Shown here: piece after piece, positions 1 to 64,000 of the stretch
How positions within the stretch are numbered: position 1 is the first letter of the stretch
Layout of the letters: every line of letters begins with the position of its first letter
NCBI GenBank assembly: GCA_026419785.1
Contig: JAODTK010003777.1
Span: 1-64,000 of the forward strand
DNA from: Sclerodactyla briareus
Taxonomy: Eukaryota > Echinodermata > Holothuroidea > Dendrochirotida > Sclerodactylidae
DNA length: 64,000 nucleotides
Reading direction: 5' to 3'
The notes under the pieces: model-generated
Told to the model about the DNA's origin: nothing
Seen by the model: only the letters and a program-made list of their open reading frames with translations
Database searches by the model: none
Program-made: the position numbers and the translations under genes

Positions 1-760
1 GGCGTTTGACCCATCCTCACCCAGCACCCCATTGGTACCCCACAAAGCACTGCAGTAACTATAGGTCATTACTATAATCAGCCAAAAAGTAGTTTGAACC
101 CCCAAAACTGCCCGTATTTCAAAAAACCTGCGCCCCCAATCCAAAGTTGAATGTTATTAGTGTCATTCCTCCTAAGAATACTGTTCCAACATTGAAATGG
201 GGGAGGGGGGCTGGGCATGACTTCCGTCCAAATTGACCATCCCAGCTCCAAATTACAGATTACGTGAAGCTTCGTCCACCACATGTGGCGGGGATTGTAG
301 GCCATACTGAGGGGAGGGTAGGCCTGACCAACTGGGTCCACCATGTTCAACATAACACAGAGAGCAGTGACGGGACAGGATTTTGTCTGTGGTAAGCCGA
401 ATATGTGCCCAAAGAAGAAAAGTGAAGATTGATGGGCATGCTTAACGCACTCTTGCTATATCTACCTCCTCATACCTGACATTGGACACACAGGTTCAAT
501 GTTATCCCTGTGCCTGCCCCTCCCCCCCCCCACTCTCGGCCAACTGGGAAGAGGCACTTAATATGCTCTGGAATATTTCTTATTTTAGCTCAAACCAGTT
601 TGATGGGGGAGCTTTTGTGATCCTGCCATTAGTCTATCTACTAATTATGTTTGTGTACCACAATGACTTTTGGCGTTCCCACAAAAATGCCTTTAAGCGG
701 CCAAGTGTCAATCTTTGATTGAGTTGCCAAAATTTGAAACATGATGAGCATTGTCCACTA
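1..760. other. No gene recognised
   Basis: Short open frames here have no recognisable motif or flanking splice signals. Several short G or C runs interrupt the sequence. It may be upstream intron of the peroxidasin gene or flanking DNA. Confidence 0.5.
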
Positions 761-1150
761 GGAATTTCTGACCTGTGAAGGTCAAGAGGTCAAAGTCATT
801 AAAGATCCAATTGGCCCATTTTTTGTTACAATTACCAATGTATCTTCTCCTACAAAAAGCCTTAGATTTTCTTGAAACCATGTCATAATGTTCATTGGGT
901 TAGCGCTCCTTCAGATTGTACACGAGTTCGATTGGAACGTCATTTATAATGCCATTAGAGTTTAAAACAGTAACATCTGGTGAAAAGGATTGAAAGAAAA
1001 TCATAGGCCTATAACAGTCATACTTTGATGAATTTGGTACAGAACTTGGAAACAATGTTCCATGACCACCTGGGACAACTTTGACCGTGAAGGTCAAGGT
1101 CAAATGGTTATTAAAGAGAATAAGGGGGGCTATTTTGTTACATCTACAAA
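760..1150. repeat. Diffuse dispersed repeat with AGGTCA motifs
   Basis: Two related segments, at about 770-880 and 1060-1160, share the pattern gaaggtcaaggtcaaa, then an attaaag stretch, then a 'ttttgttacatct/ttttgttacaatt' block and a codon-poor tail. The same style recurs at 44.7-45.3 and 46.6-48.0 kb. The AGGTCA motifs look like nuclear-receptor half-sites, but here they are most simply part of the repeat. Confidence 0.4.
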
Positions 1151-2880
1151 ATGCATAATTTTCTGCTATGAAGGGGATTGGACTGTTCTCAAATTGCAGT
1201 CTAAGGTTTCTCAAATAGTGCTTCTTCAGACATGTTCACAAAAAATGTACATGTTCATGTTATCCTGAGGTCGTTTAATTTAAGATGATTCCAATGGAAA
1301 AGTTGACATATTTCCCATGATCCTTTTCATTTCGTCCCATAATTCACTCGGAGATCTGACCTCGCAATCTAGCCCTGTACTGTATGCCGCGTCTTTCGAC
1401 ATGGTATATACCGTATATACCACGTAGGCAGACAAAAAACCGAGGGGGAATTGTTATTGCGTCCCAAGAACCTTTGAAAAGCGTACGGCTGTATTTCACT
1501 CCATTGGTATATTACCAAGTCACCACTTCGAAAGAACGCACCATACTGGACATGCAATACCGACGTACGTACACGGCCCGAGCGAGCGATTCGCGCAGTT
1601 ACTCGAAAGTGGCCACTTGATATTCGCGTTCCACGGAATATAGGAATACTCCTTCTAATAGTGAGATGTGTAGTGAATGTGAATAGAGATATTTCAGAAG
1701 TTCTTTATGGAAGATCGGGAGCAATAGACTCTTGAAAACAAGGATTTGGGGCGGCAATTTGCACAGCAAGGTTTGAGGCAGAGGGTGTCGTATTCGTAGC
1801 GTGAACGTTGGAAGCCCTATATGATAGTTAAGTACTGGGCCTAGAAGTATACGATCACTACAGCAACAAGTCAGTAGCCTAGCCTAGCTACGATAATGTT
1901 AAAATCTGCGATCGAGAAAAACCATGGAGAATCATCAGATAAGGAAACAGGCTTGTAGATGGGTTTGATCAAAACACATTCACAAAAGGATCGAATCCTG
2001 TTATTGCAAGGTGTCTTCGAATAACTTTTCTGATCTAGGCTAAGTGTGCGCCCGTACAAAATCATAAGCAAGTTAGGCATGAGTAGCTTAGCCTACTGAT
2101 GGCTACCTTTTGGGAATTAATAGAGCCAGTTGAAATTACCATTTTTATTTCTCTAAATAATTCACCCAATAATACAATTTGCCGGAAAGAAACTTCACTA
2201 TGGCCCAGAAAAATGTTGCAGTTTGAAGGATTGCCCTTTCTGCGACAGTCACCGTAGCTAGGGGATGGGACAGCGAAACAGTATGGCTGGGGTAGAATTA
2301 TCCCGGGGGCATGTACCACTGTTTTCAGAGTAAATTGTGTAGCAGTAGTTGCAAACGCACACTTTGGGAGTCAGGAGACAAACTTGGGCTAAGAAGGAGG
2401 CTGTTGAGATTGGTGTTAAGGGTGGGGTTCAGGGATAGGAGTGGGTGAAGGTTACGGTAGGTGTAGATGTTCGTAACAAAAACGATTTTGTGATGACATC
2501 GAATGGATATTCGGACTCCTCCTCGCCACAATCGCGACAAACAAACTGTGTGACACTACTTTAATACATCCAAGTACACATGAGTAACATTACAGTATGC
2601 AAAGAATGCCGTTTTGTTCGCCTGAAACTGGACAAACTTACTTTTAGCAGCATTTCTTATGAAACGGTTGAGGCCAATTTTGACGAGATTTGGTAATATA
2701 GTAATGTAGTATCAGGGTTGGGTTAGGACCAAACCGGACTAGTTATTGGGGCGAAACTCACTATAAAAGGAGGGTAATTGGCCCATTTTATAATATTCAT
2801 TGTTCAAGTCCATTAGCAAGATTACAGATGAACCGTTAAACTGCTATGGGAGACTGGTTTGGCACATGGGGGAAGTGAGG
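1151..2880. other. No gene recognised
   Basis: No exon with convincing coding character was seen on either strand. Around 1400-1440 there is a small self-complementary stretch (gtatataccgtatatacc). The rest is unique-looking AT-rich sequence. Confidence 0.4.
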
Positions 2881-3600
2881 TCGATGAAAATGATTAGATT
2901 TACAGTGTTAAAAACATTGCTAAGAAGCTGGTCTAATGGCTAATTATGTGAAATTTCAAGTTTGTAAGATTTCTCAAACTTGACAGTTTGAGTACTGGCT
3001 TCTCTAAATCCAGTCCTGAAATTAGTTAACAGCACGATTCAGGGTCAATGGAGTCATCATGTGTTCTAATTGCGTAATTATGCAAATCATGATAAGTGGT
3101 TGGATTTTAATGACACCTGGTGGGGTAGTTTTACTTCAGTTCCCGAGGAATTTTTCATCATGGAGCTTCTGGGTAAATGGAGGGGGTAATCAAACATACT
3201 TGTCTAATGTGAATAATTTATGAGTTTTAATGTAAAGTTACCCGATTCCCATGAAACTGTTGTAGGTATGAACGTATCATGATTCAAACAGTTTTGAATG
3301 AGACTGGAAGTTATTCAGTTAGTTATTTGCGCATAGTTCATTCCAAATTCAAAGTTGTTAGATTTCTATGAAGCTTGATGCGTTATGGGCCCACCTTCAG
3401 TTCCATTTTTTTTTACATGACTCAAGTCACGGGGGGATTCATGTCGTGTATAATTTGTTCAGTCATGTGAATTGGGTCAAGTAGGTTGGTAAGATTCCTA
3501 TGGAAAGTGTGGTCCACCAGTGGTCCTGACATATATTTCAAATGAGAAAATGGGTCCAATGAAAGTTGAAGATGTGTCTAATTTGCTTAAGTCAGACAAT
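2880..3600. repeat. Dispersed repeat with 'aattatgcaaat' blocks
   Basis: The segment contains loosely repeated modules: a 'gattttctatgaaactt'-like block, a 'gggtcaa' block and an 'aattatgcaaat' block. Similar modules occur at 11.3-11.8 kb (other orientation), 21.5-22.1 kb and weakly at 62.1-62.3 kb. It is probably an old, internally repetitive transposable-element family. Boundaries are approximate. Confidence 0.4.
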
Positions 3601-4814
3601 TCAGTCATATTTCCCCCAAAAACCTGTACTCCTTCGGTTGAACATGGTCAAAAAGTTCAGTAATGTGAAATTGTTCACTGGTTATTAAGCTGTTTCTATT
3701 AAATGCTATACAAAAAATTTGGAGCAAGACATGGAAGCCTTGTAATTGTTTGCATTGTGAACTAATAGAGAAAAAAACATTGATCGTGCAACCAGGTGAG
3801 ACTCTGGGGGTGATCACCTTGTACCCCTTGAAACATCTTTCTGAACAAAGTGAAAAGTTTAACAAAAATAATACAGAATGTCTATAAATTTCCCGAAAAT
3901 AGCGAAGGGACGCATCAATATGTCATGTATTTTACTTTTGCCTAAGTGTTAAGCCTGGCATTGGAGGTAAAGTGGGTGGCTAAATGAGACATGGTTAAGT
4001 GAAACTACCGTAGTCGCGTACAACTTTAATCTCAATTGACTGACTGTGTGTTCAGTGGTTACAACACACTTCCACATAACAGAACCTTGTTTACATTGGG
4101 AGTATTCAGTCTTCGGTGAGGACTGTAAAAGGCCTCAGCCAAGGGTAATGGGCCCAAAAACTATTTCTTGGGTTTGTAGGCCTTGAGTCATACTAATGCT
4201 TTCTACAAAGTTTAGCCAACAACCGTTTCAGCCAACTGAGCCAAGTACCCATTCAGCAAACCGTATCCATGGATGTTCGGCCAACCACGGGGGATGGTTT
4301 GGCCGCCTGCCTTAAATAGAACCAACATACTCTAATATCCATTCCATGTGGATACCGCCTATGCAATACTGTGTGTTGATATGTTCGTAACCATAGAATG
4401 CTCGAAGGTATCGATACAACGCCACCTAATAAGAAGGCCAAGCAGTGTATTTGAGCCCAAGAAATTGTCACAGGCTTTGAAAAGATTATTTATCTCACAT
4501 TTTTTTTTGTTTCTATAAACTCAGGTGTGTATGAGTCTGACGGTGCTGAAATAACAATCATTGAGCCCAGATCGAGGGGGGGATAGGTCAAAAACTAAGA
4601 ATCAAAACAGCATCACAGAATGAAAGTTCCCATACGTCATAATGCTCCTGGTGATCATTATGAGTGAAATATTATGAGCATTTATTTGAGTTTGAGCGTC
4701 AGCACCCATTGGTTGCTTTGTTGTAGAACATGTTTCGGCATAGGTTTGGGATATATAGGCAACCTAAAAATGGCACTACCAGACTTTGATCTCTATTTCT
4801 TCGTATATTTCCGT
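3601..4814. other. No gene recognised; probable intron
   Basis: No coding exon, RNA gene or clear repeat was recognised. It lies immediately upstream of the first recognisable peroxidasin exon, so it is probably intronic. A polypyrimidine-like stretch at 4788-4820 precedes the exon. Confidence 0.4.
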
Positions 4815-4929
4815 TCCCCCATCTTTGACGTAGAACCACAGTCGTTGACCGTCTGGAGGGGGGCACAGGATTTCACTGCTCCGCCATGGGGAGACCCAGA
4901 GCACGATATACACTGGCGCGCAAAGAACG
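4815..4929 (+). CDS. Peroxidasin exon: first half of penultimate Ig domain
   Basis: This exon encodes the N-terminal half of an I-set immunoglobulin domain of peroxidasin, an extracellular-matrix heme peroxidase. The start reads FDVEPQSLTVWRG, the typical A-strand and 'V..G' turn. A frame change near 4861-4890 then gives FHCSAMG, with the B-strand cysteine, and finally DPEHDIHW with the core C-strand tryptophan. The exon ends at a good donor (aacg|gtaaga, GT at 4930). The acceptor is not clear: no AG lies between the pyrimidine-rich stretch and the coding part, so the 5' end is approximate. The second half of the domain follows at 6615. The frame changes are most simply indel errors. Confidence 0.65.
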
Positions 4930-6614
4930 GTAAGATGCGCTGAGTGATCCATCCTCTAAATGGTTAGAACAGTTCTTCATTATTAGGTGATTATGGTATT
5001 TGAACATATCACTGTGCGTGTGGGACCCTACATATCTCACTTTTTTGTGCGAGTGTCTGTGTCACCCTTGTTTTTAACCAGATTTCTCTGGACATATATG
5101 GAGCGATTTTGATCAATTTTGTATGGCTATCAGTGGTTGGATGAACTCAATTTTGGATTTGGCACGAAGTCCACTAATCAAATAGGGTAGTAGCCTATTT
5201 TTTGTAATTCAATGTTGAGCTGGTTACTCAAGATGAACGAGCCATAAGAGCTTTGGTGATGTGGATCAGCATCAGATTATAGTACTAGCAGACCTTGACT
5301 GATTGGCTTCCAGCATAAAATATGCGAATTAGATAGTCAAATCTACCTAATTCATGCAAAATTAAAGATTTCTCAGGAATTTCATGAAACTTAGAAATAT
5401 GTTCCACCTTAATCTTCAGACAATTAAACAACAATTGGGGGTCCATGGAGTAATTCAATGAGCAAATCGCTCTGTTTTGGGCACCAAGATCATGGTGGAA
5501 ACAAATTAAATAGCCACTGATCTTGTGAAACAAAAGCTGCGATTCAAGAACCCACTGACAATCATCTTAATGATCCAGTATCCCCTCTCCAACCCACACC
5601 CACCCCAGATATCCTGGGAAAAATTGAAGGGGGATTGAAACAAAGGCAGTTGGACCCAACGTGCCAGATAGCAAAACCCCTTCCTTCCTGGCAACCTCCA
5701 TAACACAAAAATGAGGTTTTTTTAAAAATCCACAAGTTGGCAGGGATTAGGGTTATTCACAATAATGGGTGAGCCATCTGTGAATTGTATTTCAAATGAT
5801 TTTTAGTTGGACACTGTCTGGCATATAGTGCCCCTCTAACCGTACAGACACCCACAGTGTCTCCGGGCTTTTCACACCTGGCCAGTTCACTACTATTCAC
5901 AAGACACCTCACATGGTCCCCAGGCTTTCACCTGGCCAGGTTCACTCTAGCCTACTGGGACACCTACATGATCCCAGACAATGTAGTATGGAGTCTGATG
6001 GAATGTACATACAAACAGCTGCAGGTAGGATTGATGATGGTACTACTGTATGTACGTTGTTACTGAAATGATGGCCTCAAGGTAAGTGCTCTGTAATTCA
6101 TCTCAACCATGATCTCTGGCATTAAAGGGTAACTAAAGCCTCTGGTTTCAAACAGTGGTAAAGGCCTGGGTCTGAATATGAATGTGTGAATGAATCACTG
6201 AATTACTCAGTTGTGTCGTGCCCATAGACTTAGAAGCTCTAATCTGTGGTCCATTCAGCCTCAAAATAATAACTTTTCAAGACTTTTATACTATTTCACA
6301 CATCATCCACACCACTCACTGATGGTCGATTGAGGAATTTTGTCAACAATTTAGGCCATTGCTAATGGGTCCTAATGTAGACCAGGCATAAAATGCACAA
6401 CCACACAGGCTCTAACTTTATTAACGGAAAGTAGTATTAGTGGGTTTGAAACGGATAGTTTTTTTTCTTTCTCCAGCATTTATAATTATCATGCGTTGTC
6501 CCTTTAGGCTGCTATTTCAGCTTGATAGGCAGTACAACTGAGCATTAATTGATATTTATTTGATGGTATGCTGTTTCTCTAACGGTTACTGATTTGTTAC
6601 TCTTCTGTTTGTAG
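4930..6614 (+). other. Intron inside the Ig domain
   Basis: The intron runs from the gtaaga donor to the tgtttgtag acceptor at 6614. It splits the Ig domain between the B/C-strand half and the F-strand half. Apart from the short duplication at 5859-5970, nothing recognisable was seen in it. Confidence 0.6.
5859..5970. repeat. Tandem duplication of about 56 bp
   Basis: Two adjacent copies, 5859-5915 and 5916-5970, share the order gtctcc/gtcccc, then ggctttcacctggcca, then gttcact, then 'gacacctacatg'-like ends. The last part ('cacaagacacctcacatgg') resembles the end of the SINE-like family at 39.6-39.9 kb, so this may be a piece of that family. Confidence 0.5.
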
Positions 6615-6771
6615 GTCTGGCCCTCCCTAACGATCCCGGTACATGATAATGGGTGGCATGGCATTGAGAGTGGTGAGAGCTATGCAGGCAGACTCGGGAG
6701 TATATACCTGTCTGGCTGTGAACAAAGCTGGCCAGAACGAAGCCGAGGCACGGTCTACGTCAGAAACAGAG
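6615..6771 (+). CDS. Peroxidasin exon: second half of penultimate Ig domain
   Basis: This exon supplies the D to G strands of the Ig domain begun at 4815. The main frame contains the canonical F-strand motif ADSGVYTCLAVNKAG, with the Ig signature DSGxYxC and the second disulfide cysteine, followed by QNEAEAR (G strand). Upstream, LPNDPRY reads in another frame; one extra C in the 'gatccc' run near 6635 would join it to MIMGGMALRVV. The acceptor is tgtttgtag|gt and the donor ag|gtatga. Ig exons of this family are often split in the middle, as here. Identification as an Ig domain is firm. Assignment to peroxidasin rests on the catalytic exons downstream on the same strand. Confidence 0.85.
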
Positions 6772-8965
6772 GTATGAATATTCATTGTTGACTGGAGAAC
6801 AGCTATGATATGGACCTGCACCTCCCAGTGTTTGCGGTAGTTTGGTTAACTGGCTAATTTTGTGTAATACATCTGTTGGGCTTGTCCAGCCATTATTTGC
6901 ACATAACCATAGAAGCTATAGCGATATATAAATCATATCAAGCATGATGAGAGGTACCTCTAAAATGTAAAATAACAAAGAATTTAGTTTGGGAAGGTTT
7001 TGCATTTATAACCCAAATAAAGGAGCAAATTAGAATAAAAATGTTTCGAAAGTACTTGTTTAAATATGATGTTTCGGAGATTCCCATCTCCCTCTTCAGG
7101 TACAAAATTGTGAGTAGTCTCTTTGTCTTCAAGCATCACATACACATCCCCAAAATACACTTAGTAGAAAGGAATATCCATGTTGGTAGAGCTGGTTATT
7201 AATACTCACTTCATTACTTGGATAGGGAGATGGGAATTTCCGAAAAGGTTTGTAATTAAACATGTCCTTTCAAAACATTTTTGTTCTAATTGCTCCTCTA
7301 TTTGGTTCTATAACAGAGAATTTAAATTATTTGAATACTTTCTGCATTTTGTTTTCATGCCCACAAAATTGGCGTTTAGTTTTGGTCTACCAACCTTTGG
7401 TTATAAGAAATTACATATTAGCAGTGATCACTAAAGATTATTTAATGTGTCCAATATGCATGAATTATGCCAAGTTAATACTTGGTGGACATAGTCTCAA
7501 CATCTAGTTCCAATAGAATGAAATACTTTGAAAGCAACAGTGACACTGTTGTAATCTTTTCTACTCATTCCATGCACCCCATATATATTGGACCCTGCTC
7601 CCACCCCAGTCACTATCCAAGACCTGGCAATGGCCACTCCATCGCCCTCCTCATTTGCCAGGCAGAAAAGCTTTGATGAAAAGTGATATTTTGGCCAACT
7701 TAGCTTGTAAATTCTATAATTCAACCAGGCCTGGATGGTGATGTGTAGAATGGGGAAACTTGGAGAAACATTTGGTGTGTAATTTCTCTATGATGATTAT
7801 ACTAGACCAACATCCTGGAAACATGACAAGGGCACAGCCACCTGTTGAAAGTTGGGAGGCCCGAAGCCAGTGCAGTAATCTTTGTGTGTGTGCAAAATAA
7901 CAGTGTGGGAGGAGGCACTCATAATTGTGGGGGTTCACAACCCTCGACCCCCTCCTCCTCTATCAGCAGTTGCGTTCAGGGGAAAACAAGTCCACATAAG
8001 GTGTCCAAAATGGCTTGATCCAATATGGAAGCTAATTATGTAGGAACGGGACACTCATGTTTTGGTTCGACCCCAAAGTTATGTTCAAGTAAGGAATGGT
8101 AAGGTTGTAAGAACATATATATTGTTTTGGCCACTTCCGCCACATCTGCTAAAAGATTTCTGTGTAGGCAATAGCCTTTCAACCATTTTTGGCTCCCCTG
8201 GACACTGTTCAGAAATAGACTAGTGTCACCTTGTTGTGTAGTCACAATATTCTAGATAATATGGTCTCAGAAGATTTGAAAGTGGATGTGTAGCCACAAT
8301 TTTTGCAGTAGTGGCAGTCTTGAATTCTTGACAAAATTCTTTAACAGATTTTCTTGTTTTCGAAAACAGGGCAAATGATTTCAGACTAACTTGAGTTTTT
8401 GTCCCATAGGGACCCCACCAGCAGCCATTTAGTTGGCTAATTGCATGTTTTGGAAGCATAGCAATTTTTTTTTTCTAAAAGTATTCGTGGATACAATAAC
8501 CAGGAAAAAATTACCAAAAACTGTGGAGAGTTCTATGGACAAAAACTGCCTAAATTTAGAACCAAGATACAAAGTTTCAAGCCAAAGGAGTTTGCCTCAT
8601 TTGTTCTGAAATGTCTGGATTCTATGAATATGAATTGTGGGGGGGGGGGTGGTGCTGTATTCAGTCATATTCTGAGAAATTTTCACTATTTGCAATTGCA
8701 AGAGATTCAGAGATAAAAAACTGATTAGTTTCACATTTTTTTTTTTCAAGTTTTAATGAAGATGAGATCCTGCAAAAACTCTGGAATTGCCGCCGTGTTA
8801 TATTCTCTTATTTCATGCAAAAAAATACTGTACATCAGTCACAAACAAAGGTGGTTGTGGACATTGCCTGTGGTTGTTTCAAGGGCTCTATAACTAAAAA
8901 TGGGATAATTGTATTGAGCAATGAAGACACATCAAATATAGCTGTAATTAATTTCTCTTTTACAG
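6772..8965 (+). other. Intron between Ig domains
   Basis: This intron separates the two recognisable Ig domains. It contains the foldback element at 7003-7314 and a short G run at 8639-8650. No other exon or known element was seen. It ends in a strong acceptor (tttctcttttacag). Confidence 0.6.
7003..7314. repeat. Foldback (inverted-repeat) element
   Basis: The left arm (about 7003-7098) and right arm (about 7221-7314) are imperfect reverse complements over about 94 bp, with a spacer near 122 bp. Paired landmarks are 'aaaggagcaaattagaa' on the left against 'ttctaattgctcctct' on the right, and 'ttcccatctccct' against 'agggagatgggaa'. Inside the left arm, ggagattcccatctcc forms its own small hairpin. 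No transposase is encoded, so this looks like a MITE or foldback element or a head-to-head pair of one repeat. No target-site duplication was identified. Confidence 0.65.
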
Positions 8966-9223
8966 TGCTCCTCCTTCACCCAGTCCCCAGGGACAGTGGG
9001 GGGACCTGTGGGGCCAACGTTGAGACTTCCCTGTGCTGCCCCGAAGGAGACCCACGCCTGTCATCACCTGGTCTAAGGAGGGGTCCAGACACAGGACAGC
9101 CAGAAGTTTACAACCTCTGAGCTCGGTCTATTGATCACTGACGGGGGCAAGGATGATGAGGGACGTTATCAGTGTGCAGCCAGAAATAGCATTGGCTACA
9201 TAGCTACACAAATGACTTGATGT
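8966..9223 (+). CDS. Peroxidasin exon: last Ig domain (Ig4)
   Basis: This exon encodes the Ig domain closest to the peroxidase domain. Read across frame changes it gives GANVRLPCAAEG (B strand with cysteine), PVITWSKEG (C strand with core tryptophan), KFTTSELGLLITDGG (D and E strands) and DDEGRYQCAARNSIGYIA (F strand, DxGxYxC, second cysteine). The order and wording closely match the fourth Ig domain of vertebrate peroxidasin. The acceptor is strong (tctcttttacag). The donor is not evident: the exon runs into a region where its own last 35-40 bases recur in variant form, each followed in better copies by gtgagt, so the 3' end is approximate. Frame changes occur near 9022 and 9040. Confidence 0.85.
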
Positions 9224-9600
9224 CTTTATAATGAAAGCATGATACCATGTGTTTTGCTACCTGCCTACAACACATTGAACTTGATGGATACACAGTGTTG
9301 GCCACATTGCTACGCACATGGAACTTGATGTCTTTAGTAATTAGTGTTGGATACATGGTGTTGGACACTTGCTACACCAAAACTTGATGGATCCACTTGT
9401 TGGCTACATTGCTACACACATGGAACTTGATGTCTTCAGTTAGTAGTGTTTGAATCCCGTGTTTGCTACTGTCCTACACCATAGACTTGATGGATACAAC
9501 ATGTGTAATTTTTGGCTACCATTGCGAACACATATAAACTTGACATCTGGTGAGGTATAGTATTGGCTACATTTCACACACTGTCACAACTTCCACGACA
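9190..9600 (+). repeat. Decayed repeats of the Ig4 exon tail
   Basis: Starting inside the exon end, the block attggctacattgctacaca-catggaacttgatgtct recurs at roughly 9190, 9290, 9395 and, more decayed, 9515. It alternates with a shorter related block ('cttgatggatacac'). The repeated block corresponds to the codons for IGYIATQ and the bases after them, so the units appear to derive from the exon 3' end. Units differ by substitutions as well as indels. Confidence 0.65.
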
Positions 9601-10257
9601 AACTACAATGGAGTTCTCAAGTTTTTAGTTGGCAACCTGGGTTTCCCTTTGGCCTATGTGGTTACCAGATAATTATGTTGAAATCTCAGGTAATTACCTG
9701 CAAGGGACATAAAATGACTAAGGTCTATTTGATGACTGACACATTTTAAAAATGGGCGTAATGTCACTGGTTTATTGGTATCCCCTGCCTTGTCAAAAGT
9801 GAAATTATCCGCTCGTTCTTCCGACTCAAGCCTTTGTTTTACCTAGAATGACTTCTTCCTGGTGAGAATTTCTGAATCCATGGATAATTCACACCTGGCA
9901 CAGTTATGGACGTTCCCTTTGGATAAGATAACAATCACACTGTTCCTTCTCCCGGTCCCCCCTCCTTCCTGGATTGAGATTTTAGCCCCCCAAAGATGTA
10001 TTCAAACTTCTCATTATTGAGAAAGCTTTTTGATCAGGAATTCGCTGCAATCACCCTGTCTCACTTGCCACATTCTGATTATCCAATTATTTGTAAAAAT
10101 CTGTTGCTCCATGAATGTCTAGAAAGTTTCTCTCCAATAATGAATGCATATTTAAAGATCTGATGAATTATTTTCAATTATCGAATAGCTCTGGAAAGTT
10201 TGCTCTTAACATAATGACCTATTATCCATTGAAGACCTTTTTACCGAAACCGTCAAT
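9601..10257. other. Intron, non-repetitive stretch
   Basis: This lies between the two blocks of exon-tail repeats. No exon, RNA or repeat family was recognised. Confidence 0.5.
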
Positions 10258-11085
10258 CCGTGACCACACATAGAACTGAATATCTGTTGCTGTATCATAG
10301 GCTACCTTGTTACACACAATAGGAACTGAATATCTGGTGAGTGTAAATCGTGCCTACAATTGTTACCAGACATCGAACTTAATATCTATTGAGTGTATCT
10401 TGACTACATGTTTACAGAAATGTGACTAAAATTATGAGTGTATATTGACCTACATTGTTACAAGACATGGAATTCAATATCTGGTATAATGGTATGCTTG
10501 GCCACTCGTAACATCCATGGAATTCTATCTATTGAGTTGTATCATTGACTACATTGTTTTACAGACAGGGACTCACTATCTAGTGAGTGTATCATTGACT
10601 ACATAGTTACAGACAATGGACTCAATATCTGGTAAATGTATCATTGGCCACATTGGCCACATCGTAACATACATGAATTCATATCTAGTGAGTGTATCAT
10701 TGATTACATTGTTACAGACATGGGACTCAATATCTAGTGAGTGTATCATTGAATACATTGTTACACTCATGGAACTCAATATCTAGTGAGTGTATCATTG
10801 ACTACATAGTTTCCACCATAGAACTGAAGATCTAGTGAGTGTATCATTGACTACATAGTTTTACACACATGGAACTCAATACTTGTGAGTGTACGTTATC
10901 TTACATTGTTATAGACATGGAACTCAATTGTGTATCATTGGCTACTTGGTTATAGACATGGAACTCACTATCTAGTGACTTAATAGCATTTGCCTACCTG
11001 TTGCACCCATGAACCTCAATATCTGGAGTGTGACATTGATCAACATTAAACTCCCAGTCTAAGTGAGTATGCATTGGCTAAATTG
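10258..11085 (+). repeat. About 49-bp minisatellite carrying splice-donor motifs
   Basis: About sixteen units of roughly 49 bp. The consensus runs tcattgactacattgttac, then agacatggaactcaatatct, then agtgagtgta. At least eight units contain gtgagtgta or gtgagtat, a near-perfect 5' splice-site sequence. The first two thirds resemble the Ig4 exon tail (attggctacatagctacaca, then aaatgacttgatgtct). The array therefore looks like amplified copies of the exon-intron junction, now inside the intron. The outer units are more diverged than the central ones (about 10560-10860). Confidence 0.75.
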
Positions 11086-11299
11086 ACATATAATCAGGTC
11101 TTAGCATAACTATGCAACACCAAAGGCATCCCCCCCAGTGTCGCCGCCTTGTTTACGCGATCATTGTTTACTTTCTATTAGCACCGGCAAACAATTACAA
11201 GGCATTCCATGTGTTGCTTGCAAAATTTTGGTAATATCATTTAACAGAAACAGCCTACTAATCAGTGACCAATTTTCAATTTGAAAGGACTGATTGATT

Positions 11300-11830
11300 G
11301 ACAAGTTGTATAATAAGAGTAAAAGTTTGTGGAGATGTGACTAAAATTGCCTAAAGTAGCAAATTAGGCAATTTACCAAGTTTCATCCGGCAAACTTGTA
11401 AATTATTCATAAATTATGCAAATTAGACACGTTGAATTACCTCAAGTGACCCTGAATCCATGATAAAATTTTACCATTTATATTATTAAAACCTTACCAC
11501 CAGTTTCAGGAAAATCAAGGGCAACTTGAAGATTTTGAATAATTATGCAAAGTAATAGCGCATGACCTCCTTTGACCCTGAATCTTTTTGAACAGTTTTG
11601 GGATGAAGGTAGACCCAATCACCAAGTAGTTCCATGAAAATCCGACTAACTTTTGAATTTCACATAAATTATGCAAATTAGATTACTTAATTACCATATT
11701 TTACGCTGAAAATATGAATCAGTTCATCTACCTTATATCCCACATCTATGTGCCAAACCAAGTTACCATAGCACCTACGTTTCATCGTAATCTTGCTAAC
11801 GAGCCTTAACAATAAATTACATAAAATAGG
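11300..11830. repeat. Dispersed repeat with 'aattatgcaaat' blocks
   Basis: Several modules pair a 'tttcatggaaatc'-like block with 'ataaattatgcaaattaga' and a 'gaccctgaatc' block, spaced roughly 120-170 bp. They are the reverse-orientation relatives of modules at 2.9-3.6 and 21.5-22.1 kb. Confidence 0.45.
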
Positions 11831-11967
11831 CTAATTACCTTACTGATTATTGACTTTTGTGCCAAAATCTAATCAGATAATGTTCACCCAACCCCGATGC
11901 TACTCTAGAAATTTTGTGGCAATTGCACTTACCATTTGAAAGATATCATGCACAGAGAAAGTGGACC

Positions 11968-12032
11968 ACCACACACACACGCACGCATACACACACACAA
12001 ACACACACGCCTACACACAACAAACACACACG
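11968..12032. repeat. CA-rich microsatellite
   Basis: An interrupted (CA)n tract with acgc and aaca interruptions, within the long intron. Confidence 0.85.
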
Positions 12033-13359
12033 CCATAGTGACCACTAAGTCTCCTCCTGAATTTCATTTAGGCGAGTCAATTATCATCATTGCTACATAC
12101 ATGGAACCCGGGGCTGTCAGTGTGGGCTATACAGCTCAAGTAAAAGGACAATTATAGTATTTGTTGTGTCAAATCAGGTGCACTGGCTACATTACCTGAC
12201 ATTATGTCTGTGTGTTATGTTGTATGCTCATATGTGGGCCAAACAGTCCTTGAAACTGACTAATCTGACAACCTAAAATGTCCTAATTGTGTATGTGACA
12301 AGTTGAATTGTAGGTCGCATAAAGGTGGGCATCTAACAAACGAATGAATTTGATGACCTAAAAATGGCACCAATATTTTCCAAAGAGCAAATCTGTTTAA
12401 ATGAAATGCACTTGACTGATTGCCCCATCGCTAGTGTTATAAGTCAATGCCTGGGTGGGCCTACTAGCACTGGGTTCTGGAAACTTTGTTGCCTTGGTTA
12501 CAAGAAAAAACACTTTGTATATCACCTTGAACTATGCTGGGTCGAATCCACTGCATATCACAAAAGCTTTTATGGAAGTTCAAGCTACTACTGAGATTAC
12601 CAATGATTACTTCAAAGCTGGCGTGTAGGTCATAAATACAACTGCAAATTATTTGCAGCTAAGTGGTGCAATGGGAAGACTGTGACTCTCACCTGAATGT
12701 TATTACTCTTGACACAGTGACAGCAAAGTTTGGCTTTGGAAATCTCCAGCTCTGATAAAATTCATTCCAGATGAATTTGCTCCATTGACCATTACTGTAT
12801 TGACTGCTCCACTCTATAAATATTTGGTACACCACTGCCTTACATGGAGACAACGTAGGATACATGGCTACCACATCGAACGTTGAACTCATTGGGGGTA
12901 TTAGCGTGGCGAATTGCATGATTCATGACAAATACATATGTCAATCATAGTTGTGTCTCCGTGAAAATTTGAGTTTGAATCTTTGCATAGGCTTAGCAGG
13001 CTACACTGTAACAGAGACAACTGCTACGCTGCATGGAATAGCTTGGATGCATAGGTGCAAACATGTTACTTATACCCACACTGAACCAACTCTCAACTCC
13101 TTCCACTAAGACCCTCCCCAGTCCTCCCACTCCTTTGTCCCCTCAACCACTCTCACCCGATTGCTCTCCACTCACTCACTCCCCCAAACCAACTCACCCA
13201 ATCACTCACTCAATGAAATTCATATACCCATAATGTCAACAATTGATTAAAAGACGTTAGTTGGAGTATGTTCAGAGGTAACAAGAAATTGCTGCATTCA
13301 AAATATAATTTAATTGATATTCTGGCAAACTTCAGCTTTTAAACACGATGACTCCACCC
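12033..13359. other. Intron, no gene recognised
   Basis: Open frames at 12364-12594 (+) and 12689-12919 (-) have no recognisable domain. A C-rich, low-complexity stretch (cactc/cccaa repeats) lies at 13080-13215. Confidence 0.5.
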
Positions 13360-13740
13360 CACCTAGATGGATGGATGTAGCTCATACTTGATATTTGTTT
13401 TCCCCAAGATGAGTATATCAGCCCCCACGAGTTTGGTCAGTTCAGAGGTCAAAAGAGGAACTTGAAAAATCCTTGTAACATTGCAGAATGCTTGGTCTGA
13501 TCAAGTTGAAATTCTGTGTGTAGTTTTCTCATCAAGAGTACAGAATATTTTGTCAAGATTGTGCTATTTTTTGTGAAACATTGGGGATTTGTGGAAAATA
13601 TCATATATTACCAGAAATTTTTACAGGCAATTTCCCCTTGGTCTTGTGTCTTGTCTGGACATACTTTATTAGAAACGAGTCAAGGAGTCACTGAGCCCTT
13701 TGGCTCTCTGGTTTTCAGATGAAATGCCTCTCTGGGGAGA
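13360..13740. repeat. Dispersed repeat family A, copy 1
   Basis: The order of blocks is gatggatgtagctcatactt, then tcagttcagaggtcaaa, then 'cttggtctgatcaagttgaaatt', then a tail ending 'gagccctttggctctctgg'. The same order recurs at 26.9-27.2 kb and, shorter, at 58.9-59.1 kb. It carries no coding capacity and is probably a non-autonomous transposable element. Confidence 0.55.
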
Positions 13741-13837
13741 GTCTGTTCTCAAAGAATGTTCCTTCTGACAATTGTCATGGGAATGTACATAGTCATAAAG
13801 TGTTATCACTATCACTCACACTGCATCATGCCTGTCC

Positions 13838-15371
13838 CTGTTCCAGTAATAATCATTCACTGCATTCATCCCTGTCCCTGTTCCAGTATAATCATTCAAC
13901 TGCATCATCCCTGTCCCTGTTCAGTAATAATCATTGAACTGCATTCATCCCTGTCCCTTTACAGTAATAATCATTCAACTGCATTCATCCTGTCCCTTTA
14001 CAGTAATAATCATTGAACTGCATTCATCCCTGTCCCTTTACAGTATAATCATTCAACTGCATTCATCCCTGTCCCTGTTCCAGTAATAATCATTCAACTG
14101 CATCATCCCTGTCCCTTTATCAGTAATAATCATTCAACTGCATTCATCCCTTGTCCATTTACAGTAATAATCATTGAACTGCATTCATCCTGTCCCTGTT
14201 CCAGTAATAATCATTCAACTGCATTCATCCCTGTCCCTTACAGTAATAATCATTCACTGCATTCATTCCCTGTCCCTTTACAGTAATAATCATCAACTGC
14301 ATTCATCCCCTGTCCTTTACAGTAATAAGCATTCAACTGCATTCATCCCTGTCCCTTTACAGTAAAATCATTCAACTGCATCATCCCTGTCCCTGTTCCA
14401 GTAATAATCATTCAACTGCATTCATCCCTGTCCCTGTTCCAGTAATAATCATTCACTGCATTCATCCCTGTCCCTTACAGTAATAATCATGAACTGCATC
14501 ATCCCTGTCCCTTTACAGTAATAATCATCAACTGCATTCATCCCGTCCCTTTACAGTAATAATCATTCAACTGCCATTCATCCCTGTCCCTTACAGTAAT
14601 AATCATTCAACTGCATTCATCCTGTCCCTTTACAGTAATAATCATTCAACTGCATTCATCCTGTCCCTTTACAGTATAATCATTCACTGCATTCATCCTG
14701 TCCCTTTACAGTAATAATCATTGAACTGCATTCATCCCCTGTCCTTTACAGTAATAATCATTCACTGCATTCATCCTGTCCCTGTTCCAGTAATAATCAT
14801 TCAACGCATTCATCCCTGTCCCTTACAGTAATAATCATTCAACTGCATTCATCCTGTCCCTTACAGTAATAATCATTGAACTGCATTCATCCTGTCCCTG
14901 TTCCAGTATAATCATTCACTGCATTCACCCCTGTCCCTTTACAGTAATAATCATCAACTGCATTCATCCCCTGTCCTTTACAGTAATAATCATTGAACTG
15001 CATTCATCCCTGTCCCTTTACAGTAATAATCATTCAATGCATTCATCCCTGTCCCTTTACAGTAATAATCATTGAACTGCATTCATCCTGTCCCTGTTCC
15101 AGTAATAATCATTCACTGCATTCACCCCTGTCCCTTTACAGTAATAATCATTCAACTGCATTCATCCCTGTCCCTTTCCAGTAATAATCATTGAACTGCA
15201 TTCATCCCTGTCCCTTTACAGTAATAATCATTGAACTGCATTCATCCCTGCCCCGTCCGTAATAATCATTCACTGCATTCATCCCGTCCCTTTACAGTAA
15301 TAATCATTCAACTGCATTCGTCCCTGTTCCAGTAATAATCATTCAACGCATTCATCCCTGTCCCTTTACAG
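13838..15371 (+). repeat. About 40-bp minisatellite of splice-acceptor copies
   Basis: About forty tandem units with consensus cattcaactgcattcatccc, then tgtccctttacagtaataat (40 bp). A second variant has ccctgttccag in place of ccctttacag. Every unit but one (near 15258) keeps a pyrimidine tract followed by CAG, a full 3' splice-acceptor signature. The last unit is the real acceptor of the exon at 15372: its CAG is followed by taatcgag instead of taataat. The array therefore grew out of the intron-exon junction. Units differ mostly by loss of one base from a doublet or triplet. Confidence 0.92.
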
Positions 15372-15637
15372 TAATCGAGAGTGAAGAGACCGAGGGCGTG
15401 GACGTGAATGCAACGATCATACGAGTGACAGAGGAGGTCAATAGCGTGATAAAACAATCTATTGACGCCTCTTCGACCGGAGCCGCCACACGACCCCCAA
15501 TGACCTCCTCACACTATTCAAGTTCCCCAATCCCGAGGTGGTTGGCGCTATACGTGCGGCCGAGATATTTGAACGCACCGTTGAGATGATCCACCGCGGA
15601 GTGCAAGAGGGACGTAGCGTTAATCTCACGGATGTAG
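15372..15637 (+). CDS. Peroxidasin exon: Ig4-peroxidase linker and start of peroxidase domain
   Basis: This exon carries the linker between the last Ig domain and the animal heme peroxidase domain, and the first helices of the latter. The first part reads VNATIIRVTEEVNSVIKQSI. After a frame change near 15490 (a run of five C) it continues PNDLLTLFKFPNPE and AAEIFERTVEMIHRGVQEG. 'PNDLLALFRYP' and 'EIFERTLQLIQEHVQ' are the corresponding vertebrate segments, so the assignment is firm. The acceptor is the last unit of the 40-bp array. The donor is strong (gatgtag|gtaagt). The exon begins with two bases that complete a split codon, as expected after a phase-1 Ig exon. Confidence 0.9.
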
Positions 15638-17081
15638 GTAAGTCAGTCTTTTGAACTCCTCTGTTCCTACCCTGGTACAGTTTTGGTGATAGTAAGGGAT
15701 AATGAAAGTAGATCTGAGAAGTTCCACATAGCGAGATTAGCAGCATTCTTGTGGAATGGATCATGGTATGTTGCCAGAATGAAATCAAATTCCAACCTAT
15801 GCAACGCCCTACCAGGGTGCTAACCTGGGTACTGCTCTGATTTCCAGTGGGACTTCCTCTTGGGTGGTACCTCAATGTGAAAGGTGTGGTAAGGGTAATC
15901 ACAGACTGGCTTGAAATGGACTTTCATACTCAGTCAGTGTTATCATGGCTTAGTAACCTTGGGGGTGTTCAGGGATACTTCCAACATTTAAGGGGCATAT
16001 AGAGCTATTATGTAGAAAATTGCAAAAGTCTGCAAAATTATTCTTCTCCTACAGTTCAGGCTGGACTACCATCCAACTTGGTCAGTGTTATCATGGACCA
16101 GTAGTACCTTGGTTGTTCAGGAATTTGAGGTCATTAAAGGTCATTGAGAGGGGCATTTATGGGAGACTCCTTCTACCAAAACTGTATAGCAAACAACTAG
16201 TTTTTTTCTTCTTTCCCTTTATATATAAACCCCAAACTGATGTAAAGCACATGTTCAAAGTGAGATAGCCAATCAGTACCAAATTGTATGCCTATGCACT
16301 AATAACAATGAATGGCCATAACATCATTCCACAGGTGAACAAAAACAGGTTCATCTCACTAAGCACTGCGATTGAACAAAATTACAAGTTTACAGGAATT
16401 CATTCAGTACAATACAACAGTTGTTGAAGGTCTCAGACAACAGCAGAGGGAATCCAGCTAGGAGTAGAATCGATTACGGGTATCTTCCATGCACTACCGC
16501 TCTCATATTAGTAATATATATATAGTATAATATTCAGTAAAACCTCGCTAAGGCGAATGATTTAGTCTAAAATCATTATGTTGCAATGAAAGAGAGAATA
16601 AGGGGAAAATTGGCCTTTCGATACATCATCTGCAATTGTCAAAAACATTGTTCATTGCGGACATAGCTAAAAGCTGGATAACACCATTTGCTGAGGAGGC
16701 CTTGCTTTGTTATGTTAGGCCTATTTCCTGCTTGTGAGTGCTCCATTTGCGAGGTTGACTGCTGGGTTTGCACATATGGGTTACATGTACGAGTATGATT
16801 CTTTTCGATCAATAGCGAGAAACACATTTTGACGGCGTTGACTTCTGCGATTTGTTCACACCTGTACTGTGAAATGGTACAGAGAATGGGCCCACAGACA
16901 CCGAAGTCACGTATCAACTAAAATACACGAGCAATAGTGAGAAACAACGACTGAGGCACATATTCTGTGTGGATCCTAAAATGATATACAATACTTTGCC
17001 CTATATCCCTTTGGCCCCCTCACCCTATACTTTCCTCCTCCCTGTTGAATTAGCGTTCATACCCTTATCTTCTGTTTGCAG
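15638..17081 (+). other. Intron within the peroxidase domain
   Basis: Runs from gtaagt to tgtttgcag. Apart from the short direct repeat at 15935-16115 and a small (TA)n tract near 16515, nothing recognisable was found. Confidence 0.65.
15935..16115. repeat. Direct repeat about 147 bp apart
   Basis: The block 'cagtgttatcatgg', then cttagtaaccttggggg or ccagtagtaccttgg, then tgttcagg appears at 15935 and again at about 16082. This suggests a diverged tandem duplication of about 147 bp. Confidence 0.5.
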
Positions 17082-18712
17082 ACTTTAAATCCACAATCTG
17101 TCACCACGTCTGTGAGTCTCATCGCAAACTACTCTGGGTGCTCCAACATGAAGAAGGATGTCGACTGCTCCGACATCTGCTTCCACAAGAGCTACCGGAC
17201 ATATGACGGCACATGCAACAACCTCCAGCACAAAAAGTGGGGGGCCTCGCTTACCCCCTTCAGCGGTTCTCCAAGCCTGTATACGAGAACGGACTGAGCA
17301 CGCCCGTGGGCTGGAACCGCACTAAGCTCTACCATGGCTACCCTAAGCCCAAGTCCGCGAGGTCTCCTCAAGATCCTGTCCACCGCCCACGTCACAGATC
17401 ATCCCGGTTACTCGCACATGGTGATGATGCAGTGGGGGCAGTTCCTGGACCACGACCATGACCTGGTGGTGGGTGGTCTCGGCAGGGCTCGGTTCGTCGA
17501 TGGGGTGGAGTGTAAGGACACCTGCGACAACGAGCCACCGTGCTTCCCCCTCCGGATACCCGATGATGATCCTAGAATACAGAGCCATCATTGCATGGAG
17601 TTCACCCGGTCTAGTGCTGTCTGTGGCAGCGGCAGCTCCTCTGCTTCTTTGACTTCATCATGCCCCGTGAGTCAATTAACTCACTGACATCCTACATTAT
17701 CCTCAACCTTCTACGGGAGCACCCGGTATTGGCTGAGATGCTGAGAGACACATCAAGTGACAGCTATGGCAAGCTGCGTGTCGGGCGGCAGGATGAGTCG
17801 GGCAAGCTTTCCTGCCCTTCAACGAAGACCTTCCCGATCGACTGTGACAGGGACAGGGACGAGAGCCCCATTCCATGCTTCCTTGCAGGGGACGTCCGGG
17901 CCAACGAGCAGGTGGGGCTGACTGCGATGCACACCCTCTGGTTGCGGGAACACAATCGCATCGCGGGCCCGCGTGCACATCATCAACCCTCACTGGAAGG
18001 ATGAGACCATCTATCAGGAAACGAGGAAGATTGTTGGAGCTGCCATCAGCATATCACCTACAAATTCTGGCTTCCTAAGGTCCTCGGTAGCCATGGGATG
18101 GAACTCCTCGGGGAATACAAGGGCTATGACCCAACCGTGGACAGTTCGATTGCGAACAGCTTTGCAACAGCAGCCTTCCGGTTTGGACATTCATTGATCC
18201 AGCCAGTGCTCCGTCGGCTCAACGAGTCTTTCAGACGGATGAAAATTATGGAGATTTACCTCTGCACCGGGCATTCTTCTCTCCATTCCGGTTGGTGGAT
18301 GAAGGTGGCATAGACCCGATTCTTCGAGGTCTCTATGCAGTGCCTCTGAAGCAGCCCGCCCCTGAAGAGATGATGAACTCAGAACTGACAGAACGCCTCT
18401 TCCACATGGCGCACACCATTGCCCTTGACTTAGGGGCGTTGAACAACACCGGGGGCGCGACCACGCCCTCCCTCCCTACAACGAGTGGCGGAGATTCTGT
18501 AACCTGCCAATCGCTAGCACCTTTGATGATCTGTCCGAGGAGATCAGAAATCCAGACGTCAGGGGGAAACTCCAAGAGGTTTATGGACACCCAGGAAACA
18601 TAGACCTCTTCGTTGGTGGCATGGCAGAGGAACCATCAGAAGACGGCTTGGTTGGCCCAACTTTCACCTGCATACTGGCTGAACAGTTCAGGAGGTTACG
18701 AGACGGAGACAG
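17082..18712 (+). CDS. Peroxidasin catalytic exon (animal heme peroxidase)
   Basis: One large exon encodes most of the heme peroxidase domain. Peroxidasin uses H2O2 and bromide to form sulfilimine cross-links in collagen IV of basement membranes. Landmarks in order: [34 protein letters not shown] with the heme-linked Asp and distal His (17448-17453), SSAVCGSG, a diverged calcium loop (TSYI.., FYGST) near 17685-17725, [24 protein letters not shown] with catalytic Arg and heme-linked Glu (17945-17950), [11 protein letters not shown] with the proximal His (18188-18190), [26 protein letters not shown] with the Asn partner (18442), [16 protein letters not shown], and [10 protein letters not shown]. 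All catalytic residues are kept. The reading frame nevertheless changes about ten times, for example near 17260, 17360, 17650, 17695, 17815, 17965, 18050, 18235 and 18450. Acceptor tgtttgcag, donor ag|gtgagc. Confidence 0.95.
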
Positions 18713-20650
18713 GTGAGCGTTGATAATGTGCAATAATGGGAGGAAATCCTCGTTTAAACCTTTTGTTTGGGAATCATGAGCATTCATCAGAATGCTGGGA
18801 TTCAATGACAGTACTCATATTCTTCATACCCTTTATTGGAGTTTTGTCTGCCTCAAGTGACAGTATTAGCCCACATCGGAACCCACTTCAAGGCTCTTCT
18901 GTTTTTGGGGTCTCAGATCTGGGGTCTATTACAATGTTGGAGCTTTCTGCTTGCTGGGGTCACAAAAGTAGCCCACAAGAGGTACACACTAGAATAGTAT
19001 ATACTTTTGTGGAGGTCAGGTCATATCATATATCATATAAGGTCATATCAGGTCAATAGAGGTCACAGTGCTTTACAATACTTGATGTGAAGTGCACTTT
19101 TCCCCCACGATTGTTCAATCAGACCCTGTTAGCTATTGGTACAAGAAAAACTGGCCATAGCTATTCAGTAGGGAGGAGGGCGGGGGTACTTACCGAACAT
19201 AAACTATTTGCTCATAATGAATTTAAATAAATAAAACATTAATACAATCCCAATGTATGCGAAAGAATAGCAGATTTCAAGCAAACATTCTGAGTTTGAA
19301 TTCCAGCAACCACTGGATGTTTTTACCAAGGTGGCTGTATTTGTTGGGATGGGCAAGGTCCAGGTCTTCACTTCATGGTTCCGCTGTAATGCAGTGGACT
19401 TTGTGGTTACTGGGGTTTGTTACAGAATATTTGCGATAAGTCCTGTTGGTCAGCTGTGGTAGTCACATTGAACCCTCCAGGTTCCAAGAAAGTAGTTGGG
19501 TCCTGGAGTTCAGTGAATGTCCTTTCGGACATAAAATGGCGGTCCCAGGAGCAGGTTAGAATTGGTAGCACCCATGCCTCGATATCACAGGTTTGATTAG
19601 CTTGTTGAATAGATGATTGAGCTTGTTAATCATACCATGGTAAGACCGAACAAGAGACAACCCAAATAAATAGGAAATGATCAATTAAAAGTTCAAGCAG
19701 TTAATTAATCTCGGTCATGGCTTTGTCTCTGTAATAACATCCTGTGATACAAAGCAGAATAGTTTGTTCTGACTGGGTGACAATCTTTTGACCATATCTA
19801 GCGTTAATGAAGCGGTTAGTTTGTGGTCAGGTGTTTGTTATATTGGCCGATATACCCCTTGATTGAGGAAGGGGTGTGTTTGTGGTCTGTTTTGGAATCG
19901 TATTGGTCTTAAGAGCACCTGGGAGTTCGAATTTTGAACTTGTACCTTATTGTCTAGAAAATCCTCAGTCATCATTGTGATGATTGTGTAGTAAGGCCAC
20001 AAGTTTCCCATAGAAAGGGTCAATAAATCCCATGTTAGTATTTGAGCTATCGTAACATTGAATATTCAGCATTTTCGCCATGATCCCGATTCCCCATATA
20101 TACAGGAATGATAGTGAGTCTTGTGTTTCATAACTATGATGTATTAAACCCAACTTATTATTCAACCCTTCACCAGTCCCAAGTGCATTCTAACACTTGT
20201 CTATATACAGTTAACAGTTGTTGGTTGCCCATACTGTACTTGCCACTGATAGGTCGTGGAGGTGGGGGGATGAGACAGGAGTTCACCCCCTATCTCACAG
20301 AATTGTAATATTAGCTAGGAAAAAACATGTTTTGTGAGGCCAATATAACTGACATAGTATTCAGTTACGTGACTTTCAGTTAACGCCCCCTGTGCAAACA
20401 TCCTCTCTGCCCCACCACAGCAAAGAAGAGATGGCATGATTTGAGGATCTGTCACAGAAATTTCTGCCGGGCAAAAGTGGTTTCACCCCCCAAATCACAA
20501 TGAGTTACACTTCTGGGTCAGTACAAGCGTGTTGTTGGCTCGTTACACGAAACACCGTTGGCTACCCTATCATCATTTTGCCATCTGTTGCCCCCTCCTT
20601 GTGAGTGTGTGCAGAGGTAGCTTTATACCTATTCCCGTCGTCACTTGCAG
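18713..20650 (+). other. Intron within the peroxidase domain
   Basis: Runs from gtgagc to acttgcag. It holds a cluster of ggtca motifs with 'atatcatat' at about 19010-19065. No gene or known element was recognised. Confidence 0.65.
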
Positions 20651-20859
20651 GTTTTGGTACGAGAATGATGGCGTTTTTGCTCCTGATCAGCTGACGCAGA
20701 TAAAACAGATCACCCTCTCGAGGGTCCTCTGTGACAACGGCGACACTATCAACAGAGTCAACGATGACCCCTTCGTGTTTATAGAGAACATCAATGACTA
20801 TAAGAAGTGTAGAGAGATACCGTCGGTGAATCTAGGAATGTGGACTGACTGTCTAGAAG
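20651..20859 (+). CDS. Peroxidasin exon: C-terminal end of peroxidase domain
   Basis: This exon completes the peroxidase domain. It has 69 uninterrupted codons between split codons at both ends. The first base completes the Arg of 'RDGDR' begun in the previous exon, giving WYENDGVFAPDQLTQIKQ, then LSRVLCDNGDTINRV, then KKCREIPSVNLGMWTDC. These match the 'WYENPGVFSPAQLTQIKQ', 'LCDNADNITRV' and 'IPRVDLRVWQDC' segments of vertebrate peroxidasin. Acceptor acttgcag, donor gaag|gtaagc. Unlike the preceding exons it has no frame change. The expected downstream linker and VWFC exons were not recognised within the following 43 kb. Confidence 0.95.
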
Positions 20860-20963
20860 GTAAGCTGTGACCTGTGTAAGAACTGATCTCATATTCATGT
20901 AGCTCCTTTTCTCGCATATAGATAATGTTACAAAGCTATATGCTGATGACGTCATCATCGTTA

Positions 20964-20987
20964 CCCCCCCCCCCCCCCCCCCCCCCC
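20964..20987. repeat. Poly-C run, 24 bases
   Basis: An uninterrupted run of 24 C about 100 bp after the last recognised peroxidasin exon. Its length is likely to be uncertain in any assembly. Confidence 0.95.
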
Positions 20988-21499
20988 TCCGCACTCCAAA
21001 ATACCTTCTTACGACGCTGTAATAATAAATCTGAAGCAGCTGGACTAACTTGTATGTAGCAACAGTCTCTCAACCAAGCTGACTGATCATTTGGCGCTCT
21101 CTGTGATCTACAACAAGTTGATGATGTCGCAGGTTGTCAAATGTTGAGGAAACCTCTTAGGGACCCTTCTGATAACAGAATTGTAGACCCCTGTGAGATT
21201 TGTGTCGTAGATTCCCTTTGTCTTTTGTTGAGTGATGCTGTTCAGGGCAGGGCTGCCAGATGGCTTGTTCCATACTTTGTTTTTCCACTGAAATACTGGA
21301 ATATGGTCAAGTAACCGACTTCACGTGTGAAGTGAAAAAGGAATTTCCGTCAATCCTTCGTGTCCAATTTTTGTTTTGCCTAAATGAAATACAGCAAGAG
21401 ACAGTAATCACTTTGCCAGGTGTGTTTGTGTATGTTTATGTGTACCTGTGCATGTGTGTATGTCATACTTACCCATTACCATGATTTCTGCTGGACCAT

Positions 21500-22130
21500 T
21501 TTGATGTAATTTGGACACAAAGTCATTTATTGAAAGGGTAAGCTAGCCTATTTTATGTATTCCATTGTTCAAGCCCATCAGCAAGATTAAGGACAATCTA
21601 AGTAACGATGACGTGATTTGGTACATCAAGTAGTATCATTTCCATCCTATAGGCAAGAATTTCGAGTTTGTCTGATTTTCATTATTTTCTTTGTGAATAT
21701 GGTCCAGCTACCTGTAGTCCAGACAGGGTTAAGCATGAATACATATCTTTGGAGGTCATTCAATGTGTCCAATTTGCATGATTTATGCAAATTTTGGAAG
21801 TTTGGTCAGATTTCAATGAAACTGGGTGGATGTGGGTTATTGGAAGAAGTCACTAGAGGTCCAATAACTTGCATAACTTATGTAAATTTCTCATTCAGTC
21901 ACAATTTTCACAACCTTTGGTTGTTGGTAAACATCGTCATCATTCAGACCAAATGAATTTGAATTTATATGCACAATAAAGCTGGTATCTCACTCCTGCC
22001 AAAAAGTTGCAACAAAATTGGAACACTTCTTGAAATTCATTTGATTTCTGGCACACAGTTTTGCTAACATTTTATCAATTTTATTAGCAAACTTCATGCA
22101 AATGACTTCTTATTAGATACCAGCCTGATT
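21500..22130. repeat. Dispersed repeat with 'aattatgcaaat'-like blocks
   Basis: Modules containing 'caatttgcatgatttatgca', 'gtttggtcagatttcaatga' and 'attcattgttcaagcccatcagcaagatta' recall the segment at 2.78-3.6 kb. Boundaries are approximate. Confidence 0.45.
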
Positions 22131-22771
22131 GCTGCTTCACTATCTCAGCTGTTGGTGCCCAATAGGTGAACAGAGTTGCTCATTTATTTTTATGACTTCA
22201 GAAGGAATTGAAACTTCTGCATGTGATGAATCACAGTAATCATGGTTTGCAGCACGAAAAACCCGTTTTACCGAATCTGATCATCGCTGCCAATGCGGGA
22301 ATCTACACAGCACACCCAAGACATATGATAAAGGTCACCATTGGAGAGGATGTACTTCACTGATATTTGCCAAATACCTCCCTCTCATCCATAAATTCTT
22401 ATCTCCCACGTCAGACATCAATACTCTGTCCACCTACCCGTCACCCTCTCTCATTAAGTTGAACGGTAATGTCTTCACCTTCACCCTCCGCCAACCTTCA
22501 CTATTATCTCATAATTACCACCTCATCATAATCTCATTATTATTATCTAATATTATTATCTTATTTTGCACTTTTCTGTTGGGCTCATGTCTTTTATTTG
22601 ATGGTGATTTTTTTTTTTGCTCCATTCTGAAATTTGTTTTTAGAACTTTGGATTTAGAGGTTTGACTGACTGTGACTCAAGTTGATGTCTGCCAGCATCC
22701 CGGTCCAGACTATGATGATTTAGATCTCTTAGTGCCTCACATATGGAACCCACATCTGAAGCAGCTTCACA
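22131..22771. other. No gene recognised
   Basis: AT-rich sequence with TTATTATTAT-rich patches at 22530-22560. No exon was seen. Confidence 0.45.
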
Positions 22772-22905
22772 GTCATTAGCCCTGATTATAGTACTACCTT
22801 CACACACATTACCATCATCATTGTGTCCCCTTGGGACTTCCCCAAAACAGCTGCTACAACATATGGCACTCACTAATTCCCACAAGTCATCCTCACAAGC
22901 TCCCC
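22772..22905 (+). repeat. SINE-like repeat family S, fragment 1
   Basis: The stretch tcattagccctgattatag ... gtgtccccttgggacttccc ... catatggcactcac ... cacaagtcatcctcac follows the same block order as the fuller copy at 39639-39905. Only the right part is present. A 147-codon - strand frame across it has no other support. Confidence 0.6.
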
Positions 22906-25543
22906 CACTCGCACAAGTCGCGTTGTATGGAAGGTACACAATGGCTAGTATGTAAGGAGAGGCATTCTGCAGCAGCCCTCCCCACCCCCAACCTCCGCCT
23001 TCTTCTCCCCTATACATCCCAGCATATACAAGATAAGAGCAGGTCATATACCATACCGGCTTTATAGTACAACTCAAGAACACTCTATTGCATTTTTGTT
23101 ATCACTGACTAATGGCTTGGGTTTTCTGCCCAATGTAGATAACTGCTGGACATTGACAGTAGCAGTAGCATTATTTTGGGTTTTACAGTTTCCATGTTGG
23201 GTGGTGTGCTTGTTGGGTGAGCTTCCAGACTCCATTGTGTGTGTATATATGTAACATATGTTGTCTTGGCTGGTATATTCATAGATCATGTTTTGTCACA
23301 TCAAAGTTGTCCTGCACCTGTTTGTTTGTGTACATTTTTTTCATCTCCTCATCTCACTCATCATTTTTTTTTTAGCATATGGCATCACCTGTTCTATCAA
23401 TCTATTCTCCTCCTCTGTTTGACGGTGCATCCAACAAAATTGGTCAAGTTCAGAATATGTTGCTGTCATGACAGGAACTTGGTTACAGTGATCGGGTCCA
23501 AAAATCACCAGGGCTATTTTTCCCTCATTCAATGGAAATATTTTGTTCAGTTAGCATCCCATCCTAGATTTCAGAATAAGTCCACCTGCACTTTATTCAA
23601 GCAGAGACATAGGGGTTACTGTGCCATGTGTTTGTTTGTCTGTCTGTCGATGTTCATCTGATAACTCCTGACGCATGAAAACCCTCATGCTGAAAATTTT
23701 TGTGGAGGTGCATTATCGAGTGCTGTCGTGAAGCTTGAATTTCAGCCACATTGACTATAATAAATTGGCATATCAATAGGAAATTAGCCTAGTGTACAAA
23801 ATATGACTTGTTGGGTGAGGTTCACACAATTTAATGCTCAAACAATATTTACTTTTACCACTAATGTTTGCAGTACACCCACCTACTAGCTGCTGGGATC
23901 TGGCATTTCTATGTAGCTTGGCCCTGGCCACTACGTCATTCCATTCTGTTCTTGGACAAACTTAATAAGATTCTGGGCATAGACGAAATTAATGTGTCTA
24001 TCTACTATACTTCCGCATTTTCTAAGGTTATTGGAAGGTTCTAACTTTCAGTCTTAACAGTAGAGTCACATCAACAGACAGATGTCTTTAATGGACTAAT
24101 TTGTCTGATTAACATCAAATTTTTGTGGTCTTCTTTTGGTTTAAGATTTCATGTGGTGAACCAGGGTCACCGGAGGTTAAAGGCCAATGGCAATGGATAC
24201 TTTATTTATCACATTATGACAGCAGAAGAAACGCAAGACAAATTCAGCCGATTTGAGGAGGAGTACGATTAAAGGCACAATCAGATATTGCAAAATTCGC
24301 CTTTGTGACATCATGGGGGGAACACTTAGGATCCCATATAATACAAAGGACATGTAAACCATTACTTTGAAAAACTATACCTAGCAAACCGTTCACGATA
24401 TACTAGAGGAAAATATCATTATTCATAGGTGAATACCCTCTTTGCATTTCCAGTTGTCATAACCGAAAAATGCAGCATTGTGACTGTGCTGTAGGTAATA
24501 TGGGCGGCCTCTTGCTTGTGCTTCCCCACGTGATTGAATAGATTACTCAGGTAAAGTGAAAATCCCAACAAGTGAACATTGCTAGACCTCCAAAAAATTT
24601 TGGGTGTAGGGGCTCGTCATATATCCTCTTTCCAACATTGTGCTAGTTTGAGGCAAATCTGTTATGGAACATTGGTATTTAAGACGTGTGGTGTCATTTG
24701 CATAATTCACAAAGTTGTGATGTTTAAACTGATTGACATGGGAACTCTACCAGGCAGACCACATGGGGCAGTCACCATGTTGCGCTCGTGATCACTCCTC
24801 ATTTTTCAGATCACCACGAAATTTAATCCATTGTGGACTGTCTTCTGTCCATAAAAATAATGATTCAAGGTGATAATTGTACAGAGCCTAATGGAGTTGT
24901 CAACATTGAGGAAGAAGAGCATCTGGGTTCTCAGGTTCATTTTGTCCAAGGGTACCGGCCATCTGTGGAAATCTGGCAAATGCTTCTCCTACAACGTTGG
25001 TCACAGTGTGGATCATCCGTCTTGTGATACTCCAATAGCTGTACCATGGGGGTGATTGGGATTTTGGGTACCAATGGTCCCACTTGGCCGCGGCCCAACA
25101 ATTGATGAATTGAACACAAATGGTACTCTGAAATTGTGTGGGTGAGACAAATTCCCGAGATGATATAGTGAGATAATTTTGCGAATATGTATTCAAGGCT
25201 AAGAAGCTAACATATTTACTTCTCAGGAGATTGAAAACATCAATCAAATCACCAGAGGTGAGGGCACATCACCAAAATATGTTCAAGTTAGTCACAATGA
25301 CTGAAATATGTGCAAGTCGAGTCATTCTCATGCAAGTCACTGTCCAAAATCAAGTGAAGCAAATCACTCACTCAAGGGCAGTCACCAGATTTTACAACCG
25401 CAGTCACAAGTGCGATGTACCCATCTCTGCAAAGTACACAGGTAGATTGGAAATATATAAAGAGGCAATATCCAATTTTTGGTGCTAATATGGCAAGTGA
25501 ATCATCCCGAATATTCATGTTATCAATTCTCGGTTATGTGCAG
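22906..25543. other. No gene recognised
   Basis: Open frames of up to about 140 codons here lack recognisable domains and splice context. The stretch is presumed intronic or intergenic, and no repeat family was identified with confidence. Confidence 0.45.
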
Positions 25544-25839
25544 ATTTTATATGTTGAAGAGTCTGAACGTTGGTCCGATACGCTCTCGGCGTCGATAGCA
25601 GAAACTGCCTGGCTCTATGGCAGTGGGAACACCTCGGCCCCGGTCGAAAAAACCACCGAGGAGGGAGACGGCAAGCAAGGTGGGACCAGGGACCTCCACC
25701 TTTGGCGGAGGAAGAGGAGGAGGAAGAAGCAGCGAAGTGGTGTCAGCTTGATTAATCTGGAGAAAGGAAAACCATGGAGGGGATGTTGTTGCTGTCCCCA
25801 GAATGCAGGAGAATATGCAGTATGCTTTCAAAAGAGGGT
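25544..25839 (+). other. Candidate exon, unrecognised protein
   Basis: An open frame covers 25415-25912. The subsegment from the acceptor-like gttatgtgcag to a donor-like gag|ggtaaag is clearly more GC-rich than its surroundings. The product would contain acidic and serine-rich sequence, then a strongly basic cluster (WRRKRRRKKQRSG), then a cysteine cluster (CCCC). No family is recognised. Its position on the same strand downstream of the peroxidase domain allows, but does not show, that it belongs to the variable linker of peroxidasin. It could equally be a chance frame. Confidence 0.22.
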
Positions 25840-26270
25840 AAAGAGCGCCCCCTTTCAGCACAATGTTCAAAATTATCAATTTCCTGGAATTATGACTGTC
25901 TCGATAGGATAGCTATCCAGACCACTCCCTCTGTGGTCCAATCGTTGATTTAGTCATACCACGATTGATATTGATCATTGACTGAAGGTTGTGTATGTGA
26001 TGCTCCACATAATTATTAAGTGGGATAGAGAATCAAGCCCACACTGGAAAACAACTCTGTTGGGCATGCCCCATCAACTGGGCAGTATATAGATCTGCAA
26101 CTTTGCCTGGGCCTGAATAGGTTTGATCCTGTTGGCATTAAGTATAATATATCATACACCAAAATGAAATAAAAATAGAAAACTCTGGAATGGCTTGTAG
26201 GGCAGAGTACTCCTTAAATGGAGAATAGTGTGGGGGTTTCTCCATACTGGAGGCCAGTGGTTAGTTCAAT
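25840..26270. other. No gene recognised
   Basis: AT-rich, no motif seen. Confidence 0.45.
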
Positions 26271-26640
26271 GCCTCAACAGCTGTAATATGGCTGTGGGGC
26301 ATTGCCTCACAACAGAAGAATAGCTGTAAGCCAATGTCGCACGAGTGGATGTGGCTGTTGGGCATTGCCTCACAACTGGAGTACAGATGTAGCCAATTTT
26401 TTTGTTTTTGGGGGGCGCCCCACAACTGGAATATGACTCTAGGGCATTGCCTCACAACTAGAGAACAGAGCTGAAAGCCAAAGCCACACAACTGGAATAT
26501 GGCTGGGGCATTGCTCACAACAGAAAGATAGCATATAGCCAATGACCACACAACTGGAATTTTCTCTGAGGGCATGACTCACAACTAGAGAACAGCTAAG
26601 GCCAAAGCCACCAAACTGGGAAACTGGCACAAAGATCCCA
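26271..26640. repeat. About 62-bp tandem array, roughly six units
   Basis: The unit is approximately cacaactggaatatggct, then ctagggcattgcctcacaac, then tagagaacagctgtaagccaa. Units vary in length and by substitution; one is interrupted by a T/G-rich insertion near 26398-26416. Open frames across it are by-products of the repeat. Confidence 0.85.
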
Positions 26641-26879
26641 GTTCACACTTGTAAACCAATATAATGATAAGTATAACAATAAAATTGAAACGGTCAACTG
26701 TAAGGGAATCGCAAGTCCCCACGTAACCGCGGCTCATGTGGCTAGAATGCTGAAGAAGCTTTACGTGTAGCCTGTGAGCACCCTTGATCAGCCAACAGTT
26801 TTATCATCAAGGTCGATCTATAGTTTTCCATTGTTATATAGTCACAGTTTGACAGCACCTAAGAAACCCTATCCCACAC

Positions 26880-27180
26880 GGATACTGAATCTAATCGACC
26901 TTACTGGATGGATGAGGCTCATGCTTGATATGTGGGTTCCTCATGTCAGTATAATATGTTCGCCCTTTGTTTTTTTTTGTGGTCAGGCCAAAGGTCATCT
27001 GAGGTCAAGAGAAGGCACTGGAAAATCTTGATATTACACATAATCCAGGAGCCTGGTTTGAATCAGTTTGAAATTGGGTGTATAGCATTCTCATGGGGAA
27101 AAAACTACAGAACCCTATTATTTTGGTATGAACCAATGCTAAGGCTTGGGGAAAATGTGAAATTTACATTTTGGTGATTT
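26880..27180. repeat. Dispersed repeat family A, copy 2
   Basis: Shares block order with 13360-13740: tggatggatgaggctcatgc, gtggtcaggccaaaggtca, tctgaggtcaagag, 'gtttgaatcagtttgaaatt' and 'attctcatggggaaaaaac'. It is probably a non-autonomous element. Confidence 0.55.
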
Positions 27181-27589
27181 TTAGCTTGTTAACCACGATA
27201 ATTTGCACCCCCACCTGAATACATGGTTTGAGCCGGTTACAAGTCGGTCTGCAGGCTTTTCTCTTATGAGCAGTGCATGAACTGTTTTTAGTGTAACTGT
27301 GGCCATATGGGGGAAATGAGGATATTGTGAAAAATTGATATTTTGGGTAATTTGTTAGCTTAGCTTTTAACACAACCCTCAAACCTGGATTGTGAAGTTC
27401 GTCCTTTGTGAGTTCCCCTATGAGTACGCCATGATCCACCCATTGTAAATTGTAAACATTTAAGTTGACAATGCTCAGCTTCATCAAGTCCGGATCAGTC
27501 AAGAAATCAATAACTTTTGCTTTTTCTGGTTTTCTCTTTGGAATCCTGTAATGATTGAAGTCTCCTTTTGTCTTTCCTGTCCTAACAGC
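27181..27589. other. No gene recognised
   Basis: Continuation of repeat-like sequence ('tgggggaaatgaggatattgtgaaa'); nothing coding was seen. Confidence 0.4.
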
Positions 27590-27671
27590 TGCTTCCTCCT
27601 ACGAAAACACCTCGCAAGAAGAGGCAGAGGAATTGATGTCCGTTTACCCCTCGCCATCTACCCAACACGTG
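27590..27671 (+). other. Candidate short exon, possibly peroxidasin linker
   Basis: A very good acceptor (tttcctgtcctaacag) is followed by an open frame, AASSYENTSQEEAEELMSVY, then PSPSTQHVG, ending near a weak donor (gtgg|gtatac). The acidic, serine-rich composition would suit the poorly conserved linker between the peroxidase and VWFC domains. There is no direct homology evidence. Confidence 0.25.
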
Positions 27672-29707
27672 GGGTATACATTTTTTCTTGTGTAGGACGT
27701 CCTGTAAACTATCACTGCCTCTGGTCACCATGGCTTTGCCTTGTATGAGACGTGCGGGCTCCCATTGTAGATGTTAGTCGGGTAGGCACGGCCCATTGAC
27801 CCGCCGGAGACTGGAGGTTGGGAGGAGCGAATAGTGATAAAGACTTCAGCATGCTGCAAGCTCCAAACAGTCTAGGAAGTTATGGGTCTTTGGTAACTTC
27901 ACATCAACACTATTTAGAGACTAGACCTTGCAAGGAAAATGTGCTTGAGATGTACCAAGAAGGAAAAAATTGAGGGGATCCTAATTTTATCTTTTACTAA
28001 TACTACTTCAACTAGTGTGAAAATTCCTATCCTGCACAACCACGGGAAGGGAACAGCAAGGTGTGATTCACATTCTTTGAGACGTCGGCTATTGTCAGAT
28101 GGGGGACACTACATGCCTAAGATGGTCAAGTATTGAAGTGGCACCATGTTGGATCTTATGCTGCAGCAGATCAGGCTATTACTTGATGACACAATGATGA
28201 ACACGACAAGCACATCTCAGTGTCATTCATAATAGTATTACATTGGCTTTCAAACATGGTGTGGCTCTACCAGGCTATGACTTCTGTCGTGGTGCCTAAA
28301 GAGACACGATCGAGGGAACAATGAGTGGACGATGAATTGGTTTAGATAACCCTGCTATCTCACCACCCCATAGGTCACATGATGTAAACACAACAATGAC
28401 TGGTATTATGCCCAGTCCACCCAACAAATTTGGTCAAGGTAAATATTGAGGCTTCGGGGAGTGGGGAGTGAATGCCATTAACGTATGAATACAGTACACT
28501 AGTTTCACAAACGGGTTAAAACCCTTATGTGACTCGAATTAAAGAGAATAAAAATTAGAAGAGAAATTGAGTAGCTATATTATATATGATAAAACTGAGT
28601 GAACAACGAAGGAGGGACGGGCAATTTAATAATGGAGTGATTCCATTGGAAGCTAATAGGTTCTTCTATAATTGTCATAAGAAACAAAACAAAAGCCGAA
28701 CCAGTCTTTTGATTCCCCTAGAAAAATTGCATATTAGCTTGATTTTTTCTGGGTGACTGCCTTCAGACCAGTCTCACTATATGGTACATCTCTACATTAA
28801 TGGTGTGCTGGAGACTTACAATTACAGGGCATATTTAGTGCCACCTCTTGGCTCCCAATTAGCAGTTAATAGGATGGGCATTATAACAGCTGGACAAAAG
28901 AAACTTTTCTGCCTCAGCCAGCTGTCTTCCGCCAATGTGCACGGCTTAGAAGTGTATTTATGGTATTGATTCTACCAAGATATTCTTGGTAGCGATGGGC
29001 AGTTGCGAAATGGGTAGTATAACCAGAGCCTTAGCGAATACACATTGACCCCTGTCGTGGGGCTATATAGTGCTACCATTTCAGTGAAGATGAACTTCAA
29101 ACTAAATGATTGTGATGTGGAATGGCCGGGCAGCAAACCAGATCGTAACAAGTCATGCCAGAAATTGTGGTTGGTAAATTCTATTTTGTTTTTTCCCAAG
29201 TTTTCTTGGCAGTGTAGAATTAGACATGGAGGTGCTGTTTTCAGATTAAATTGTTATGTGGTTTTTCTGTGTACTGCTTTTTCACTATTGTCATTTCTTA
29301 TTCCCAATTTTTTTTTAAATTGTTTTCAAATTGTCGATGAGGAGAAGTAATTTATTTGTTGAGCCATCAGTCACTATTTTAGGTTGTTATGGGAAGGGAA
29401 ACTTTGTAGCAAAAAACATCTCATATTTGGTTTACTTTTTTCCTTTTGTCAAACAAGTCATGTAAATATGAACTAATATGCAATATTAGGTAGCCTCCTA
29501 AGTTTTTATTTATGATATAATAAACTAAAAAAAGTCCATTCTCCACAATAAATATGAATGAAAAAAATTGTCATGTTGTACAGAATCTGCTATGCTTCAC
29601 ATTTTAAAGTTACTTTTGTTTTTAGAAATTTTAGTGTGATGTTTTGAAGCAAGGTTCAAGAGTCCATGGTTGGAGCCCCAACCCCAATAGGTGTGGATAC
29701 ATTGAAT
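27672..29707. other. No gene recognised
   Basis: AT-rich sequence without recognisable exons, RNAs or known repeat families. Short open frames look random. Confidence 0.45.
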
Positions 29708-30042
29708 GAGTTGGAGACACCAGGCCCTCTAGAGCTAGTGTGTGTTACATTGAAATGGTTGAAGCACCAGGCCCTTTAGAGCTAGTGTGTGTTACATTGA
29801 AATGGTTGAAGCACCAGGCCCTTTAGAGCTAGTGTGTGTTACATTGAAATGGTTGAAGCACCAGGCCCTTTAGAGCTAGTGTGTGTTACATTGAAATGGT
29901 TGAAGCACCAGGCCCTTTAGAGCTAGTGTGTGTTACATTGAAATGGTTGAAGCACCAGGCCCTTTAGAGCTAGTGTGTGTTACATTGAAATGGTTCGAGC
30001 ACCAGGGGCTTCAGAGCTACTAGAGCGTGTTACATTGGAATG
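29708..30042. repeat. 47-bp tandem array with five identical units
   Basis: Five perfectly identical 47-bp units occupy 29758-29992. The unit begins gttgaagcaccaggcccttt and ends gtgtgttacattgaaatg. A diverged unit flanks each side (29708-29757 and about 29993-30042). Perfect identity inside, with divergence only at the edges, indicates recent expansion or homogenisation. Confidence 0.97.
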
Positions 30043-32640
30043 TTTGGAGGGCTTCAGAAACTAGTGGCGCACATTGACGAATTTTAATAAGCCACTTCAT
30101 TAGGGATAGGCCAGTTTGTGGCTTCAAGGAGTACAACTCATTCGAGGCAAACAGGGTGTTGTGAATGAAATAATGCCATGTGCTGAAGTTGTAATGGCAA
30201 TGGGGAAAAATACCCAATGACCAATTATTGCTGTCTGACCCCCACTCATCCATTTCACAAGGGGAGATGAATGGTGTGACTGTGAGGTATATTTTTTTTA
30301 ATTTAGCTATGATGAGTGCAATGGCATGCAACCACCTCTTAGCAGAGACACAATGACAGGGCATGTGCGTGGTTGACACTAGTGTAGGAATATGACAGCC
30401 AGGAACGCAATGAATTGACACACTAAAAATTGTGGTCAGGAGTGCATGGCAAGAAGTTCTTACTATAAAGTAAGTTTGCCAATTCTCTGCTGATCAGAGG
30501 TTCGTGGTTATGTCCCAAAGCAATATGAAAACCATGTTTTGGTGATAAATCTCATTATTCCAAGTCTTGGAACTATAATCTCTATCAGATGGTCTTTTCC
30601 CCTGTCTCTCTCAAAACTGATTATTGAAAACGTTTGACTGATTAATCTAGTATACCCTGGAGTACAGTCTTATTGTTGACAAGAAATTACTTGAAATCTT
30701 ATGTGTGGCTGTCGTGTAGATGGATGCCAGTGAATTGTATGAAATTATTAGAAAAATGATTTTTGAAACAATCGGAGAATGAAGATTCTAAAACCACTGA
30801 TGCAAAAAAAAACACTGTCTATAAAGTGTGCATGGGGGAGAGGGGGGACTGGTTCAGGCCAGGAATAAACAGTGGGTTCATTTTAATGTATGCCATGTTG
30901 ACGAGAATAATGTGATACGTCCAGATAAGTCAGCGTTTATTCTTTTCAGTCACATAGTGAATAGCCGGATTGGTATAGACATATACAAACATGGCTTCGT
31001 TGAACATGATTTTGAAGGGTGGGTGGGTCCAATTTCAATCAATGAGGTTTGCATTGAGGACAGAAAACCTTAGTTGACGGCTCACAAATGAAGAAGTAAA
31101 TATAAATAGCGATTTATACAAATAAGCTACAGATGCTTATCGAATAGTAGTTCAGTCTTCGCAACCATAGGGCGGAATATTCTGAACTAATGCACAATTA
31201 TAAAAAGTGATCGGGCACGGGCTGGTGTGAAGGATCAACAAACATATCATAATTAAGTCAGCAGACCAACAACACTGAACACTTGTTTCAAAGTTCAGCT
31301 AACGTAATTTAATCAATCAGTTATTCGATTGATTACTTGTTTATTTAATTAATCAATCGAATAATTAATTTAATTGGAGGAGCATATGAATTGGAAACAA
31401 TGGTATGCTTAACCTTCCAAATAGTAACCTTAACAAAGTGATTATGGAACTAGGTCCACTATAGGAGTGTCTGTATGTCAGTGATATAGATCCGACTGCA
31501 GTCAGAGTAACTCTGGTGGTTAAATTGCAGTATTGTATAAAACATGTATTTTCTCAACAAGCAATTTCAGGCATTTGGCTCACTCACAGATGATTGCAAA
31601 TTTATTAATTAACACGTATGGGATATATTCTTTATTCCAGGTGTTTATTGGAGGTTGTGTAGCGTTCACTTCAAACCATGAGCTGATTAGGTAACGTTTA
31701 TAAGGCACTAATTTAATCACACGTGAACAATGTCATCGTCCTATATTGGCATATTGAAGAACTCTCCATGTGAAGGCAAGATACTGATTACTTGTGAGGA
31801 AACAGGTTCTGTTGTATGGAATTTTTTCTCTGTGTCAATAACATTCTAGTGTCAATTACTAGATGCATGAATCACCGCACTATTAACAATAACCACGTGA
31901 GTAATAATTTGGGCCATATATATACCACTTCTTTAACACGCCACTTCCATCCTTCTTTTCGCCATTCATATCAGATTTTTTTAATTGATTCACATGTACA
32001 CTACAATTAACCATTAAATAGATGTGTTTCATTATTCAAAGGTGAAAGGGTAGGTTTTAATCTTTTCAATTAGTCAATAGGTAGCCACTTCCCGAGACCA
32101 GTTTAAATTTCTTTATTTTTTTTATATTCCCCATTTTTATTACTGTATTTGTAATTTTCGTTGTATTTTCCCATGTATTATTGTCATTATTTAAGAGATA
32201 TTTTCGTACCGTAATTTCTTAGTGACTTTCACTCTTGTAAAATTGATTAACTAGCAAGAGCTGCTGCCATCAGAGTGACAGGTACAAAGGAGTTGACAAT
32301 GAATTGTCTTGCTTTCTGTCGAAATCTGGCAGGCTGTGAGACTATGCATAACATTTTTTTCTTTACTTTCACTTTTTATTTGTCCAGTATGGGATGATAA
32401 TCTTCATCAGGCAAGCTATCGGGATTGTTAAGCAAAATATTTAGGATTTGTTCCACCAACTGAAATCCTGATGAATAAATCATGAGTGTGTTTTAAATGA
32501 AGAATATGTCTTGGTTTCTTTTCTTCAGATTAAAAATGACTTGGATGAGGATTAGTAATATGGAATATTGTATTGAAAACCTAGCCCTCTGGTTCCAGTC
32601 ATAAGTTGCTGTTAGATGCCTATAGTGAGGAGGTGTGGAA
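30043..32640. other. No gene recognised
   Basis: Includes a 133-codon - strand frame (30020-30421) with no recognisable domain, and the small hairpin at 31321-31364. Otherwise AT-rich unassigned sequence. Confidence 0.45.
31321..31364. repeat. Perfect 15-bp inverted repeat (hairpin)
   Basis: ttattcgattgatta at 31321-31335 is exactly complementary to taatcaatcgaataa at 31350-31364, with a 14-base spacer. Flanks are also rich in aatcaat motifs. Confidence 0.9.
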
Positions 32641-32905
32641 TACTATATATAATAAATCGTGTTCTATTATCGCCGCTTTTCCAGGTCGGAAGACTTGCTC
32701 AAAGCGGCGTTACAGTATATTACCCATGATCATTAGTGACTTGTCACCACCCGTTGCCATACAGCACGCACACGCTTGCTTGTTCTCTCCTGATGCACAT
32801 TTCAGTATGTCACTTCATTGTGTCCCTACGGGGGAATCCCATATCAAGCAGCCAATACGGCGCGCGATTACGCTGCACAAGCAACTCACAAGGTACCCAT
32901 TTAAA
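32641..32905 (+). repeat. SINE-like repeat family S, copy 2
   Basis: Blocks in order: cgccgcttttccaggtcgga, tgctcaaagcggcg, atgatcattagtgacttgtc, then the 'cacgcacacgcttgcttgttc' and 'cattgtgtccctacgggg' blocks. It aligns along most of its length with 39670-39905. The first block contains an inverted repeat (GCCGCTTT / AAAGCGGC). Confidence 0.75.
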
Positions 32906-33045
32906 ATGTGAGTGGCGTGAAACATTTCAGGAGAAATGCCTTGTCACCAGCACGGCGGAAAAGTCTTGGGATCCCAGGGCTGCCAATCGATATCAATGGT
33001 TTTGCGGTTTGGAGCTCTAACGACTGAGATGATAAGCCTGCCGGG

Positions 33046-33250
33046 ATAATAATAATAATAATAATCTGGTCGGAATTGGCACTTGTCCATGTCAAAGACT
33101 TGATCAAAGCTCTTCACAAATATTAACCCTGATTAGGATTGTCACACCCGTACATACAGGCACGCAACTCTTGCTTGTTCATCTCCCAATGTGTACCATT
33201 TCAGTACGTAACGTCATGGTGTCCCCCAGGGACTTCCTGCAGGTGGATGG
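33046..33250 (+). repeat. SINE-like repeat family S, copy 3
   Basis: Begins with (ATA)n at 33046-33064, as the 39.6 kb copy does. It continues with diverged versions of the same blocks: catgtcaaagacttgatcaa, ttgtcacacccgtacataca and 'gtgtcccccagggacttcctg'. The hairpin is eroded. It lies about 140 bp after copy 2, same orientation. Confidence 0.72.
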
Positions 33251-36200
33251 TAACCAAACTACTGGATCATGCTCAAACTCATTGGACAGGACAGTTGGGT
33301 GAAGGAAACAAAGTAATTGATGATGTGTGGATTTGGCTTATGGCCATTGCTCCCCTAGTTTATCAATATAGGTGGTTGGTCAACTACCAGAATTACTCTT
33401 GAGCCCTTCAAACAGAGAAAAATATCAACAGATTCACTTGGGTTCACCGTGACACTCTTACAGCTGTTACCTTCAGATGAAATAGTAATAAATCCAATCA
33501 CTCACCTGGAAAGCTAGAAGACGGGACTTCCACGAATGCAGTGCTAGTGAACATGGTGCAAATGTCTCGGAAATTCTTCAAATTTCCCACTGGGTTAGCA
33601 TACAGTATTTTCCACATCTCAATACAGTATTGTATTCGTATTTGAACAGTTTGTTGACAAATGATAGAGGTACAGATTCTGTTTTGAAAGTTGATGAACA
33701 ATGACTACTGTAGCATGGCTCCCTAAGTTGCTTGATTCATTAACAAATGACTCCCAGCATTAGTGACAAGAGCATGCCGGACAATGGCATTACGTTGTCT
33801 CTTGTACCAACTTCTACAAAGCTGTGGTAAGAAAATGAAAATGGAATGTGAGATAGCTATATGTGCCACTTCTAATTGAGAGACCCAGTGATAATGAGGA
33901 AGCTTTTCTTAAAGGACCCCTGTTTCATCGCAGAGAGAATCTTCCAATGATGTAGATTCAACTCCTAGCACGGTGGTGCTGGTTCACCCGAGAGAGTCCA
34001 AGATTGGTTGAAATAATCAGATGTAGGACTCCGTACTAGGCAGGATACATAAGTTTTCCGGCGACCCCTCCATGGTACTGTCTAACTTTGGCAAAATTCC
34101 GGAAATTGTAGAGTAGGCCCCCAGTACCATTGAAGGAGGAAATCCAGTCTAGAGCAAGTTGGGGGAGAGGGAGGTTCAAAGCAGTGATAAGGCAATGTTG
34201 TAAAAAACCAATGTATGGAAGCTTCCAAAAAGTTGGAGGAGTCATGACCCCAGTGGTTGCACTCTTGTACTGTGTAAACCTATGACGAGTTGACCATTGT
34301 ATGCTCATTTCCAATACACTGCCCCACCCCAGTTATGGATACACTACTCACCACTGGCAAGTGGCAAATCAAATAAATACCACCGTCACTTCTGGATTCG
34401 CACGCCAAACAAAACGTGTTTTCACCGAGAGACCCTTTACTGCGGTTTACCTGGGTGAACCTGAGTTACCCGGTGGAAATTTCACTGTCTGGAATGAGTA
34501 CTAGTGACATCCTGCCTCAATGCTTGCGGAACTTGGCAGATAAATTGACGAATCGTCAGCTTTCTAAAGGTGCGTAGAATTAGCTCCTGTGCGTGGACAA
34601 GAATCCCAAAATACCATAATAAGTTGCAGTAGCAGTGAAAACGGTGGCCTAGCTATGGGGGGCGGGGGGTGGGATTTACCTGGATGGCCACCCTCGGTGA
34701 AGATGGCCCAAGGATAGTGTGATTAACCCTGGTAAAGCCTGGTCTTGAACTCGTTCAATGTTAGTGCAAAAACCACATTTTCCAGGAGCTGATTCCAGTT
34801 TTTCATACACGCTGGGAAAAAAAACGAGAGCTTCCTACATGCAGTCATTACCGATTGATGGCTGGTTTTGCTGTGTCCTCTTTGTATTGTAGTTAGGGTC
34901 CATAATGAGTCAAATATCGATTTAGTCTGCCTTTTATTATGTTGTACATTGTTATCTAGGTCTGCGGTAGATGCCTTTTTTTATATATGGAAATAAAATC
35001 CAATTCCTTAAGCCTCTTCACGCATACTTAGTTCGGTACTAACTTGTTGTCATTCTACTAACTTGCACATCTCCAGCAGTTTGATGTCTTTGTTCAAATA
35101 TGGTTTTCCCAGAAGGAAGACAATAGTCAGATGCAGTCTGGACTGGTTGGACTTGTTTAACTTTATAATGATTTCCTTATCAAAATTGTGAAGTCTCTCC
35201 TTATTATTCCAACTACCACGGTTTGCTTCTCGCAGCATGTTACTCACATAGATTTCCCAAATCTTTTTTGCTTCCGTTGGCAGTCCTGTCTCTCCCAGGT
35301 ATAGAATATATTTGGAGTACTAAACCCGAACAGTGCAAGACTCAAAATTTCCATCATGAAAGACATCTTTGCGCATGTTATATTCTAAAAATTTTTAACA
35401 TGTCATGATAACCCCCCCCCCCCCCTCCACCTTTTACAAATATAAGGCCTAACCCCTACCAGCACAAAAAAGTATCCGCAAATGTTTATTATAATAATAT
35501 AACAATAAATTCAGCATTTTATAATGCGCCATCTATTTAAGGAACTTCTCCGAGAGACAGATACAAAGATAGACAGGGGAACCATTACACAATTACCTAA
35601 CACTCCTAAACAGAACGGTTTCCTACACTTAGCTTTTAGGTTGTTCTGAGTGCAGTTCTTCACCAAAAGCGGCTTAATCACATTCCCAATACGAGGTGTT
35701 TTGTATTCGCAAATGATCGGTACCATCATTGGACTAGTTCTAGGCACGACAGAGTGACTGATCACGTGACTCGTGAGTACACGACGGATGTGCGGAGTGA
35801 CAAGAGAAGTAATTGTCAATGGGGGCGCTATACCATTCAAGCCTTCCTGTGAGTGAGGCACTTTTATAATTTATGCGCTAATTTCTGTAGCCCCAATGCG
35901 ATTCTGCCGGACTGGAGTAATGTGTTCAAATCTTTTAGTAGATTTTTCATACTCTGGCCCGCAGTGTTCTGACCAGCTGAAGCTTGAAGATAAGCGAATT
36001 ACAATTGGTCCAGATAAAACTAAAACATACATAAGAATAGAGGTAGCCTGATCAGATGAATTCTCTGATAAATTCGATGCAATGATGTGATATCAGTCGC
36101 CTGACACAATTTCCCCAACCTTTGGTCCCCATCAGTCAAACACTCCCTACACACCCCTACTTACCATTCAGTAGTAACAGCGTGATCAGGGAGTCGTCCA

Positions 36201-36934
36201 TTCGGATACTTTAGGCCGCGATCTTACGTTGTTGCCAATTTGTGGACGCAAGGCACCACTTAGTTTCAATGCATCATTGAAATCAGTTTTGTCCATGTCA
36301 TCCTTGTTTGATCTCAGACACAGATCTCGAGTCGATATCGACAAGGTTCTCAGCATTGGAGGAGTGAGCTTAAATGGGAGATGCAGTTGAGTGTCCGTCG
36401 GCCTGAGGAGTATACAAACGCCCGTGGCTTACAAGCATCTCAACAACAGGACTTGTGTATAAAACGCCGAAAGCCAAAGGCATTAGTGAGTATGCCGCGC
36501 TGGTCCCCAGTAAGCACTTAATGGGTGCCTTGGGTCCAACCCATAACCGTGCAAGAGAATAACCTGCTTTCTTTAGCTGCCTCGGGTGGTTGCTTGCTTC
36601 CCGTAGCCTGGGATATACAGTACTCCGCTATAAAATACGTTCCGCGTCTACTCGGTTCCCGGCTCAAGCAACTAAATGGGAACCCCCCAATGCTGGGCAA
36701 AAATCAGCTTCGGGCTGTCTTGGCAGTGAATAATTAGCTGACAGCATCTCTGTTGTTTCTAGCCTTTGACCTAATTGCTTAGACTATTTCAATGGAAGAG
36801 ATACAATTTCAAATTGAATAGTACGGGTCCATGTACAAAATTCATGGTTGGCTAGAAGGATATCGCTGGGATGCCTATGTGTGTACGTGCGTGTCTGCTC
36901 GACCCTTTTGTAAATACGATGTTGGTACAACCTA
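33251..36934. other. No gene recognised
   Basis: No exon or RNA gene was identified. A poly-C run lies at about 35411-35425. A - strand frame at 35050-35247 and the sequence at 34740-34930 have the look of old element debris, but no family could be named. A GC-richer patch (36470-36740) has an open frame without recognisable domain. Confidence 0.4.
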
Positions 36935-37440
36935 AGATAAAGAGGGCTCATATTTGGGCATAGAGGTTGGACATATGGAGCAGATTATCCCTATTTGTGT
37001 TCCAGGTCAGGTCACCTGTCTACGGAGGTTAACGGTAATGGTGACATCTTGGAAACACAATAACTGTTCACGAATATATCTATATAGATTATACATACTT
37101 GGCATGTAGATTGACCATATATGGAGTAGATGGTACCTTACTGCTTTGGGGTCCGTTCGAAGGTCACTGAAGATCAACATAAGTCGAAAGCTGGGGAACC
37201 TTTGTAAACAGAACCTTACTAAACTAATAGAATGTCCAGGCTCACACTTGGCATGTAGGTTGCCCATATGAGGCTGATGATCCCTATCGTCCCGGGCGCT
37301 TTTCCATGGTCACATTGCCCGAACTCTTGTGAACATGATAACTCTCGAACGAAAAGACGTAGAGGGCATGGTATGAAGGCTGGCAAGCCTGTAGTTTGTG
37401 GGGCTGGTACAGGTTCATCGAATGTCACATTTTCAAACTC
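36935..37440. repeat. Degenerate tandem repeat, period about 150-165 bp
   Basis: Three related segments are marked by 'ttgggcatagaggttggacatatgg' (about 36955), 'ttggcatgtagattgaccatata' (about 37099) and 'ttggcatgtaggttgcccatatg' (about 37246). Each is followed by a 'gat..tccct/ggtacc' block, a ggtca block and a 'ttgtgaacatgataact'-like block. Confidence 0.65.
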
Positions 37441-38088
37441 CTGTAAAAACTATGAGCAATTGGTCTGGTAATTGGAACCCAAATGTTGTGGGTTCGAAGC
37501 CAAGAGGAGGTGTGTTGGTTTCCTCTCTTAGACGATGGAATCAAATCGGAGCCAGGTAGTCAAAGTAATCGGGAAAGTTTTATTGGGCGCGAACTCGATA
37601 ATCGCATCGGTCAATTCTGTGATGAGAAACCTGGTGGTCGGCACTGGAGGAGGGGGGGGGGGGGGTTTGCTATCCAGTCAGCACCGGCTCCATCGTCCGG
37701 ACGTTAGAAGCAGGTGTCGGGATCATGAGCTCCCGCAGCTAGGTGCTGTTCGCAGTGTGTCCCCCAGACTTTCCCTTTCCTTTCCATGTATGCCACTTGC
37801 CTAGAGGTACCTAGCCGTATCCATACGCCGGAACCAATTTCCGACCTTCTCCGGGCAAGCGACCATCACCTGACTCACTGAAGTAACCACGGAGCTGCGC
37901 CAAATATTAGCTGCGGGGAGGTTCCCATGGACTGCACAAACCCGTTGAATTCCGTACCGACAGACACAGTGGACAGAATTCTTGCGCTGGGTGGCGTGCA
38001 ATATGCCTGAATGAGTGCACTTGGCGATCGCGAATCAGGCAACCAACCGTCACCATCCCCGCTCTCGATAACCTTGAAATTGATAATC
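37441..38088. other. Unassigned GC-richer sequence
   Basis: Contains a G run (37650-37663). Open frames on both strands at 37800-38070 are not recognised. It abuts a LINE fragment and could be transposon-derived. Confidence 0.35.
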
Positions 38089-38116
38089 ATAATAATAATA
38101 ATAATAATAATAATAA

Positions 38117-38152
<36 letters not shown>
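38089..38152. repeat. (ATA)n microsatellite
   Basis: An almost perfect ATA/ATT trinucleotide tract immediately upstream of the LINE fragment. Similar tracts precede two family S copies (33046 and 39639). Confidence 0.95.
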
Positions 38153-39558
38153 CTGTTCTGTGTGGCACTCAACCCCCTCAGCCACATACTGAGAACATCA
38201 CAATGAGGCTACACTCTGAAGTCAGGTCACACAATCCACCACCTGCTGTACATCGATACTGAAGCATTATGGGGAGGAGGAGCAGGACATCGACTCAATG
38301 ATCACTACAGTCCAATCTTCAGTGATTTATCGGGACGCAGTTCGGCCTCGAGAAGTTGCGGACGACTGATCGCCCATTGAGAGAGGGTGCGGACTACACA
38401 AGGGTTCATGCTGAACATCGGCAAAATTCATGACCGTCGACGTGAAACAAAATACAATACCTGGTATCATACAGGGCAGGAGAACTCCAAGAGAAGGGAA
38501 GGCCAATGCTACCAATACCTACACCAAGTCCTGAAGACCAAGCTAAACAGGCAAAATAACATCCAAGCCCTGAATGCATATGCCATGCTGGTACTGAGCT
38601 ACCCCGCAGGATATTAGACTGGACACGAATCGAGTGGCGGAGCTCGACCGAAAACTCGCAAACTCCTCAATATCCACGGTGGGCTCCATCAAAGAGCGGA
38701 CATCCACGACTCTAATTACCGTTGCGGATCATGGGTTGAATGGGTCTAGAGGAAGCGGAGGGCACGATAAGTGAGGACGCGCGGGGCTCATCGAGTACCT
38801 GCAATGAAGAAAGAGGAAGAACCTCTACTGGAAAGCAGCATGGCAATCCGGGAACCACCGAGAAGGAAAAGGAAAAATCGAGACAGAGGCGATTCATCAC
38901 AGCGGCACAATACCAGACAATGAATACGAAGAACCACCAAACTCGTATCATGAAGTGTCGACTGACAGCAAGAGCAGGTTGTGCAAAGTGGAAGATGAGA
39001 AGGATGTAAAAAACCTCATATGGGATGTCAGAAGCTAGGACGGAAAGAGGTATTCTGAAGAGACACAACAGCATAGCAGCAGCTCTACACTGGACCATAT
39101 GCAATCACCACAGTATACCAGCTGCTACACACCCATGGCTAACAGGACCAGACGCAGTAGTTAAGGAGACAGAAGAAACAACCAAAATTACTCTGGGACT
39201 TCGAGGTTGAGGAAAGATAGGATCATCACAGCACGAAGAAGTGACATCATGTACTAGGCAAGCAGGAGAGAGAGCAACAGTAATAGATGTGGCGATCCCA
39301 GCTGAAATGAACATCGCAAGTAAAGAACAAGAGAAGACCATGAAGTACCAAGACCTGAAGTCGGAGATCAAAGGCTGTGGATGTGTAGTAGAGGTGGTTT
39401 CCGTTGAGTGATCGGTTGCGTTTAGGGGCCAATGAGCTCCAACCTGGAGGTCACCTGCTAACAATTCCAGGAAAGCACAATCCGAAGCCGTTTGGACAAA
39501 CAAGCTATCCTCGGAAGTGCGCACATCATCAGGAGAGTCCTAGACCTCCCAGAATCGG
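38153..39558 (+). mobile_element. Non-LTR retrotransposon fragment (RT palm to C-terminus), degenerate
   Basis: Conceptual translation across several frames gives the 3' part of a LINE pol. It starts ALNPLSHILRT and HLLYID (the RT active-site region, about 38244-38256, last Asp lost to an indel), then FGLEKCG, then KLNRQNNIQALNAYA, WTRIELAELDRK, and LHQRADIH. The C-terminal region follows: KDVKNLIWD, AALHWTICNH, NITARRSDI-like, then VAIPAEMNIASKEQEKTMKY and a 'LGSAHIIRRVLDL' end. This layout is typical of LINE pols common in invertebrate genomes that end with a domain reading 'ARILRKVLE'. Numerous frame changes and stops make it inactive. The first half of the element is absent. Confidence 0.85.
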
Positions 39559-39637
39559 GTAGGATTCCGAGGTACGGGAAGTGTATAGATTAACATACAT
39601 TCGATAATGGCCCAGTTGTGATGTGAGAAGTAGAAAG

Positions 39638-39638
<1 letters not shown>

Positions 39639-39674
<36 letters not shown>

Positions 39675-39905
39675 CTCGTTCTTATATAGCGCTTTTCCAC
39701 GTCGGGACATGCTCAAAGCGCTCCACAGATATTACCCCTGATCATTAGTGACTTGTCACACCCGTACTATATAGCACGCACCTCTACTTGTTCCCTCCGA
39801 CGCACATCCCAGTACGTCCCTTCACCGTGTCCCCTGGGACTTCCCAATAGGGCTGCCACATACGGCACTAGATACTCTTCACAAGTCACCTCACATGGGA
39901 GCCCA
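39639..39905 (+). repeat. SINE-like repeat family S, best copy
   Basis: An (ATA)n tract (39639-39672) is followed by cttatatagcgcttttccac, gtcgggacatgctcaaagcg, ctcc, then gatcattagtgacttgtcac, 'cacgcacctctacttgttccctccgacgcac' in variant form, gtgtcccctgggacttccca and 'cacaagtcacctcacatgg'. The tatagcgcttttcc ... aaagcgct block forms a hairpin. Related copies lie at 22.8, 32.6 and 33.0 kb, all in + orientation. No coding capacity. Confidence 0.8.
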
Positions 39906-41264
39906 CTTGACACGTGGGTAACGCACGGTCGTGCCAGCGGTAGCTAAGGATGCGACAAAGTGAAGTAGTCGAAATGGTACTCAATCTACTCCTCAGCCTA
40001 AGAATGAGCGTCCACGTCTCACTAGAATACAGCAAGACTGGACACACGAGGAGCCAAAAACACGGAGCTTGGTCCCTCTGCACAGATATCGCCATCGCCA
40101 CACATCACTAAACGTCATGACTCCATATGCCTGACCGAAGCCGCCGCTACGAAATATCGAGCTCGCAAGCACAGAAGCCACAAATGACACTGCTGAGGTA
40201 AACAGAGGACTCAGTGACCAGTGATCTAGGTCTTAGTCCATGACATTCGTCATTCGGAGTCACAACGAATTAGAATTTCGACTTAGGCGTCAACCAGAGC
40301 ATCCGCGTACTAGGCATGTAATGCAGCAGCATCCGCAAAGTCCAGGTCAGGGACCAAAAACTTCAACGAATGAGACCGCGGAGTCAGTGCTATCTGCTAA
40401 ATCCATAGTTGTGTTGAAAAGTGTCGGAGCTAGCGGCAACCCCTCCTCACACCCGTGACAACAGGGAAGATATCCATGGCACAAGACGGGTTGGCACACG
40501 ACGTTGCTTGAGGATTCTTCAAACAGCCACCCTACACACAGCTTCAAAAGCCTTGGGAAAGTCGATGAAGGCTCAGGCAGGACACGGAGAGCCAAGATGC
40601 ATCCACAGTGGACCTCTAGTGAGTGAAACCCAACTGTAAGAGACGCTGATTCGAAACAGCTGACGACGAGTCCAGTTCGGAATTATCCTAGCAAATAATT
40701 TGCCAGACACTGAGAGGAGTGTAACCCCAACAACTGCAATAAACTCAGGACACCTGGCCACCAACCCAGAACTCTTTTTTTGGAATGTTTTTACGTCCTG
40801 CAGACCTCAGGGATCCGTCCTCCCTCCATGTTCCATGCTTCTCCGAGTTTCCTCTATGATAGGTATGTTATAACATGTAAGGCAGGCGGTTCGCATCGAG
40901 ATGCCCCATCCACTGAATTCCCGGGTTCAGGGTATCAGCCTTGTACACAAGTTCTCGAAGTACTCTCGGGGAGCAGACCCTCCCATCATGGTCGTCGTCT
41001 GCCTTGACAGCTGGTCAGCACGCCACGAGGCCGCGTCTGGAGTCTCCGAATCGCCTCTGTTATGCCACTCCACCGACTCGAAATGGATGCAGGACCAGCG
41101 GCTGACCGTCGGCGCAGTACCGTTTGAGTCATGCGCCGAAGCTCCACAGAAAGCCGGGTCTTATACTGGATTCTAGCCTGGCGAGTTCGTTCAATAGCCT
41201 CACCTGCCTTTTCAATAGAACTCAGTGGTTTTCTCTTAGGACGCTCAGATGCACTCCCCTGCAA
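39905..41264 (-). mobile_element. RTE/BovB-like LINE pol remnant
   Basis: On the - strand, from high to low coordinates, the degenerate translation reads IEKAGEAIERTRQARI (about 41210), the pre-RT region, then GVTLLSVSGKLFARII (RT start, about 40730), ILALRVL-like, a GLPLAPTLFNTTMDL block equivalent to 'GCVLAPTLFNTCMD', and finally VWRWRYLCRGTKLRVF, VLLYSSETWTL and RILSYRWHD. This order is the hallmark of the large RTE-type LINE pols with a 'RYLCRRTKVRVF..LPVLLYGCETWTL' end. Frame changes, internal deletion (the catalytic Asp region is missing between about 40340 and 40200) and stops show it is dead. It abuts the family S repeat at its 3' end. Confidence 0.85.
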
Positions 41265-42499
41265 TCTTGAGGATGCAGGTTTTCGATTCTATACAATTCC
41301 TGCATCTAACAACTGTTTCAAGCGTCCCGACATACATTGTGGCTACTTTCAGATCCCTCATTTCGGTTTCACATCAAACTTCTTGAACTTGACTTTTCTC
41401 GTGATTTCCAAGTAATTGATAATTTAAGAAATTTCCAATTTAGGAAATGAAGAACTGGCCCACCGGTAATCATTCGTAACGAACTGCGCACGCCTAGAGA
41501 CCCTGTAGTTCACGAGCATTCTCCACCCCCCCCCCCCCCCCCCTCATCTATGATGCATGGCGATCCCTCGATGATGACACCATTATTGGAGCCCTCTGAT
41601 GCTGGACCCATGAACCATCTATACAAAGTGTCTGTATAGTCTACCGACAATAGAGCCAGAACACGGATTTTTTCCTCTTCTTTTTTATTTTTATTTTTTA
41701 AAAGCTCAAACACCAGCTATGCTGGTTGAGCTATTGTGGTGGCCCATGTCACTTTCTATCTATCTAATCTATCTATCTATCTATCTCTATCTATCTATCT
41801 CTCTTCTCTCTATCTATCTATCGATCATCTATCTACGATCTATCGCTCTTTTGCGGACGACTGTTTTATTTACCCCGCCACAGTACATCCGGAACTGTGA
41901 GGAAAGACTTTTCAGAAGGATTTGACAACCTCAGCAACCAGGCCCATACTTGGGGAATGAGTTGTCCTACGTAAAATGTTTTAAAAAAAAAACACCGGGA
42001 TGGACTAAGCCGTAGCAATCGCCAAGATGAACTCCATACACCATGTCTGGCAAACTAACCTGTGGAAACACAAGGGAATTTACTCCCTTGAATAAATTAT
42101 TCAAGATGATCTGGGATGGCGAAACAGACACATCGTGCAGTTTCTAGGCAACCAAGTCCTTGAAATTCATTAAAACTACCTTTTTTACATGGTGGCTCCA
42201 ACAAAGGTCAGTGAGAAGCGATCTTCCTCTGGCAGGCCTCACCTAAATATAGGATTGGCTCCGGAACCCATCCAAGAAATGTCAACAGTCCGCACTCGAG
42301 AAGGTGCAGAACATAGCACCCGATTTTTTTTTTTTTGGTTGCAGGTGATACAGAGAACGATCCAGTAGTGTCTCAGACATGGTAAATTCCTGGGCTGGGA
42401 AAACCTATTGAACGGCGTGAATACCCAACTAACTCAACTTATAAGATTATCAACCACGCTATAGATATTGACCCATCAAGTTACCTTAAAGCAAAGCCG
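41265..42499. other. Unassigned, between two LINE fragments
   Basis: Holds a poly-C run of 18 (41526-41543) and a CTAT microsatellite (41755-41846). The rest may be 5' debris of the following LINE, but no endonuclease motif was recognised. Confidence 0.4.
41755..41846. repeat. (CTAT)n microsatellite
   Basis: An interrupted tetranucleotide tract. Two similar tracts lie at 44443 and 46465. Confidence 0.95.
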
Positions 42500-44340
42500 T
42501 AGAATCAATTGACTATGCCCATAATCTCAATCACTTTTACATCGATTTGATCATGATGATTTTAATAACGAATACTAGAGCTGCGTTCATGTTTTAAACG
42601 AATTCTACGTGTCAAATAGAGGCTCTGTTCATGATTTGCGCCGGCTGTGTCTGTGGGCTGAACCCATCAAGAGCTGCTGGACCGTACAAAAATCACTCCA
42701 TGGTTTTAAAAACGCTTTGTGCAATAGAGTTGTGCTCATATTTTCCGTGTAATTTATAGAATACCTCCTTCAAAGAGTGTGCCGTCAACTATGGAAGCAT
42801 CTAACCATCACCCAGTGCCAAAACGCCAGTCATTTCATGATGAATATCTTCGTCCGATAGCATTAACTGCATCCCCATGAAAGTGTGTGTTAGCGCTTAT
42901 TTTTAAGTATTTTAGCCATTTGGTTGCTCCTTTTTTAGATCCTTACATTTGCTTCCAGGCTAGCCGGAGCTTTGAGGATGCCATCCTGCTGCGCCTCCAG
43001 TCTTTATTCACACTTAGAACACACAGGTAACTCTGCAGAGTTATTTTCTTTGACTTTTCTTCCGCCTTTAATACAATCCAGCCACTACCACTTCCAGCAA
43101 ATGATCGAACATGAACATACCACATTGGTTTCATGTCACTGATTTTAAATTATCTTACAGATCGTACCTAATTTGTTACTAAGTCCAACTTGCCGGTCTG
43201 ACTTATTTCCTCCAATAATTGGGCGCCACAAGGCACAGTGGACTTGCACCATTTTTTCACGTTGTACACGTCTGACTGTAGATCCCAGGAAGTAATGTCC
43301 CATTATTAAATTTGCTGATGATAACGGCTATTTCTGGACTCATCCATGGCAATAGATGATGCATACTCTGCATCTGCAGTTCATTCGTGGACTATTGCGA
43401 CATACCTTTTTGGAATAAATATTAGCAAACAAAGAAATTGGTCATCGACTTCCGTCGCAACACCGCTGTCGCACCTCCTCCCTTTATTAACAACGGTGAA
43501 GCAGTTGAGAAGAGTTAGTTTCTATAAATATCTCGGTGTACATTTGAACAATTCCCTCTCACTTGGTTGATCATGAGGCCCTGGTTAAAGGCTGATCCAG
43601 GTTGTATTGTCTTATGAAGTTGTCAGCTTTTTAATGTTCGAAACGAAATTATGCCTTATTCTACATTTCCACTATTGCGGATGTTGGGGATATTGTCTCA
43701 TCTGCTGGGGAGGGAATGTGAACCATAACTTAGAAAGAAGGGGGGGGGGGGGGGGGGTTTTATTTGACCATATAATTAAGAATGCGGGTAGGGTCTTGCG
43801 GAGTTCCGCAGTGTTTTTGTTGATCTTAGTGTCCCATTCTATACTGGACACCACATTTTAGTCATTGTGTATATCGTTCTCATCCCCTCTCTGTCCCTTC
43901 ACGACCATGTGATCAATAGAGGGATGTAAGACTGAGGCACCCATACAGTAGAACAACCGTATCGCAACCTCTTTCTCCCACGTTGCAATCAACATTCATA
44001 ACAACCTTGATCGCTAGTCTTTCCAGCAATTGTTGGGATTCTGTTTATCCTTTCTTATCTGTCTTAGGTATATACAATGATATGCCATTTTTTCTATTCA
44101 TAATTTTGTACATTCTGAACTTTTATGTTCGATATCTCAATTTCATTACTGGAGCAAGAAAGTTTTACTTACTTATTACAAGAGGGGGAACCGTGTGCAA
44201 TTCGAATGCCTAAATCACATCATCAGCTTTTAGTAATTCGTTTTTTCTCACGTACTGTGAGAATTTGGAATGGACTGCCCTAGACTATTATTGCTGTCAG
44301 ACTCATGAAGACATTCCGAGGGAAATTTTGGCCTACATAA
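42500..44340 (+). mobile_element. LINE reverse-transcriptase remnant (L2/Rex1/CR1-like)
   Basis: Read across frames, the segment gives AHNLNHFY (pre-RT), GLNPSRAAGP, VPSTWKHLTITPVPKRQ, LRPIALT, FASRLAGALRMP-like, then DFSSAFNTIQP (first catalytic block), APQGT (about 43224), LYTSDCRS and KFADD (the catalytic YADD-type box, about 43308-43322), YKYLGVHLNNSLS and, near the end, RTVRIWNGLP and FRGKFWPT. This series of RT motifs, ending with the 'R..R.WN.LP' tail, belongs to the L2/Rex1/CR1 assemblage; the exact clade cannot be fixed by eye. Stops and shifts occur throughout. A G run of 18 (43740-43757) interrupts it. Confidence 0.85.
43740..43757. repeat. Poly-G run, 18 bases
   Basis: An uninterrupted G run within the LINE remnant. 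Confidence 0.95.
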
Positions 44341-44442
44341 AGTTTTACAATACGATTAATGACATCCACTCCTAGTGGACCTCTAGTTAAGCTCCCACGT
44401 GGAAGATTCAAGAGGAAACAGCAAGTACAAAGTAAGTCAAGT

Positions 44443-44456
44443 ACTATCTATCTATC

Positions 44457-44507
<51 letters not shown>

Positions 44508-44566
44508 CTATCTATCTATCTATCTATCTTATCTATCTATCCTATCCGTCCTCGTCCTATCTATCC
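44443..44566. repeat. (CTAT)n microsatellite
   Basis: The longest of three CTAT tracts, about 120 bp, beginning about 100 bp after the LINE remnant. It could be the element's simple-repeat tail, now expanded. Confidence 0.95.
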
Positions 44567-44699
44567 ATTCTGTACACTTTTCTTTTTGAGCCACAAAATT
44601 GTTCTTGTAGCTTTTGGGTGAATCTCGACCAGACTTGGGTCCATGTTTATTTGACTGCTAGGTCATCGTTGACCACTGAATTTCGGGTCAATTGAATCA

Positions 44700-45320
44700 A
44701 AAGGGCACATGGACCATAATTGAATTTGCAAATGCTACTCCCTCCTACAATTTTCGTGTCACCGTGATATGTTGGTCATAATGAGGTCTAATGACCGTAC
44801 CTTCAGGGGTTCGAGATTTTTTTTGATCCGGGTCCACTTGGCCCTGAGGGCCTCGCATTTTCTGAAATTTCACACATGGTACATTAAAATGGGTATGGTA
44901 CTTAAAGAATGGTATGTACTTAACAGGGTTTGGTACTTAAAAAGCTTCATTAGTTTTCTCTCTCTTCAAAGTTACCTGTAATGGTCCTTGGTAGAGGGCC
45001 ATTTGGTGGTGTTCAGCAATTTTTTTGGGCCCCCAGGCCCACTTTGGACTGTAGAGGGCCCATAATATGAAATACTTTAAAATCGTACCTTCGTGTGGTT
45101 CAGGATTCTCGGTCCAAAGTCCCCCTTGGGCCTGATGGCCTATTTTATGAAATTTCACAACGATTGTACCTGAAAGGCAGCTCTTCCCAAGCTCATTTTA
45201 TTTTTTTTCAAAGTTTGCATGTTATGGAACCTTAGTAGAGGGGGTGTCCAGGGGTTCGGGGGCTTGGGCCCATTTTTGCCCTTAGCCTTGGGCCCATTAG
45301 GAACCTTAGGACCCCTGGCC
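44700..45320. repeat. Repeat family G, cluster 1
   Basis: Recurring modules: 'atgaaatttcacaa', then 'gtacctt', then 'aaagttacctgtaatggtcc', then 'ttggtagagggcc', then 'gtgttcagg', then 'ttgggcccc'. Module spacing is about 160 bp. The same modules occur in 46.6-48.0 kb. No coding potential. Confidence 0.6.
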
Positions 45321-46464
45321 CTTGGGCTGTAAATGCTTTTAGAGAGAATTGCTGTGATTCATATAGTTCTCATATACATTTTCTGTTATTTTATTTCTGG
45401 AATTGGCTGGGGAACACTTACCAGACCTCATCTCACTGGAAATAGATTCCGACCTACTTGCTCTGGGTCAAGTTGTCAACGGCCAATGTGCTCTCCAATC
45501 CAGCCTCTCACTTACTGTACTGTAATCAGTGTATTACCAGGCGACATCTTCTAGCTATGGCACCTGCACACTACTGTTTCCCACTACAACTGATTAAGTA
45601 CAGTATGGTTTTCGACAAAATCGATCTGGTCCAAATTAGAAATTTAAATAAATATATAAAATGCATCGGGGGCCTGAATATGCACCCTTCCGGAGGAGAA
45701 TGAGTCTGAGGGTTACTTACTTTTCAGATGAACATTCTGTTCGGAAGTCATGTTGTTTTCTTTTTCCTCTTCTTGTTAGGTGGGACCAAATAGTAAAGTA
45801 TAGGTAAAGGTCGCTATTATCATACCTCATATTAAACAAACAGAAATTATGTGACAGGTGACCAACTGTTACCGTTGTGCCGGTAAAAAATTTTTAACTC
45901 TTGTTTACAGTTTCCCGATATTTTCCTATGTCAAAGAATGCCCAGTTAGCATTAGAGCGTCACTAAGGCCTGAGTCCTATTAGTGGTATTCCTCGCATAG
46001 TATAGGCCTCAATTCAGATCAGAACGTCACTTCATTCATTAGCGTATTTCAGTAAACCATGTGTATTTTATTGCAATTCCTGAATATTTGTCCTGACTTC
46101 GACAATGGCGTAGTGTGACACAGTGAACACAGGTGGCAGTACAGTCATTTTGGGACATTTCTTGCAAATAGTCCTATGCCAACATGCCTGTTTCGCCTAG
46201 AGTGACAATCAGATATCTTGAACTGTTGGTCCTATTATTGCCTCAATGTTAGAGCTTACAAAATTCCAGGAGGTTCTGGCATTTTGGTTGCTGAAGATAA
46301 TTCATATGAGTAAGATAGCGATGCAGAAAGTGAAAGGTCCCAGGCATTCCTAGATAGCTAACCCTAATGGGAGTTTTATTATGTCTACCTACAAATTCGG
46401 CATTCCTTCCCTGTTTATCATGGTGAGGGCTGGTTCTAAGATCGAAAAACAGCATCATTTGCAT
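45321..46464. other. No gene recognised
   Basis: AT-rich unassigned sequence; no exons seen. Confidence 0.45.
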
Positions 46465-46470
46465 TCTATC

Positions 46471-46506
<36 letters not shown>

Positions 46507-46570
46507 GCTCTCTATCGATCTACTCTACGCTTCTATCTATCTATCTACTCTCATCTCATCTACTACTAGC
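46465..46570. repeat. (CTAT)n microsatellite, degenerate
   Basis: A CTAT tract that decays into ctact/ctcat variants at its right end. Confidence 0.93.
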
Positions 46571-46639
46571 TACTGCTATCTTATTCAATGTGTACAAAGA
46601 TTGCGTTTTTGCTCCCAAACAGTCCATTCTGCTGCAATA

Positions 46640-48150
46640 ATGTTGACCAACTTGGACACAATTTCATTGACCATTGACAATGTTTGAACTTTTGGAGGTC
46701 AAGGTCAAAATTCCATTAAAGTTCCCACTTGGGCCCGTCGCCCATTTTATGAAATTTCACAAACAATGGTCCTTGAAATGCATCTCCTCCAACAAATTCA
46801 ATTGATGTTCTTCAAAGTTACATGTAATGGTCCTTTGGAGAGAAGGCCATCAGGGGTGTTTGGGAATCTTGGTCCAGTTTTTGGGCCCTAGAGTATCTCA
46901 ACCAATCTGTTGCAAATTGCTTGATGTTTTTTAGTCAATGATGATCTACTAGCCAGACCCTCAAGGTGCCCAGGGATGTTTAGGAAGGGACCAAAGCCCA
47001 GTGTCACTGTGGCCCATCGATATTGATTGAATCTAAGACATCCTTTGGGCCATGCATGATCAAACGTCGTAAAGGGGCACCATAGGCCTTGTTTGAAACT
47101 GCCTCTCTTCGCCTCATGATCTTAAACCTTTTATCACAACATTGTACCTTCGTCTTGGTACATTTGTGCATTTTGATCTACAGCACCATTGGTGCTCTAG
47201 TTTTATATTTCACCACAATGATGCCTGGAAGCATTCACCTTCCCCACAGTGGCTTTCATGTTTTCTTACCACGATTACATGTCCTTTGGTTAGATTGGCC
47301 ATGGTGGGAGTTCACGACTTTCTGGCCAGGCCCAGTTTTGGGCCTAGGGGGCCCATTATATAAATACTGTTAAAACTTGTATCTCCTACAAATCTCGTTG
47401 CACCATCTGTTTTTCGGTCAAATGGCGGTCTAATACTCTGTACCTTCAGGGTGCCGATGGATTTGGGACCCAAGGCCTAGTGTTGGTCCCGATGCCCACT
47501 ATGTGGACTTACGGCAAATGCTTTCTCCTCTTACAAGTTTTGTGCACATACTGTCATCCTTGTCATGATGAATGGTCTAACAGTCCCGTACTTTTGGGGT
47601 GTTCAGGATTTTCGATCAAGGTCCCACTTGGTCCAGAGGGCCTTCATTCTATGTAATTGCACATAATGGTACTTTGCAAATGCAATCTTCTCTTCTCCCT
47701 TCCGCAATTACCAATTGATTGTTCTTTCAAGTAACATGTGAAGCCTTTCGGTTAGTGTTCCACGGGGTGTTACGCAAACTGCTGGCCTGAAGCCAATGTG
47801 GACCCTATTGTTTGCAGTTTTGGGAATGGCAACATTATATAGTGTCGTTTAGAATTGAAAACAGTAACATCTGATGGAAAAAGCAAATCATTCATTCATT
47901 GATGGAGGGTCAATCGGCCTGTGGTGAAATTGCCTTTTTATCTCAATTGGGCATTCTTCTCTGGATGTTAACTAAAGTGAGTAACAATGTTCATTGACTG
48001 CTAAACCATTTTGGCCCTATGAAATCGTGTCAAAATGTCGTTACATGGGCACAACAATAGGCCATTGCTGAAACTGCCGTCTTGGCATCGTGATCTTGAA
48101 CATTTTACAATAATTGTACGTCGTCTTGGACATTTGTTCGGTTTGGAGCT
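46640..48150. repeat. Repeat family G, cluster 2
   Basis: The same modules as at 44.7-45.3 kb recur, including 'gaggtcaaggtcaaaattcc', 'cccattttatgaaatttcac', 'aaagttacatgtaatggtcc' and 'ttgggccc'. Two similar segments at about 47090-47230 and 48060-48190 share 'gaaactgc', 'tcatgatctt', 'cattttgatcta/gtttggagcta' and 'cagg/cacc' blocks, which indicates a larger duplicated unit of roughly 970 bp. Confidence 0.55.
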
Positions 48151-49262
48151 ACAGGCCCCACATTTTTGTGGGGTGCTTCTTGTTTTGCTCAACCGCCACG
48201 CATCACTATCTTGTGACTTTCCATGACTCCATCTACGCTAAATCCTCACAGAATTATATCACGACACCAGAGGAACATTATATTACCTATACTTCCGTTA
48301 TCACTGATCCCGACCAGTCCCCCTGGTACTATTAGTCCGACCTAACTACTGAACCCTACATGGTATCGTGTAGTCACATTGCATTCAGCAGTTCAGTTAA
48401 TTTGAGATTTACTTTTACTATTTGGTTGTGTCCAGGTGGAAGGCAGTTAGGTGTGTCCAGAGTGGAGATCCCCCTGCACCAATTTTCATGGGACAATCAT
48501 TCGTGACGGAACAATCACTCAACAACATCGAATTAACCTCCGTCTTCATATCATCGGAATACTGATACAAACATTGAGCAGTTAATCGGAGGTGTCAGAA
48601 AGAACATTCGCCGGACCATACCAGAGTCCATTCTAACGACTGGTGGGGGATAAATTAGAGTGAATATTGGTTATTTGGTGTCTGGAATGAGACAATGAAC
48701 CTGAGCTAGGAAATACATATTGTGAGGGGTAGGCTTAGGAATGAAAGTTATATATAATGGCAGACGGACCCTACTTACAATGGGGTCATAATGCCACCGG
48801 GTACATTCCGACTGTCCGATGTTGCCCTTGTTCCGTGTTTATGGTGAAAGATGAACGCAGACAAAGAAGGCCTACCCTGGTCACAAACTAATAGGCCCTG
48901 TCCCGGAGCCCTGTCATGGTTCGTGTCTATCTTCATTATATACTAAAGTCATTCTGGGAATTGTAACATTTTCATGCTGCACTAGATGTAATGAATTGCA
49001 ATTGCAGACCCCTATTTTCGTGGCTATTTTGTCAATCTTGTGAGGAACATGTTTACTGTCTACTGCAGCACCTGAAAATATTCTCATTTTTGCTTTGACA
49101 CACGCACACACATACCCGCTTCCCCCGAATTCAAACTATGTTTGGTTAACTTGTGCTGAGCCACTCGGGCAATATCTAAATGACTCTTAACTAACTACTA
49201 CTCACGAAATATGTTAGGTACAGTAATTTGTTACAGGGACGTAGCTAGGGTCATACGATTGG

Positions 49263-49293
<31 letters not shown>

Positions 49294-51030
49294 AGGGGTG
49301 AATAGTTAAAAGATCCAACTGGCTAGATTTCATTTTTGTTCACTTAACCCCCTATACTGAAGATGTGTTTCTGTTTTAATAAAAGTTTTTGTAAACAAAC
49401 CTAGTGTTTCACATAGATACACTATGAAGTTCAGTGAAGTCAATTGAGGCCCAATCTCTCTGAGAATGTAGTGTGCTATTCAATGCATTCATACTTGGCC
49501 CTCATTGGCACTCACAGCCCACGACTGACAACACAACACTGACGCCCCCCCCCCCCCCTCCTCCTGCGACTCCTCTGCCAACTGTACTGAGAAGACTCTT
49601 CTTCTGGGGTTGGTGTAATTCTAACCTAACAGGACTGCCAACATATCAACGGAACCATTCCAATTTAGGCGGCCGACAAATTTTCCCGAATTTTGAAGTG
49701 GGTTACCCGAAGATTGGTACCACCGCGCGCCAAATTTTTGCATGTTTTTTTTCGAGCATTTTTATCATAAATTTGGTCCATTCGCAGAAGATTCGGCGCC
49801 ATTTCTTTGCACTTTTTACCTTTTCGCTGCCCATAGTTTCAAACGTATTTTCTGTCATTTTTCCACGAATTTCTCATCTACGAAAATGTGGTGCGGCAAC
49901 GACCCCCCCGCCTCCTTCGTATATGCCCTATGACGCAACATGGGCAGCGATCTGTGAATAAATAGGAAGGGAAATCCAAGGTTACAGCCATATGAGCGGA
50001 GCGTCACCAGAGTTGGTTGGGCCGCCTGCTGGAACGGCCTCGTAGCTCTTGGTTCGCGCCGCTTCGTGGGTTTCTCATGATTTAGGTGGGATGGTCAGGC
50101 CCAGCCTGGGTCTCTTTCCGGAGAAGGCCGGATGACTTGAAGCCGGCTGGTGGACGCGGCTAGGTGGCTTCCAAGCATGTTCCTCCCCCATGGAGTGGAG
50201 TGAGTGATGGGGTGGTGAGTGGTGTTGGGTTAGTGAGGAGGAGGTGAGTGCAACTGCCACGTCCTACAACCACGCTTCGCCCCGATTTCCGTACTGACTT
50301 TTCCGTGTTATTGTCACAAAGCAGCGTTCTGTCGGTCATGATTTTTATTACTAGGACATATTCTAAAAATCACTTAATCAGGACTGAAATTGGTCAAGGA
50401 TCGTAGAATTGGTAAGGAATCTGGGGCCTATTTGTATTTGAGAGTTGTCACCCACGGTCAATTTTGGGTTATTGTCATCGTTCAGGTTCTGTGAATCAAC
50501 ATCCACACCTTGATCCCACTGGGCATGGTCCATATACAGAGTTGGGCACGGATGCCGTCTTATTAAGGGACCTCCATGGTAGTCAGGTAGTGTTGTACAT
50601 ATATGTAAACCTGTCACTCGCTTACTTTCAGTCAGACTCCATTCTTGTCGTTTCAACCCCTCTAATCAATCCCCCCCCCCTCCCTTAACCCCCCACCCCC
50701 TCCCGTGAAGACTTGGTCTAGAGCCGCGCCTGCTGGCTTTAAGCGGCAATGCAACTGCTGCAAATCTGGTGACCTGATAGGTTAACAGTTCTTATGAGCC
50801 AAACAGCTCCGTAATCAAATGTGCATTCGGTCAATTACGAACACAATGTCATTTGCATATATGCCACGACAATGCCAACAAGGATTCTTGTCGCAGTACC
50901 CATATGTGGTATAATATTAGTAGCCTACTATTTCTTACAGAACCTTGTCACGTTAATTGAGAAATGGTACAGAGCGACACAACATCTATATTATTCAAGG
51001 CTGAGAACATGCAAGATAGGCACTCGTGGA
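48151..51030. other. No gene recognised
   Basis: Contains the 28-base poly-G run at 49266-49293, poly-C at about 49544-49558 and another at about 50671-50680. A 162-codon + frame (49473-49961) starts in low-complexity sequence and shows no domain. Unassigned. Confidence 0.4.
49266..49293. repeat. Poly-G run, 28 bases
   Basis: The longest homopolymer in the window. It follows 'gggacgtagctagggtcat', a phrase often next to poly-G in dispersed repeats of marine invertebrates (recalled, not checked). Confidence 0.95.
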
Positions 51031-51115
51031 ATGCCGTTTCCGGCCATCTGGGAGTTTGTGAAGTAAAAAATACCCGGCGCGTATCCGGGGGGGGGGGGCT
51101 TTGGGGCGCGCGCCC
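51031..51115 (+). repeat. GC-rich short repeat family C, copy 1
   Basis: Starts atgccgtttccggccatctg, continues with an A-rich stretch and a G run, then ggggcgcgcgccccc, a perfect palindrome. Confidence 0.5.
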
Positions 51116-52670
51116 CCTGGGTAGAGAAAGGAGGAAAAAAAGGAAAAGGGGGAAAGAAAAAAAATGATGAATGATAAAAATAAAAAAGATGTAGAGCCCG
51201 AACAAAAGAGGAAGGTAGAAGGAAAAGAGAAAGGGGGAGGCTAAGACGGAATAAGAGAATATGGAAGGTTGTTAAAAAATACGACAGAGAAAACCAAAAA
51301 CTGAAAGTGGCGTAGGCTATTGTGATTCATAATAAACCGTGTCGCAGAATGTTCCCACAAACTTAGCACTAGTCCCTCCCCCTCCTCGCTGATCTAATCA
51401 GTGTTACATCATCAGCTTCCGGACCCCCCGGTGTGATAAAATACGGTCGGACGGAAGCCCCCCCCCCCCTCCCCCACCCACTACAGGCTATCAGGGGAAA
51501 ACGTCATGAGGTTAACAAGGATTTCGGTGGATCCGCCACATACCCGCTAGAGTCAATGCATGAGTTGAACTCAATTTCGACGTAAATTTATGTTGACATC
51601 CTTTGTCGAAAAGTTGACCATAATCTGCTAGGGCAACACCATTGTCACAGGCATCCGAGGCAGTGCAATAGTCAAGTTTGAGATCGAGCAGCGCAACTCG
51701 TTCCAAGAATGGGAGAAGTGAGATCGGGTGAAGCAAAAGTGAAATGTTTACACAAAAAACTACTGAGTGCCACAAAAATGGTAGTTTCTTCTTTACTTCT
51801 TCGTCAACTTCAATGGACAACATTTTGAGATTTGAGGGGGGGGGGGGGGGAACACGAGCCCTTATCGGAGACGATGTGCCCCTCCCCTCGTGACCCCCCC
51901 CCCCATGAAATTTGTAATTTCCGAGAAAAAAAATATTCTGTAGTCATTATTTGACGACCAGTTTGATATAAAACCTAGCTAATTTGTGTTTTTCATGACA
52001 GAATTAAGGGAAGTAGCCTAATTATGCCAAATTTGCCTCACTGCACTAATAAGTGTACTACGTTCGTGCTTCGCGCGTGGTACTAGTGATGGAATTCGTC
52101 CTGTTGCTCTCCCTTCTCTCGACATCTCTGCAAGCTCTATATGGGAAATTCCTTCCTCATTGGCCCCTAGCTTATACATATCTGTGAAGTGAAAATATAT
52201 ACAGCAACATTCTCATTGAACTTGACAACTACAATCAACCTCTGTTGAATTACTAAACCCTTTAGCCTTTTGTCTGTTTCTTCCTCTCTCAGCCACGTGC
52301 AATTTTGAACTGCAGTATCCTAGGCTATCAGACTGCTTGAATTTTCAGCGCGTGTTTTTTTTTTCAGGAAACTACTACTCGGAAATTGCCTGCTCTCTAT
52401 GGCAATAACGTTTATATCATGATTGGGACAGTAGAGCTAAAGTTTGCTAAATGTCCTAAATTTCTGCTGGGATCATGATTTTTCCAGATGTGCTGTGGAA
52501 ATCTTGAGAAAATTGCGCGCTCGCGTGCACTAGTATGGCGCACTAGTATGGCGCAGCAATTGTTGAACATTGTGGCTGAGAGGTTAAAGTCGGGGCAACG
52601 ATAGGACCGAATCTGGCATAATGTCAAACTTTTCCAACGATTACAAAAGTGTGATCACAAATGTTCTAAA
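51116..52670. other. No gene recognised
   Basis: A purine-rich A/G tract (51120-51300), poly-C at about 51461-51470 and 51894-51904, and a G run at 51837-51850. No exon was seen. Confidence 0.4.
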
Positions 52671-52830
52671 TCCGAAAGCCATTTCCGGCCATCTGGGGGC
52701 ATTGCACATCAAAAATTTTCGTGGTGGCGCTCCGCTCAGATAGTGTTCTCATTCCCCCTGTGCCCTCTCCCAGACGGTAAGTCTCGGAACGGGCCACTTG
52801 CTCTAGCTCCCCCCCCCCCCCCCCTCCTCC
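52671..52830 (+). repeat. GC-rich short repeat family C, copy 2
   Basis: catttccggccatctggggg, then 'catcaaaaattttcgtggtggcgctccgctcagatagtg', then a C-rich tail with a 16-base poly-C (52809-52824). It shares its order with the copies at 53287 and 54151. Confidence 0.65.
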
Positions 52831-53286
52831 AGCGCTCCCACTGATAATCCTAGCTGAGCGAGTCGAGTACGGAAAGTAGGTCTACTGTTTCCTGCAATCT
52901 GAATGATCCATTGCCCTTTAAACTTTCTCAACAATTAGTGCCAAGCAATGATTGGGCTCCGTTTAAATAGCCGGCAAAATCACTCCCACTTTTCATAACG
53001 GGTGTGTACATCACCGGAATTTCCATATTGTCACTTGCTGATCCGATATTTTGGTAAGATGAAGGGGGTTGGCTTCAATCCTAGCTCCACCTTTTACGTA
53101 AATTGTAAATTTTCAGTAGGTTTTCGGTATTTAGTTTGAACTCACTTGCTAACGTATTCTTTCATGAAAACATAGAGAGGCCGTAGATGCTGTGTTGCTA
53201 TATTTATCTGCTAATATCCTGCAGAGTAAAAACTCTTCAACATTCTTCTCTTACTGAAATTGCACATCCAGACTTTTGCAATTAGG

Positions 53287-53420
53287 CCCGGCGAGTGCCA
53301 TATCCGGCGATCTTGGAGTTATAAAATGCCAACAATTTCTGGGTGCGCTACGAGCCAACTAATAGTGGCGCTCCGTCCCCCCCCCCCCCCGCTTTTCGAA
53401 ACGGATTGACGCCCCTGATT
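53287..53420 (+). repeat. GC-rich short repeat family C, copy 3
   Basis: catatccggcgatcttggag, 'aaaatgcc..caatttctgg', then gtgcgctacgagccaactaa, tagtggcgctccgt and poly-C. It overlaps a 158-codon - strand frame that has no recognisable domain. Confidence 0.65.
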
Positions 53421-54150
53421 TTGCATCCAGAGACCTGTGAGGAAGAAACGACATAGAGAATGGACTAAATTACCACAGTATTCGAAACTTTCTAAACAAG
53501 AAACGCCACAGCAAGCAGCCAAGTGACCCTTAAATGTCGAAGAATGGATGGGCGGCGTTTTCGAAAGGTGCCACTGCTCCCTGCATGGAATCTGCCTATG
53601 TTCCAGACTATGGTTCGTGTTCATGTGCATGGTAGCGCGTTCCCAGCTCCGTTGCAGCCGCCAGAACCCGATGCAGATTTGCCTCATTCCCAGACAGGAA
53701 TAAGGCCGTTTTGAGTGTGCATCAGTGATCTCAGCCTGATATGAATGTGTACGTTTTGGCAGGAGAAGACAATGCATGTCAATCCACTTACACATCAGTT
53801 ATCATCATGACTCGATTGGCACGGTCATTTTTTTCAGACTGGTTCTTAAAGATTAAACAAGAATAACATAGGCCCTTTAATCATATCATTGACGCATCAT
53901 GAAGTTTTGTTCATGCGGGGGCATATACTGTATGGGCTGACGGGCAGAGGCATCAATGCTGCACCGTATGGCGTTGGTTTATATATGTGTGAATATGTAT
54001 GTGGAGAAGGAGAACCCAACCCTTACATTTAGATTCATTATATTCCAGTAAGAATGCAAAGATCATTTTTGTTCTCAGTGTAATTGCCAGCGCAGAAGGC
54101 CACTTTGTTTTTTAGCGAGAGTGTGAGTATATTAAAACGGTTCCTCTCAT
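53421..54150. other. No gene recognised
   Basis: Open frames on both strands at 53320-53800 lack domain signatures. Otherwise AT-rich. Confidence 0.4.
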
Positions 54151-54310
54151 GCCCCCGAGGGGCATTCCCGGCGATCTGGGAGGTGTTAAAACCGCAAAAT
54201 TTCAGTGCACGCTCCGCGCCAACCGATGGTGGCGCTACGCTTAGATAGTGACCCGCGCCCCCGGGGTTGACAAATCCTGCTCTAGTGCCTGAATATCCCC
54301 CCCCCCCCTC
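54151..54310 (+). repeat. GC-rich short repeat family C, copy 4
   Basis: gcattcccggcgatctggga, 'ttaaaaccgcaaaatttcag', then cacgctccgcgccaaccgat, ggtggcgctacgcttagata and a C run. Its closest relative is the copy at 53287. Confidence 0.65.
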
Positions 54311-54337
54311 AAAAAAGATACTCCTATAGCCGCGCCT

Positions 54338-54785
54338 GGCATTCCCCGCCGTATAACAGTAAGCAACACCCCTGAATTTGGCAATAAATTCCCGAATTTT
54401 TATTTCAAGGACTGTTCTTGAAGGAGCTGTTGATTGTTCATCCTAACAATTCGGGCCACTATCGGTTGACGCGTAGCGTACAAGAAACGTTTTGTTTCAC
54501 AGACCCCCACCCCCCAGAATGAGGAAATGGCACTTCCCGGGCCGTGTGGCAGTAAGCGGCACCCCCTAAAATTGACAATAATATCTGGAGTTTTAATTTC
54601 AACGAACGACCTCGAAGAAACTGATCTATGTTTATTATTACAACTCACGCCACTATCAGTTGACGCGTAGCGTACAAGAACATTTTTCGTCCTACAGACC
54701 CCACAGATTACAAGAGGCGGAATCTTCCCGGGCTAATGGCAGTAAGCAACATCACTGAAATGGACAATACCCTTCCGAAAACAGA
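54338..54785. repeat. About 190-bp tandem repeat, 2.4 units
   Basis: Units begin near 54338, 54529 and 54719 with ggcattcccc / ggcacttcccgggcc / ggaatcttcccgggc, followed by 'cagtaagc.gca.c.ctgaaatt.acaat'. Each full unit also contains gttgacgcgtagcgtacaag. The period is about 190 bp; the third unit is partial. Confidence 0.8.
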
Positions 54786-57161
54786 TATAGAAGTTTATTC
54801 CTTACAATCTTCAATCGTGACCTTCATCTTACCATACCCCTTATTTTTTTAAAGTTCTCCCGCTGCCCAAAGAGGACCCTTCTAATTAGGTTAGAGGTTG
54901 CACGCATCTTTGAAATTTGCTTGCACATCACTGTCGTGGAAAATGTGTGCATTTCTCAGGCATTTGAATCAGCAGAAATTTTTGTAATTTTTCAGGTATG
55001 TTTCTCTTCAAATTTTTGGTCCGAACTTTCCATGTCTCAAAATTGTTTTTCCCCGCTCTAGCTCTGCGCCTATAGTGCTATACGTCAATCACGTAAACTC
55101 CATACTGATGTGCACGATTTCCTGCCCTGTTGTCTTCCGTTTGCATCGCTTCATCTATTACAGAAGCAGCAATAAACAATAAGGATTAGAAGTAGACTCT
55201 CTAGACATCGCTTATGTGTGATGTGAAGAACATGTGGGATTCAATCATCGGTGTGGAGGGGATGAATCGTGGTCCCAAGCCAAATTCTCATCGTGGCCTT
55301 CCCATATGTCCACCGCACTTGTAGATATATATATAAAAAAAAAACATATTTCACTAGAATGTGCCGATTAATTGTGTCATGGGCCTGGGGTTTTGGTATG
55401 ATCATGTAACGGACAAAACCGAATACACCGGATTTTCTTTTCATTTTGGCCTCTCAATATAAAATTTGGGCACTCTGATTGGAAATATGTGTTAGGACTG
55501 GTGTTTTGGCCGTACTGCACCTTTGATCGTAGGATTATTTTCACCAGTCCGCCAAATATTGGGGGAATATTGCTATCATGTCCCCCCCCCCCACAAAATT
55601 TTGGGGGTGGGGAGACCTTCCCCGTCCCCCCGTGATCGCCGCCCCATGGACCGCCAAATCTCGCTCTTGATGGGTGGTTCAATTTACATGTTTGCCTTTG
55701 ATGCAGTCTAGTGCATTTTAGCACCACGACTCCTTGAAAACACTACAATCTTTGCAAAAATAATGTTTGCATTCTCACATGTCGATTTGCTGCTCTGAAT
55801 CATGTAAATTTTTTTCTCCCTGCAAATGTGCTTACACACGGGAGGGTAGTAAAGTGCCCTTCGTTTGGGAGCTGTCGAAACTCACTTTTCAGGGTCCGTC
55901 AAGATTCTCCAGTTAGTTCTAGATGACCCAGGTTATAGAATTTTCTCTGCCAACGTTCCCGCTTCGTCCGACGTAAATCTTCAAAAAAGATTGCCCGACA
56001 TCATGAAGTTCCGAATTTCATTGAGTTCTCAATGTCGGTCGTGAAATACATCAAAGGATATTGCGTGCGGACGCGCCAACACTTTTGCAATGCAATTCCG
56101 TGATATTTGATTTAAAAAAAATTACTTTTCGCCTCATCTCTCCCGAGTTCCCATTTCGGTCAACATTTCGATAATGTATTCCTCTCTCTCAGTTTTTTTT
56201 TTTAATATCCATTTCGGCTGTCTCATTTTGGACCACGGTGAACTTCTCCTGTCCGAATTGGGAGTCTAAGAATGGGGGGACAACTTGTATGTCCCACCGC
56301 CTCGCTCACAATCTGACGCTATTTGTATATTTTTAATCCCATGCAGAATACAAAATTGCACATGCCTAATTAAAAAAAAATGCTAAGGTCCCTTCGCAGA
56401 TTTCTACAAGCTATTTGCGTATCGGTGTACAACTAATCTCATCCTACCCTAATCTCCAATCATAACAATAGACACAATTGATTGATGCTATATACAATAC
56501 CGACAGCCAATCACGGCGGTCGTTGTGAATACGAGTGTTAATTGAAGAAAGAAGTATTTTTATTGGCGCGTGAACCGCGAAATTTTTTGCACATTATCTG
56601 AATATTAATATAATAAAAATGATATTACAATTCTTCGTTGCATTTGTATTTCACCGTTTTTACAAAAAATATTCCTTTTGGTCGAGTTGGAAAATTCACA
56701 AGACTGGGGCTCGGACCTCCAGTCGTAAAATCAAATCTGACGAAAATCTGACGATGTCGGAAATTCTAACTGGATTTTCGAAAATTTCAACTGCAAGGTC
56801 GCTCTGACCATTTTTTAGAGGGGCGACGTCCCTGCTTGTATTCCGTGCGATCTTTTTCCAGAGCAGCGTGTGAACAGGTGAAAAGGAAGGATCTTTCTCT
56901 TCAGACAAACCAAAACAAACATGTGTAATAATTTTACCACAAGCCCACTACCTCAGGCGTCCAGATAGTTTAGTCTGACTAAAATGGTGCTATTGGGCCC
57001 TTTAGATCGAGAGCATCTTGTTGTTATTTTCAGTCGTGGTTCAGCGTAAACAGCATTCAGATGCGACTGGGGTCGTTTGGTAGCGCCGACCTCACCGTAA
57101 CATAAGTCGAGCGAATATTCCACAGTCATAAGTTGCGTCTATGACAGCCGTAAGTAAAGGA
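54786..57161. other. No gene recognised
   Basis: Unassigned. A poly-C run at about 55581-55591 flanked by 'cacaaaattttgggggtgggga' is near-palindromic. No exons were recognised. Confidence 0.4.
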
Positions 57162-57179
57162 CTACAATACGTGACATTC

Positions 57180-57344
57180 AGCACAATGTGTACAACTCAC
57201 TTTGTTGTCCAGCCGAGCTATCCGGGCTACATCCACGTGTAAGTGGTTGCTGGCGGGCTCTTTGCAGCTGAGTATCTGTCTTGTATTGATCATTCTTCGT
57301 TTGGCTGTACATAACACTTCACACGTAAGTTTGATCGTACCCAT
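57180..57344 (-). other. Candidate exon, - strand, unrecognised
   Basis: The - strand frame starts at ATG (57344) and continues through ILSCKEPASNHLHVDVARI and ARLDNK to a strong donor, aaa|gtgagt. The segment is GC-richer than its flanks. An internal acceptor-like 'atacaagacag' could define a smaller exon. No domain is recognised. It lies 150 bp downstream of the fibrinogen-like exon on the same strand, so the two could belong to one gene. Confidence 0.25.
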
Positions 57345-57494
57345 AATTTGGGCCCACTATGGGTGGTTTGATCTCTGATGAACCCATGGCAACCCAGACA
57401 CAGATACCTTCATAGTATGTGTCATTTAGAGACCCGGATGTGGTAGTTGCCGTTTAGGCCTCCGACAATTGGAACCAATCGCAATAACCCTCAC

Positions 57495-57678
57495 TGGTAA
57501 GGCAGGAGGATTATTATTATAATGGTTGTTACGTCCGTACCACCGACCTCCTTGATGCTCCCAAGCAGAGTCAAGATCGCTCCATCCGTCGTTGTCCTGG
57601 TCGTAGGAATGCGACGAAAAATATGTGTTACCGGTCAATACAAGATGTGGTGAGCAATATAAGGAAACCGAAACTTCG
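57495..57678 (-). CDS. Possible exon of a fibrinogen-related domain protein
   Basis: Read on the - strand, a good acceptor (tctggtgcttgttttag) is followed by 61 open codons and a donor cca|gtgagg. The translation contains LTGNTYFSSHSYDQDNDGW, then DSAWEHQGGRWY, then NHYNNN. In fibrinogen-related domains the equivalent segment is 'FSTxDxDNDxxxxNCAxxxxGAWWYxxCHxxNLNG', and the spacing between DND, A, G and WY fits. However, the cysteines of 'NCA' and 'C-H' are replaced by Ser and Asn here. In another frame just downstream, GGLNGNYHIR resembles the next part of the domain. Alternatives are a chance match or a thrombospondin type-3-like calcium loop (DQDNDG..D). Neighbouring exons of the domain were not found, so it may be a fragment or pseudogene. 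Confidence 0.4.
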
Positions 57679-58925
57679 CTAAAACAAGCACCAGAGACTC
57701 GGAGAAGGTGAGTCAGATGTTAACTTGTGGGGCAATGTGAACTACGTACAAGAACCGACCTTTGACTGTCGGTCGGATCATGAAAAGTGACGAACCCTAT
57801 TGCTCGCTATTGAAAACCAAAGACTCACATACTGGTGTACATGTACAAGTTGAAGCAACTAAAAATGACTCCTCCTCAGTCGCTTCAATAACGGACGACA
57901 AAAGTACAACGACTCACGTGTGCGTCACTTATTATGAGGTGAGTCATGTAATTGACACGTGCATAAAATATGAACACCTATAAAAACTTCATATCTGTTA
58001 TATTTGACGATGAATAAAAAGTGAATTGGGAAAATACGACACGGCGTTTCTGCCGCTCGTCAAATAGTGCTTACTTGTTCAGTATCTGACGAATGAGAGT
58101 GTTTTTAAACATTTTAAAAATAGTTGGGCGAACAAAGCTAAATATGTAGGGTGAAAATATTGATATTGATAGTGACGATGCCGGTCGACCGGAAAATATT
58201 TTTTTTGCTGTTGAAGTAATGAAAAAATGTCACAACGATGCTTATGGATTTGTTTTGAATTACCGCGACAACCTGAACGTAGCATACGTAGCATACTCGG
58301 TATCACCCAAAAGACTGAGGCCGAAAAATGTACTGGCGCTGCACTCGGCCCGCCGTGCGACATGCAAGTCCCCAGTGCAGTGCAGAAGTTTCGGCCGCCT
58401 AGCGAGCTAGCTGGCCCTAACAGCTCACACAGTGCTTGAATTCACCTTTTGCACACATACGCATCTGTATAGCTTTGTGTACAAACATGATCCTGCACCG
58501 GCGGGCCACGTGTAACACTTACTCTAGTGCATAGAACTGTGCATAAGCCTGGACGATTTAAATCCAAAAAGTGTTCGTGCTGCAGATCGTGGGAGTATTT
58601 TATTATATAATTTATATTTTGCGGAGATTTTGGCACAATCCTAGGCCTAAAAGTTACTGCGTCTGCAATGCTAAAGGCAATTTTGTATTTAAAAAGATTA
58701 TTTAAACACTATTTAGTTTTATCTGTCAAATTAGCATAACTGTCACTGTAGTCTGTACATAACAAAATCACACCAAATTATTTTTTATTTCTTTATTCAT
58801 GTTGCCTTTTAGTCAAAGGAATCTCCGCACTCATGACAGCCGTGTGTATATGTGTGTACGTGTGCGCGTGTGTGTTTGTGACGCCTTGCTTGTTACACGA
58901 AAATCGACCCCACCTTTGTGGATCA
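57679..58925. other. No gene recognised
   Basis: A + frame (57762-57983) reaches a good donor (gag|gtgagt at about 57938) but has no recognisable domain or clear acceptor. GT-rich microsatellite at about 58845-58880. Confidence 0.35.
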
Positions 58926-59100
58926 AGTTCATCCTGTATGTGAGTTCCCCATAATGATTACAATGATCCCTTTTGTTTCGTGGTCAGGCCAAAGGTAATC
59001 TGAGGTGAATACAATTTCAAGGCATTCAATGTATAACTAAGCCTCTTGGCTTTCTGGTTTGGTTTTGGGTCTTTAGGTTTGAGTCACTGTATGTTTCGGA
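58926..59100. repeat. Dispersed repeat family A, copy 3
   Basis: A shorter copy: ggtcaggccaaaggtaatct, gaggtgaatac, then 'aagcctcttggctttctgg', matching the ends of the copies at 13.4 and 26.9 kb. Confidence 0.5.
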
Positions 59101-59840
59101 ATGATTGAGTGATTGTATTGCTTCACTGCCTTGCGAAGATGGATTTTAAATGTTATTTTTTTAATAGATTTAAACAAAATTTATGTGTCGTACACATATT
59201 GATTGGATGCGCAGATCATCTGCTAGTTAAATTGGAAATTAAAGTATGAAAAGTACCCTGCTCTATGTGCCCTAGTGCCCTAGCCTAGATGTGTTATCTG
59301 TCCCAGCTAGTAGCGCGCCATTGGAATGGAGAGTGTTTTAGCCAGGGGAGGAGGGGGGGGGGGGTGATTCTGCACCCACACCGGGCCAGCTTCTCCACAG
59401 ATGCTGGATTACTTGATGTTTTTAAAATGCAGTGCACATGTCTTAGCCTCTAAGGCCAGTAACCTGTGCACTTATGAAGAGTCCACCAACGTGTGTAGGC
59501 TTGAATCTGCCAACGTGGTCGACTATACAATCAGTATATTTAAGGTGATGGTAAATTTTATGAGAAGTATAACCTTTATATCAAATCTCACTACGCATTA
59601 AAACACTTTCACAACTGCTTCATATTTTTTTTTTCATTCTGAGTACTGACTTCAAGAATAAATTAATTTGTTTGGGGCGTATAAGTATCAACTTGTGTTG
59701 TTCAATCCTAATTTTTGGCACTTCAAACCTCTTGTCTCTGTATAATCATGATGATTAGCTGTAGCCATGGGGAAGACAAAACAAATTATTTTATGTATTT
59801 AACACTGGTAATTTAAAATTTCATGCTGCAATATTATTGC
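59101..59840. other. No gene recognised
   Basis: AT-rich, with a short G run at 59349-59362. Nothing recognised. Confidence 0.45.
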
Positions 59841-59948
59841 CCGGCGTCGGCCTCGAGGTGTGGCCTCGGCCTCGCCTCGCACTCGAGGGTGCGCCGCGGC
59901 CTCGAGGGGTGCGGCCCCTCGGCCTGCTCGGAATTCAGCGGCCTCGAC
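59841..59948. repeat. GC-rich 'ggcctcg' low-complexity repeat
   Basis: About 108 bp built from ggcctcg/gcctcg motifs with ctcgag palindromes and many CpG dinucleotides, in sharply AT-rich surroundings. The edges are abrupt on both sides. Confidence 0.85.
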
Positions 59949-61449
59949 TACAACACTGCCAAATGAGCTCCATAACCACCAATACTAATTTGTGCGCAAG
60001 ATACCTCGACGTTTGCTATTTTACTATCTGTCAAATGGAACAATGTGAAATTTAGACGGATTTCAGTGTAGAGGGAAAACACACACCTCAGCGAGCACTG
60101 AAATAATCATCATTTTATGGGGGAAACAACATTTTATTCTGTTTATGATTTGGTGAATGATTTTGCCTAGTTCGAACTAGATGTGCGTGGTTGGAACCCT
60201 CCCCCCCTACTTGCATATTCTAGTCCATTGCTTTGTATACTCCTGCTTCCCGGCCTTGTGTAGTTTTACTGTATTTGCAGGGAATCACACGTCCTTTCGC
60301 TTTCGCACACACCGTCTGTCTGCAACAGCGCCCTACCTACCGGGTTTCCTCGGGTCTACCTATAACGAACTACCCGATCAAAACCGAACCTGAGCGAAAC
60401 TAACCGAATTATTGATAATATTCTGATCAATAGCGACATTGCATTGGTGTCATGGTGTCATTGCTCTCCACAAAATATATCGTTAACTTTCATGTGGCTT
60501 GCCAATGAAAGTAACGCAGAAGAACAAATCAGTCTTTAACCTGAAACACTGTTCCGACATTGTCAACCGAACGATGAAGGAAAGTTCAAAGTCACAATTG
60601 TGAATATCAACATTCATTAGTGAAAAAAGTTTAATTGCTCGTTTAATTTAACCCTGATGCTCATTGTTCCGTGATATATGCAAGTCTACAGAGATATCCA
60701 TCATCCACTAAAATGGTATCGGGGGGGGGGGGGTTGATGATATTACGTAAGTAATACTATATAACTGTATATACTTCATCACAGGAGGGTCCTAAATTCA
60801 TTTTAGGTTTGTGTAGTTCGTTCACAGTTGAACATAGTCAGGAGGACAAAATACTCATAAAGGACCCTGAAGCCACAGCATCCCCAAGAAGAATATTTCA
60901 CCAGATGCCCAAATATTAGACAGTTCTTGGACGCATTCACACTCTAAGACAGAATCACACCACTATTCATCATTAACAACTCTCATCGAGAGTATACTTA
61001 CGGGTGTTCAATCTACAGCGTTTTGCCAAAAGCTGAGGCAATGCCCCCTATAGGTGGTACATTGAAAACTCAAAAAATAGTGGAAGGAAAGGCCCTTTAA
61101 TTCCGGAACAATTGTTTCAAAACTGAATCGATCACTCGAATTCGCAGCTCCATCGCAGTTGGACGGGGGGGGGGGGGGGGGGGGAGCGCGCTTACTTTCC
61201 TCATAAGGTAATTCTCCTAGACAGTGAATGGATCTATCGCCTCCGCTGAACGTTTATTTTCTGCTTATTTTTCGAGGAGTACCGACTCCTACTTGGACAG
61301 AATATTCCCGTGGTAACATATCGCTGTATCCAATTGATCTGAAACTTTCCACACATGTTCCGGCCGACTAGGTAATCTGGATGGCATGACTGCCGCCCTT
61401 ATTTTTGGGCAGATTTCATGATAGAAAACGAAGTTATGTCCGCTTCCCA
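59949..61449. other. No gene recognised
   Basis: G runs at about 60720-60733 and 61165-61184 (20 bases). Open frames are short and unrecognised. Confidence 0.45.
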
Positions 61450-61830
61450 CGACCTTGAGGAGGTATGAACTTTAATGGTCCGAAAACCATGGCAATGATT
61501 TCAAGGTTACCCGAGGTATAATTTTTGAATTACTTTACGCTTTGTTAGACTTTGAAGGATTAACACGACACTTGGTATAGTTGTAGACTTTAGTTGTCCC
61601 GAAAAAACATGGCAATGCTTTAAGAGTCACGTCGGAGTTCAAATTTGCGAAATATTTATGATTTTTCCCCACTTCGTCGTATTTACACTGAACTGGTAGG
61701 TGTGAACTTTAGTTGGTCCGGAAACTTGGTGATGATCCAAGGTCACTAAGTCGAGGCTTGTGAATTTGCGATTTTTTCAAACTTCTTTGGGCACAACAAT
61801 ATTCGTCTAAGAATGTGAACTACTGGTAGT
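61450..61830. repeat. Degenerate tandem repeat, period about 110-120 bp
   Basis: The block 'gaactttaatggtccgaaaaccatggcaatgat' recurs as 'gactttagttgtcccgaaaaaacatggcaatgct', 'gaactttagttggtccggaaacttggtgatgat' and, decayed, 'gaactactggtagtcctt'. These lie at about 61467, 61586, 61707 and 61817. Each of the first three is followed by aaggtta/aagagtca/aaggtcac and a 'gaatt/aaatttgcg' block. Confidence 0.75.
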
Positions 61831-64000
61831 CCTTTAACACATTTCAGTCACAGGATGCCAATCTTGACAGGTTTGTCATTGAAGATTCATAAGCATATTT
61901 TTCTGCCTAATGCCCAACTCATTTTCCCCATCTTACGTTGAACATGGGACTCGAAATGATTGTTTTCGAGATATCTCGTGATCGACAGATGGTTGTTTAC
62001 AGTGCAGCTCAGTGTGTATGACAACTAAGGAATGAACCGATTTTCACCAAAATGATGCTAATATACTGCAATTTTTAAAATGTTCCCGCAACTTGGGGAG
62101 TAGGGGGCAGGGCTTCATTTTTCCGATACATAAACGGACATCATGGCACTGATAATCATGAATGTGACTAATTAGGTAGCTAATTAGCATATTCTTTTCA
62201 ATTCGAGAGTTGTCGATTTTCACACTAACTTGATTAATCAGGGTCCTCTACCCATTGAGTGCATTCGAGGTTACTAGAGGTCATCTCTGGCAAACTAATT
62301 TTGGCCATAATGCAAACATTTTTAGGTTTATTTGATTTGGGGGCATAAACTCAGTAGAATGATGTGATGTTCATAGTTCTTAGAATTGTCAGGGCCCGTG
62401 GTGTATTCGGTTCAATGGAGTAATGGGATGTGTCTTTATTTGCATATTGGCATTATTCGGCACAAAGGTTTCTGGCATTTTCCCTTTCCTCAATCTTAGT
62501 GAGTATCGTAGACTTTCGGGTCTTGTCACCACGATTGCTGTGGAATGCAAATGCAGTGGACGGTTCATACTTATGAAGTAGCCAAGTATTTCCACACCTA
62601 TTTGGGTATCCCACACAAGGTAATAATTAAGGCCACTGGTCAAGACTAAAACTCTGTAAACCCTAACTAGTTAATACAAAATTGTCGAGTCTTTTAGCTC
62701 ACTCAGTATGTAAATGTTGGCCCATATGCGGGAACCCTAATCTTTATGTCTTTATTTCGGATGGAAATTCATCATCAGGTCACCATAGGCTAAGTCTTGT
62801 AAACAAACAAATCAACATCAGTAGTAACACGCCAAGCGTGCAGCAGACTCATTATACTATCTGGCCCCGAGTAAGAGTCTGATACACTGTCTATCTTATC
62901 AGGTATACTGGAGAATACTCTCCAATTGTGATTTTAGGAGGGCTGGCTGGGTCTGAGAAATGGATTTGTACCCACAGTAAAAAATAGGCCCCCCATAATT
63001 CTCAGTTCGGGTTCGTTCGCAATGGCTAGATTGAGGAGTTTATCCTTCTTGGCCTGATCCATTCTCTGCTACGTATTATGGGACACACTCAGTCACAGTG
63101 CAAATGTGAAAAGTGTTGGGACCCGATTCTGGGCAAGCCTTTTTTGACATTTCCAACGAAATCTATGGGATGCCCCTAGGTCGAAATGGGATTTAAATAA
63201 TCACCGATCTGTGATGGCGCACACTGTCAAACATTCTAAAATTCTTCTATGGTCGCAGTGGCAGCGGGTAATCGCGAATTATCAATTTATCATCTCAAGT
63301 CCTACACACGAACTGTGTGATACGCTGTTCTGCAACGAGCTACATTCCCGTTCCCCACAAATGTCACTGCAACAAACCCGTTGCCATTTTTGACCCACCG
63401 TAAACTAAACATCAAATCACTACTCGAACTTCACTCGGCAGATGCTGGCCGCTCCAAGTCACATAAAATCACACACAATTACCTCTGCTCCCATTGTTAT
63501 CAACTACATAGTCCCCCCGTAGGTGACACTTGAAGGCTCGGGAGCCTTAAAAACCCTGTCTTAACAACAGCATAATAACTTTTTCCCTGCACATCATCAG
63601 TCACATGCTGAAAAAAACAAATGGAGATTAAAAAAGATAGCACACACATTCATCTTCATTCCACATCATCGCGAGTGTGAATGCATTGCATTCTGTTTCA
63701 AAGTGGGCGGGGGAAAAGTTTTAAGTGTAAGCCATAACCCTGATACATATTCGGAATAGGGTGCTCTAAGTAAACCAACAGTTTCAGATAGCGTCGGCAC
63801 CGTTTCAAATAACAGGCTGACATAGGGCTTATAGAAACAATGTCGATTCGGAATTTTTGACTCCCCAGAAAGTGTCTGTATAATGAAATTGAGTTCTTGG
63901 ATAAGAATTTCTCAAACTGCATTTGTACAATTTGTCAAAGGACTGTCTCTCCTCAAATTTTTTAAACATCGAAACCACGTCCAACCAGTACTGGCCCAAG
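61831..64000. other. No gene recognised
   Basis: A trace of the 'aattagcatatt' repeat style occurs at 62165-62300. No exon, RNA or mobile element was identified to the end of the window. Confidence 0.45.

What the first reader, a model, noticed from the sequence alone, without database searches (positions are those of the whole stretch)
8966..15637. Both splice junctions of one intron independently amplified into arrays
One intron begins with an array derived from its exon-donor junction and ends with an array derived from its acceptor-exon junction. The two units have different lengths (about 49 and 40 bp) and different sequence, so they arose separately. Two independent events at the two ends of one intron suggest a shared cause, such as R-loop or replication stalling at junctions, or selection for multi-site splicing. 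I know of no described system of this form, but I could not search.
Basis: inference. Interest (0 to 1): 0.8.

Follow-up and report, generated by a model that had tools for sequence, protein, structure and literature searches.

The report
Intron with tandem-copied splice-site ends
One intron of a peroxidasin-like animal gene carries a tandem repeat at each end, one built from the end of the preceding exon and its splice site and one from the splice site of the next exon; such splice-site repeats ('mirages') are already described in amphioxus, and here they look like independent accidents of different age.

Summary
Two different arrays sit at the two ends of one 6.1-kb intron of a peroxidasin-like gene. 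The donor-side array (9187-9583 and 10260-11085; 23 full ~49-bp units) contains the end of the Ig exon plus the donor: 0 of 5,887 random segments match its unit as well as the exon end does. The acceptor-side array (13806-15371; about 40 units of ~40 bp) is a repeated polypyrimidine-CAG site that supplies the acceptor but shares only 4-5 nt with the exon. Neither was found elsewhere in the genome. A shared cause is not supported: unit divergence is 3% against 15-20%; donor and acceptor triplets are not commoner genome-wide than backward controls; three other donor-junction arrays have no partner at the next acceptor as I judged it. Donor-junction arrays do recur: two clear and two probable among six other loci read. 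This is what is called 'mirages' in amphioxus (Adh3, globin, PGBD5), so 'no described system' is wrong. Most likely they are slippage-born minisatellites that survive at exon edges because extra copies are spliced away. The organism is unidentified and the assembly seems indel-rich.

The parts
8966..9226 (+). Ig-domain exon of a peroxidasin-like gene, donor-side exon (3' end approximate; frameshifts inside)
   Evidence: tblastn 8975-9214 E 5.5e-8; Pfam I-set E 1e-4 (22.7 bits, below its 23.7 cut-off) for 9077-9217; acceptor ttctcttttacag read directly
9187..9583 (+). Array 1a: 7 full degenerate ~49-bp units and two partial ones, the first being the exon end itself
   Evidence: wraparound alignment; 19.8% substitutions between the 7 units, random baseline 31.7%
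10260..11085 (+). Array 1b: 16 full units of ~49 bp and two partial ones, each exon end + donor + ~14 nt of intron; GTGAGT intact in 8 of 16 (counted by eye)
   Evidence: TRF 10291-10928; units and column conservation; all 4 genome matches lie in this array
12070..13059 (+). Possible isolated relics of the array-1 unit (12070, 12850, 13000)
   Evidence: scores 35, 29, 31: at or above the 99% point (29), none above the 99.9% point (35) of 4,000 random segments
13806..15371 (+). Array 2: about 40 units of ~40 bp, pyrimidine-rich and nearly all ending in CAG; the last unit supplies the acceptor
   Evidence: TRF 13811-15375; 38 of 39 cut units end in CAG; all 10 genome matches lie in this array
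15372..15637 (+). Linker exon between Ig and peroxidase domains, acceptor-side exon, followed by donor GTAAGT at 15638
   Evidence: tblastn 15469-15678 E 1.9e-8; sequence read
17112..20858 (+). Stretch with the animal haem peroxidase coding matches of the same gene
   Evidence: tblastn 17112-18713 and 20649-20858, best E 3e-98; PDB peroxidase matches; Pfam PF03098

Best explanation
Both arrays are intronic minisatellites of the kind called 'mirages': a short tandem duplication across or beside a splice junction, seeded by a few matching bases (CATTG stands both in the exon end and at the unit boundary of array 1), expanded by slippage or unequal exchange. They are found at exon edges because copies that fall on the intron side are spliced away and tolerated, while copies that stay in the exon would shift the frame; no junction-specific engine is needed. 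The spliceosome presumably uses an outermost donor and the exon-adjacent last CAG, leaving the repeats as ballast that lengthens the intron (about 2.8 of 6.1 kb here). The two arrays arose at different times. Shown: anatomy, exon-end homology of array 1, difference in divergence, no copies found elsewhere, donor-junction arrays in other genes. Inferred: slippage as the cause, neutrality, relative age, which sites are spliced.
For: Exon-end homology of array 1 (0 of 5,887 random segments). Divergence 3% against 15-20%. No copies found elsewhere. No excess conservation of GT in array 1b. Same anatomy in other genes: C2492, TRF 24 copies, exon end 0 of 2,976 random segments; C2839, an EGF exon (Pfam E 3.8e-9) whose donor is followed within ~20 bp by 16 copies of 32 bp, exon end 4 of 2,976; probable C3091 and C2285. 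Literature: exon-boundary duplications at 5' and 3' boundaries in amphioxus genes, differing in copy number between haplotypes or assemblies and said not to disturb splicing (PMC3087553, abstract and passages; PMC3902484, passages).
Against: Two arrays at one intron is a notable coincidence if each is rare. Array 2 has almost no exon sequence, so 'junction duplication' is weak there. The exon's own donor is not visible in this assembly, and the exon copy differs from the other array-1 units by about 23% substitutions, not far from the 31.7% random baseline of that aligner. No RNA data and no second haplotype. Donor motifs are not enriched in arrays genome-wide by match counts, though those count matches, not arrays.
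Confidence: 0.72

Rival explanations
1. Junction-linked instability: a shared process (R-loops, stalled forks or splicing-coupled breaks at exon edges) actively makes arrays at both ends of introns.
For: Donor-junction arrays recur in two other genes (C2492, C2839) and probably two more, out of six other loci read. On the same contig a 24-bp pyrimidine-rich array ends about 37 bp before what looks like the acceptor of an EGF-containing exon.
Against: Donor and acceptor triplets are not commoner than their backward controls genome-wide. Three other donor-junction arrays have no acceptor partner at the next acceptor as judged by eye. The two arrays differ about five-fold in substitution divergence.
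Confidence: 0.13
2. Selected multi-site splicing: the many GT and CAG copies are kept because alternative use of them matters.
For: 38 of 39 array-2 units end in CAG after a pyrimidine-rich stretch; array 2's acceptor score is reached by about 1% of its shuffles. [quoted passage not shown]
Against: Array 2 is uniform, so intact CAGs need no selection; GT in array 1b decays like the rest of the unit; the best donor scores of arrays 1a and 1b are not exceptional against shuffles (p 0.70 and 0.15); many shifts would break the frame (inference).
Confidence: 0.07
3. Ordinary intronic minisatellites that happen to lie at the two ends; the exon resemblance of array 1 is secondary.
For: Array 2 shares only 4-5 nt with the exon. 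Of 22 arrays tested in 264 kb only 3 (array 2 among them) have a donor or acceptor score with p <= 0.01, and the other two did not look like junction arrays on inspection.
Against: Array 1 continues exon coding sequence, and other genes show the same.
Confidence: 0.08

Closest known systems
'Mirages' of amphioxus (Adh3, globin BflGb6 and BflGb9, TnC, PGBD5)
   Same: Tandem repeats of tens of bp or more spanning or touching an exon-intron boundary, 5' or 3', many units keeping AG/GT signals (PMC3087553 and PMC3902484, abstract and passages seen)
   Different: Here donor-side and acceptor-side arrays lie in one intron, with about 23 and 40 units; the acceptor-side units hold almost no exon. I saw no statement of both ends of one intron in the passages read; the original 2002 Adh paper is not held. 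The species here is unidentified.
[quoted passage not shown] gene IFI6, recalled)
   Same: By its title, a minisatellite whose units give donor sites
   Different: Only the title was seen, in the reference list of PMC2572611; nothing else of it was read. No acceptor-side array is known to me there.
Internal tandem repeats at exon-intron boundaries of human segmental-duplication paralogs (PMC2812944)
   Same: Tandem repeats at exon-intron boundaries that alter intron structure (passages, abstract among them)
   Different: Variable repeats in recent paralogs with transcript evidence; no transcript data here
Intron gain by tandem duplication of splice-site-bearing sequence
   Same: Duplication carrying splice sites next to an exon
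   Different: Here an existing intron is enlarged; no new intron is shown (titles and abstract starts in a listing only; the model passage in PMC3087553)

Membership tests
Mirages (exon-intron boundary minisatellites) | Tandem units span an exon-intron boundary | tested here: met
   Donor side: exon-end score 36, 0 of 5,887 random segments reach it; the exon's own GT is not seen in this assembly
Mirages (exon-intron boundary minisatellites) | Acceptor-side units include exon sequence | tested here: inconclusive
   Only TAAT(C), 4-5 nt; the exon start is not otherwise similar to the unit
Mirages (exon-intron boundary minisatellites) | Unit length in the reported range (10-72 bp Adh3, 150-160 bp globin) and many units keeping AG or GT | tested here: met
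   49 and 40 bp; 38 of 39 CAG; GT columns 0.73 and 0.93 of 15 units
Mirages (exon-intron boundary minisatellites) | Splicing undisturbed; copy number varies between haplotypes | not testable with these tools
   No RNA and no second haplotype
Mirages (exon-intron boundary minisatellites) | Host is a cephalochordate | tested here: inconclusive
   No match for an amphioxus-derived fluorescent protein or amphioxus SCP, but the tool warns that an empty answer shows nothing; COX1 not found either
Dispersed repeat or introner-like element | Copies elsewhere in the genome | tested here: not met
   Each array's query matched only its own array on C2321; the search skips very common words
Intron gain by tandem duplication | The intron is new at this position | not tested

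The most novel reading that the evidence does not exclude
In this animal, possibly outside the cephalochordates, exon edges are recurrent birthplaces of minisatellites, donor edges above all, so introns grow outward from their splice sites; this intron records two rounds, an old one at the donor and a recent one at the acceptor.
Probability: 0.25. Interest if true: 0.55.

Novelty: new member of a known kind. Interest (0 to 1): 0.33.

Why it matters
It gives a clear case, with both intron ends involved, of splice sites being copied tens of times in a gene whose exons remain recognisable, and shows that donor-junction arrays recur in one genome. That makes two questions testable: how the spliceosome picks one donor and one acceptor among dozens of near-identical ones, and whether exon edges breed repeats or merely tolerate them on the intron side.

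Tried and rejected
Tried: copies of either array elsewhere (none found). Shared ancestry of the two arrays (not supported). Genome-wide enrichment of donor or acceptor motifs in arrays (not seen: 7 against 8, 38 against 89, 11 against 10). Limits: these are counts of matches, not of arrays; the donor pattern does not hit array 1 itself; the control's places could not be listed because searches did not complete. Splice-site scores of 22 arrays (period 20-250, at least 150 bp) in 264 kb against 200 shuffles each, using recalled human-like weight matrices: 3 of 22 with p <= 0.01 for donor or acceptor; arrays 1a and 1b are not among them. Of the two besides array 2, one lies on the strand opposite to a neighbouring exon-like ORF and the other near no exon that I recognised (by eye). 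Pfam scan of ORFs of 38 aa or more flanking 16 of 18 further arrays (149 of 166 listed ORFs; the 17 dropped belong to the two other window arrays; ORFs crossing locus borders were left out beforehand): hits to 12 families in one member each, several EGF-type, which I assign to one EGF ORF from its cysteines, and weak hits to unrelated families. Organism identification by two amphioxus proteins and COX1 gave nothing; a bantam microRNA test did not complete. Papers: one search found none; some searches gave partial precedents; the 2002 Adh paper is not held. Array C1986 (L016, L023) starts about 50 bp inside an intron but does not contain that exon's end (1,487 of 2,976 random segments reach its score), so I did not count it; C1626 (L047) has donor-like units but no exon that I recognised in the stretch read, so it is undecided.
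Full report
What is there. The window is C2321:1-64000 of a 319-Mb eukaryote assembly in 3,171 contigs. The gene is peroxidasin-like: recalled human peroxidasin aligns by tblastn to 8975-9214 (Ig domain), 15469-15678 (linker), 17112-18713 and 20649-20858 (peroxidase); Pfam and PDB searches agree for the peroxidase part, and a weak I-set match for the Ig exon. Exons contain frameshifts, which suggests indel-rich sequence, so single-base gaps in the repeats should not be over-read.

Donor side. Wraparound alignment gives 7 full and two partial units at 9187-9583 and 16 full and two partial units at 10260-11085, consensus GGCTACATTGTTACAGACATGGAACTCAATATCTGGTGAGTGTATCATT, with about 675 bp in between where no units are detected. 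A consensus from the distal part alone matches the last 42 nt or so of the Ig exon better than any of 5,887 random segments (36; their maximum 34); with the junction included, 2 of 6,000 reach it. Unit strings picked by hand and read in the exon frame give GYIATHMELDV-like peptides. So the unit is exon end plus donor plus a little intron. The bases CATTG stand both in the exon and at the unit boundary, as a microhomology-seeded duplication would leave (read; inference). The exon's own junction in this assembly lacks GT; a neighbouring unit has TTTAGTAATT at that place, so either a base was missed or an inner copy is used. Not resolved.

Acceptor side. From 13806 to 15371 stand about 40 units of ~40 bp, most ending CCCTTTACAG or CCTGTTCCAG; 38 of 39 cut units end in CAG. 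The last CAG is the acceptor of the linker exon, which starts TAATCGAG. The exon start beyond TAAT(C) is not in the unit (4,096 of 5,917 random segments score as high). This is an array of acceptor sites rather than of acceptor-exon junctions.

Independence and age. The two units are unrelated. Mean pairwise substitutions are 3.2% within array 2 (39 units), 14.9% within array 1b (16 units) and 19.8% within array 1a (7 units), with gaps of 7%, 17% and 23% and a random baseline of 31.7% substitutions. One looks old, one young: independent and not simultaneous, if both turn over at similar rates.

Genome-wide. Queries from each array matched only that array (the tool skips very common words). Three spaced strict donors: 7 matches against 8 for the backward control. 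Looser donors: 38 against 89. Three spaced acceptors CTTTNCAG: 11 against 10, and 7 of the 11 are array 2 itself. So these splice motifs are not over-represented in arrays by this count, and acceptor arrays of this form are rare. The counts are of matches, not arrays; the control's places could not be listed; and the donor pattern misses array 1 itself, whose donors are mostly preceded by CT rather than AG. None of the five contigs with an acceptor match is among the 15 with a donor match.

Other donor arrays. C2492: exon end in the unit, 0 of 2,976 random segments as similar; the exon is called from its open frame and splice sites, with no Pfam or convincing PDB match. C2839: an EGF exon (Pfam E 3.8e-9), exon end 4 of 2,976, intron side 161 of 2,976, the array starting about 20 bp past the donor. 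C3091: the unit clearly continues the sequence before the first donor (0 of 2,976), but that stretch is not proven to be an exon. C2285: the array starts at the donor, intron side only (0 of 2,976 for the intron side, 1,560 for the exon side; the exon is called by eye, no Pfam match). C1986: near a donor but unrelated to that exon. C1626: undecided. Thus two clear and two probable of six. For C2839, C3091 and C2285 the next acceptor, judged by eye, has no array (TRF shows otherwise only a 23-bp, 2.1-copy repeat in C3091); in C2492 no further array lies in the 5.2 kb downstream that I held.

Function. GT columns of array 1b are kept in 0.73 and 0.93 of 15 units against a unit mean of 0.84, and the donor scores of arrays 1a and 1b are not exceptional against shuffles (p 0.70 and 0.15): no sign of selection for the site. 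Array 2 is too uniform to tell. The simplest account is minisatellite birth by slippage plus a survival filter: copies on the intron side of an exon edge are removed by splicing.

Known or new. PMC3087553 (abstract and passages) describes minisatellite-like duplications of intron-exon boundaries in amphioxus globin genes, notes that both 5' and 3' boundaries can be affected, cites Adh3 with units of 10-72 bp and somatic instability, and says the data suggest that splicing is not disturbed. PMC3902484 (passages) adds PGBD5, with 60- and 108-bp repeats at splice sites. So the kind is known. What I did not see in those passages is both ends of one intron, an acceptor array of about 40 units, or a host other than amphioxus; that this genome is not amphioxus rests on weak evidence. 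In the searches run (listings only, except the papers named above) I saw no report of both ends of one intron, but the 2002 Adh paper is not held.

Noticed in passing
G000:C1626:21553-29641 (L047 covers 28300-30400): Arrays of ~36-bp units with GGTGAGT, matched at three places over 8 kb, perhaps one long array; its start and any exon were not read.
   Followed up: partly
L028:9941 to L029:533 and L029:1725-2186: Nearly the same 24-bp pyrimidine-rich unit forms one array ending about 37 bp before the apparent acceptor of an EGF-containing exon and a second array in the stretch after that exon.
   Followed up: partly
L023:4489-4956 (C1986): A 39-bp array with CAGGTAAGT in many units, starting about 50 bp inside an intron without resembling that exon's end.
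   Followed up: partly
L024:1-60, C806:207611, C2843:149215: GAGTCCGAGTCC-type repeats recur on several contigs and account for some of the genome-wide donor-pattern matches.
   Followed up: no
window 29691-30019: A 47-bp array, 7 copies at 95% matches, with no splice-site signal above shuffles.
   Followed up: no
G000:C2876:382122-382200: Outside this window, the one acceptor-pattern match that looks like a uniform array (unit ~35 bp with CTTTGCAG); not read.
   Followed up: no
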